Positions 1 through 32,992 of a stretch of DNA of 32,992 nucleotides are shown piece after piece. Location of the stretch: IMG/VR virus record IMGVR_UViG_3300005096_000523, positions 1 to 32,992 of that record; one strand, written 5' to 3'. Every line of letters starts with the position of its first letter. Positions within the stretch are counted from its first letter, which is position 1. Under the pieces are notes generated by a model. That model was given only the letters and a program-made list of their open reading frames with translations. It was not told the DNA's origin and searched no databases. A program made the position numbers and the translations under genes. The DNA is from a virus.

Positions 1-927
1 ATGCGTCTGGATTATGCAATGGAAGGCTATTGGTTGTCAAAAAGACGAAACCTGAGCCCCAATACCCAGCGCGATTACGAACTCACCTTCAGGCGCTTCC
101 TGGAGTTCGTGGGGCCTGATGCCGAGGTTGAGGCGATCACTAGCAGCGATGTAGAGCAGTTCCTGAATTTCCTTACCGATGAGCTGGGACTCTCCGACAA
201 GACCGTCATCAACCATTTTATCGCCCTCTCCTCTTTTTGGACCTGGGCCGAGAGGAACCTGGGGATCCCACACATCGTCCGCGGCCGCGTGGAGTGTCCC
301 AGATACCATCGCCCTCAGATCGTTCCGTTCACGCCGGAGGAGGTGCGCGCCCTGCTCGAGGCGTGTGACTACAACGCTCCCTGGGATTGCAGATGGGTCA
401 AAGGGGTCAGAGGCCGCAGGCCCACTGCATTGCGGGATCGCGCCATCATCCTCATGTTGGTCGATTCGGGCATCCGGGTCAGTGAGCTGGTCATGCTGCG
501 CGTGCGCGATTACGACCGCCGCCGGGGGCAGGTGATCATCCGACACGGCAAGGGGAACAAGACGCGGGTCATTTTCGTGGGGGATACGACCAGGCGGGCC
601 ATGTGGCGATACCTGGCCTCTAGAGGGGAGCTCGAAGAGGACGACCCGCTGTTTGCCACATCGAATGGGAAGCCTCTGGACCGACACAACGTCCGCAAAA
701 TGCTGCAGAAGGCAGGCCAGCGAGCGGGCATCCAGAGGGTATACCCGCATCGGTTTCGTCACACCTTCGCCATCACCTTCCTGCGGAATGGGGGAAACCC
801 TCTGGAGCTACAAGAGATGCTGGGCCACGCGAGGCTGGACACGGTTCGCATCTACGCTCGCCTGGCCGAGGTGGACCTGGAGCGGGCGCAGAGAAGCGCC
901 AGCCCGGCGGACAACTGGCGCCTGTAG
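1..927 (+). CDS. Tyrosine recombinase / integrase (XerC/D-like)
   Basis: Site-specific DNA recombinase of the tyrosine family, likely responsible for integration and excision of this prophage. At 308 residues it has the usual full length of this family, so the ATG at base 1 is probably the real start even though it sits on the window edge. The N-terminal 100 or so residues form a SAM-like core-binding domain. The catalytic set is complete: R159 (in GIRVSEL), K184 (in GKGNK), H250 and R253 (in HRFRHTF), H276 (in LGHARLD) and the nucleophile Y285 (in VRIYARL). The stop is TAG. It is followed directly by palindromes and the promoter of the next gene. An alternative role as a host Xer-type enzyme is less likely given the phage operon that follows. 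Confidence 0.93.
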   Translation: MRLDYAMEGYWLSKRRNLSPNTQRDYELTFRRFLEFVGPDAEVEAITSSDVEQFLNFLTDELGLSDKTVINHFIALSSFWTWAERNLGIPHIVRGRVECPRYHRPQIVPFTPEEVRALLEACDYNAPWDCRWVKGVRGRRPTALRDRAIILMLVDSGIRVSELVMLRVRDYDRRRGQVIIRHGKGNKTRVIFVGDTTRRAMWRYLASRGELEEDDPLFATSNGKPLDRHNVRKMLQKAGQRAGIQRVYPHRFRHTFAITFLRNGGNPLELQEMLGHARLDTVRIYARLAEVDLERAQRSASPADNWRL

Positions 928-939
928 CGATGACGGCGC

Positions 940-955
940 CGGGAGGCGCCTCCCG
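940..955. promoter_or_regulatory. 16-bp perfect palindrome downstream of integrase
   Basis: The sequence CGGGAGGCGCCTCCCG is its own reverse complement. It overlaps a second possible hairpin, GGCGCC-GGGA-GGCGCC (935-950). There is no T tract after it, so it is a poor intrinsic terminator. It could be a protein-binding site or an RNA hairpin at the integrase 3' end. Function is not known. Confidence 0.45.
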
Positions 956-957
956 AT

Positions 958-973
958 CAGAATATTTGTTCTG
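958..973. promoter_or_regulatory. Inverted repeat just upstream of the -35 box; possible operator
   Basis: CAGAA and TTCTG are separated by six bases. The core GAAT-ATTT-GTTC (960-971) differs by one base from the Gram-positive LexA-type pattern GAAC-N4-GTTC. It lies nine bases before the TTGACA at 981, a position suited to repressor or activator binding. Which protein binds is inference; no repressor gene is present in the window. Confidence 0.35.
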
Positions 974-980
974 GTAGGAG

Positions 981-1009
981 TTGACAAAAAAACGACGTTG
1001 TGCTATATA
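981..1009 (+). promoter_or_regulatory. Sigma70-type promoter, probable late/leftmost operon promoter
   Basis: A perfect -35 box TTGACA (981-986) is followed after exactly 17 bases by TATATA (1004-1009). The stretch is AT-rich in an otherwise GC-rich region. It is the best promoter seen in the window and reads into the small gene at 1096, and into the whole rightward operon if the terminator at 1327 is passed. The tandem hairpins downstream suggest expression is controlled after initiation. Confidence 0.7.
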
Positions 1010-1064
1010 TTGTGTGGACGGTCGAACAGGACGAAAGTGAGATCACGACGATTTCCGGATCATT

Positions 1065-1082
1065 ACGGGCCTATTCGGGGCC
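1065..1082 (+). repeat. 18-bp direct repeat, copy 1
   Basis: ACGGGCCTATTCGGGGCC occurs here and again at 1315-1332, exactly 250 bases later and identical. The last GGGGCC forms the left arm of a hairpin in both places. The copies bracket the small gene at 1096-1299. Confidence 0.85.
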
Positions 1083-1109
1083 GATATCGGGAGGCATGAT
1101 GTCGGCCCC
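1077..1109 (+). other. Stem-loop enclosing the Shine-Dalgarno and start codon of the next gene
   Basis: GGGGCCGA (1077-1084) pairs perfectly with TCGGCCCC (1102-1109), leaving a 17-base loop. The loop holds the Shine-Dalgarno GGGAGG (1089-1094) and the ATG at 1096, so folding would expose or cage the initiation region. The repeat itself could form a competing GGCC/GGCC hairpin. Regulation is inferred from structure only. Confidence 0.5.
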
Positions 1110-1299
1110 GTTCGCTTTGTCAGAGGTCGTTCGGAAGACGTGCACCGTCCCGCGCTGCCTGGAGCGGCGGCGCAAGCGGGGGCAGACCAACGGGCAGTTC
1201 CTGTTCGCCTATCGCTGGACGGAGCGTGGCATCATCATCGAGCTGCCATGCCCGGAGTGCGGCACGAATCATCAGATCGAGATCGCCAAGCCTGAATAG
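1096..1299 (+). CDS. Small Cys-containing protein, putative zinc-binding
   Basis: Unrecognised 67-residue protein. The start ATG at 1096 (or the in-frame ATG at 1099) follows GGGAGG at 1089-1094. It contains a Cys pair near residues 16-21 (C-T-V-P-R-C) and a CPEC knuckle near residue 53, spaced like a small zinc ribbon, with a basic stretch (LERRRKRG) between. Such small proteins in phages can be transcription regulators or nucleic-acid-binding factors, but there is no direct evidence here. It sits alone between a strong promoter and a strong terminator and is bracketed by an 18-bp repeat, so it is transcribed first. The stop is TAG. Confidence 0.6.
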   Translation: MMSAPFALSEVVRKTCTVPRCLERRRKRGQTNGQFLFAYRWTERGIIIELPCPECGTNHQIEIAKPE

Positions 1300-1314
1300 A
1301 ATACTCTGAGATCA

Positions 1315-1332
1315 ACGGGCCTATTCGGGGCC
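1315..1332 (+). repeat. 18-bp direct repeat, copy 2
   Basis: Identical to 1065-1082. Its GGGGCC tail is the left arm of the terminator hairpin that follows. Confidence 0.85.
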
Positions 1333-1361
1333 ACCTTCCTCATCGGGAGGTGGCCCCTTTT
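1327..1361 (+). terminator. Rho-independent terminator
   Basis: GGGGCCACCT (1327-1336) pairs with AGGTGGCCCC (1348-1357). The stem extends inward by a G-U and two G-C pairs, leaving a five-base loop (1340-1344). TTTT follows at 1358-1361, then CGTTTT. This is the clearest intrinsic terminator in the window. Its left arm is part of the 18-bp repeat, so an attenuation or antitermination role is possible. Confidence 0.75.
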
Positions 1362-1432
1362 CGTTTTCGGTGGTCGGGGTCCCTGTGTCTGCATCGCATC
1401 CAGCCCCGGAATCCCAGGCGGAGGAAGAGGAC

Positions 1433-1633
1433 ATGTCGGCGAAAGCGTTCTGGAGGAGCAAGACCTTCTGGTTCAACTGTCTGGCCTTGATTGTCGCCGT
1501 GGCCGGCGCCTTCGGGTACGGCGACTTTCAGCCATCGCCGGAGGTGCAGCAGATGGCGCTGGTCATCGTGACCCTCGCCAACCTGGCGCTGAGGTTCGTG
1601 ACGAGGGAACCTGTGGGGCTCCGTGATCGATGA
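1433..1633 (+). CDS. Small phage membrane protein, holin-like candidate
   Basis: 66-residue protein starting at the ATG at 1433, which follows the purine-rich GGAGGAAGAGG (1420-1430). An upstream in-frame extension exists but has no ribosome binding site. There is a hydrophobic segment near residues 12-30 (W-F-N-C-L-A-L-I-V-A-V-A-G-A-F) and a second near residues 42-56, giving a two-helix membrane hairpin, and it ends in a short charged tail (VTREPVGLRDR). Small proteins of this pattern, often ending in LRFVT-x-EP-V, recur in tailed phages, where they are annotated as holin-like or superinfection-related membrane proteins. The reading frame overlaps the next gene by an ATGA, so the two are coupled. 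A holin role is inferred, not shown; no endolysin is nearby. Confidence 0.6.
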   Translation: MSAKAFWRSKTFWFNCLALIVAVAGAFGYGDFQPSPEVQQMALVIVTLANLALRFVTREPVGLRDR

Positions 1634-1842
1634 GGATCGCCATGGTGGACATCATGCAAAGCGCTGCGACCTTCGGTTTTGGGGCGCTGATGGCCGTATT
1701 GGTCTTCATCGCCTATGAGCGTCTGGTAAAGGAAGTGGTCTCGGTCGTGCGAGCGAACACGAAGGCCATGGAGGAGCTTTCGACACTGATCCACAACCTA
1801 AGCGATCGAGTGGCCGCCCTAGAGCGGGCGATGGACCGCTGA
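1630..1842 (+). CDS. Small membrane-anchored coiled-coil protein
   Basis: 70-residue protein whose ATG overlaps the stop of the previous gene (ATGA at 1630-1633). An N-terminal hydrophobic stretch (about residues 11-29, F-G-A-L-M-A-V-L-V-F-I-A) is followed by a heptad-like charged helix to the C-terminus (KAMEEL, IHNLSDRVAALERAM). One membrane segment plus a cytoplasmic coiled coil is a common layout for small phage proteins such as BhlA-type holins or lysis-timing accessories. It probably acts with its upstream neighbour in the membrane. The family is not recognised with certainty. An alternative start at the ATG at 1642 would shorten it by four residues. Confidence 0.6.
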   Translation: MRIAMVDIMQSAATFGFGALMAVLVFIAYERLVKEVVSVVRANTKAMEELSTLIHNLSDRVAALERAMDR

Positions 1843-1870
1843 GGCTCGCGTTGTAAAACAGTGGGAAACA

Positions 1871-2287
1871 ATGCCTTGGGTGAAGGGACAGAGCGGGAAC
1901 CCTCGGGGGCGCCCACCGAAGGGCCGGGCGCTCACCGAGATCCTGAGGAAGGCCGGCAGCAAGACCCTGGAGGTCCACGGCAGGCGCATCTCCAGGAAAC
2001 GGCTGGTGGCCGACTTGTTATGGCAGGCGGCCGCCACCGGGAAGGTGATCTTCCCGGATGGCCGGGCGCTGGAAGTGCCATTTGCCGACTGGCTCGACGT
2101 GGTGAAGTTCATCTACTCGCACATTGACGGGCCGCCCAAGGTGAGCATGGAGCTCACGGGTGAGGACGGCAAGCCGATTCCCATTTCCGTGATCGAGGTC
2201 GTAAAGGACTATGGCGGGATTGCTGGAGGTTCGGGGAGAGAAGGTGAGGCTGAACCTGCATCCGGGCCAGACCCGGACGTGGGATAG
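1871..2287 (+). CDS. Terminase small subunit-like protein (DUF5681-type N-terminus)
   Basis: 138-residue protein located directly before the large terminase. Residues 6-17 carry the G-Q-S-G-N-P-R-G-R-P-P-K signature typical of DUF5681 proteins, which are found in phage packaging loci. A helical region follows (ALTEILRKAG, LVADLLWQAA). The tail (after about residue 105) is low-complexity and lies over the start of the terminase reading frame. The expected role is recognition of phage DNA and delivery to the large subunit and portal; this is inferred from position and the N-terminal motif. The ATG at 1871 has only a weak purine stretch before it (GGGAAACA). Confidence 0.7.
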   Translation: MPWVKGQSGNPRGRPPKGRALTEILRKAGSKTLEVHGRRISRKRLVADLLWQAAATGKVIFPDGRALEVPFADWLDVVKFIYSHIDGPPKVSMELTGEDGKPIPISVIEVVKDYGGIAGGSGREGEAEPASGPDPDVG

Positions 2288-3498
2288 CGATAAGCGCTTT
2301 GTGTTCATGCTGGCCGGGACGCAGGGCGGGAAGACGTCCTTTCGGCCCCTGGTGGCTGTGGCGGGAGATCCAGGCCCGGGGGCCGGGTGACTACCTGGCC
2401 GTCACGGCCACGTTCGATCTTTTCAAGCTGAAGATGCTGCCCGAGATGCTGCGGGTGTTCGAGGACGTCCTGCGCATCGGGCGCTACTGGGCCGGCGAGC
2501 GGGTGCTTGAGATCTGCGAGGGGGCCGTGCCCGGCGGTCGGTTCCTGGCCGAGCGGGCGGACGATCCCATGTGGGCCCGGATCATCCTGCGGTCGGCCCA
2601 CAGCGGCGGCGGGCTGGAGTCGGCCACGGCCAACGCCGCCTGGCTGGACGAGGCCGGGCAGGACACCTTTCGGCTGGACTCCTGGGAGGCGGTGTTGCGG
2701 CGCCTCAGCCTGGCCGAGGGGCGGGTGTTGGGCACGACCACCGTGTACAACCTGGGCTGGCTGAAAACGGAGGTCTACGATCCGTGGCGGGAGGGGGATC
2801 CGGACATCGAGGTGGTGCAGTTCGATAGCATCCTGAACCCGGCCTTCCCCAGGGCAGAGTTCGAGAGGGCCCGTCGGCGGCTGCCCGCCTGGAAGTTCAA
2901 CATGTTCTATCGCGGCCGGTTCGCCCGCCCAGCGGGGCTCATCTACGAGGACTTCGACGAGAACGTGCATCTGGTGGATCCATTTGAGCTATCCCCCGAA
3001 TGGCCCCGATACGTGGGCATCGACTTCGGGGCCGTCCACACGGCCATGGTGTGGATCGCCGAGGACGTCCACCGATCCGCCTATTACGTGTATCGGGGGT
3101 CCCTCAAGGGCGGTCGAACCACCCGGCAGCACGTGCGGGAGGCGCTGCAGGAGGCCCGATTCGAGCGGGTCGTCGGCTGGTGGGGTGGATCCAGGAGCGA
3201 GAAGCAGCAGCGATGGGACTGGGCCCGGGAGGGGATCCACGTGCAGGAGCCACCCATCTCGGACGTCGAGGCCGGCATCGATCGGGTGATTCAGCTTCTG
3301 AAGGAGAAGCGATTGTTCGTGTTCAAGTCGTGTCGTGGACTGCTGGAGGAGTTCAACACGTATAGCCGTGAGCTGGACGAGCGGGGGAATCCGACGGAGA
3401 AGATCAAGGACAAGGAGCAATTCCACCGGCTGGATGCGCTGCGGTACGTGGTGAGCGGCATCCTGGGGCCGGTGGGTGCCGTGGGGGCGGTCTTTTAA
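2211..3498 (+). CDS. terL: Terminase large subunit, split by a one-base frameshift
   Basis: ATP-driven DNA packaging motor and nuclease. The first part reads in one frame from ATG 2211 (or GTG 2244, preceded by GGGGAG) through RFVFMLAGTQGGKTSF, which contains the Walker A motif GTQGGKT. That frame ends at TGA 2388-2390. The expected continuation FGPWWLWREI is in the next frame from 2341 and stays open to 3498. Removing one T in the TTT at 2340-2342 restores a continuous protein of about 428 residues. The second frame, open from TTG 2299, carries Walker B (W-L-D-E-A, D at 2647, E at 2650), a TTT coupling-type motif and the RNase H-like nuclease start GIDFG (D at 3022). Cause unknown: mutation, assembly error or recoding. 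Confidence 0.85.
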
Positions 3499-3500
3499 GC

Positions 3501-4985
3501 ATGGCAGGTACCAGATCGAAGCAACCGAGGCTGGCGCAGACGAAAGATGTCGTCTCCTACGTCTTCACGCTGTGGGAGGTGGCCCAGGATGACATCCCAC
3601 CATGGGGGAAGCCGGGTCGGGCGGAGAAGTTGCGGGAGTTCGCCCGGGCCGAGCCCATCCTGGCCGGTGCGCTGGCCTCCATGGTGAGCAAGGTCGTCTC
3701 GCTGGACTGGCAGATCACCGGCGGGCGCAACCGGGTGCGCCGCTATCACGAGGTGCTGTCCGAGGCGGAGGACGGCGCCGGCTGGTCGTTCCTGCTGGAT
3801 CGTTGGGCGCAGGACTATCTCAATACCGACCTGGGCGGCGTGGTCGAGCTGGCGCGAGACAGCCGGACGGGCCCGGTGGTGGCGCTGTACAACATCGACT
3901 CGGCGAGGCTAACGCTCACCGGCAATGCGAACGTCCCCCTGCGCTACGTTCCCCACCTGACCCACAAGCCGATCCCGCTCTATCCCGGCGACTTCACCCG
4001 GGCGGTGGACATGCCCAGCCCGGATGAGCGCTATTTCAGCCTGGGGTTCTGCGCCGTCAGCCGAGCACTGAAGGTGGCCAAGGTGCTTCTGGCCCTGTAC
4101 AACTACGAGGAGGAGCAGCTGCGCGATCTGCCGCCTAAGGGGATCGTGACCATCACCGGCATGACCATGCCGGAGGTGCAGGAAGCATTCAAGCTCTACG
4201 AGGCGAGGCGCAAGAGCAAGGAGCAGACCACCTTCAAGGGCGTGCTGTGGCTGGCGGCACAGGCCAACCCAATGCAGCCCATTGACGTGAAGATCACGCC
4301 CTTCGCCACGCTGCCCGATCACTTCGACAAGGAGAAAGCGATCACGCTATATGTCTTCACGCTCTCTCTGGACTTCGGCGTGGACGTGCGGGAGTTCTGG
4401 CCCGCGTCTCAGGCTGGCGCCACCAAGGCCGAGGCGGAGATCCAGCACCAGAAGGCGTTGGGCAAGGGGTTCGGCCGGCTGGTGTCGGGGATCGAGCGGG
4501 CCATCAACTGGGATGTCCTGCCCGACGGGCTGGAATTCGCCTTCGATCAGAAGGACGCGCAGGACGACCTCCTGCGGGTGCAGATTCACGAGAAAGTGAT
4601 CGCCAATGTGCGCAGGCTGTGGGAGCCGAACCCCGTCACCGGCGAGGGGCTGATCGACACGGACGAGGCCCGGCGCATGCTGGTGGAGGCGGAGGCGGTG
4701 CCGGCCTGGCTGGCCACCGGACGGGGGATCACGTTGCACAGCACGGAGGATCTGGAGTCCGAGGTGGCGAAGGCCGCCAATGAGCGCCTGGCCGCCGTCG
4801 TCGAGAAGGCGTTGCTGGATCCGGGCGAGGACCTGGTGGCGATCAATCGCCGGGGCGAGATGATCACCCTCTGGTCGAGTCGGTTCTACAGCTTCCCCCG
4901 GGCAATCCCTGCACCCGGCTGGCCGGGGGCGAAGGAGGGTGAGCCCTCTGCCCCTTTCGGCGGTTTCTCGGCGGAATATCCGTAA
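3501..4985 (+). CDS. Phage portal protein
   Basis: 494-residue protein beginning two bases after the terminase stop. Portal proteins form the dodecameric ring at the capsid vertex through which DNA enters and leaves. The length, the position between terminase and a gp7/F-like minor head protein, and the order of features fit: an N-terminal region with FARAEPILAGALASMVSKVVSLDWQI (repeated in many portals as a helix before the wing), a beta-rich wing with YNIDSARLTLTG and RYVPHLTHKPIPL, a helical stem region (PEVQEAFKLYEARRKSKEQ), and a crown-like helical C-terminus. It most resembles portals of the DUF935/SPP1 kind, but subfamily assignment is uncertain. The C-terminal 30 residues are Gly/Pro-rich and the stop overlaps the possible beginning of the next gene. 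Confidence 0.85.
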   Translation: MAGTRSKQPRLAQTKDVVSYVFTLWEVAQDDIPPWGKPGRAEKLREFARAEPILAGALASMVSKVVSLDWQITGGRNRVRRYHEVLSEAEDGAGWSFLLDRWAQDYLNTDLGGVVELARDSRTGPVVALYNIDSARLTLTGNANVPLRYVPHLTHKPIPLYPGDFTRAVDMPSPDERYFSLGFCAVSRALKVAKVLLALYNYEEEQLRDLPPKGIVTITGMTMPEVQEAFKLYEARRKSKEQTTFKGVLWLAAQANPMQPIDVKITPFATLPDHFDKEKAITLYVFTLSLDFGVDVREFWPASQAGATKAEAEIQHQKALGKGFGRLVSGIERAINWDVLPDGLEFAFDQKDAQDDLLRVQIHEKVIANVRRLWEPNPVTGEGLIDTDEARRMLVEAEAVPAWLATGRGITLHSTEDLESEVAKAANERLAAVVEKALLDPGEDLVAINRRGEMITLWSSRFYSFPRAIPAPGWPGAKEGEPSAPFGGFSAEYP

Positions 4986-5053
4986 AGGCGCAGCCGTCGG
5001 GGAGGGCACCGTGGGATGGCGCGCAGCGGAAGGCGGAACGGCGGATCGAGGCG

Positions 5054-5815
5054 GTGCTGCGACGCTTCTTCTCCGAGCAGCTTGCCCGGGTTGAGGAGGC
5101 GTTGGAAGCGATCCGACCGGGCCTTCTGGCCGAGCAGGAGGCCCGGCAGGAGGCCGTCGGCACAAAGCGGAGGCTGGAACTGGCGATCGATTGGGCCGCC
5201 GAGGAGCAGGCCCTGGCCGAAGCCCTGGGAGATGCGCTGGATCTCGTCCTTCAGACGGCGCTGGAGATGATGTGGGAGCGGTATGCACGCCTTGGCGTGC
5301 GGCTCTCGTGGGAGGTGTGGAATCGTCTCGCGGCCGAATGGGCGAAGCGCTATCGGTACGATCTGATCCGTGATCTCACCGAAAGCACACGGCAGCAGCT
5401 GGGCCGGGCCATCTCGGACTGGATTGAGCGGGGCGATCCTTTCGATGCCCTGGTTGCGCGGGTACGCCGGGTTCTCCCGGCCAGGCGGCCGCCGGGCACG
5501 GTGCGGGATCGGGCGCAGCTGATCGCGACCACGGAGGTGACTCGGATCTACGCCGATGCCCAGCTCACGGCGATGCAGGCGGCCGGCCTGAAGAGGGCGA
5601 CCTGGCACACGGCGGCCGATGAGCTGGTGTGTCCCACCTGTGCGCCGCTGAACGGCGTCGAGGGGTCAATCGAAGGCGGATTCGTGCACCCCGACAGCGG
5701 GGCGGTCATCAAGCGGCCGCCGGCCCATCCGGGGTGCAGGTGCTGGTGGACGGAGAGCGTGGCGGAGCTGGAGCAGCTTGTGGGCATGACAGGAGGGCAG
5801 GCGGGTGCCGTTTGA
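5054..5815 (+). CDS. Minor head protein, SPP1 gp7 / Mu F-like
   Basis: Head-morphogenesis protein that binds the portal and enters the capsid during assembly. The C-terminal signature is clear: CPTC, then an LNG, then HP and finally HPGCRCWW, the Cys/His pattern of the phage Mu protein F-like family. The N-terminal half is a long charged helix (EEALEAIRPGLLAEQEARQE). GTG 5054 is the first standard start codon in this frame, but the frame is open from 4943 and the upstream residues (PWDGAQRKAERRIEAVL) look like genuine protein, so the true N-terminus probably lies further left. A strong AAGGAGGGT at 4932-4940 has no ATG, GTG or TTG at the right distance. The start is therefore unsure; the identity is not. 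Confidence 0.82.
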   Translation: MLRRFFSEQLARVEEALEAIRPGLLAEQEARQEAVGTKRRLELAIDWAAEEQALAEALGDALDLVLQTALEMMWERYARLGVRLSWEVWNRLAAEWAKRYRYDLIRDLTESTRQQLGRAISDWIERGDPFDALVARVRRVLPARRPPGTVRDRAQLIATTEVTRIYADAQLTAMQAAGLKRATWHTAADELVCPTCAPLNGVEGSIEGGFVHPDSGAVIKRPPAHPGCRCWWTESVAELEQLVGMTGGQAGAV

Positions 5816-6398
5816 CGGGAGAGGCTTTCACATGAGCAAGGCGGTGCTTCGGAAGATCTACCGCCATCACGAGGAGCGGGCCCTCTCGGATGTCGGCGGG
5901 TACGTCCGGGCGAAGGCGGCGAGGTATCCGCCGCAGAGGCCGACGACGACATATCGCCGTACGGGGACTTACGGGCGGTCCATCGCGGTGGGGAAGGTGA
6001 GGCGCACCGGCCGGATCAGCTATGTGCGGGTCGGGACGAAGCTCCGCTACGCCCGCTATGTGGAGGAGGGCGTCGGCCTGTACGGCCCCAGGAGGCGATT
6101 GATCCGGCCGACGCGAGCGAAGGTGCTGGCGTGGCGTGTGAGCGGGCAATTCGTCGGCCGGCTGCGCGGTCGGAGGACGCTGCTCATCGCCATGGGCACG
6201 GCCATTCGCAAGGGACGCGTGAGGCGCTATCGCCGCAGGGATGTGCACCTGGTCTTCGCCCAATACAGCCGGGGCTTCCCGGGCTGGCACACGTTCCGGA
6301 AGGCCTTCAGGGATCCGCAGACCAGGGCGTATTTCGAGCGGCGGATCAGGCGGATGGTGCGGGACGTCGCTCGTGCGATGGGGGAGGTGACGAGATGA
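5805..6398 (+). CDS. Arg-rich neck / head-tail joining-like protein
   Basis: 197 residues if started at GTG 5805 (AGGAGG eight bases upstream), or 188 from ATG 5832, which also has a good ribosome site (GGAGAGG at 5818-5824). The protein is very rich in Arg and Lys. It has a YRRTGTYGRSI stretch and a RYARYVEEG segment, a combination seen in HK97 gp10-like proteins that build the neck between capsid and tail. A basic C-terminal helix (RRIRRMVRDVARAM) follows. Its position just after the gp7-like gene is slightly early for a neck protein; another neck candidate lies at 17334. Assignment as gp10-like is moderate; binding of packaged DNA is another option given the charge. Confidence 0.6.
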   Translation: MPFDGRGFHMSKAVLRKIYRHHEERALSDVGGYVRAKAARYPPQRPTTTYRRTGTYGRSIAVGKVRRTGRISYVRVGTKLRYARYVEEGVGLYGPRRRLIRPTRAKVLAWRVSGQFVGRLRGRRTLLIAMGTAIRKGRVRRYRRRDVHLVFAQYSRGFPGWHTFRKAFRDPQTRAYFERRIRRMVRDVARAMGEVTR

Positions 6399-6691
6399 CG
6401 CCGACGATGCCGGTCAGGCTGAGCGCTGCCAAGTGGTACTACCTGGGCAAGCAGCGAATCGCGGCCGACGGGGCGAGCATGGCGACACTGCCCGAGGGCA
6501 CGACCATCGTAGTCGTCACTGCCGAGACGGCCACCGTGCGCTACGCGATCAACGGCGCGGCCGGTGCCCAGAGCGCGCCCGTGGGGAGCGGGCAGACACG
6601 TGTCATCGGCCCGCTGGAGAATCTGGCGAGCTTCGGCGTGTTCAATGCGGGCGGCAGCGTGGCCCATCTGGAGTACTACCGTGAGGCGTGA
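6395..6691 (+). CDS. Small beta-rich virion-like protein, unknown function
   Basis: 98-residue protein with its ATG overlapping the previous stop (ATGA at 6395-6398) and GGGGAGG shortly upstream. It is predicted by eye to be mostly beta strands (TTIVVVTAETATVRYAI, GQTRVIGPL, HLEYYREA), with many Gly, Ala and Val and few charged residues. No catalytic motif is visible. Size, composition and the head-gene setting suit a capsid decoration or cement protein, but this is a guess from context. It is translationally coupled with the neck-like gene before it. Confidence 0.55.
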   Translation: MTPTMPVRLSAAKWYYLGKQRIAADGASMATLPEGTTIVVVTAETATVRYAINGAAGAQSAPVGSGQTRVIGPLENLASFGVFNAGGSVAHLEYYREA

Positions 6692-6707
6692 TTCGGGGAT
6701 CTGACGC

Positions 6708-8192
6708 ATGGCCATCTACTACGTGCGCAAGAGCGGCAACGATAACAACGCTGGCACCTCGCCCGACCAGGCCTGGGCGACGTTGGGCAAAGCGGCGTCC
6801 GTCGTTGCTGCAGGGGACACGGTATACGTGGGGGCCGGCGTGTATCGGGAGAAGCTGACGTTGCAGGCCGGCGGATCCGCGGGCAGCCCTATCCGCTGGA
6901 TCGCTGACGTGTCGGGGAAGCACACGGGCGACGCCGGGTTGGTGGTCGTCACAGCGTGGGATGCGGAGTCCGGCGTGTGGCAGGCGCGCAACGCGGCCAT
7001 GGATCTGAATCGGCAGACGTACAACGAGTTCCTCAGGTTCTGCTTCATCGGCGGCGATGATGCCACGTTGTGGGATGACGCGGCCGCGGCCGGGTTCGGC
7101 GAGGGGATCGTTTTCGAGGAGTGCTATTTCCACCTGCCGTACGGACATGTGGTGATCGATGAGACGCCTCCGGCGATCATCCTACGGTTGAACGGCACCG
7201 CGGGGCCGGGCTCGGGCGCATACGGCTTCACGTTCCGACGGTGTCTCGTCTGGGGTGAACTTCTGTTCAGGATCGACGAGAATGCCGTCGCCGACGTGGA
7301 TGCCAGGATCCGGATCGAGGACATCCTGTTCCTGCCCAGGGCCGGGAGCAACCAGCACAACCTGCGCGTGGAGCGGGCGACCGATTCGACCTACGGCGTG
7401 GGCGGGTTCACGGTGAAGGGGTGCACGTTCCTGGCGGGCGAGTACGGCATCTCCGCCCAGTACTGGGATGTCGCCTCGTACGGCATGGACGTGTACAACT
7501 GCCTGTTTGTGGGCAATCAGTACGCGGTCAACAAGTCGCTGTCGTCCGTGACGATCAACCTGGATAACTGCCGCTTCTTCGCTTGCGCTAACGACGGCGG
7601 ATATGCGGGCACGAACGTGAAGGACGGCGTCTCCGGTCTGGTGGGTGGGCTGTTCGACTTCCCGCTGCGCCTGGCTTTGGGCTGGTCTCCGTTCCGACCG
7701 TGGGAGCCAATATGGCTGAAGGGGATCGGTCTCAAGGATCCGGTCATCGACGCCGCCAATGCTGCCAACAGCACGGGCAACGATCTGTACGGGGAGACGC
7801 GGCCCGGGTGGCGCGGGCATGACGTCGGGGCGGTGGAGGCGCGAGCCCGGGCCGAGCGGGAGGGCACGACGGTGCACGGCGACAGCTACGCCGTGAAGCT
7901 GGCCGGGGCAGGATATCACGAGGTACTTCTGCCAATGACGGCCGGCGCTCACACCGTTACGGTGTGGGCGCGCAAAGATGCCAATTACAGTGGCAGTCCG
8001 CCCAAGCTGCAGGTGCTGAACATCCCCGGGCAGGCCGACCAGGAGGCGGCGATGACCGTCGGGGCCGACACCTGGGAGCAGCTATCGGTGGCGATCAATC
8101 CCACGGCGGACGGCTTCGTGCGGGTGCGGATGGTGTCCCAGGATACCGGCGCGAGCGGCGAGTGCTACTTCGACGACCTGGCGGTGACGTGA
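6708..8192 (+). CDS. Right-handed parallel beta-helix protein with C-terminal carbohydrate-binding-like domain
   Basis: 494 residues. The N-terminus YYVRKSGNDNNAGTSP followed by AWATLGKA and AGDTVYVGAGVYRE is the classic opening of DUF1565/pectate-lyase-fold beta-helix proteins. Repeating short strands (FRRCLVWGELL, VKGCTFLAGEYGI, YNCLFVGNQYAV, LDNCRFFACAND) build the coils to about residue 330. The last 110 residues form a separate beta-sandwich (HTVTVWARKD, LSVAINPTADGFVRVRM, CYFDDLAVT) of the kind found in carbohydrate-binding modules. In phages such proteins act as tailspikes or surface fibres that bind or cut polysaccharide. Its place inside the head gene cluster, before the protease/scaffold and capsid genes, is unusual and suggests a head-associated fibre. 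No catalytic residues can be assigned. Confidence 0.72.
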   Translation: MAIYYVRKSGNDNNAGTSPDQAWATLGKAASVVAAGDTVYVGAGVYREKLTLQAGGSAGSPIRWIADVSGKHTGDAGLVVVTAWDAESGVWQARNAAMDLNRQTYNEFLRFCFIGGDDATLWDDAAAAGFGEGIVFEECYFHLPYGHVVIDETPPAIILRLNGTAGPGSGAYGFTFRRCLVWGELLFRIDENAVADVDARIRIEDILFLPRAGSNQHNLRVERATDSTYGVGGFTVKGCTFLAGEYGISAQYWDVASYGMDVYNCLFVGNQYAVNKSLSSVTINLDNCRFFACANDGGYAGTNVKDGVSGLVGGLFDFPLRLALGWSPFRPWEPIWLKGIGLKDPVIDAANAANSTGNDLYGETRPGWRGHDVGAVEARARAEREGTTVHGDSYAVKLAGAGYHEVLLPMTAGAHTVTVWARKDANYSGSPPKLQVLNIPGQADQEAAMTVGADTWEQLSVAINPTADGFVRVRMVSQDTGASGECYFDDLAVT

Positions 8193-8419
8193 TGGCGGAC
8201 GCAGGCATGTTCGAGGTTTGGCGGGTTGACGGCGAACAACCTCCTGCGCCGCCGGATGGCGTAGATGGCGGCGGGTTTGAAATATGGGGATCTACCGGTG
8301 ACCTGCCGTCGGTCGTCTCGTTCGCGGGCGCCGAGGTGGGGCCGGGCATTGGGCGGCATATGCCGGTTATGATCAGCGCTTACCGTTCGGTGAGGGCCGG
8401 TGAGCGTTGGGCCGGATAG
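8192..8419 (+). CDS. Small hypothetical protein
   Basis: 75-residue protein whose ATG shares one base with the previous stop (TGATG at 8190-8194). It contains two similar short motifs, FEVW near residue 7 and FEIW near residue 29, separated by a Pro/Gly-rich linker. There is no signal peptide or membrane segment. It is probably a small virion accessory made together with the beta-helix protein, but no family is recognised. The stop is TAG. Confidence 0.5.
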   Translation: MADAGMFEVWRVDGEQPPAPPDGVDGGGFEIWGSTGDLPSVVSFAGAEVGPGIGRHMPVMISAYRSVRAGERWAG

Positions 8420-8428
8420 AGGGAAGCC

Positions 8429-10237
8429 GTGCCGTATAGCGGTCCGAACGATCGAGATTTGCCGGAGGCGGTCAAGAAGCTGCCCAAGAGGCTGCGAGCG
8501 ATCTGGGTGGCGGCCTTCAACGCCACGCATGAGAAGAAGCCGGATGACGAGAGTTACGCCTTCCGGGTGGCCTGGGCGGCCGTGCGGAGGGCGAGGGAGG
8601 GAAAGAAGATGGCCGAGGAGGAGAAGGCGAAGAAGAAGACCGAAGGAGGCATGCAATTCGGCCCGAGGGCGTACCTGTACGTCCCCGACCCGGACAAGCC
8701 GATCACGTGGAAGATTAGGATCGAGGAGGAGCCGGGCAAGGTGACGGTCGCCCAGCTGGGGCGCGCTGCGGCGGCCATCGGGCCGAAGGGATTCCGAGGC
8801 CGCAAGGCGGACATCCCGAACGACGATAGGCGACGCATCGCGCGCAAGCTGATCAGCCTTTACCGCAAGCATGACGTTCCCGATGAGGACATCCCGGAAT
8901 ATCTGTGGGGGATCGCGGGGATGAGCAAGCCGAAGAAGAAATCGGTCAATTTGCGGACGACGCTGACGGATATCGAGGCTGCGTTGCCCAGGGCGTTCCC
9001 CGGCCTGGACGTGTGGGCCGTTGAGGTGTTCGACGACCATGTGATCGTGAGCGTGCATGAGCCGGGCGGTGGGCCGGCGGGCCGCAGGTACTACAAGGTG
9101 CCCTACGAAGTGACCTACAAGCAGGTCGAGGGCGACCCCAACGAGACGGAGGTGATCGACGGCATCACGTTTGCGCCACGCGAGGAGTGGGTGCAGGTGA
9201 TCCCCACCTTCACGGCGCTAAAGGTCATGACCACGCCCGACGGCCGGGCGCGCTGGTTCGCCATCTCGTCAGGTGGCTTTGAGGACAGGGACAGGGAGGT
9301 GGTGAGCACGGCGTTCCTGGAGTCGGCCGTCAAGGCGGCTGACGAGTCGGGCGATCGCGGCCCGCTTCTGGTGTATCACGTTCCCGGCGCCAGGATCGGC
9401 GGCTGTGACTTCCAGGCCGTGGTCGGCGGATTCCTGCTGGAGTCCGGGCTTTTCGACGATTCCGAGGCGGGGCGTCGGGCGGCCGAGCACTTGCGGGAGC
9501 ACGCCAAGGAGTACGGGGTGTCGATCAAGTTCCTGTATCGGAATCGGACCGAGGACGGGGTATATGAGCCGCCGGGGCTGATCTTGGAGCGGTCGGTGCT
9601 GCCCAGGGATGCGGCGGCTTTCCCCTGGAGCGCGTTTGATCTGAAGGAGACGGAGGCGAGCAAGATGATCGACGAGCGGAAGAAAGAGGAACTGGTCAAG
9701 CTGGTGGGGGAGGACGAGGCCGAGCGGATCTTGGGCGAGCTCGAGGAGAACACCGAGATCCTCAAGCAGGTCGGCGTCCGGTTCAAGGAGGTTCAGGACG
9801 TGGGCCCTGAGGAGTCGGGGGCCGACGGCCAGGAAGAGGAGGAGCCGGAGGGCGGGGCGGCGGAGGTCAAGGAATCCGGTGCGACCGGGGACGTCGACGG
9901 CTACGAGATCGTGCTCTCGCCTGAGAGCCTGCAGGCCATCGCCAAGGAGCTGGCCTGCGATATCTCCGCGGCCGTCGAGGAGAAGACTGCGGCCACCATG
10001 AAGGCTGTGGAGGCCCTGCAGGCGGCCGTGGAGAGCCTGGCGGAGACCGTGGATCGGCTGGCCCGGGCCGAGGATGAGCGCATCGAGGAGAAAGTGCGGG
10101 ATCTGCCGCGGGCCACGTTGCGGCGCATCCGGCGGCCGACGCGGGACAACCCACCGCTGTCCGAGAAGGAGGCCGGTGGGGAGGAGGAAGTCAGCCTGGC
10201 GGAGATCGCCGAGCGATCGCTGGGGCTGAAGGGATGA
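8429..10237 (+). CDS. ChaB-domain / prohead protease / scaffold fusion
   Basis: 602 residues from GTG 8429. Residues 1-65 match the ChaB fold pattern (DLPEAVKKLPKRLRAIWVAAFNA, then FRVAWAAVRR). A low-complexity EK-rich linker leads to a second region with repeated phage-type helices. The middle third (RWFAISSGGFEDRDREVV, then GPLLVYHVPGARIGGCD, then EYGVSIKFLYRN) resembles XkdF-like/prohead protease domains that mature the capsid. The last 200 residues are highly acidic and end in a coiled coil (VEALQAAVESLAETVDRLARAEDE), as in scaffold domains. It lies directly before the capsid gene, the standard protease-scaffold-capsid order. The fusion of ChaB, protease and scaffold in one chain is the notable point. 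The catalytic residues cannot be fixed by eye. Confidence 0.72.
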   Translation: MPYSGPNDRDLPEAVKKLPKRLRAIWVAAFNATHEKKPDDESYAFRVAWAAVRRAREGKKMAEEEKAKKKTEGGMQFGPRAYLYVPDPDKPITWKIRIEEEPGKVTVAQLGRAAAAIGPKGFRGRKADIPNDDRRRIARKLISLYRKHDVPDEDIPEYLWGIAGMSKPKKKSVNLRTTLTDIEAALPRAFPGLDVWAVEVFDDHVIVSVHEPGGGPAGRRYYKVPYEVTYKQVEGDPNETEVIDGITFAPREEWVQVIPTFTALKVMTTPDGRARWFAISSGGFEDRDREVVSTAFLESAVKAADESGDRGPLLVYHVPGARIGGCDFQAVVGGFLLESGLFDDSEAGRRAAEHLREHAKEYGVSIKFLYRNRTEDGVYEPPGLILERSVLPRDAAAFPWSAFDLKETEASKMIDERKKEELVKLVGEDEAERILGELEENTEILKQVGVRFKEVQDVGPEESGADGQEEEEPEGGAAEVKESGATGDVDGYEIVLSPESLQAIAKELACDISAAVEEKTAATMKAVEALQAAVESLAETVDRLARAEDERIEEKVRDLPRATLRRIRRPTRDNPPLSEKEAGGEEEVSLAEIAERSLGLKG

Positions 10238-10286
10238 GATTCGTGTGATGCCGACGTAGATCAGAGATTGGGAGGAGGTAAAGGAG

Positions 10287-10331
10287 ATGGCGATGCAAAT
10301 CGACCTGGAGCTACTTCTGCGCGCAGCGTAG
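10287..10331 (+). CDS. 14-codon leader reading frame, in frame with the capsid gene and ended by TAG
   Basis: ATG 10287 follows a near-perfect ribosome site AGGAGGT (10273-10279) at seven bases. It encodes MAMQIDLELLLRAA and stops at TAG 10329-10331. The very next codon, ATG 10332, opens the capsid frame in the same phase. Read through, this would be the natural N-terminus of the capsid protein (a CAG-to-TAG change would explain it). As written, it is either a leader peptide that feeds reinitiation or a nonsense mutation. Confidence 0.6.
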   Translation: MAMQIDLELLLRAA

Positions 10332-11693
10332 ATGACCGGCGCGTTGTCCGGCAACACGTCGCTATACGGAGCCAAGGAGCTGGCCAGCAAGGAGGCCAAT
10401 CTGACGCTGGCCACCGTGGCCAGCATGTATGGGCCGAATGGGTTGTTCCATATCTGCGGCGACAACGATCTCTTGAGTCTGACCATCGAGCCGGAGCCGT
10501 TCCTGGATTGGCTGGGGTGGAAGCCCAACAACGAGGCCATGCAGCTGATCAAGCTCATCAGCTACATCGGCCCGGAGGGTACGGCCGGGGGCAGCCCGAC
10601 CGGGGGAGCTGCCGCCGCCTGTGATGACCCCAACGGCGTCGAGTTCGGCACCTGCGAGATCCTGCTCCCGGACAAGGGGCGGATCAAGCGGGCCGGGCCG
10701 GTGCGGGACATCACCGAGAACAACCGGCGGGTGTGCGACCAGTACCCGCTGTTCTACAAGGACGGGCAGCGGATCGAGCACGAGATCGTCTGGTCGCTCA
10801 CGCTGGCAGGCGTGGCGCTGCGGCAGGACCTGAAGCGTATGGTGGTGACCGGCAACAGCAGCAACTCGAACGAGTTCGCCGGACTGCAGCAGCTGGTCAA
10901 CACCGGCTACAAGAACGTGCACGACGGGCGGCGCTGTTCGGCGATGGATTCCATCGTCATCGACTGGGGGAGCCAGCCGATGAGCTACCAGCCCAACGGC
11001 CGCCACAGCCTGGTGGACTACCTGATCGCTGTCGTGCGCCGCATCCGCACCCGGGCCATGTGGGCGAACCTGGGCACCATCGCCGTGGGGGACATGGTGC
11101 TCATGATGCCGTCCTTCCTGCGGGATGAGCTGCTGGACGCTTTCACCTGCTGGAGCGTGTGCCCGGGGCAGCAGTACCACGAGGCCAACCTGAACACCTT
11201 CGAAGCCCGTACGTTCCGTAACACGCTGAACGGCGGCATGTACGGCATGGGGCAGATCTTCGTGGACGGCACGCCGGTGCCCATCATCACCTACGACTGG
11301 CAGCCGATCGGGCAGGCGGCGCCGTACTTCATCGGCGACATCTACGTGCTGACCCGGCGCATCGGCAACGTGCCCGTGCTGTGGGGGCAGTACATCGACA
11401 TGACCGACCCGGCTCAGGCGTTCGCCGAGGAAGCCGGGTACATGCACTACCGGGCCGTGGACGGCGGCCGGTTCCTGTCCTACTGGAAGACGGATAACGA
11501 GTGCACGCAGGCGGTGGTCGTCATGCGCCCCAATATCTATCTGTCGGCTCCCTGGGCGCAGGCCCGTATCACCAACGTGGCGGCGGCACGGCCGCTGGCG
11601 CCCATCGTGCCCGATCCGACCAGCGACTACTACGCCGAGGAGTATCTGACGGTGGCCACGGCGCCGGAGGACTACCTGGTGCCGAGCATCTGA
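10332..11693 (+). CDS. Major capsid protein (HK97-fold type)
   Basis: 453 residues from ATG 10332. It sits right after the protease/scaffold fusion and before the connector gene, the expected place for the capsid subunit. The protein has the right size and a mixed composition without enzyme motifs. It includes an N-terminal helical arm (LASKEANLTLATVASMYG), a long helix with NNRRVCDQYPLFY, a region like the HK97 E-loop/P-domain (EHEIVWSLTLAGVALRQDLKRMVVTGNSS), and late A-domain strands (VPVLWGQYIDM, VVVMRPNIYLSAPW). No ribosome site precedes ATG 10332; the strong one is before ATG 10287, in frame but separated by an amber codon. The assignment rests on position, size and fold pattern; sequence similarity to a named capsid is not claimed. 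Confidence 0.78.
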   Translation: MTGALSGNTSLYGAKELASKEANLTLATVASMYGPNGLFHICGDNDLLSLTIEPEPFLDWLGWKPNNEAMQLIKLISYIGPEGTAGGSPTGGAAAACDDPNGVEFGTCEILLPDKGRIKRAGPVRDITENNRRVCDQYPLFYKDGQRIEHEIVWSLTLAGVALRQDLKRMVVTGNSSNSNEFAGLQQLVNTGYKNVHDGRRCSAMDSIVIDWGSQPMSYQPNGRHSLVDYLIAVVRRIRTRAMWANLGTIAVGDMVLMMPSFLRDELLDAFTCWSVCPGQQYHEANLNTFEARTFRNTLNGGMYGMGQIFVDGTPVPIITYDWQPIGQAAPYFIGDIYVLTRRIGNVPVLWGQYIDMTDPAQAFAEEAGYMHYRAVDGGRFLSYWKTDNECTQAVVVMRPNIYLSAPWAQARITNVAAARPLAPIVPDPTSDYYAEEYLTVATAPEDYLVPSI

Positions 11694-11704
11694 TGAGGAG
11701 ATCG

Positions 11705-11738
11705 GAGATTGGGGATTGGATCTCCAATCCCCAATCTC
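11705..11738 (+). other. Perfect 16-bp stem with a two-base loop between capsid and connector genes
   Basis: GAGATTGGGGATTGGA (11705-11720) is the exact reverse complement of 11723-11738, with TC between. There is no T run after it, so it is not a standard terminator. It lies 12 bases after the capsid stop and 18 before the next start. Roles that fit are RNA processing or stabilising the 3' end of the abundant capsid message. GATTGG-type elements also occur as small dispersed repeats in some genomes, from memory. Confidence 0.75.
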
Positions 11739-11755
11739 TCTCCCTGGAGAGAGTC

Positions 11756-12565
11756 ATGGAGTATCTAACGGCGACCGAGATCCGGGATGAGTTCGGCGAT
11801 GACGTGGCGGAGCTGACCGACGCTGCCATCGTGCGGCGGCTGGATCGCCTGTCTGCCTACATGGAAGAGGCTCTGGGTCACACCTTCGGCCGGGCGCTGG
11901 TGGCCCGCTCAAGCGATGAGACGCACACGGTGGAGGTGACCGACGATCTGCTGATCATCGGCGGCGATACCTACCCGCTCGACGACTACGCCAATCTGGG
12001 CATCCTGGTGGACGCCGTCAACGGGGTGGGGGAGGCGTATAGCCTGGAGCTGCTTCCCCGGGTGCATCCCGAGACGCCGACGTCGCTGCTGAAGCCGATG
12101 GCCGCCACGGCGTGCGGCGGGAGCTACGAGAGGCGGGCGATTCTGGACATCACGGCCATGTATCTGCGGGTGAACGGGGATGGCAGCACGCACCTGTTCC
12201 TGCCGCTGCCGCTGCGGTCGGTCCTGGCCGTGACGGAGGACGGCGTGGAGCTGGCGAGCGGTGAGTACCGGGCGACACCCGGTGAGAGCTGGATCGTGCG
12301 CCCGATCGAGCGGTGGTCCACCCGCAATCCAGGGAACGTCGTGGTGATCTACGTGCCGGAGGTGTGGGGTCGGGTGCCGGGCGTGGTCAAGGCCGCCCTG
12401 CTGGAAGCGTTCGCCGTGGCATCCAACCTGACGCCGGTGGTGGCCGAGTCCTTCGGCGGCGCGTACAGCTACCGTCGGGCGGAGGCTCGGACGGCCGGAT
12501 GGTCATGGCAGGACCTCCTGGGGAGTTCATCGTTGCGTCCATATGCTGTCAGGTTCCAGCCATGA
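11756..12565 (+). CDS. Head-tail connector / adaptor protein
   Basis: 269 residues. ATG 11756 is chosen because GGAGAGAG lies just before it; upstream in-frame codons run through the hairpin and are unlikely to be translated. The N-terminus YLTATEIRDEFG and the helix AIVRRLDRLSAYMEEALGHTFGR are typical of phage gp6-like connector (head-completion) proteins, which dock under the portal ring. The middle and C-terminal portions add beta strands (RSVLAVTEDGVELASGEYR, VVVIYVPEVWG) and a helix (VVKAALLEAFAVAS), as in longer connector homologues. It is placed right after the capsid gene, as in HK97-type operons. The next genes are unrelated enzymes, so the usual connector-neck-terminator run is interrupted here and resumes at 17334. 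Confidence 0.7.
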   Translation: MEYLTATEIRDEFGDDVAELTDAAIVRRLDRLSAYMEEALGHTFGRALVARSSDETHTVEVTDDLLIIGGDTYPLDDYANLGILVDAVNGVGEAYSLELLPRVHPETPTSLLKPMAATACGGSYERRAILDITAMYLRVNGDGSTHLFLPLPLRSVLAVTEDGVELASGEYRATPGESWIVRPIERWSTRNPGNVVVIYVPEVWGRVPGVVKAALLEAFAVASNLTPVVAESFGGAYSYRRAEARTAGWSWQDLLGSSSLRPYAVRFQP

Positions 12566-12574
12566 GGGGAAGAA

Positions 12575-12910
12575 ATGCCAAAGAGGCCTCAAAGGGTCAA
12601 TGTTCTTGGGATCGAGTACCGGATCGAGTATGTCGACAACCCTGCTGAAGTGGACATCTATAAGCGCCGGTCCCTCTGGGGGCAAGTCGACTTCTGGACG
12701 AGGACCATCAGGGTCTATGCAAACGAACGGCCTGAAGAAGATATCTGGCAGACGATCATCCACGAGGTTCTTCATGCCATCTCAGAAGAGTTGAACCTGG
12801 TCTTGAAGAAAGAAGAGTACCATGACGATCTGGGGATCTTGGCCCTGGCTTTGACCGACACCTTCGTCAGGAACGGCTGGGTGGTTCTTGGCTCTCAGGA
12901 GGATACATGA
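12575..12910 (+). CDS. Small HExxH zinc metalloprotease-like protein
   Basis: 111 residues. The motif HEVLHAI (about residues 64-70) is a clear HExxH zinc site inside an amphipathic helix, preceded by an edge strand TIRVYANER, the layout of minimal ImmA/SprT-like gluzincins. A third zinc ligand cannot be fixed; D or E in the following helix (KKEEYHDDLG) is possible. The reading frame is noticeably lower in GC than its neighbours, which suggests separate acquisition. ATG 12575 follows GAGGGGA, and the gene overlaps the glycosyltransferase start (ATGA at 12907-12910). Possible roles are cleavage of a host regulator or a virion protein; neither can be chosen from sequence. Confidence 0.7.
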   Translation: MPKRPQRVNVLGIEYRIEYVDNPAEVDIYKRRSLWGQVDFWTRTIRVYANERPEEDIWQTIIHEVLHAISEELNLVLKKEEYHDDLGILALALTDTFVRNGWVVLGSQEDT

Positions 12911-15522
12911 AAGTCTGCCTGCTGCCTCGCTTTCAGCCGGGACAGATCGGCGGGGTGGCGCGCCATGTGCTGGCGCTGCAAAGGCACCTGGCCCTGCGGG
13001 GGCATGAGATCATGGCCGACCCGGCCGACGCCGATATCGTGCACGTCCACGCGGCGGAGACGGCGCCGGCCGTGGACGTATACACCAACCACGGCATCCA
13101 CCCGCTGCGGCCGGATATGGAGCCGTGGAAGCGGGAGCAGAACGACGCCATCTTCCGCAATCTGAAGCTGGCCCGGGAGGTGATCGCCGTCTCCCGCTGG
13201 ACGGCCGATCAATGGCGGCATCTGGTGGGTCGGGAGCCCCACATCATCCCGAACGGCATCGACCTGGACGAGTGGCGAGATGTGCCGCGGGGCGTGTGGC
13301 GGGCCCGGCTGGGGGTGGACGGGCGGACGCCCGTCGTGCTGTGGGGCAAGTCCACCGTCAGCGACGTGTGCGATCCCACGCCGGCGCTGGAGCTGGCGCT
13401 GCGACTGCCGCACGTGCTGGTCGTGCTCACGGCGCCGCCCAGGGCGTTCGTGCACCTGCCCCGCAACGTCCGGGCGGTGGGGCCGCAGGCGTTCCCGGCC
13501 ATGCAGATGCTCCTGGCCGACTGCGACGTCTACCTGGCCACCACGCTGGAGAATCACAGCGTGCAGGTCCTGGAGGCCATGGTGCTGGGAAAGCCAGTGC
13601 TGGGATACGACTGGGGCGGCACGACGGAGACCGTCCAGCACGGCGAGAGCGGTCTCCTGGTGCGGCCGGGGGATCTGGATGCCCTGATCGAGGCGTTCCG
13701 GGAGGCGTACGAGCGGCGGGAGGAGCTGGGGGCGGCTAGCCGGGAGATCGTGGCCGACCGCTACCGGTGGGATCGGCTGATCGAGCGGGTGGAGGCCGTG
13801 TACGAGGCGGCGCTGACCGAGAAGCTGGCGGAGGCGGATCCGCACCGTCCGAAGGTCAGCATCGTGATCCCGGTGTACAACAAGGCGCCGTATGTGCGAG
13901 AGGCCGTGGAGTCGGCCCTGCGGCAGCAGGTGGGCTTCCCGTACGAGGTGATCGTCGTGAACGACGGGTCCACCGACGGCAGCGCCGAGATCCTGGAGTG
14001 GCTGGCGGAGGAATATCCGGGGCTGGTGGTGATCCATCAGGAGAACGCCGGCGTGGCGGCCGCTCGCAACCACGGCATTCAACTGGCCATGGGCCGATAC
14101 ATCTGCTGCCTGGACGCCGACGACGTGATCGACCCGCTGTTCCTGGAGCGGACGGCGGCCGCGCTGGATGCCGACCTCGGTTTGGGCATCGCCTATACGG
14201 ACATGCTGGTCTTCGGGGACTGGCCCGGGCGGGGCAGATGGCAGCACGTGGTCCGGGTCGATGAGTATGACTTCGAGCGGCTGAAGCGACGGAACTTCAT
14301 CCCCTGCTGCAACCTGTTTCGTCGGGTGGCGTGGGAGCGGGCCGGGGGATACAAGGACATCAATCCGAGCTGGGAAGACTACGAGCTGTGGCTGAACATG
14401 GGGAAGTTGGGATGGTACGGACGTCGAGTGCCCGGCCCGCTCTTTCGCTACCGGAAGCTGTATCGGGAGGGGAGGGATCATGAGAGCCATGGACAGGAGT
14501 GGCTGCTGCGGGCTATGGTCAATCGCCTGCACCGGGACCTGTACCCGCCGATGGTGAGCGTGGTCATCCCCTGTTACGGCCAGGCGCGCTTCCTGAGGGA
14601 GGCCATCGACTCAGCGCTGGCTCAGACCTTCCCCGACGTCGAAGTGATGGTCGTGGACGACGGGAACGAGGACGAGGAGGCCGAGGCCATCCGGCGGATC
14701 GTGGGTGAATACCCGGCGCAGGATGTGCGGCTGGTCCGACACGAGGAGAACCGGGGCCTGGCCGCGGCGCGCAACACGGGGATCGAGGCGACGCGGGGGA
14801 GGTGGATCGTGCCGCTGGACGCTGATGACGTGATCGAGCCGACGTTCGTGGAGAGGTGCCTGCGGGCGGTGGAGCTGGACCCGCGCCGCTTCGCCTACAC
14901 CGACTCGCTCCTGTGGTGGCCGGATGAGGGAAGGACGCAACTGCTGAGGGCGCATGAGTATGACTTCGACGATCTGCTGCGGCGCATCACCTGGCCGTGC
15001 ACGATCCTGTACGCCAGGGAGGCCTGGCGCAAGGTGGGGGGCTACAGGCCGGAGATGAGCGAGGCCGGCGGTTGGGAGGACTGGGAGTTCGCCATCTCGC
15101 TGGGAGAGGTGGGCGTGTGCGGCGTGCGTGTGCCGGAGCCGCTTTTCCGGTACAGGCAACACTCGAAGACGCAGATGCGGTACGCGGCTGAGGAGCGCAA
15201 GGAGCGATTGCGGGAGACCATGCGACGGCTCCATGCGGCCGTGTACCGGGGGGAGAGGCCGATGGGATGTTGTGGTGGAGGTGTAAGGGCGCAGCCGGTG
15301 GCCGATCCGGCCGTCGTGGCGGCCAATCGGGCGGCGATCGAGGCCGGCGGCAACGGCAAGATGCTGGTGAAGTACGTGGGTGACCATGTCGGGTCCATGC
15401 AGTGGCGGACGCCGAGCGGGCGGGTGTACAGCTTCGGCGCGGCCGATCCGCTGAAGTGGATGCCGCCGGAGGATGCCGAGCACTTTGCGGAGCTGCCGGA
15501 TTTCGTGGTCGTCGGAGAGTGA
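12907..15522 (+). CDS. Triple glycosyltransferase (GT4-GT2-GT2) with C-terminal small virion-type domain
   Basis: 871 residues in four parts. Residues 1 to about 305 are a GT-B, GT4-type transferase with GGVARHVLAL near the N-terminus, the NGIDLDEW motif and the nucleotide-sugar EX7E motif (E215, E223). From about 317 a GT-A, GT2 domain begins with VSIVIPVYNK, NDGSTDGS and the metal-binding DADD at 403-406. From about 550 a second GT2 domain follows with VSVVIPCYGQ, VDDGNEDEE and DADD at 638-641. From 786 a GCCGGG stretch leads to a short domain (YVGDHVGSMQW, SGRVYSFGAAD) of a type I associate with small phage structural proteins. All three active-site motifs look intact. Substrates are not predictable. 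It is expected to add sugars to a polysaccharide or to virion proteins in the cytoplasm. Confidence 0.88.
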   Translation: MKVCLLPRFQPGQIGGVARHVLALQRHLALRGHEIMADPADADIVHVHAAETAPAVDVYTNHGIHPLRPDMEPWKREQNDAIFRNLKLAREVIAVSRWTADQWRHLVGREPHIIPNGIDLDEWRDVPRGVWRARLGVDGRTPVVLWGKSTVSDVCDPTPALELALRLPHVLVVLTAPPRAFVHLPRNVRAVGPQAFPAMQMLLADCDVYLATTLENHSVQVLEAMVLGKPVLGYDWGGTTETVQHGESGLLVRPGDLDALIEAFREAYERREELGAASREIVADRYRWDRLIERVEAVYEAALTEKLAEADPHRPKVSIVIPVYNKAPYVREAVESALRQQVGFPYEVIVVNDGSTDGSAEILEWLAEEYPGLVVIHQENAGVAAARNHGIQLAMGRYICCLDADDVIDPLFLERTAAALDADLGLGIAYTDMLVFGDWPGRGRWQHVVRVDEYDFERLKRRNFIPCCNLFRRVAWERAGGYKDINPSWEDYELWLNMGKLGWYGRRVPGPLFRYRKLYREGRDHESHGQEWLLRAMVNRLHRDLYPPMVSVVIPCYGQARFLREAIDSALAQTFPDVEVMVVDDGNEDEEAEAIRRIVGEYPAQDVRLVRHEENRGLAAARNTGIEATRGRWIVPLDADDVIEPTFVERCLRAVELDPRRFAYTDSLLWWPDEGRTQLLRAHEYDFDDLLRRITWPCTILYAREAWRKVGGYRPEMSEAGGWEDWEFAISLGEVGVCGVRVPEPLFRYRQHSKTQMRYAAEERKERLRETMRRLHAAVYRGERPMGCCGGGVRAQPVADPAVVAANRAAIEAGGNGKMLVKYVGDHVGSMQWRTPSGRVYSFGAADPLKWMPPEDAEHFAELPDFVVVGE

Positions 15523-15525
15523 TCG

Positions 15526-16131
15526 ATGGTGCAAGTACACGAGATGGCGCTGAACCAATGGCATTCGCCGCGCGGCGTGCGAGCGTTACGGCGCTTGTGG
15601 GACGGATCCCGGCGCAAGCGGGAGGCCGAACGCATCGTCGGCGACCTAGTGGCGGCCTGCGAGAGGCATGATCGCATCGTGGACCTGGGCTGTGGATCAG
15701 GGCGCATGATCGCGGCCTTGCCCGGGTTCCGCCGGTATTACGGCTTTGACATCTCGCCGGATCTACTGGACGTGGCGAAGGAGCGCTTCGGTGGGGACAG
15801 GCGCTGCAAGTTCTATCTGCATGACTTCCTGAAAGGGCCCAGAAGCCGCCGGATGAAGCCGGACGTCGTGCTGTGCGTGCACGTGGCGCGGCACTATGAC
15901 GATCCCATCGCTCTGCTGGGCGAGGTCATGCGGCTGTGGCCGGCGCGTTATTACGTGTTCAGCGTGTTGTGCGCGTCTGAGGCACGCGATTTGCTCAACG
16001 GCAGGTGTGTGGCGAAGGCCGACGTGGACGCGTTCGTCGCCGAGGCGGGTGGGGTGTGCAAGCGGATGGTGCAGTCGGACGTGGACGGCATGGAGGTGCA
16101 TTACCTCCTGGTGGAAGCGAGCGAGCGATGA
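15526..16131 (+). CDS. Class I SAM-dependent methyltransferase
   Basis: 201 residues. Motif I VDLGCGSGR (D53 to about G59) binds S-adenosylmethionine, the acidic residue D75 (in YYGFDIS) ends strand 2, and FYLHDFL marks the next acidic position. Later strands are also recognisable (VVLCVHVARHYDD, YYVFSVL, VHYLLVEAS). There is no target-recognition domain, so a DNA methylase of the restriction type is unlikely. Together with the preceding glycosyltransferase, methylation of a glycan or small molecule is the simplest idea; protein methylation cannot be excluded. The ATG comes three bases after the preceding stop, and its end overlaps the next gene by an ATGA. Confidence 0.8.
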   Translation: MVQVHEMALNQWHSPRGVRALRRLWDGSRRKREAERIVGDLVAACERHDRIVDLGCGSGRMIAALPGFRRYYGFDISPDLLDVAKERFGGDRRCKFYLHDFLKGPRSRRMKPDVVLCVHVARHYDDPIALLGEVMRLWPARYYVFSVLCASEARDLLNGRCVAKADVDAFVAEAGGVCKRMVQSDVDGMEVHYLLVEASER

Positions 16132-17033
16132 GGTTGCTTTTCATCGGCATCGACTGCCTGGGTACACACAGGTTTCAGACCTCCCTCATGCCCCGTCTGC
16201 CCATCGACGCAGGCGACGTGGTGTGGGGTGAGTGCTATGCGCCTCTGCCGAGGACGGGGCCAAGCTGGACCAGCATCTTAACCGGATTGCCGGCGGAGGA
16301 GCATGGCGTGATCAGCCTGTTGGGAACGGCCCGGGATGGAAGCAAGACGTTTCGGGATCTGGTGGGCAAGTACATCTTCGAGGGCCTTCCGGGCAGCGTG
16401 GGGGTGTTCAACTTTCCCACGACCTATCCGCCCCGGTGTCGCCCGGGGGATTGGATGATCAGCGGATATCCCTTCGATCCGGCCTGCTGCCCGGCCGATC
16501 TGCTGAACGGCACCGATTATATCGGCGATTACGCTCACCTGGTTGTGGGCCTGCGGGAGGCGGAGGGCAGATCCTACTTCTGGCCGGACGAGTACGACAA
16601 CGATACGGCGTTTGCGATCATGCAGCTGGTGGAGCGGGTGCACCTGCGGGCGCTGCGTCGCCTGCCCGGGGTGGAACACCTGTTCGTCTGCACGACCTAC
16701 TACGACCGGGTGGCCCATCAGTGCCACAAGCTGGGGCCCGCGGAGCAGAACGGCCCGCTGGATGATGCGGCGCAGTTCGTAGCCGACTGGGTGGGCCAGG
16801 TGCTCGATCTGTTCCCCGCCGACACGGTGGTCATGGTGAGCGATCACGGCTGGTCCCAGCAGGAGAACTGGCACAGCCATGCCGGGTTCTGGTGCATGTG
16901 GGGCGGGGGGGTGATCGAGAGGGGGCAGGTCGACATAAAGAATCACGAGCTGCGGGCGCGGGTGGAGGCGGCGCTGGCGGCGACCGATCCACAAGTTGAG
17001 GGGCGATTGCGTGCGCTGGGGTATGTGGATTGA
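16128..17033 (+). CDS. Alkaline phosphatase superfamily protein (type I phosphodiesterase/nucleotide pyrophosphatase-like)
   Basis: 301 residues, ATG overlapping the methyltransferase stop (ATGA). The superfamily metal and nucleophile motifs are in order: GID (D9), a nucleophile region GPSWTSILTG (T48 or S49) followed by LPAEEHGV, a central YYDRVAHQCH, VSDHGW and a late histidine in SHAGFW. These match the layout of phosphodiesterases, pyrophosphatases and related phospho- or sulfo-hydrolases of the fold. There is no signal peptide, so it should act inside the cell, on nucleotide sugars, lipids or the product of the neighbouring transferase. Such enzymes are rarely found in a phage structural operon. 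The exact substrate is unknown. Confidence 0.8.
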   Translation: MRLLFIGIDCLGTHRFQTSLMPRLPIDAGDVVWGECYAPLPRTGPSWTSILTGLPAEEHGVISLLGTARDGSKTFRDLVGKYIFEGLPGSVGVFNFPTTYPPRCRPGDWMISGYPFDPACCPADLLNGTDYIGDYAHLVVGLREAEGRSYFWPDEYDNDTAFAIMQLVERVHLRALRRLPGVEHLFVCTTYYDRVAHQCHKLGPAEQNGPLDDAAQFVADWVGQVLDLFPADTVVMVSDHGWSQQENWHSHAGFWCMWGGGVIERGQVDIKNHELRARVEAALAATDPQVEGRLRALGYVD

Positions 17034-17358
17034 ATCCGGGCTGGCCGCCTGGCGGCTGGCGCACATGTTGGTGCATGAGGACGGGCCCTGGGCGATCTTT
17101 GCCCGGCTGCGATATCGGGTGGGACTGCACTCCGTGGCGGTCAGGGGAGAGGACGGCCGACTTCGGGTGAGCCGGGTGGCGTCCAACACGCTGGCCGAGG
17201 GGCTGACCTGCGTGTGGTGCGTGAGCGTGTGGACGGCGATCGTATTGGGGATGAGGGATTGGAGATGGGTGCGGTGGGCGCGGCAGGTGCTGGCCGTGAG
17301 CGCCGGGGCGATCATCGTGCATGAGGTGGTGGGGTGGCTGCGCTCGCACGGCGGGTGA
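17011..17358 (+). CDS. Small membrane protein, DUF1360-like
   Basis: About 115 residues starting at GTG 17011 (GAGGGG at 16998-17003), or from ATG 17023. An opening AAWRLAHMLVHEDGPWAIFARLR and a later LTCVWCVSVWTAIV follow the pattern of DUF1360 proteins, which are small membrane proteins often found in phages and Gram-positive bacteria. There are two likely membrane helices (about CVWCVSVWTAIVLG and VLAVSAGAIIVHEVVG). A CVWC pair could bind metal or form a disulfide. The function of the family is not known. It overlaps the phosphodiesterase upstream and the neck gene downstream, so it is at the right edge of the enzyme block. Confidence 0.6.
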   Translation: MRWGMWIESGLAAWRLAHMLVHEDGPWAIFARLRYRVGLHSVAVRGEDGRLRVSRVASNTLAEGLTCVWCVSVWTAIVLGMRDWRWVRWARQVLAVSAGAIIVHEVVGWLRSHGG

Positions 17359-17768
17359 GGCGGGTGTTCTTGCAGGCCTGGCGACGATACGGCGGGCCGG
17401 CCATGGCCGTGATCCGGCCGGTGGACCGGTGGAGCCTGCCGCCCGGGTACGGGTACGACGAGTCGTTGGACGCCGTGATCTACGGCGACACCGGTGATGT
17501 GCTGCCCAATCCGGAAGACTACTGGGCCTCCGACTACATCTATATCGTCCCGGCCCGGGAGGCGGCGGATATGCGGGCGTTGTCGGCTGCCGGGCTGGTG
17601 CCGGATGGCATCACCGAGGTGCTGATCCTGGCCGATGATGCACCCACGGTGCGCGACGCCCACGCCGTGGAGATCGATGGCCAGTGGTACGACGTGGCCG
17701 GGGTGGAGCATGCGCCGCCGGGGACGGGTGGCGCATGGGCCCGGGTGCGGCTGCGCAGGAGGAGCTGA
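17334..17768 (+). CDS. Putative head-closure / neck protein
   Basis: 144 residues from GTG 17334, overlapping the previous gene by 25 bases; internal ATG 17403 is an alternative start. After a basic N-terminus (ALARRVRRVFLQAWRRYGG) it is mainly short strands ending in EIDGQWYDVAGVEHAP and WARVRLRRRS, the beta-barrel pattern of phage head-closure proteins that sit under the connector. It is directly before the tail terminator-like gene, the usual order. Identification is from size, position and secondary-structure pattern, so it is moderate. Confidence 0.55.
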   Translation: MAALARRVRRVFLQAWRRYGGPAMAVIRPVDRWSLPPGYGYDESLDAVIYGDTGDVLPNPEDYWASDYIYIVPAREAADMRALSAAGLVPDGITEVLILADDAPTVRDAHAVEIDGQWYDVAGVEHAPPGTGGAWARVRLRRRS

Positions 17769-17769
17769 G

Positions 17770-18174
17770 GTGGCGACGTTGAGGGAGGTATATGAGGCGG
17801 TGGCCGACAGCCTGGCGAGCGCCGTGGGGACATCCGTGGTGAAAGGGTTCCCCTCCTGGGGCCATCCGAGGCAGCAGCCGCCCGTGGCGGCCTTGCTGTT
17901 CGACGGGTGGACGCCGGCCGCGCCGCAACGCATCGGCGCCGGCAGGCTCCAGGGGCGGCGGGAGTGTCGGCTGCAGGTCTACGTCTTCGGCCGCAACGAG
18001 GTCGAGATGTTGAACCTGGCGGACGCCGTCTACGGCTGGCTCGCTCAGACGGAGCTGGTGGTGAACGGTGAGCGCAAAGCGCTCGACCTGTTCAGCTGCG
18101 ATCGGTTCAGCAGCGAGACCGGCGCACAGCAGGAGCAGTATGGGCTTGTCTTGAACATGACGATCACGGTGTAG
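17770..18174 (+). CDS. Putative tail terminator / tail completion protein
   Basis: 134 residues from GTG 17770, one base after the previous stop. An N-terminal helix (REVYEAVADSLASAVG), then strands (PPVAALLFDGW, RECRLQVYVFGRN), a helix (VEMLNLADAVYGWLAQ) and a final strand YGLVLNMTITV give the alpha/beta order of lambda gpU-type tail terminators, which cap the tail tube and stop its growth. The gene lies immediately before the tail tube gene, as expected. No signature motif exists for this family, so the call is by context. The stop is TAG. Confidence 0.6.
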   Translation: MATLREVYEAVADSLASAVGTSVVKGFPSWGHPRQQPPVAALLFDGWTPAAPQRIGAGRLQGRRECRLQVYVFGRNEVEMLNLADAVYGWLAQTELVVNGERKALDLFSCDRFSSETGAQQEQYGLVLNMTITV

Positions 18175-18190
18175 GTGGAGGAGTGGAGAG

Positions 18191-18709
18191 ATGACACGAC
18201 CGAGCTTTGATCACACGCTGGACGTCCGGCAGCAGTATCTGTCGCTGGTGTTCCAGAAGATCCCCGGCGAGGCCGACTGGACGCTGATCAACCAGGGCCG
18301 GGTGTTCACGCCGGAGCAGTCGGCCGACACGAACGAGTACAGCCGCATCGGTGACCAGAACACGCTCCAGGTGCCGGGCCAGGTGACCACGAACATCAAT
18401 TTCGAGATCTACGTGGAGGATGACATCGCTGAGCTGGCCCGGGTGCTGGGGCACGTGAAGCCGATCACTGGCTGGACCGGGAGCGAGGTGATCCGGCTGG
18501 ATCCCACGTTCGTCGCCGACTACAAGATCGAGAACTACGATGGCGTCGGGTCCGGCGCTCAATTGCTGTTCACCGAGTACATCAATGAATTCCGTCCGGC
18601 CAACCTGTCGCCACCCTTGGAGGCGGAGGGCGATGCCCGTATCGCGACGGTGAGCGGCGTGGCCGCATCCTACTACATCATCCCGGAGGCCGGCGTTGGC
18701 GCAAGCTGA
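18191..18709 (+). CDS. Major tail (tube) protein
   Basis: 172 residues. ATG 18191 follows GGTGGAGGAG with good spacing. The protein is rich in beta strands (TTNINFEIYVEDD, SEVIRLDPTFVADYKIENYDG, ARIATVSGVAASYYII) with one central helix (IAELARVLGHV), the typical tail-tube fold of siphoviruses. It is followed by a tail chaperone pair with a frameshift site and by the tape measure gene, which fixes its identity by order. Many copies stack as hexameric rings around the tape measure. The last residues overlap the start of the next gene. Confidence 0.75.
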   Translation: MTRPSFDHTLDVRQQYLSLVFQKIPGEADWTLINQGRVFTPEQSADTNEYSRIGDQNTLQVPGQVTTNINFEIYVEDDIAELARVLGHVKPITGWTGSEVIRLDPTFVADYKIENYDGVGSGAQLLFTEYINEFRPANLSPPLEAEGDARIATVSGVAASYYIIPEAGVGAS

Positions 18710-19316
18710 TGTGGACCTCGATACGGTGATGGGTGAGATCGCCGGGGACGGCGGGGATGACGCCTCGCTGTCCCTGGAGGAGATCATCGACGGGAAAGGG
18801 ATCCCGTTTGAGGTGGGAGGGCGCCGCTTCTATATCCGCCACCCGAGCACGGAAGAGCATGATCAGGCGATCCTGATCGAGCAGATGACGCGCCGGAAGC
18901 TCCTGGCCTCTCCGGAGCTGCAGGAGCTGAAGGACGTGCCCATCTCCGATGAGGAGCGGGCGATCTATGAGCGCATGATCGAGAGGGCCGAGGAGGAGTT
19001 CGAGGCGTGCCCGGATGACGCGAGGAAGCAGGCGTTGGTCGATCGCATCGCCTATCTGCGCCGGATGTTGGAGAGCCGGTCGCTGGCGGACGAGATCGCC
19101 GAGGAGCACGCCGTTCGCGTCCGGGATCGCTGGCTCACGTTCCGGCTGGTGTGTGACGAGGATGGCAACCCGATGTTCGATCCCCGCAATCCGGAAGATG
19201 TGGAGCGGTGGGACCGGATGGGGGTGCCGTTCAAGGAGGCGGCCCGACGGGCGGTATGGGCCATGCTACAGGTGATGCAGACGCTCCCTTTCGGGTTGGA
19301 AACGCCACTCGAGTGA
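18696..19316 (+). CDS. Tail assembly chaperone, gpG-like
   Basis: 206 residues from TTG 18696 (GGAGG at 18685-18689), overlapping the tube gene by 14 bases. It is acidic and helical (ELKDVPISDEERAIYERMIERAEEEFEA), fitting the lambda gpG family that coats the tape measure during tail assembly. The frame contains the heptamer C CCT TTC at 19286-19292, in the correct phase for a -1 shift into the next reading frame, giving a longer gpGT-like product of 281 residues. Location between tube and tape measure genes is the standard one. The alternative start GTG 18711 would shorten it by five residues. Confidence 0.78.
   Translation: MAQADVDLDTVMGEIAGDGGDDASLSLEEIIDGKGIPFEVGGRRFYIRHPSTEEHDQAILIEQMTRRKLLASPELQELKDVPISDEERAIYERMIERAEEEFEACPDDARKQALVDRIAYLRRMLESRSLADEIAEEHAVRVRDRWLTFRLVCDEDGNPMFDPRNPEDVERWDRMGVPFKEAARRAVWAMLQVMQTLPFGLETPLE
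19286..19292 (+). other. Slippery heptamer C CCT TTC for programmed -1 frameshift
   Basis: In the zero frame the codons are ctC-CCT-TTC, matching X XXY YYZ with X=C, Y=T, Z=C. After a one-base backward slip both tRNAs re-pair on CCC and TTT. The -1 frame is open from before this point to TGA 19538-19540, so the shift gives a fused product. The site is 25 bases before the zero-frame stop, as in other phage tail chaperone pairs. Confidence 0.72.
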
Positions 19317-19540
19317 AGTTCAGGCTGGCCGAGCGATTCGGCATTTGGCCCATGCCCGATCCCCCCCACAAGCTGACGGCCCCGCAGGCCATGCTGCTGG
19401 CGGAGGCGTTGCGCGACGCTCGTATGGAGCCGGGGCGCCCATCGGCGTCCGTCCGCCGGCAGGCGCCGCAGCCCAAGTTGCCACGCCGTTATCTGGAGGA
19501 GTTCGTGCGCAAGAAGCACGGCGATGATGTGAGGACGTGA
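19313..19540 (+). CDS. Tail assembly chaperone T-part (gpGT extension)
   Basis: Reading frame in the -1 phase relative to the gpG-like gene, with a GTG at 19313 overlapping its stop (GTGA). Read alone it gives 75 residues: LAERFGIWPMPDPPHKLTAPQ, a short helix (LLAEALRDARM) and a basic tail (RRYLEEFVRKKHGD). The same frame is open upstream into the slippery heptamer at 19286, so it is more likely made as the C-terminal 82 residues of a frameshifted GT protein than from its own start. In lambda this part contacts the tube protein. It ends four bases before the tape measure gene. Confidence 0.68.
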   Translation: MKFRLAERFGIWPMPDPPHKLTAPQAMLLAEALRDARMEPGRPSASVRRQAPQPKLPRRYLEEFVRKKHGDDVRT

Positions 19541-19544
19541 GACG

Positions 19545-22500
19545 ATGCCCGCGAGCGCTTTTGATCTCTACGGCCGCATCGTGCTGGAGGATGCGTTCTC
19601 TGCCATTCTGAACCGGCTCCAGCAGAAGGCTCGCGATGCCGGGGATGAGCTGGACGACGCCTTCGATCCTGACGTGACGACGGCGCGGCAGCGTATGCGG
19701 CAGATCGAACGGGAATTGAACCGGCTCAAGGCCAAGGCGCGGCAGACCGAGCTGACCGTGGGCGAAGTGGAGCGGATGCGCACCCTCGGCGCCGAGCTGA
19801 AGCGGATCAGGGGCGGGTTGGACGAGGTCGGCACGGCGGCTTTCAGCGCTCTGTCCGGCATGAGGGGGCTGGCGGCGGTGACCCTGTCGCTCGCAGGCTC
19901 CTTTAGCCTGTTGCAGATCGGCCGCGTCGTCGTGGATCTGACGGCGTTGGGGGCGCAGTCCCGAGTGGTGGCCAGGGCGTACGAGAATCTGGCCGACTCC
20001 GTGGGCATCGCCTCCGATCAATTGCTGGGGGACCTGCGGCGCGCCGCCCGCGGCGCTGCGATGCAGGCGGAGCTGATGGTCACCGCCAATCGGGCCATGC
20101 TGGCCAGCGGACATTTCCTGGCCTCCCGGCTCCCGCAGCTGTTCGAGATCGCCCGCGCCGCCAGCCTGGCCACGGGTGAAGACATCGGGTATGTGTTCAA
20201 GACGCTGATCAAGGGGATCGTGAAGGCGTCGCCACTGTTGATCGATAACGCCGATATCTACATCAAGATCGGCGATGCCGTGGAGCGGTGGGCGGAGCGC
20301 CAGGGCAAGACGGTGGACCAGCTGACCCTGCTGGAGCAGCGGATGGCGATCGCCAACGCCGTGATCCAGCAGGGCACCCGGTTCATCACGCAGCTCGGCC
20401 TCGCCTCCGAGACCAGTGCCGACAAGATGCAGTCTCTGCCCGTCGCCATCGAGGACTTACGGTCCTCCATCGGCGAGCTCCTGGTGGTTGCGCAGGTCCC
20501 CAGGGTCGTAGGAGAGGCGGCCGATAGGTTGGAGGCCTCGGCCACGACGATGCGGTACATGGCCGATATCGTTGAGGAACTGGGGGAGAGGTTCTCGGGG
20601 ATCGGGATCCCCAGGGAGGTCGTGGAGAGTGTAAAGGCCCTGAACGACTGGCTTGATCGGATCGAGGTCCCCGAGGGGATCGTGAAGACCGCCGATGTCC
20701 TGGACGATCTGAGCAGAGGTGTCCTCGGGCTGCTCGTCCCCATCGTCAACCTGACGACCGGCCAGAGGCTCCTGGGAGATGCCGCCAAGGCTGCGGCCGA
20801 GTGGCTGGATAAGGAGGCGGAGGCCACCGACTCCTGGGTCGAGCAGGTGCGCCGGGGCTCCGGTTGGGTCGCCGAACAGGTCCAGGCTTATCAGGAACGA
20901 CAGAGGCTATTGCAGGAGTTCAACTCGGCGTTGGCCGAGACCAGGCGGCAGGCCATCGGCGTGGACGCTTTGAACAAGCAGCTTGCCGACCTGGCCGCCC
21001 GGATCGATGTGCTGGCCTCCGGCGTTCCGGCGCTGCCGGATATCGGGACCAGCCTGCTGGCGTTCGATCCGCAGGCCGTGCGGCAGTACCTGGCCGAGCT
21101 GGCACGCGTGCGGCCGGAGCTGCAGGCGATCATCGACGAGGCGCTGGAGCACGTGGACGCGGCCGAGCGGGCGCAGCAGGCGATGGCGCAGTACGCGCTG
21201 AGCATCCGGGACGACGGCGAGGCGCTGCAGTATCTGGCGCGATCGTTGCTCGGGCCGAAGGCGGGTGTGGTTGACCTGGTCAAGCGCTTCGATGAGCTGC
21301 CGCCGGCGGTTCAGGCGGCGATCCGGGTGTTGGGCGGCTTTTCGGCCGCGCTGGACGAGATCGAGAGGAAGTCCGGGCGGCCCATCACGCTGGACGTGCG
21401 GGTTCAGGGGTTTGAGCGCTCGGTAGCCGACGTAGAGCGCCTGGCCACCCGGCTGGCGCAGGTGACGGACCTGGACACCGCCCGCCGGTTCTATCAGCGA
21501 TACACGACCGAGTATCGGCGCTTCTGGCAGTCGCTGGGGGACATGACCGAGTGGGAGGCCCAGGCGCTGGAGCGGATCATGACCGGCCGCCTGGAGAAGA
21601 TCATCGGCGCGCTGGAGCAGGCCAACCGCCAGCAGGAGCGGCTGATGCAGGAGCACGCCCGCGGCATGTTCCGATCCGCCAGCGAGCTGCGCAGCGCGAT
21701 TGAGGGTGCCCTGCGCGTGGGCGTCGACGTGACCCGCGAGGACGTGCTGGCCGCGATGGCGGGCACATACGAGGACAAGGCGTTGGAGGCTGCCCGCCGG
21801 CTGAACGCCATCGCCGAGCGCGGGTTCGCCGAACTGAAGGCGCATCCCGACTGGGCTGCTGCATTGAAGATCCCGCCGGAGGTCCTGAGCGGCTCCGAGG
21901 AGCAATTGAAGGCCTGGGCAGCCCAGACGTCGAAGGACGTACAGGACCTGGCCCGGCCGGACCTGATCGACTGGGATGCCTTCCTGGAGAACTTCCGGCG
22001 GCTTCAGGAGCGGGCGGCGGCGAGGGAGCTGACCATTGACATCGCCGTGGAGAAGCTGAAGGCCGCCGGCATGCTGGAGGGCTCGGAGGAGCAGGTGCGC
22101 AAGCGGGTGGCGGAGGCGCTGGGGATCGCCGAACCGACGATGACGATCGAGGCGCTATTCGAGACGACGCCGACGGCCAGGGAGGAGCTTCTGGCCCAGC
22201 TTCTGCAGGGCCAGGATGCGCTGCCGGTGCCCGTATCGCTGCAGCCGGCGGGGCAGCCTGCGCTGGTCACGCCCGAGGGGGCGCGCCTGGAGGCTGGGGT
22301 GCCTGCTGAGGCAGCGGCGCCCATGCAGCTGGCGCCGCCGCAGATCACGGTGGCCGGCGGGGGGGATCTGTCCGATGTGGGGGCCGACGCGGCGACGCTG
22401 ATGATCAGCAGCTTCGAGATGACGGTCGGCCAGGCAGATGTGGCCGGCAAAACGCTGGCGATCTGGCGGGATGGCTTCCAGGCACACCTGGAGGAGTTCG

Positions 22501-22661
22501 GGCAGATCGGCAGCCGGATCGGGGACGTGTTCGGTGACGCCTTCGTGGAGGCCGTGGAGGAGGCCGTCGGCGATGTGCGGCGGACGCTGGCGCATCTGCT
22601 GGCGCCGGAGGTGGCGGGCATCTTACAGCAGCGGGCGGCTGGTAGGAGCGCGTTGCCATGA
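19545..22661 (+). CDS. Tail tape measure protein
   Basis: 1038 residues, among the longest genes in the window. It starts with ATG 19545 right after the chaperone pair. Long coiled-coil stretches (ARQRMRQIERELNRLKAKARQ, VERMRTLGAELKRIRGGL), a hydrophobic part near residues 100-130 (LAAVTLSLAGSFSLLQIGRVV) and a conserved-looking region (GYVFKTLIKGIVKASPLLIDNA) are typical of phage tape measures. The protein sets the tail length and later passes through the membrane during DNA entry. With roughly 1.5 angstrom per residue (general rule), the tail would be about 150 nm long, which supports a long, flexible siphovirus tail. No peptidase or lysozyme domain was recognised. Confidence 0.9.
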   Translation: MPASAFDLYGRIVLEDAFSAILNRLQQKARDAGDELDDAFDPDVTTARQRMRQIERELNRLKAKARQTELTVGEVERMRTLGAELKRIRGGLDEVGTAAFSALSGMRGLAAVTLSLAGSFSLLQIGRVVVDLTALGAQSRVVARAYENLADSVGIASDQLLGDLRRAARGAAMQAELMVTANRAMLASGHFLASRLPQLFEIARAASLATGEDIGYVFKTLIKGIVKASPLLIDNADIYIKIGDAVERWAERQGKTVDQLTLLEQRMAIANAVIQQGTRFITQLGLASETSADKMQSLPVAIEDLRSSIGELLVVAQVPRVVGEAADRLEASATTMRYMADIVEELGERFSGIGIPREVVESVKALNDWLDRIEVPEGIVKTADVLDDLSRGVLGLLVPIVNLTTGQRLLGDAAKAAAEWLDKEAEATDSWVEQVRRGSGWVAEQVQAYQERQRLLQEFNSALAETRRQAIGVDALNKQLADLAARIDVLASGVPALPDIGTSLLAFDPQAVRQYLAELARVRPELQAIIDEALEHVDAAERAQQAMAQYALSIRDDGEALQYLARSLLGPKAGVVDLVKRFDELPPAVQAAIRVLGGFSAALDEIERKSGRPITLDVRVQGFERSVADVERLATRLAQVTDLDTARRFYQRYTTEYRRFWQSLGDMTEWEAQALERIMTGRLEKIIGALEQANRQQERLMQEHARGMFRSASELRSAIEGALRVGVDVTREDVLAAMAGTYEDKALEAARRLNAIAERGFAELKAHPDWAAALKIPPEVLSGSEEQLKAWAAQTSKDVQDLARPDLIDWDAFLENFRRLQERAAARELTIDIAVEKLKAAGMLEGSEEQVRKRVAEALGIAEPTMTIEALFETTPTAREELLAQLLQGQDALPVPVSLQPAGQPALVTPEGARLEAGVPAEAAAPMQLAPPQITVAGGGDLSDVGADAATLMISSFEMTVGQADVAGKTLAIWRDGFQAHLEEFGQIGSRIGDVFGDAFVEAVEEAVGDVRRTLAHLLAPEVAGILQQRAAGRSALP

Positions 22662-23008
22662 GCGTGAACATGACCTGGGGCGGCAACCCCATGCCGCTGC
22701 CGGACATCGACAAGATCCAGGTGGAAGATGTGCCGATCGGCGTGACCCGGCGCATGGCGCTAGGCACGCTGCGGTCGGACGTCGTGGCGGTGAAGGCCCG
22801 GATTACCGTCACCTGGTCCTATTGCACCGCCGCCGAGCGGGCGACGCTGAAGGGTGAGTACGACGCCTTATCCGAGGCGACGCTGGCGCTGCCCGACGGC
22901 CAGTCATACACGGTGGTGGCCGTGGGCAATTCATGGCGTGAGCAGCAGTTCTACGAGCGCGGCGACGTACCCCGGTACACGATCACCGTCACGTTCGAGG
23001 AGGTGTGA
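22658..23008 (+). CDS. Small minor tail / distal tail-like protein
   Basis: 116 residues, its ATG overlapping the tape measure stop (ATGA). Strands at VVAVKARITVTWSYCTA and SYTVVAVGNSWREQQFYERGDVPRYTITVTFEEV surround one helix (AAERATLKGEYDALS), a pattern like the N-terminal domain of distal tail proteins that close the tube and attach the tip. The position between tape measure and hub gene fits. No enzymatic motif. The stop overlaps the next start (TGATG). Confidence 0.6.
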   Translation: MSVNMTWGGNPMPLPDIDKIQVEDVPIGVTRRMALGTLRSDVVAVKARITVTWSYCTAAERATLKGEYDALSEATLALPDGQSYTVVAVGNSWREQQFYERGDVPRYTITVTFEEV

Positions 23009-24504
23009 TGCAGTCGGTCTCGGCCGAGTTCACGACGCACACGAGCCAGACGGTGCGCAGGCCGGTGGCTAAGGTGGAGGTGTGCTGGGACGGCTCCACC
23101 TGGACCGATGAGACGCCGTACCTGATCCGGCATTCCGGGGAGCTGGCGCTGAACCGGCCCGGCGAGGACCTAGTGCCCGCCGGGGACGTGGGGCGGTGCA
23201 CGGTCGAGCTGCACAACGCCGACGGGCGCTTCTCCTGGAAGCGCACCGATGGGCCGCTTTATGCACACATCGGCGGGGGCGCCGGGCTGACCGGCAAGCA
23301 GGTGCGGGTGTGGCAGGGCTTCCAGCTATCGGGAGGGGCCGAGTATGTGCGCATCTTCACCGGCGTGATCTATCGCTGGGACGAGGATTCAACGCAGCGC
23401 CTGGTGCGGCTGTACCTGCGGGATGTGGGGTTCGCCTACCTGCAGCACAAGGCCTCGACGGCGCTGTATACGAACATCCGGGTGGACCAATGGATCGATA
23501 TCCTGGCCGACCTGGCGGGGATATCGGCCGGCGATCGGGTCTTCGACGTGTCGCATTTCCGCATCCCGTACGCCTGGCTGGACGACGAGTCGATCCTGGA
23601 GGACATGTGGGCGGCCGCCCAGGCAGACGGCGGCCGCATTTACTTCGACCACTCGGGCAGGCTCCGCTTCGAGTCGGTGACGCATTGGCTGACGGGGCCG
23701 CACACGACGAGCCAGTGGACGTTCGGCGGGGCCGGCGCGGACAACTACGAGACGCCGCTGCCGGAGTTCTCGCCCGACGACCTGGCCACGGAGATCGTGG
23801 TGGAGCTGCAGGGGCGGGTGGCCCGGGAGGAGACGGTGGTCTATTCCCTGGACGTGGTGAAGACGTGCCCACCCGGCGAGACGATGGAGTTCGACTGTCG
23901 CCTGAGCCAGCCGGCCAGCCTGATCTGGACGCCTCAGAAGGACACGGACTACCAGGCGATCGGCCCGGGTGGCCAGGATCTGAACGATGACGTGAGCTTC
24001 ACCGTGACCAAGTACGCCCAGCGGGTGCACGTGCAGATGACGAACGGCCACGCCGTGCTGCCCGCCAGCCTGATCTTCTTCCAGCTCCGTGGTATCCCAC
24101 TGGTGGGCGGGCCGACGCAGCAGGTGGTCAGGGACGTGGCCTCACCGCCCGTCGACTTTGAGCGAGTGCGGTCGGTGCGGGCGAACCAGTATGTGCAGCT
24201 GATCTCCCAGGGTGAGGCGCTGGCGGGCTTTCTGCGGGATCGGCACAAGCAGCTGCTGCCGGTGTGGACGATCCATGGCGTGCCCGGCGTGCCCCAGCTC
24301 GAGCTGGGCGACCGGGTGACGTTTCGGGATCCGGCGGCGGTGTCGGGCAGCCGTGAGGGATTCGTGATCCGCATCGCCTGGGAGTTCGCCCACGCGTTCA
24401 CCCAGAGCATCGACATCTTGGACGCCGAGAACCTGTACCCGTACGGCGACTACTTCGTGATCGGCCAGACGGCGCTGGGGGCCAACGGGAGGGCCTGGCA
24501 TTGA
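23008..24504 (+). CDS. Tail hub / tail-tip protein (gp27-like)
   Basis: 498 residues from ATG 23008, with GAGGAGG at 22997-23003. The N-terminal half has strands and loops seen in phage hub proteins (VEVCWDGSTWTDET, GRCTVELHNADGRFSW, RIFTGVIYRWDED), followed by a helix-rich insertion (WIDILADLAGI) and a late domain with LELGDRVTFRDP near the C-terminus, typical of the domain that follows the hub barrel. Hubs form a trimeric cap under the tail tube and hold fibres. The gene order (tape measure, distal tail, hub, fibres) supports the call. GTG 23005 is an alternative start one codon earlier. Confidence 0.68.
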   Translation: MQSVSAEFTTHTSQTVRRPVAKVEVCWDGSTWTDETPYLIRHSGELALNRPGEDLVPAGDVGRCTVELHNADGRFSWKRTDGPLYAHIGGGAGLTGKQVRVWQGFQLSGGAEYVRIFTGVIYRWDEDSTQRLVRLYLRDVGFAYLQHKASTALYTNIRVDQWIDILADLAGISAGDRVFDVSHFRIPYAWLDDESILEDMWAAAQADGGRIYFDHSGRLRFESVTHWLTGPHTTSQWTFGGAGADNYETPLPEFSPDDLATEIVVELQGRVAREETVVYSLDVVKTCPPGETMEFDCRLSQPASLIWTPQKDTDYQAIGPGGQDLNDDVSFTVTKYAQRVHVQMTNGHAVLPASLIFFQLRGIPLVGGPTQQVVRDVASPPVDFERVRSVRANQYVQLISQGEALAGFLRDRHKQLLPVWTIHGVPGVPQLELGDRVTFRDPAAVSGSREGFVIRIAWEFAHAFTQSIDILDAENLYPYGDYFVIGQTALGANGRAWH

Positions 24505-25880
24505 CCGTGCAATACTGGGAGGGCACGCCGACGTTCAGCTCCGGGCAAGTCATCTCGGCCGCCGGGCATCTGAACGCGCTGCGGCGGGCGATCCAGTACC
24601 TGTTCGGCCTGTACCAGGCGCCGGTCATGCCGTTCAGCGGGGCGTACAGGACCGGCGTGGGCTCCCGTTGGGACGGCTATATCCGTCATAAGACGAACAC
24701 GTTTCGCTACTCGCTGCGATTCTCTGCGGCCGCCGGGCATAGCTCCACGGTGACGATCACGTATGGCGGCAACACGATCTTCTCGCAGACGCTGAACGAC
24801 GGCGCAGAACAGACGTTCGGCGGCACGGTGGATCTGTCGAGCCTGGGGCTGACGGTGGGGCAGTTCTACGCCGTGGCGGTGGAGCTGACCGGCACGCAGG
24901 GGCTGCCGCCCAACTGGCCGTATCTGCAGGTGAACTACCTGGGCGAGGTGTACACGCCTTCGTATCCCACGCTGGCGGCGTTCAACGACGGGGACACGCC
25001 GTCTGCGAGCGAGTGGCAGGCGCTGAGCGATTACGCCGAGGAGCTGTATATGGTGCTGTCGCACCCGCGGGCGCCGTTCTGGGACACCTGGTCGAAGATC
25101 GCCTATCCGTACAACGGCAACGCCTGGATCGGGTTCCTGCACCGGCATGACTACGTGCTGGCCCAGATGCGGCTGCGGAAGCGCTACAAGGCGCACGGCT
25201 CCGAGGCCGGGGTCAAGTATGACTTCTACCTGAACGGCACGACCACGAGCATCTACACCATCGAGGCCGGGAATCCACCGCCGTTCGTCAACCGAACGCC
25301 CGAGAACCGCAATGACTTCGAGCACCAGGACCAATACATGCCGTACCTGGTGCAGATCGACATGAGCGGCCGTGGCCTTTCCGTGGGGGACCTGTACACA
25401 CTGTATATCCAGCTCGACCAGGGCGAGGACCCGATGGAGAAGCTGGGTAAAGGGGTGATCGATTTCGCCTATGAGGTGCCCGATGTGACGGCGGCGCCGT
25501 CCGGATGGATCGATCTGCCGGAGTGGCAGCACGGCGATTACGTGTACGGCAGCAGCACCACCAAGAGGATCCAGGACATCAAGGCCGATCTGGAATGGCT
25601 GGGGGCGCGGGCGACGTATGAGAACCTGGCCGTGAAGAGCGCCGTGGCGCCTCGTGGCTATCGGTTCGTGCGACTGCACCGCTGGCTGCACTACCTGCCG
25701 GAGGGGGATGACGAGCCCCAGCTGGGATTCTACCGTGATCGGTGGCGGGAGGTCTCGCTGCCGTCCGAGGGGGGCAGCACCTGGATGGCCTATGATCTGG
25801 ATTCGGCCGAGGGACTGTTCCCGGGCACGCGATACCGCCTGATCGGGGCGACGTGCGCGCTGGAGGACACCGATGCCTAA
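24501..25880 (+). CDS. Tail-tip / fibre protein with repeated helix-plus-strand units
   Basis: 459 residues from TTG 24501, overlapping the hub stop; GTG 24507 is an alternative start. Three segments resemble one another: WEGTPTFSSGQVISAAGHLNALRRAI, YPTLAAFNDGDTPSASEWQALSDYAEEL and LPEWQHGDYVYGSSTTKRIQDIKADL. Each is a short strand-turn plus a helix, each followed by a beta-sandwich-like block (the first with TVTITYGGNTIF and FYAVAVELTG). This repeated design suggests a tail-tip or fibre protein that may bind the cell surface. No named family is recognised and no catalytic motif is seen. It lies between the hub and a typical fibre gene. Confidence 0.62.
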   Translation: MTVQYWEGTPTFSSGQVISAAGHLNALRRAIQYLFGLYQAPVMPFSGAYRTGVGSRWDGYIRHKTNTFRYSLRFSAAAGHSSTVTITYGGNTIFSQTLNDGAEQTFGGTVDLSSLGLTVGQFYAVAVELTGTQGLPPNWPYLQVNYLGEVYTPSYPTLAAFNDGDTPSASEWQALSDYAEELYMVLSHPRAPFWDTWSKIAYPYNGNAWIGFLHRHDYVLAQMRLRKRYKAHGSEAGVKYDFYLNGTTTSIYTIEAGNPPPFVNRTPENRNDFEHQDQYMPYLVQIDMSGRGLSVGDLYTLYIQLDQGEDPMEKLGKGVIDFAYEVPDVTAAPSGWIDLPEWQHGDYVYGSSTTKRIQDIKADLEWLGARATYENLAVKSAVAPRGYRFVRLHRWLHYLPEGDDEPQLGFYRDRWREVSLPSEGGSTWMAYDLDSAEGLFPGTRYRLIGATCALEDTDA

Positions 25881-27405
25881 AGACGAGGTCCTGCGCCGCA
25901 TCGACCAGCGGGGATCCGCCGGGATCGGCGCGATCGCTAGCCCGGCCCGGCCGTCGGTGCAGGGGCTGGGCAACGCCGACATGGTGGACGGGATCGACGC
26001 TAGCCGGGTGCCGATGCCCAACGTGCTCCTGGCGCTGAACAGCCGGGCCAAGTTCCCGGCCAGCGTGATCGAGGGACTGCACGGGTTCGCCGACCAGTAC
26101 ATGGGCTCCTGGGGCCGGGTGGTGATCGGCCCCACGGTGTTCCTGCTGTCCGATCTGGCCAGCGCCGACACCGAGATCTGGGTGTCCGACAACTGGCTGG
26201 AAGAGGGCATGTATGCCTACATGTCCCTGGGCGAGGGCGTCAACGAGATCGTCCGCATCGACGACGACGGCACGGCGGATCGGGAGGGATACAGGTACAG
26301 CGTCAAGCGGGCGGCTGACGGCGGGCGCGCTTATGACTTCCCGGAGGGGACGGCGGTCATTGGTGTGGGTGCTGAGGGCGGTGGCTACATGGTGGACGTG
26401 TCCGTGGCCGATGACGGGCCGTATCGGGACATGTTCACGCGGGAGAGCGACTCGGCGACGGACGTGGTGCGCAGGCTCAGGATCGGGAATCTGAAAGGCA
26501 TCCTGGGCATTGCCGAGACGATGTTCGGGCTGGCGATCGGCGACCTGCGGGACGGCAGCCGGGAATATCTGCTGGCCAGCAAGTTCGGCATCGATTTCCA
26601 CGGCGGGAACGCGGTCGGATATGACCACGAGAGGCATCCGTGTTGGGGCATCTTCAGCCGGGACACGGCAGTCCCCGGCGTGGGGAGCTTCGCGGCCGGC
26701 GATTCGTTCTTCGGCTGGCCGGGGACGGACCAGGAGCCACGTGGAAATGTCGTCATCCAGGGCTCCGCCGGGCGTATCGTTTTCCGGGCGGGGCAAAAGG
26801 AAGTTCTGGTCATCGACGGCGAGGCGCAGACGCTGCTGGGCCTGATGTATGTGGGGACGCCGTTCGGCCCCGCCATCGTGTTCGACGGCGGCAAGCAGAT
26901 CCGAGCCCGCAATGCCGATGGGCTGGACGGCTTCGTGGTCATGGCGGGGACGAAGCGGGATCCCAATGAGCTGTATATCCAGATCGGATGGTCAGACCCG
27001 TACAGTCCCAAGATCATCCTGAGCAACGATGGCCTGTGGATCGATGTGGAGGCCTTGCGGGGGACCATCAACCTCAGCAACGTGACGATCGACCACGGCG
27101 GGCTGGTGGGGTTGGCGGATGACGATCATCCGATCTATCTGACCGTGAGCCGTCACGCGGCGCTGTCTGATCCGGCCGACCTGCATGACCCCAAGACGCA
27201 TACGCACGTGGAGGCGGACATCACCGATCTAGAGCATGATGCGGTCAAGCTGCAAGGCAGGGCGATCGGTGTGGCGGCCCCGAGCGATGGGGATGTGCTG
27301 ACGTGGAACGCCACGGCATCGCAGTGGGAGCCGCAAGCCGGAGGGGGTGGCACCGGCACGGTTCAGCCGGAGGATGTGTGGTTCTACCAGGCGATAGGAG
27401 TGTGA
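25873..27405 (+). CDS. Tail fibre protein
   Basis: 510 residues, overlapping the previous gene by eight bases. The N-terminal part is helical and glycine-rich (GLGNADMVDGIDASR), the middle is beta-rich repeats (GRIVFRAGQKEVLVIDGEAQTLLGL), and the C-terminal third has the fibre motif HGGLVGLADDDHPIYL with LHDPKTHTHVEADITDLEH. It ends with the common fibre tail APSDGDVLTWNATASQWEPQ and a Gly-rich stretch. Such proteins trimerise and bind the host receptor. Location near the end of the virion genes agrees. The stop is followed by ATG 27407 of a small beta protein. Confidence 0.78.
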   Translation: MPKDEVLRRIDQRGSAGIGAIASPARPSVQGLGNADMVDGIDASRVPMPNVLLALNSRAKFPASVIEGLHGFADQYMGSWGRVVIGPTVFLLSDLASADTEIWVSDNWLEEGMYAYMSLGEGVNEIVRIDDDGTADREGYRYSVKRAADGGRAYDFPEGTAVIGVGAEGGGYMVDVSVADDGPYRDMFTRESDSATDVVRRLRIGNLKGILGIAETMFGLAIGDLRDGSREYLLASKFGIDFHGGNAVGYDHERHPCWGIFSRDTAVPGVGSFAAGDSFFGWPGTDQEPRGNVVIQGSAGRIVFRAGQKEVLVIDGEAQTLLGLMYVGTPFGPAIVFDGGKQIRARNADGLDGFVVMAGTKRDPNELYIQIGWSDPYSPKIILSNDGLWIDVEALRGTINLSNVTIDHGGLVGLADDDHPIYLTVSRHAALSDPADLHDPKTHTHVEADITDLEHDAVKLQGRAIGVAAPSDGDVLTWNATASQWEPQAGGGGTGTVQPEDVWFYQAIGV

Positions 27406-27406
27406 G

Positions 27407-27742
27407 ATGGCGACTTCGGTGCTGATCCCTGTGGTGGTCTCGCTGGGCACCACGGACACGGCCATCCTGACCGTGCCAGCGGGCGAGACGTACAGGTTAG
27501 ATGGGATCGTCATCACGAACACGGACACATCGGCGAGGACGTTCCGGATTCACCTGTACGATGGGGGCACCGGCTCACCGGCGCAGACGAACGCTCTGTA
27601 TTACGACGTGACCATCCCGGCCAATACGACCTGGACGCTGCCGTTTGGTCCGCTGACGCTGCCGGCCGGATGGAAGCTCAGCGGGCAGGCGAGCGCGGCC
27701 GACGTGGTGAACGTGATCATCACCGGGTTCAAGCAGGCGTGA
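27407..27742 (+). CDS. Small beta-sandwich virion protein
   Basis: 111 residues starting with ATG 27407, one base after the fibre stop. Strands dominate (VLIPVVVSLGTTDTAILTVP, YRLDGIVITNTDTSARTFRIHLYDGG, WTLPFGPLTLPAGWKLSGQ, VNVIITGFKQA). This is the pattern of small phage proteins that sit on fibres or capsids; the family is not recognised more precisely. No signal peptide. It is very likely a fibre accessory or receptor-binding tip unit, given the neighbours. Confidence 0.6.
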   Translation: MATSVLIPVVVSLGTTDTAILTVPAGETYRLDGIVITNTDTSARTFRIHLYDGGTGSPAQTNALYYDVTIPANTTWTLPFGPLTLPAGWKLSGQASAADVVNVIITGFKQA

Positions 27743-27754
27743 GAAGGAGGAGAT

Positions 27755-28321
27755 ATGCCCGGTCAGTTTCCACCACCTGACATGAGTGGTGCCGATAATT
27801 TCCTGCAACTCAGCGACACACCATCTGCGTACACCGGGCAGGCCGGAAAGGCCGTGTTGGTCAACACGGCGGAGAATGGAGTGGAGTTCGGGACCGCGTC
27901 CATCGCCAAGATCGCAGCGCGCGTGTATCGCTCCACGGCGCAGTCCATCCCGAATGCAACCGAGACAGCCGTGTCGTTCGATACGGAGCGCTTCGACTAC
28001 GACAACATGTGGAGCGCGGCCAGCCCAACAAGAATCACGATCAACACGGCAGGCGTGTATGTCGTCACAGGGGCTATTCAATGGGCCACCATCTCGTCCG
28101 GGCATGCGTACGTGGCCCTTCGTGTGAACGGGACGACGTACATCGCCACACAGCGGTCTTCGGCCCCAGGCACGACGCTTCCGCTGACGATCGCAGGTAT
28201 CTGGGAGTTCTCCGTCGGAGACTACGTCGAGATGATGGTGCATCAAGCATCAGGTGCGGCGCTGAATTTGAACGCCTCTCCGGCTATGTCGCCGGAGCTA
28301 GCGGTGGTGAGGATCGCATGA
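27755..28321 (+). CDS. Fibre tip protein with C1q/TNF-like jelly-roll domain
   Basis: 188 residues; GAAGGAGGAG lies before ATG 27755. The N-terminus NFLQLSDTPSAYTGQAGKAVLVNTAENGVEF is a frequent linker of tail-fibre proteins. The remainder is a beta jelly roll (VYRSTAQSIPNATETAVSFDTERFDYD, ITINTAGVYVVTGAIQWA, AYVALRVNGTTYIATQ, WEFSVGDYVEMMVHQASG), the C1q/TNF-like fold used as trimeric receptor-binding heads. It is the last virion gene of the run; the stop overlaps the next gene's ATG (28318-28321). Confidence 0.7.
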   Translation: MPGQFPPPDMSGADNFLQLSDTPSAYTGQAGKAVLVNTAENGVEFGTASIAKIAARVYRSTAQSIPNATETAVSFDTERFDYDNMWSAASPTRITINTAGVYVVTGAIQWATISSGHAYVALRVNGTTYIATQRSSAPGTTLPLTIAGIWEFSVGDYVEMMVHQASGAALNLNASPAMSPELAVVRIA

Positions 28322-31206
28322 TGAGGCGGAGGAAGGCCCTGGCCATAGCTGTCGCAGCCGTCCTTGGCATCACGGCGATCGCTGCCGGCGTGTATCGGGC
28401 GGCCAGGGAAGATGTAACGATCATGGCGGCACCTACGCCGCCCGTGAACATCCTGTTCTTCCGAGACGACTACAGCAACCGGGAGGTGCGTATGTCGCAC
28501 CCCTGGTGGCCGCCTGTGGGCTCCATGAGGCCGTGGGGGTGGGACGAGTTCCAATCTGGCGAATCCACATATAGCTGGAGCGGCCTGGATCGCTACGTGA
28601 GCACGGCGCAGGCGCAGCGGGTGGAGCTGTATACCGGCGAGGTGGTGACCAAGCCGGTGATGCTGCAGATCGAGATCTACGACGGCGATTACCGAGACTA
28701 CACGCCCGCCTTCGTGTATTGGAGGATGGGGCGCACGGCCGGGTATGAGCTGGATCCGGGGGGAAGCTGCCCGGCGGTGACCATGCCCATGTATGACGAT
28801 CCGAGCTGGCAGGCGGCCTATGACGCGGCCGTGCGGGCGCTGGCGGATCGATACAAGGGATACGACAACGTGGTGGGGTACTGGATCTCCGCCGGCGTGG
28901 ACGGCGAGACGACGCCGGTGAAGAACCTGCGGGGGTGCGACTATCGTGCCGAGGCGGCTAAGGTCTTGACCTGCGAGGAGTACAAGGCGTTCATCAAGCA
29001 CGCCATCGATGTGGCCGTGGAGGCGTGGGGCCCGAAGCCGGTGTGGATCCAGGCGGCCACGTCGCCCTGCAGCTACGCGGGCGGGAGCAACGCGGATCGT
29101 AGGGAGATCGTGGAGTACGCCAGCGCGGCGGGGGCGGGATACAAAATGAACGGCCTGACGCCCGATCAGCAAGACGCCTACGGCACGGGCACCTGGGCGC
29201 AGGCCATGAAGTATGACGTGACCGAGGTGGTGACCACATCGGTGGCGTTCGAGTTCGCCCACAATCCCGGGGGCGCCGACATCCTGGACTACCCGGCGGA
29301 TACACAGAGGGGTGGGGGCACGTGGTATGGGTATTGGTCGATTCTGAATGCGCTGAGCCACGAGGCGGACTTCATCTCGCTGAATCACCGCTGGGGCGTG
29401 CCGCTGTGGGGAGACACGGTGGACACGCAGCCGCTGCCCGGCTTCGGCGAGCTGGTGGCGAGGAGCCTGGGTTGGACGACCTCCTCGCCCATCGCCTGGA
29501 TTGCCTTCCATGCCCCGGAGGGCGAGCCATATACCTGTCCGGGCGGCACGTGCGGATCCACATTCATCCCGGGCGATTTCGCGCTGGGCATGGTGCGGGA
29601 GACGGCCACGTATACGCCGACGCAGTACATCCGGGCTGACGATGCGGCCATGCCGCTTGCAGCTCGTGCCCAGCCGTATGCCCGACATGCCCTGGGGACC
29701 ACGGCGAGCAACCCCTACATCGGCGTGGCCATCGACAGCAGCTGGTCGTACTACGATCTAACGCCACTGGCCGACGGCGGTACGGCCCGGTACCTGGTCA
29801 CCATCTGGTTCCTGGATGACGGGACCGACGGCTTCCAGTTCGAGTATCTGGGAGCGGATCAGGTGATGCGCTCCCGCATCGTGAACAAGCTGGGGAGCGG
29901 GACGTGGAAGCAGGTGAAGTTCGCCCTGGGCGATATGCGGCTGATCAACGACCTGCCGGGCGGGGTGGCGTTTCGGCTGTATGACAACGGGGACGGGGTG
30001 GACTACTTCCACATGGTGCGCATCGACTGGTTGAGTGAGCCGTGCGATGAGGAGGACCCGGACAGCCCATGCTACAACGGCTATCCCGGCACGGCCCCCA
30101 CGGCCACGCCGACGCCCACAGCGACGTCCGTGCCGGCGGTGACCCTGACGCCGGAGAACACGCCGCCCAGCTACGGGACGATCCAGGATCACGTCGTGCT
30201 GAACGAGATCGGCCTGGTGGCGGACCAAAACTGGTATGGCAGCCCGGAGATCGACGCCGGGGACAGCTTCATCGAGCTGTATAACCCGACGGATCAGGAT
30301 GTGCCGCTGGTGGGGATGAAGCTGTGCGTGGACCGCAACTGCTACACGTTCCCCAGGTATACATACATTCGGGCCAACGGGTGGAAGGTGTTCTTCGCCG
30401 CCGAGACGGGGCTGGAGCTGGCGGCCGATCCTGACAGCGACGATGTGTACTTGCTGGATCGCAACGGGGCGGTGCTGAGCAGGCGGACGTGGCATGCGCC
30501 GGCATGTGGACGATCGATCGGCGCCTGGCCGGACGGCTCTGATTACTGGGTGGAGTATCGATGGGCGAGCCCGGGACGGACGAATGCCTGGTTCTGGCAG
30601 AGCCCGACGCCCACGCAGACGCCGATGGATTGGTGCCCGACGCCCGGACCGACGTGGACGCCGACGCCGACCACGGTGGCCACCGTCGAGCTGCCGCCGG
30701 GATACTGGCCCGGTACGCCCACGCCGACCACACCCACGCCGGGCATCGGCGACATCGACATCCTGCGGGCGACGGAGACGCCGCGGGCCGCTCTGACTGC
30801 GATGCGAGTGATGGCGGACCCGTGGGGCACGCCTGTGGCGGAGCCGTTGTTCGGGTGGGATCTGGAGCCGCTGCGCAACGTGAGCTATGTGGGGCAGGTG
30901 CTGATGCGGTTCACGGTGGCATCCGTGTTCAACCCGCCGGTGGAGGTGTGCTTCTACCAGATGAAGCGGGACGAGTGGGTGGACATCGGCGCCACGTGGC
31001 GGTATGCCAATGTGCTGCCGGCCACGCCGACGCCGTGGGCCACGCCCGGCGTAATGCCCGGGCAGGACTACTACGCCTCGCCGGAGGTATGCACGACGAT
31101 CACGGCGGCCGGGACGTACACGGTGGACGTGACGTCGCTGGTCCGGCCGTACGTGGCATCGCCGACGCCGGAGGGCGGGCATAGCATTATCGGGAGGACG
31201 CCGTGA
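28318..31206 (+). CDS. Secreted multidomain glycoside hydrolase-like protein with lamin-tail and DNRLRE-like domains
   Basis: 962 residues. After the charged start MMRRRK comes a hydrophobic signal/anchor (ALAIAVAAVLGITAIAAGVY). Residues 40 to about 420 form a TIM-barrel region with a GH42/beta-galactosidase-like pattern (WGWDEFQSGESTYSWSGLDRYV, then GYWISAGVDGET with E197 as possible acid/base). A beta domain follows to about 590, then a TPTPTAT linker, a lamin-tail domain (about 622-760; HVVLNEIGLVADQNW, DSFIELYNPTDQ, WASPGRTN), a second TP-rich linker (about 762-812) and a DNRLRE-like C-terminus that stops early (SIIGRTP). It is coupled by ATGA to the last fibre gene. It is exported rather than virion-like, so it may be a cargo protein that changes the host surface or degrades glycans. 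Activity is inferred only. Confidence 0.75.
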   Translation: MMRRRKALAIAVAAVLGITAIAAGVYRAAREDVTIMAAPTPPVNILFFRDDYSNREVRMSHPWWPPVGSMRPWGWDEFQSGESTYSWSGLDRYVSTAQAQRVELYTGEVVTKPVMLQIEIYDGDYRDYTPAFVYWRMGRTAGYELDPGGSCPAVTMPMYDDPSWQAAYDAAVRALADRYKGYDNVVGYWISAGVDGETTPVKNLRGCDYRAEAAKVLTCEEYKAFIKHAIDVAVEAWGPKPVWIQAATSPCSYAGGSNADRREIVEYASAAGAGYKMNGLTPDQQDAYGTGTWAQAMKYDVTEVVTTSVAFEFAHNPGGADILDYPADTQRGGGTWYGYWSILNALSHEADFISLNHRWGVPLWGDTVDTQPLPGFGELVARSLGWTTSSPIAWIAFHAPEGEPYTCPGGTCGSTFIPGDFALGMVRETATYTPTQYIRADDAAMPLAARAQPYARHALGTTASNPYIGVAIDSSWSYYDLTPLADGGTARYLVTIWFLDDGTDGFQFEYLGADQVMRSRIVNKLGSGTWKQVKFALGDMRLINDLPGGVAFRLYDNGDGVDYFHMVRIDWLSEPCDEEDPDSPCYNGYPGTAPTATPTPTATSVPAVTLTPENTPPSYGTIQDHVVLNEIGLVADQNWYGSPEIDAGDSFIELYNPTDQDVPLVGMKLCVDRNCYTFPRYTYIRANGWKVFFAAETGLELAADPDSDDVYLLDRNGAVLSRRTWHAPACGRSIGAWPDGSDYWVEYRWASPGRTNAWFWQSPTPTQTPMDWCPTPGPTWTPTPTTVATVELPPGYWPGTPTPTTPTPGIGDIDILRATETPRAALTAMRVMADPWGTPVAEPLFGWDLEPLRNVSYVGQVLMRFTVASVFNPPVEVCFYQMKRDEWVDIGATWRYANVLPATPTPWATPGVMPGQDYYASPEVCTTITAAGTYTVDVTSLVRPYVASPTPEGGHSIIGRTP
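30091..30750 (+). repeat. Thr-Pro-rich linkers encoded by ccgacgcc-type codon repeats
   Basis: Within the gene above, two stretches (about 30091-30160 and 30601-30750) encode TPTP/ATPTP linkers by repeated cgacgcc/cccacg units. Such linkers join domains of exported proteins in Chloroflexota, from general knowledge. Their repetitive DNA is a natural site for recombination, which matters for the split-domain idea at 31203-32000. Confidence 0.6.
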
Positions 31207-32000
31207 CGGTGAGAGGGAAGCGCCTGGCGATGGCGGGGCTGGTGTTCGCTTTGCTGGCGGCGCTGGCCATTATCGTGCTGGCGTATGCGGACTTCGACAC
31301 CACGTTCCGGGTACATGATCCCTGGGACATCACCCACGCCACGTGTCCGTATGATGCCCTGGGGACGGTTGATTATGCTGACTGGTGGGCGTGGAAGATA
31401 ACGACGGATGCGGATTGGCGTATCGATGGTGTAGAGCTGTATTTGTCGTGTTGCTATAAGACTAACCCGCCGCCGTCCCAGCCGCTTGATCTGGAGATCT
31501 ACACGGGCACGGCTCCGTTTCAGGGGACTCCTGTTGCTAGCGGTCAGTTCACGGGTACGCCGACTGATTACGACAGCTATCCCAGCATCGGTACGTTTAC
31601 GATCACGCTCAGCATGCCGATCACGCTGATCAGTGGCACGACGTTCTGGTTCGCCCTGTCCACGACCGGTACGGCCACAAGCGATTACTATGACCTGTAC
31701 TGGTCTCCTGGCAGCAGCTCTGGATGTTCTGCTACAAAACCGACGTGGCTTGTTCAGGAAGAGTGGTGTGATCCGAGTACGTCTCCTATATCCTGTTCGG
31801 TGAATGCGACGGATGGTGGCGACATCATGCCCTTTGCGATAGTGGGGCAGGTTGCTGGTGGGCCTACACCGACGCCGACGGTGAAGGCGACCAGCACGCC
31901 CCAAGCCACGCCGACGCCGGTGCGATACACGCAGATCTACGCAGCAGAGGTGATCACGTCCGAGCTGCGGCCGGCGCTCATCGTGCATTATAATCCGTAA
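31203..32000 (+). CDS. Secreted protein with signal peptide/anchor, TP linker and a DNRLRE-type C-terminal strand
   Basis: 265 residues from GTG 31203, overlapping the previous stop. KRLAMAGLVFALLAALAIIVLAYA is a signal peptide or anchor. The main body (about residues 28-218) is beta-rich with several Cys (ATCPYD, LSCCYKT, CSATK, EWCD, ISCSV) and lower GC than the surroundings, so it may be acquired. A TP linker (GGPTPTPTVKATSTPQATPTP) leads to a last 25 residues (RYTQIYAAEVITSELRPALIVHYNP) that look like the final strands of a DNRLRE domain, the part missing from the gene before. No enzymatic motif is visible. It is probably exported and surface-bound; role unknown. Confidence 0.6.
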   Translation: MTVRGKRLAMAGLVFALLAALAIIVLAYADFDTTFRVHDPWDITHATCPYDALGTVDYADWWAWKITTDADWRIDGVELYLSCCYKTNPPPSQPLDLEIYTGTAPFQGTPVASGQFTGTPTDYDSYPSIGTFTITLSMPITLISGTTFWFALSTTGTATSDYYDLYWSPGSSSGCSATKPTWLVQEEWCDPSTSPISCSVNATDGGDIMPFAIVGQVAGGPTPTPTVKATSTPQATPTPVRYTQIYAAEVITSELRPALIVHYNP

Positions 32001-32010
32001 GGGTATCCCT

Positions 32011-32043
32011 GGCTCCAGATCGGCGGTGGATGGATCTGGTGCC
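32011..32043. other. Stem-loop in the gap after the last rightward gene
   Basis: CCAGATC (32015-32021) pairs with GATCTGG (32033-32039); outer GGC (32011-32013) and GCC (32041-32043) can add three pairs around one mismatch. No T tract follows. It may be a weak transcription end or a protein-binding site. The gap 32001-32167 holds only this and the hairpin below; no gene is seen. Confidence 0.4.
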
Positions 32044-32104
32044 GAACCTGTCGGCAGCAGTTTCGGTCGGCGGGTGTGTGATGTATTATCGGGAATGAAG
32101 CGAA

Positions 32105-32144
32105 GGGGCGGGATATGTTGAAAGCATCCCGCCTCCTACGTTTT
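32105..32144. terminator. Probable bidirectional terminator between converging genes
   Basis: GGCGGGAT (32107-32114) pairs with ATCCCGCC (32126-32133), extended by a G-U and a G-C pair, with an 11-base loop. TTTT (32141-32144) follows seven bases later on the top strand, and the bottom strand has a loosely T-rich stretch. It is between two convergent genes, the usual place. The distance to the T run makes it imperfect. Confidence 0.5.
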
Positions 32145-32167
32145 CACGTACGGAGTACATGATGTCC

Positions 32168-32992
32168 TTAGCCATCCTCCGAGGGCATGGATGAGAAGTT
32201 TCCGAGATAGATCCACTTCGGTGTCTTGAGACTAAGCATTACATCCCCAACGGTATCAGGGAGATCGTAGGCATGCACCATCCGGATTACATTCCCGGGA
32301 TTCACATCGGAGTAGAAGCTACTAAGCCCCTCATATTGCCACTGGGCGTAGCTGCTACCCTTGATGGAGTGGCGATACACATTGCCTGCTCTATCGGTCA
32401 CATAGGGCTTCAACTCGCCGAAGTAGGAGGTCCCTGGCTTACGATTAATGGCCTCGACAAAGACTAACAGGAAGTGCCCCTGGGCAATATAGGCTTCGCC
32501 ATAGAAATAGACTGCCTTCCGTTTCTTGACGTCGTATACTTTGAATTCCCAGCCATCGGCCGTGACAGTCTCTCCAATGCCAGGGAACGCCTCGGCCGGA
32601 TTTACCTGTGGCCTGGGGGTTGGCGTTGGTGGAGGCGTGGGAATATCCTGAACAATGGCGATCTGTTCTGTATTCCCCACCTCCTCTACTACCCAAGCGG
32701 CAACCCAAGCTGATTTATTGTTGACACAACAGATCTGCCACCATTTCCCATCAGGTGTTTTGCCGATGATTCCATAACGGTTTCCCTTGACCATCTTCCC
32801 CACAATGGGGAACGACGTGCTTGGCCCCTGGCGAATATTGACTGCACCTTCTTTGATTTGAACATAAGGTTCTGAGAGTGGAGTGGGCGTCATTACCGCT
32901 GCTGAGGGGGGGCGAATACTAGCGCTGATCTGCTTGATGGTCTCAATTTCTTGGGCGCTTAGTTCCGTTGTCCCTATATGGACATATTCCAT
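32168..32992 (-). CDS. SH3b plus DUF4352-like extracytoplasmic protein (probably incomplete at the window edge)
   Basis: 274 residues are visible, reading leftward. There is a Met at the edge but no signal peptide, so the true start may lie outside the window. Residues about 45-105 are a bacterial SH3 domain (VNIRQGPSTSFPIVGKM, then GKWWQICC and AWVAAWVVEE). A TPPPTPTPRP linker follows, then a beta-sandwich from about 130 (GETVTADGWEFKVYDVKKRK, FLLVFVEAINRKPGT, YVTDRAGNVYRHS) like DUF4352/telokin-like domains of cell-surface lipoproteins. GC content is lower than in the phage run and the orientation is opposite, so it is most likely a host gene beyond the prophage end. It lacks a lytic domain, so it is not an endolysin. 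Confidence 0.72.
   Translation of the reverse strand: MEYVHIGTTELSAQEIETIKQISASIRPPSAAVMTPTPLSEPYVQIKEGAVNIRQGPSTSFPIVGKMVKGNRYGIIGKTPDGKWWQICCVNNKSAWVAAWVVEEVGNTEQIAIVQDIPTPPPTPTPRPQVNPAEAFPGIGETVTADGWEFKVYDVKKRKAVYFYGEAYIAQGHFLLVFVEAINRKPGTSYFGELKPYVTDRAGNVYRHSIKGSSYAQWQYEGLSSFYSDVNPGNVIRMVHAYDLPDTVGDVMLSLKTPKWIYLGNFSSMPSEDG

Follow-up and report, generated by a model that had tools for sequence, protein, structure and literature searches.

The window, by which we mean the whole stretch of DNA analysed here, is the complete IMG/VR record IMGVR_UViG_3300005096_000523 (32,992 bp), and the viruses under comparison are phages of Chloroflexota bacteria. On its plus strand, an integrase gene is followed by a small gene, a holin-like gene, a small-terminase-like gene, the large terminase gene and head genes. 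The features on which the present analysis bears are the following:

1..927, plus strand: tyrosine integrase gene (Pfam Phage_integrase, 1e-36), a flanking gene outside the proposed switch
981..1009, plus strand: candidate promoter TTGACA-17 nt-TATATA with the extended -10 element TGTGCTA (TGTGCTATATA), recognised in the sequence by its match to the consensus
1065..1082, plus strand: repeat copy 1, in the leader, with its own 15-nt hairpin (1068-1082)
1076..1110, plus strand: leader hairpin enclosing the Shine-Dalgarno sequence and the start codons, incompatible with the hairpin 1068-1082
1096..1299, plus strand: gene of a 67-residue zinc-ribbon-like protein (open reading frame, homologues and alignment)
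1315..1332, plus strand: repeat copy 2, with the antiterminator-type hairpin 1318-1332 (GGCCU-AUUCG-GGGCC), kept in six of six loci
1327..1361, plus strand: intrinsic terminator, a 13-bp hairpin and TTTT, whose base (1328-1332) is common with the antiterminator-type hairpin
1433..1633, plus strand: holin-like gene (PHROG holin, 2.9e-4), first gene of the late operon
1630..3498, plus strand: start of the late operon, with a small gene, the small-terminase-like gene and the large terminase gene (profile matches)
1871-2287, plus strand: DUF5681 (small-terminase-like) gene (profile match)
2299-3498, plus strand: large terminase gene, its 5′ part in another frame

Transcription from the candidate promoter would start at about 1016-1018. 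The record begins with the ATG of the integrase (position 1) and ends with the ATG of an opposite-strand open reading frame (32992), as if trimmed at gene boundaries, so that the att sites would lie outside it.

The large terminase is itself peculiar. One frame runs from the ATG at 2211 to the Walker A motif (GTQGGKTSF), within 2211-2345, and past this motif, from TTTCGG, the reading frame is displaced by one base (+1). The same shift is present in three separate assemblies (the window, L029 at about 1091-1220 and L030 at about 2962-3095), and in more distant relatives the Walker A region lies in one frame. It may be that UUU-CGG is a site of programmed +1 frameshifting, or that the three share a lesion; an error of assembly is unlikely to be the cause.

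A repeat and its mutually exclusive hairpins

Exactly two copies of the 18-bp sequence ACGGGCCTATTCGGGGCC are found in the whole 32,992-bp record, at 1065-1082 and 1315-1332, and they flank the 67-residue gene as the initial annotation had described; a third copy is absent from the record even at 3 mismatches (0.12 expected). The likeness of the copies extends past the 18 bp, since ATCGGGAGG, GGCCCC and TTCG can be read in both. Each copy had also been said to supply the left arm of a hairpin, and this is borne out on both sides of the gene. Copy 1 opens the start-site hairpin 1076-1110 (14 pairs, loop of 7; z -3.9 against shuffled sequence), in which the Shine-Dalgarno sequence GGGAGG (1089-1094) lies mostly inside the loop and the ATG codons within the 3′ arm. 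Because GGGAGG is only 1 nt away from the ATG at 1096, the ATG at 1099 may be the real start. Copy 2 opens the hairpin 1327-1357 (13 pairs, then TTTT; z -4.3 against shuffled sequence), a GC-rich stem with the U-tract directly 3′, as in an intrinsic terminator; with -29.5 kcal/mol, 1327-1361 exceeds every other terminator-like site of the window in stability.

In addition, each copy can fold on its own into a 5-bp hairpin with a 5-nt loop ending in CG (1068-1082 and 1318-1332). In copy 2, the 3′ arm of this short hairpin is the base of the terminator 5′ arm, and the two folds are therefore mutually exclusive; in copy 1, the hairpin 1068-1082 likewise excludes the longer hairpin 1076-1110. When the short leader hairpin was forced in the folding calculation, the start codons became more likely to be unpaired, the probability for most of their bases moving from near 0 to about 0.1-0.4.

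Conservation of the small gene and of the hairpin

Homologues of the 67-residue protein were retrieved by genome search (G297, E 3e-11; G026, E 7e-9), at a frequency of two in 396 genomes of the class, and three more by alignment-based scans of viral contigs (L063, L064 and L066), which brings the family to six phages or prophages with the window included. These are not six independent lineages, as L046 and L063 are 70% identical. Viral contigs searched with the window protein alone yielded no relatives, and the GenBank phage collection yielded no match for the two family members queried. The six sequences (about 30-70% identity) align over the motif TCxxPxC...R..RGQ.[ND]G..L...CxECGxxH, that is, T-C-x2-P-x-C, R-x2-R-G-Q-x-[ND]-G and C-x-E-C-G-x2-H, with four Cys and one His invariant. 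An Arg-rich segment (ERRRKRGQ; RRRRERRGQ in L045/L058) suggests by resemblance a contact with RNA.

Pfam, NCBIfam and PHROG held no convincing family for the small protein: its best Pfam match was zf-tcix (E 0.007, below the cut-off of that family), none of the matches was to an RNA-binding family, and PDB sequences offered nothing worth following. Structure prediction was weak (pLDDT 63), and a fold search gave no PDB match below E 1. Neither a CAT RNA-binding or PRD domain nor an ANTAR domain was found by Pfam in the window protein or its homologues. The lambda Q families gave only PHROG 6060, for one member at E 0.46; Ogr/Delta and Com zinc proteins were absent from the Pfam and PHROG matches, and no homology of the small protein to lambda N was found.

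All six loci share one architecture, namely a promoter-like sequence, the small gene, a short hairpin overlapping a strong terminator, and a holin-like gene. Genome bins and viral contigs are assemblies, promoters are consensus matches, and gene names outside the window were assigned by eye without profile search. A short HTH-like open reading frame is inserted between terminator and holin-like gene in L063, and the operon of L064 goes on with coiled-coil, M23-like peptidase, HNH, and small and large terminase genes. The distance from stop codon to hairpin is 18 nt in the window and ranges from 18 to about 60 nt among the relatives. The promoter form TTGACA...TGTGCTA is common to the window, L030, L063 (two promoters) and L059, which suggests a common type of late promoter with an extended -10; with the spacing written as TTGACA-N11/12-TGTGCTA, it is read at 981-1010 in the window, 1891-1920 in L030 and 4903-4930 in L063, and in L098 and L059. 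Upstream of the promoter of the small gene, L046 (about 1740-1840, minus strand) and L063 (about 4825-4900) have two noncoding elements in common, CCTAGTATC.GG.TTA.AGGAAAGGAAACG and CACGGA.TT.ACCGTGA, which are possibly activator or repressor sites.

At the base of the terminator, the repeat takes the form ACGGGCCTATTCGGGGCC in the window, ACGGGCTCGACCGGAGCC in L058 (the L045 locus), ACGGGCTCAATCGGAGCC in L066, TCGGGCTCGGACGGAGCC in L064, ACAGGCTTGAACGAAGCC in L063 and CCTGGCTTGAACGAAGCC in L059 (the L046 locus). The consensus GGC-YY-NNNCG-RR-GCC describes a hairpin (5-bp stem, 5-nt loop) whose 3′ arm also forms the base of the terminator 5′ arm. The exact repeat recurs nowhere else in the record; in relatives, where the initial annotation had advised looking for it, its hairpin form became apparent once the six terminators were aligned. 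All nine distinct rows are fully paired (100%), with UA or CG at pair 4 and UG, CG or UA at pair 5 and with G-U pairs in four of the nine, and pairing falls to 62-67% when the partner is slid by one column; formal covariation is weak, a double-sided change being seen at one pair only and 20 of 500 shuffles reaching the score. The upstream arm, which lies outside the terminator, is conserved (mean 5.1 of 6), more so than the noncoding bases that precede it (3.2 of 6).

At all nine elements the short hairpin overlaps the 5′ arm of the terminator and excludes it, in the manner of RAT-type antiterminators: forcing the short hairpin abolishes the pairs proximal to the U-tract in every terminator and leaves a truncated, detached stem, the energy cost ranging from 1.0 kcal/mol (L064) to 11.6 kcal/mol (L063c), with 7.4 in the window. 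Distinct strong terminator-like sites with such a base hairpin numbered 11 of 145 across 45 loci, comprising eight elements, which have the hairpin by construction of the search, and three others, for a background of 3/137; L063c, whose T-run did not pass the filter, was left out. With a covariance model of the element, the nine known sites obtain 31-43 bits (a match by construction; 31.5 for the window), and in 356 genomes of the class only known sites exceeded 30 bits, the next best standing at 28.6. Weaker matches were treated as chance, 26 of 28 inspected having no T-run within 45 nt. Exact scans of viral and genome contig sets for repeat plus terminator returned nothing, a relaxed pattern returned 24 loci of which only two, already known, were real while the others had no terminator fold, and Rfam gave no match above gathering score.

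The element also recurs at other late terminators of the same phages. In the G026 contig, a pattern search located a second element in the interval from the terminase to a head-protease-like gene; a promoter precedes this element, and no open reading frame separates the two. The 49-kb record of L063 contains three, all on one strand (a control pattern gave 0): one after the small gene, one after the terminase, behind a promoter and again with no open reading frame between, and one before a tape-measure-like gene, with no promoter noted just upstream. The two elements behind promoters without an intervening gene are not explained as terminators of a stand-alone gene.

The element was not found in phages related by other genes. 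A TerL search found two near relatives in Chloroflexota genome bins; the element was missing from seven further phage records with a related TerL or integrase, and L029 and L030 gave no match to the element model, so that the records with neither protein nor element number nine (TerL- or integrase-related). The TerL-based relatives L003-L028 have no small gene and no comparable leader. L030, from Anaerolineae, shares with the window the integrase (82% nucleotide identity), a promoter at the same position and the same late genes, and where the window has the small gene it has a different small open reading frame and a different terminator without the short hairpin. The slot between integrase and terminase is thus variable: it is filled by this unrelated frame with its own terminator in L030 (1984-2238) and by an unrelated larger frame, caspase/CHAT-like by eye, in L029 (1-720).

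The leader is far less constant than the terminator. A leader copy is present in the window and, in an altered form, in L064, where a hairpin of the same shape has the different stem GTCTC-AAACG-GGGAC (recognised by eye after a 15.5-bit model match); it is not found in the other four homologue loci. Leaders are short in all loci except the window, L064 and L066. A complete intrinsic terminator (4904-4938) occupies the interval from promoter to small gene in L066 (AAACGGGGTCGCC...GGCGATCCCGTTTTTT), which places the small gene of that phage between two terminators.

A candidate antitermination switch and its alternatives

To the initial annotation this site had looked like an attenuation or antitermination control point for the late operon, possibly with the Cys-containing protein binding the repeat. 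The comparison of six phages supports the first part, and binding of the protein to the repeat becomes plausible from their co-occurrence, the position of the gene and the Arg-rich segment. We hold it probable, with modest confidence, that a regulated terminator precedes the late operon, the short hairpin acting as antiterminator and the small protein being the likely factor; judged from sequence, the best reading of its type is a RAT/ANTAR-like, protein-dependent antitermination switch for late genes. RNA started at the promoter (981-1009) would encode the small protein and end by default at the terminator (1327-1361). Once formed, the short hairpin 1318-1332 would take the base of the terminator 5′ arm and leave a shortened stem detached from the U-tract, upon which RNA polymerase would continue into the holin and further late genes. 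The terminator is the stronger of the two folds, so a ligand would be needed to hold the short hairpin. The small protein is the best candidate, since in all six loci its gene immediately precedes the element, which was not found in records without the protein; as its level rose, the protein would open the late operon, although the ligand could also come from the host or be a different protein of the phage. From these observations we infer binding by the protein, antitermination in vivo and autoregulation. In the window, the leader copy overlaps the start-site structure, and the same binding may be coupled to translation of the protein itself; the leader element being variable, its function is the least certain step. 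The wider proposition, that zinc-ribbon-like proteins of about 70 residues form a family of RNA-binding antiterminators which switch on late genes by holding a 15-nt hairpin at the base of each late terminator, several such terminators making up one regulon, and that in this phage the hairpin also gates translation of the factor itself, is tentative and falls somewhat short of probable.

Several other explanations deserve consideration. The layout of promoter, gene and terminator could be that of a moron-like cassette, expressed in the lysogen for an unrelated purpose and insulated by its terminator from a silent late operon, and the different small frame and terminator in the same slot of the close relative L030 would suit such a cassette. 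It is nonetheless unlikely, for element and terminator recur behind promoters without an open reading frame and inside the late operon, the upstream arm is conserved though unnecessary for termination, and the gene keeps its position before the holin-like gene in diverged phages. A factor of the Q or AlpA kind, loading at promoter DNA and carrying polymerase through the terminator, would account for a late promoter, a terminator and then lysis genes (PMC6606751; PMC9371919) and for the TGTGCTA promoters common to several loci, with the short hairpin being incidental or a pause signal. We regard this as improbable, because it leaves unexplained why a hairpin is tied to every terminator base, including the one inside the operon with no promoter noted just upstream, and why it is rare at other terminators.

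Even less probable is a DNA operator, in which the 15-bp dyad would serve the small protein or another regulator and overlap the terminator by chance. GGCTTnnnnnAAGCC is indeed also a dyad in DNA, and DNA binding is frequent among zinc ribbons, but four of nine rows tolerate G-U pairs that break a DNA dyad, the 3′ arm coincides with the base of the terminator in every case, and the sites lie downstream of promoters. Ribosome-controlled attenuation through translation of the small frame would draw on the 18-nt distance from stop codon to hairpin in the window and is very doubtful given the spread of this distance among relatives and the two elements with no preceding frame. Least credible of all is recombination at the repeat by the neighbouring integrase, either att-like, as raised initially, or integron-like, which had in its favour a direct repeat adjoining a tyrosine integrase. 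In L030 a tRNA-Val gene precedes the integrase shared with the window, and in the phage record L033, with an integrase 72% identical, the 3′ half of that gene occupies the same place; this puts the attachment region of the integrase family, with the 3′ half of tRNA-Val(CAC), upstream of the integrase (664-960 in L030, 2431-2541 in L033). These relatives have no such repeat, and the repeat lies outside that attachment region. In other phages, moreover, it recurs at late terminators far from any integrase, and the integron-like cassette was rejected together with the att site.

Comparison with known antitermination systems

Phage late genes are known to be switched on by Q-type antitermination, by activators or by new sigma factors. 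The phage lambda N system is comparable in size, boxB being a 15-nt hairpin with a 5-bp stem and a 5-nt loop, and N a small Arg-containing protein encoded between a promoter and the first terminator. However, boxB is separate from the terminator, and N moves along with polymerase, whereas here each terminator contains the hairpin. The put element of HK022 needs no protein and is not located at the terminator. It is mentioned as a phage RNA element that suppresses terminators (PMC8955417). Lambda Q and AlpA likewise act where a late promoter and a terminator precede lysis and late genes (PMC6606751; PMC9371919), yet they load through promoter DNA, without an RNA hairpin tied to the terminator.

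In the BglG/SacY/LicT proteins and their RAT sequences, an RNA hairpin stabilised by a protein is likewise mutually exclusive with an intrinsic terminator (PMC3369936; PMC9981650). Those systems control sugar operons, whereas the element described here has a 15-nt hairpin with a 5-nt loop, would respond to a short zinc-ribbon-like protein that lacks CAT and PRD domains and precedes phage late genes. In ANTAR systems (AmiR, NasR), formation of the P2 loop hairpin leaves a shorter terminator stem that no longer adjoins the U-tract (PMC3369936), as does the forced short hairpin here; they rely on a pair of hairpins (P1 and P2) and an ANTAR domain, in contrast to the single hairpin at each terminator in the present phages and to their unrelated protein. 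ConAn of plasmid pLS20 likewise combines a protein with an RNA element, placed where a long, terminator-containing operon of a mobile element begins (PMC8955417), but the conAn2 RNA acts once, at the operon start, and here there is one element at each terminator.

Among the papers searched, there was no antitermination study for Chloroflexota phages. If the proposed switch is real, a hairpin embedded in terminators and reused within one phage, with an unstudied small zinc-ribbon-like protein as its probable partner, would add to the known means of timing lysis and assembly, and in a compact form, of 15 nt and about 70 residues. By homology it belongs to none of the systems compared; it resembles Q and AlpA in layout, boxB in size, RAT and ANTAR in logic, and ConAn in its use throughout an operon.

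Follow-up and report, generated by a model that had tools for sequence, protein, structure and literature searches.

A putative head-linked glycosylation module with exchangeable tailoring enzymes in uncultured phages

Introduction

Why would a phage keep sugar-transferring enzymes in the midst of its structural genes? The question is posed by a virus record of 32,992 bases, the whole of which constitutes the window analysed here. Four consecutive open reading frames (ORFs; 12575-12910, 12907-15522, 15526-16131 and 16128-17033) are joined to each other by overlaps or a 3-nt gap. A first-pass annotation had read them as a block of four enzymes inserted into the structural operon and acting on a modified glycan of either the virion or the host surface. 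The tight coupling is borne out by the ORF coordinates, but the single inserted block is not, since the glycosyltransferase (GT) gene belongs to the core of the locus in relatives. We put at about 0.6 the probability that this locus forms a glycosylation module linked to the head, its tailoring enzymes being exchangeable. The sequences suggest a customised sugar coat, added by these viruses to their own shells.

Results

The glycosyltransferase gene lies in a conserved core next to the capsid gene

The major capsid protein (MCP; 10332-11693, plus strand) is, judging by its AlphaFold2 model (pLDDT 75.9, pTM 0.75), an HK97-fold capsid protein: the model matched known folds in Foldseek (4.5e-11) and the capsid of cyanophage A-1(L) in VIA (Z 18.9, 303 residues, rmsd 4.9). 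No sequence-family match was found, PDB sequences included, and tblastn searches of phages and plasmids returned no relative. Two matches to the MCP were obtained in 400 sampled Chloroflexota genomes, one being an already known genome and the other weak (E 1.9e-7). The MCP of most relatives carries a cysteine pair, CWSVC. The connector or head-tail adaptor assigned at 11756 (11756-12565, plus strand) is backed by phrog_442 (7.4e-7), and its relatives start at the same ATG. The label "neck" given to the gene at 17334 lacks family support, as PHROGs and NCBIfam gave no match and the Pfam match to EFP_N (21.9 bits) fell below the cut-off of 23. Promoter and terminator patterns occurred at chance level only. 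The left end of the window encodes an integrase (phrog_1, 2.5e-50).

The GT gene (12907-15522, plus strand) encodes 871 aa, in which one GT4 and two GT2 domains were matched over cut-off (PF00535, 1.1e-68), so that the earlier reading of a triple glycosyltransferase encoded by the phage stands. Its C-terminal part is a further domain, named CCG here after its cysteine motif. To establish how widely this gene is kept, we took a census of 48 entries, two of which (L074 and L075) continue others (L012 and L003) and two of which (L063 and L073) have no MCP in the available DNA, leaving 44 MCP records. Near-duplicates (L017, L019, L026, L027 and L068) and one non-relative (L060) were left out, and entries L044 to L072 were otherwise excluded as repeats of the same contigs, except L046, L052, L053, L063, L067 and L069. 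A CCG domain lies downstream of the MCP in 37 of the 44 records, fused to GT2 in 35 and as a small free-standing gene in two. Of the other seven, five end too early and two are real exceptions: L002 continues for 7.5 kb after the MCP without a GT or a CCG domain, and the GT frame of L041 is broken after 199 aa.

A gene that the first-pass annotation missed, encoding a DUF1360 protein (17023-17358, plus strand; PF07098, 7.4e-5, 23.1 bits against a cut-off of 21), overlaps the last enzyme gene and follows in 36 of the 37 records with a CCG domain. Across 33 records, the 88.4 kb that separate MCP from DUF1360 hold 35 GT2 ORFs, compared with seven in 558.9 kb elsewhere; L034 was excluded from this density comparison and from that of hydropathy, its 97-aa DUF1360 protein being below the ORF limit. 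Furthermore, GT distances track MCP distances (Mantel r 0.58, p 0.0005, 35 records). By gene order and conservation, the GT gene, the MCP gene and the DUF1360 gene are the core of the module. Genes found singly at random sites had been proposed as the sign of unrelated acquisitions; the GT is instead clustered between MCP and DUF1360, while the genes for the HExxH protein, the methyltransferase and the phosphodiesterase are sporadic. A single four-gene insertion is thus not upheld, and "inserted" remains apt for these three genes, which vary among relatives, but not for the GT.

The DUF1360 protein contains an invariant CxxC (12 of 12 aligned proteins) and, with hydropathy peaks of 1.7-2.1 in the six tested, is probably membrane-bound. 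A search of phages with the L009 relative returned no match. The GT reaches a 19-residue hydropathy maximum of 1.32, with no window over 1.6, and a simple hydropathy scan found no membrane segment in the GT, the methyltransferase or the phosphodiesterase. This bears on the proposal, treated by the first-pass annotation as an equal option, that the block alters the host surface glycan during late infection or lysogeny, to block superinfection or to free progeny. In Gtr O-antigen conversion clusters, a membrane-anchored GT (GtrB) is adjoined by the flippase GtrA and by GtrC. The present GT resembles that system in its GT2 domains and in its PHROG matches to GtrB-like families, and the integrase would fit a lysogenic setting. 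However, besides being free of membrane segments by the scan, the GT has a small phage protein as its fusion partner and is encoded next to the MCP rather than in a lysogeny region; neither GtrA nor GtrC was found by Pfam among the five block genes, and no flippase was recognised there or among the scanned interval genes. We therefore regard the host surface as a distinctly unlikely target.

The glycosyltransferase gene contains a nested start signal

The CCG domain coincides with a second feature missed earlier, a nested in-frame ORF of 86 aa (15262-15522, plus strand) that starts with MGCCG and is preceded by a purine run resembling a Shine-Dalgarno (SD) site (GGGGGGAGAGG, 15248-15258, plus strand). 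At -9.4 kcal/mol, this site ranks first among the 18 in-frame internal ATGs of the gene. An in-frame ATG with the cysteine motif and a strong SD site opens the CCG domain in all 37 fused genes tested, three of which (L067, L069 and L073) missed the first motif and were admitted on inspection with a wider one. The SD energy at the nested start averages -8.7, compared to -2.5 for 491 other internal ATGs, and the site ranks first in 28 of the 37 genes, where 2.8 would be expected.

Such a signal could be a by-product, with M(x)CCG acting as a structural linker, the purine run arising from codon use and the enzymes being unrelated cargo. The common upstream peptide GERP itself favours purines. Yet this peptide varies among relatives (GERP, KEVR, GGDY, GRFS, KGVY, IGDV, DRRNE) while the SD site is kept. 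Against synonymous recodings, the site is stronger overall (p=2e-9), with 36 of 37 genes above the median recoding, although the 37 genes share common descent and the test is significant singly in only nine of them. Furthermore, the free-standing CCG genes of L021 and L031, each alone beside the MCP gene, start at the equivalent ATG behind SD sites of -7.8 and -10.7, respectively. Three cargo genes do come and go, and L039 and L040 also hold unassigned small genes in the slot, but at least 11 of the 12 loaded intervals described below contain a sugar-type enzyme or a methyltransferase. Taken together, these observations make a by-product highly improbable.

Because the internal start signal is accompanied by free-standing copies in records lacking a recognisable GT2, two products, with predicted masses of 98.7 and 9.0 kDa, are probably made from the GT gene. 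The position of the small CCG protein and its GT-free copies indicate that it most likely associates with the head, as a decoration or completion protein. Alternatively, the short product could be a GT subunit only, full-length and C-terminal chains forming a hetero-oligomer as nested phage endolysins do at 1:3 or 1:5 stoichiometry (PMC9430671); the acceptor of such a GT may be anything. That the head role of the CCG domain is read from position and GT-free copies leaves room for this alternative, which we consider rather unlikely, since L021 and L031 hold the small protein alone beside the MCP, and a search limited to the PF00535 family gave no match in these records (62 kb and 45 kb, possibly fragments).

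The cysteines of the small protein occur as CCG or CxxCG. Searches with the CCG domain gave no match of weight in PHROG or PDB sequences, and none over cut-off in Pfam except for helix-hairpin-helix extensions in some relatives; the L021 copy found no match in phages. Structural comparisons of the CCG fold were not significant, the best being a GINS subunit in the PDB (Z 5.5) and an unnamed phage protein in BFVD (E 0.016). A structural protein of phage KPP25 (E 0.53), taken as ORF015 by its length of 149 aa and located two genes past the KPP25 major structural protein, was considered as a relative and set aside, as profile comparison did not back it. A pattern scan for SD, ATG and CCG retrieved at least 120 stretches; among the 123 sites listed, at least ten are GT2-CCG fusions, at least four of them in further records. 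These fusions were kept out of the SD evidence because the pattern itself contains the SD site.

Tailoring enzymes vary around the core

The first ORF (12575-12910, plus strand) encodes 111 aa with an HExxH motif. It had been called a metalloprotease, but at 17.8 bits (E 0.0032) the match to the SprT-like profile stays below its cut-off of 25.6, and the clear match is to phrog_1233 (8e-15), a family of unknown function. Only one of 42 relative loci (L039) carries this gene. The two other cargo assignments were confirmed. The protein at 15526-16131 (plus strand, 201 aa) is a class I SAM methyltransferase (PF13489, 2.8e-12), related ones being present only in L003, L039 and L040 among relatives. 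A reading as defence was considered and dropped: PADLOC run on the five block genes gave methyltransferase matches only (mad2, 2.1e-12; MTase_II, 0.00088).

The alkaline-phosphatase-fold hydrolase (16128-17033, plus strand, 301 aa) is a type I phosphodiesterase of the alkaline-phosphatase superfamily (PF01663, 6.1e-10, 39.7 bits against a cut-off of 23); its ORF had been listed from an upstream GTG at 16005, whereas the alignment with relatives begins at the ATG at 16128. Homologues were found only in L040 (85%) and in the L003/L075 record (57% for L075). They emerged from neighbourhoods, as strict peptide patterns in viral_contigs and tblastn in phages retrieved none. D9, T43, D193, H197, D239, H240 and H249 are invariant in all three sequences, and from the sequence we take these positions to be candidates for the Thr nucleophile and the Asp/His metal ligands.

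We scanned 43 interval ORFs of at least 100 aa, leaving out connectors, CCG copies, GT2-flagged ORFs and some overlapping or duplicate ORFs; the methyltransferase frame of L039 is absent from this set. Extra genes of this size occur in 12 of 36 complete intervals. The slots of relatives contain GT4, GT2, methyltransferase, sulfotransferase, PIG-L deacetylase, hexapeptide transferase, UDP-sugar dehydrogenase and the same phosphodiesterase, in keeping with the coherent glycan-making function first proposed for the block. Of the 36 intervals, 22 lack any additional gene of that length, and tailoring is therefore not general.

Discussion

In the proposed head-linked module, the CCG domain common to the GT and the small protein would give the fused GT a docking site on either the growing head or the small protein, and the docked enzyme would glycosylate capsid subunits in place. 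The three GT catalytic domains of this phage would suffice for up to three transfer steps, and the resulting glycan would next be a substrate for modification by the methyltransferase and the phosphodiesterase. We tentatively extend this model as follows. The GT may be built into or onto the head via the protein nested in its gene, so that glycosylation occurs in place and is dosed by the two translation starts. The slots flanking the GT may hold an exchangeable set of enzymes for methyl, sulfo, deacetyl, acyl and phospho tailoring, by which the head glycan would come to differ from one phage to the next, and the paired cysteines of the MCP, the small protein and the DUF1360 protein may link the three by disulfides or metal.

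Parts of this arrangement have precedents. In phage lambda, protease C ends in the same C-terminal sequence as the scaffold Nu3, which is translated from an internal start and acts in head assembly. There too, an enzyme of the head module has its C-terminus in common with a head-assembly protein, but the pair is a protease and a scaffold encoded upstream of the capsid gene, whereas here a GT is encoded downstream of it. In Ms6 lysA and two-polypeptide endolysins, the short product likewise corresponds to the C-terminal part of the longer chain (PMC3111421; PMC9430671). Those are lysis enzymes with proven products, while a GT and a probable head protein are predicted here from sequence. In mycobacteriophages Che8 (gp110), Corndog (gp38) and Myrna, GTs encoded by the phage, as in the present case known from its genes, glycosylate capsid and tail tube proteins; the part of that account available to us contains no GT-small protein fusion, nested start, DUF1360 or tailoring slot (PMC12363180). 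A literature search by title and abstract, with most subscription journals outside its reach, retrieved no GT gene with a nested head-protein gene and no MCP-GT-DUF1360 order.

All five matching loci in the genome collection (four MAGs) are named Anaerolineae, Caldilineae or Ardenticatenia by contig binning, consistent with the Chloroflexota link made earlier, and viruses with this locus probably infect Chloroflexota bacteria.

Capsid glycosylation has so far been known in a few mycobacteriophages. If our reading is correct, it would be inherited and nearly universal in one lineage of uncultured phages, and the head-protein gene nested inside the GT gene, which gene calling with one start per frame would not list, would tie the enzyme to its likely substrate. 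Under this model, a single gene should give rise to two proteins, and the glycan coat should vary from phage to phage.

Block genes and the putative capsid gene

The first-pass annotation described an insertion of four coupled, glycan-modifying enzyme genes in the structural operon of this complete virus record of 32,992 bases. All four ORFs are present and coupled on the + strand: a small gene with an HExxH motif (12575-12910), a GT4-GT2-GT2 glycosyltransferase (GT; 12907-15522), a class I methyltransferase (15526-16131) and a type I phosphodiesterase of the alkaline-phosphatase superfamily (16128-17033). Pfam bore out the families of the last three. The first had been called a metalloprotease and does carry the motif, but its profile matches all fell under the cut-off, and its clear match was a PHROG of unknown function. 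Missing from that account was a DUF1360 gene (17023-17358, +) overlapping the end of the phosphodiesterase gene.

The product of 10332-11693 (+) gave no match in PHROG, Pfam and PDB sequence searches. Its AlphaFold2 model, built from 41 sequences (pLDDT 75.9, pTM 0.75), matched HK97-fold capsids in Foldseek (E 4.5e-11) and VIA (Z 18.9, 303 residues, rmsd 4.9). TerL-, head- and protease-like genes precede it, and because of this position and the modelled fold we take it to be the major capsid protein (MCP). Paired cysteines occur in all three core parts: the MCP (CWSVC, with C273 and C277 invariant in 41 MCPs), the small protein discussed below (CCG or CxxCG) and DUF1360 (CxxC in 12 of 12). Most of the MCPs also have GCCG near the N-terminus, where the window MCP has GPNG instead. 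The protease-like gene before the MCP (8429-10237) starts with a ChaB domain (PF06150, 4.9e-7). Before it lies a gene for a beta-helix, tail-fibre-like protein (6708-8192; phrog_9851, 8.5e-8; Pfam Pel9A-like at 24.1 bits, just under the cut-off of 25.2), whose counterpart in the relative L003 (11655-13103) stands just after the MCP, so this gene moves around the capsid gene.

The glycosyltransferase is a core gene next to the capsid

MCP scans yielded 37 viral loci and a further 5 loci from 4 genome assemblies; each of the four is a MAG that bears the name Anaerolineae, Caldilineae or Ardenticatenia. These are Chloroflexota classes, and the link to a Chloroflexota host rests on the contig binning of these MAGs. 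With further records added by a scan with the GT alignment and duplicates removed, 44 MCP-bearing records, window included, were available.

Downstream of the MCP, 37 of the 44 carry the small domain that ends the window GT (CCG domain): in 35 it forms the C-terminal part of a GT2 fusion, and in two (L021, L031) it is a separate gene. Records without it stop within the GT gene (L004, L023, L024) or at the MCP (L036, L043); in L041 the GT frame is broken after 199 aa, and in L002 neither GT nor CCG domain was found within 7.5 kb. DUF1360 comes next in 36 of the 37, counted from contig continuations for L003 and L012, the exception (L014) being a contig end. Over the 33 records that could be measured, the 88.4 kb between MCP and DUF1360 hold 35 GT2 ORFs and the 558.9 kb elsewhere hold 7; 31 of the 33 intervals have a GT2. 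Across 35 records, with median identities of 44% (MCP) and 40% (GT), MCP and GT distances were correlated (Mantel r 0.58, p 0.0005; MCP-CCG, r 0.55; GT-CCG, r 0.33). This conserved place, the concentration of GT2 ORFs and the correlated distances argue from sequence that GT and capsid are inherited together and that the GT was not inserted recently. With a GT2-CCG fusion in 35/44 MCP records, the GT, previously described as inserted, is a core gene. A second GT2 gene is found 4-8 kb upstream of the MCP in L007, L009, L018, L020, L022 and L037, with two in L009.

The remaining block genes are variable cargo

The other three block genes vary among relatives. The HExxH gene was found in L039 alone of the 42 relative loci then compared. 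Related methyltransferases in L003, L039 and L040 are 42-52% identical, unlike the GTs of L039 and L040, which are 85% identical to that of the window. The phosphodiesterase has homologues in L040 (84-85% identical) and on the L003 contig (57%), there immediately ahead of DUF1360; it was looked for and not found in L039.

Among 36 complete MCP-DUF1360 intervals (L003/L075 and L012/L074 joined by contig), 22 lack any additional gene of 100 aa or longer, 2 contain the free-standing CCG gene, and the other 12 contain more than this. At least 11 of these 12 encode a sugar-type enzyme or methyltransferase, L029 being the interval without assignment: GT4 and sulfotransferase (L010); a methyltransferase-sulfotransferase fusion (L016); PIG-L deacetylase and hexapeptide transferase (L012/L074); GT4, methyltransferase, GT2 and phosphodiesterase (L003/L075); GT4, lectin-like and beta-helix proteins (L030); methyltransferase and GT2 (L032); UDP-glucose/GDP-mannose dehydrogenase (L038); and methyltransferases (L039, L040, L046). 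A first Pfam scan covered 20 hand-picked interval genes, 5 of them without a match; a broader one, of 43 interval genes, turned up 5 to 7 methyltransferases, 3 GT4, 3 GT2, 2 phosphodiesterases, one each of PIG-L, hexapeptide, UDP-sugar dehydrogenase and GIY-YIG nuclease, a sulfotransferase and structural-type proteins. L039 and L040 also hold small genes of unassigned family. In L012, an approximately 1,000-aa protein with many short NxLGAxA-type repeats follows the MCP (11783-14803), and no sign of a GT was seen for 7 kb.

A start signal nested in the glycosyltransferase gene

The window GT gene contains a nested in-frame ORF of 86 aa (15262-15522, +) that starts at an ATG and is preceded by a Shine-Dalgarno (SD)-like purine run (15248-15258, +). 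In every fused gene complete there, the CCG domain starts with a methionine 0-2 residues before the cysteine motif, which is CCG in most, CNGCG in L038 and CxxCG in L067, L069 and L073, the last three lying outside the first motif and admitted by inspection with a wider one. The methionine codon is ATG with an SD-like purine run before it, and the peptide encoded by that run is variable (GERP, KEVR, GGDY, GRFS, KGVY, IGDV, DRRNE).

The signal was assessed in 37 genes (35 from MCP records, L063 and L073), seven of them from loci fetched by GT motif and confirmed by tblastn of the GT-CCG region, the start site being no criterion. Anti-SD binding energy at the nested start averaged -8.7 kcal/mol (weakest, -6.5), compared with -2.5 for the 491 remaining internal in-frame ATGs in these genes, 8.6% of which reached -6.5 (Mann-Whitney p 2e-22). 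Ranked within its own gene, the nested site came top of the internal ATGs in 28 of 37 cases (2.8 expected) and was among the best two in 36. When every gene was recoded synonymously 1,000 times, the real site exceeded the median recoding in 36 of 37 genes (Fisher p 2e-9); taken gene by gene it was significant in only 9, because a preference for purines is already built into the common peptide GERP. Median identity was 32% over the compared C-terminal part (first 30 genes); since the genes are related by descent, these p-values do not count independent events.

The small CCG protein also occurs alone

In L021 and L031 the same small protein, with no fused GT, has its start at the corresponding ATG. 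The SD energy is -7.8 in L021, -10.7 in L031 and -4.4 for a second L031 copy; the longer frame listed for L021 starts at a TTG within the SD region. The two L031 genes lie in tandem between MCP and DUF1360 (3610-4187). A PF00535 search across the whole L021 (62 kb) and L031 (45 kb) records gave no match; the same search gave 2, 6 and 2 matches in three fused-type records. These free-standing copies argue, at the level of sequence, for a role of the small protein without the GT. They also bear on the main alternative, a GT holoenzyme built from long and short chains, for which nested endolysins (PMC9430671) would offer a precedent by analogy, but which sits poorly with copies lacking a recognisable GT2.

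The CCG domain model has good confidence over approximately residues 30-86, where it shows five strands plus one helix (pLDDT 76.6 and pTM 0.54 for the model as a whole), and comparison with known families and folds gave no significant match. One weak match in Pseudomonas phage KPP25, a structural protein taken by its length to be the second gene past the major structural protein of that phage, found no support in profile comparison.

Records beyond the capsid family

A DNA pattern of SD, ATG and CCG retrieved at least four GT2-CCG fusions in new records (L097, L103, L109, L136), whose SD is no evidence because the pattern demanded it. DUF1360 is nearby in L097, L103 and L109, and was not found in the DNA examined of L136. 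A divergent MCP lies directly upstream in L097 (E 6.1e-11); L103, L109 and L136 gave no MCP match in the DNA examined. Neither did L073, a record from the GT scan with GT-CxxCG and DUF1360. Because such GT-CCG/DUF1360 records gave no MCP match in this DNA, the module may reach beyond the window's MCP family. Inspection of L073 by eye (3540-7074) showed several methyltransferase-like genes and a second gene resembling the small beta domain (5294-6061) ahead of the GT-CxxCG gene. Among the pattern matches listed (L088, L107, L139, L166 and others) are small phage proteins starting MGCCG or MACCG, several with a zinc-ribbon-like C-terminal CxxC pair and without the beta domain of the CCG family.

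A candidate head-linked glycosylation module

Lambda C/Nu3 is one known system for comparison. Che8, Corndog and Myrna encode GTs that add sugar to their capsid and tail tube (PMC12363180), and in-frame nested phage genes are described for endolysins (PMC3111421; PMC9430671). No report of a nested-gene GT combined with capsid-linked glycosylation was found in a literature search outside which most subscription journals lie.

With a probability of roughly 60%, we propose that these genes form a head-linked glycosylation module, for which we infer two products, a head location, an acceptor, a glycan chemistry and a part for DUF1360. One gene would yield both a GT with a head-associated domain and that domain alone; the shared domain, for which the analysis itself establishes the gene order, the fusion to the GT, the start signal and the copies that stand alone, besides the cargo families and the fold of the capsid protein, would dock the GT at the head or at the small protein, and the cargo enzymes would tailor the glycan.
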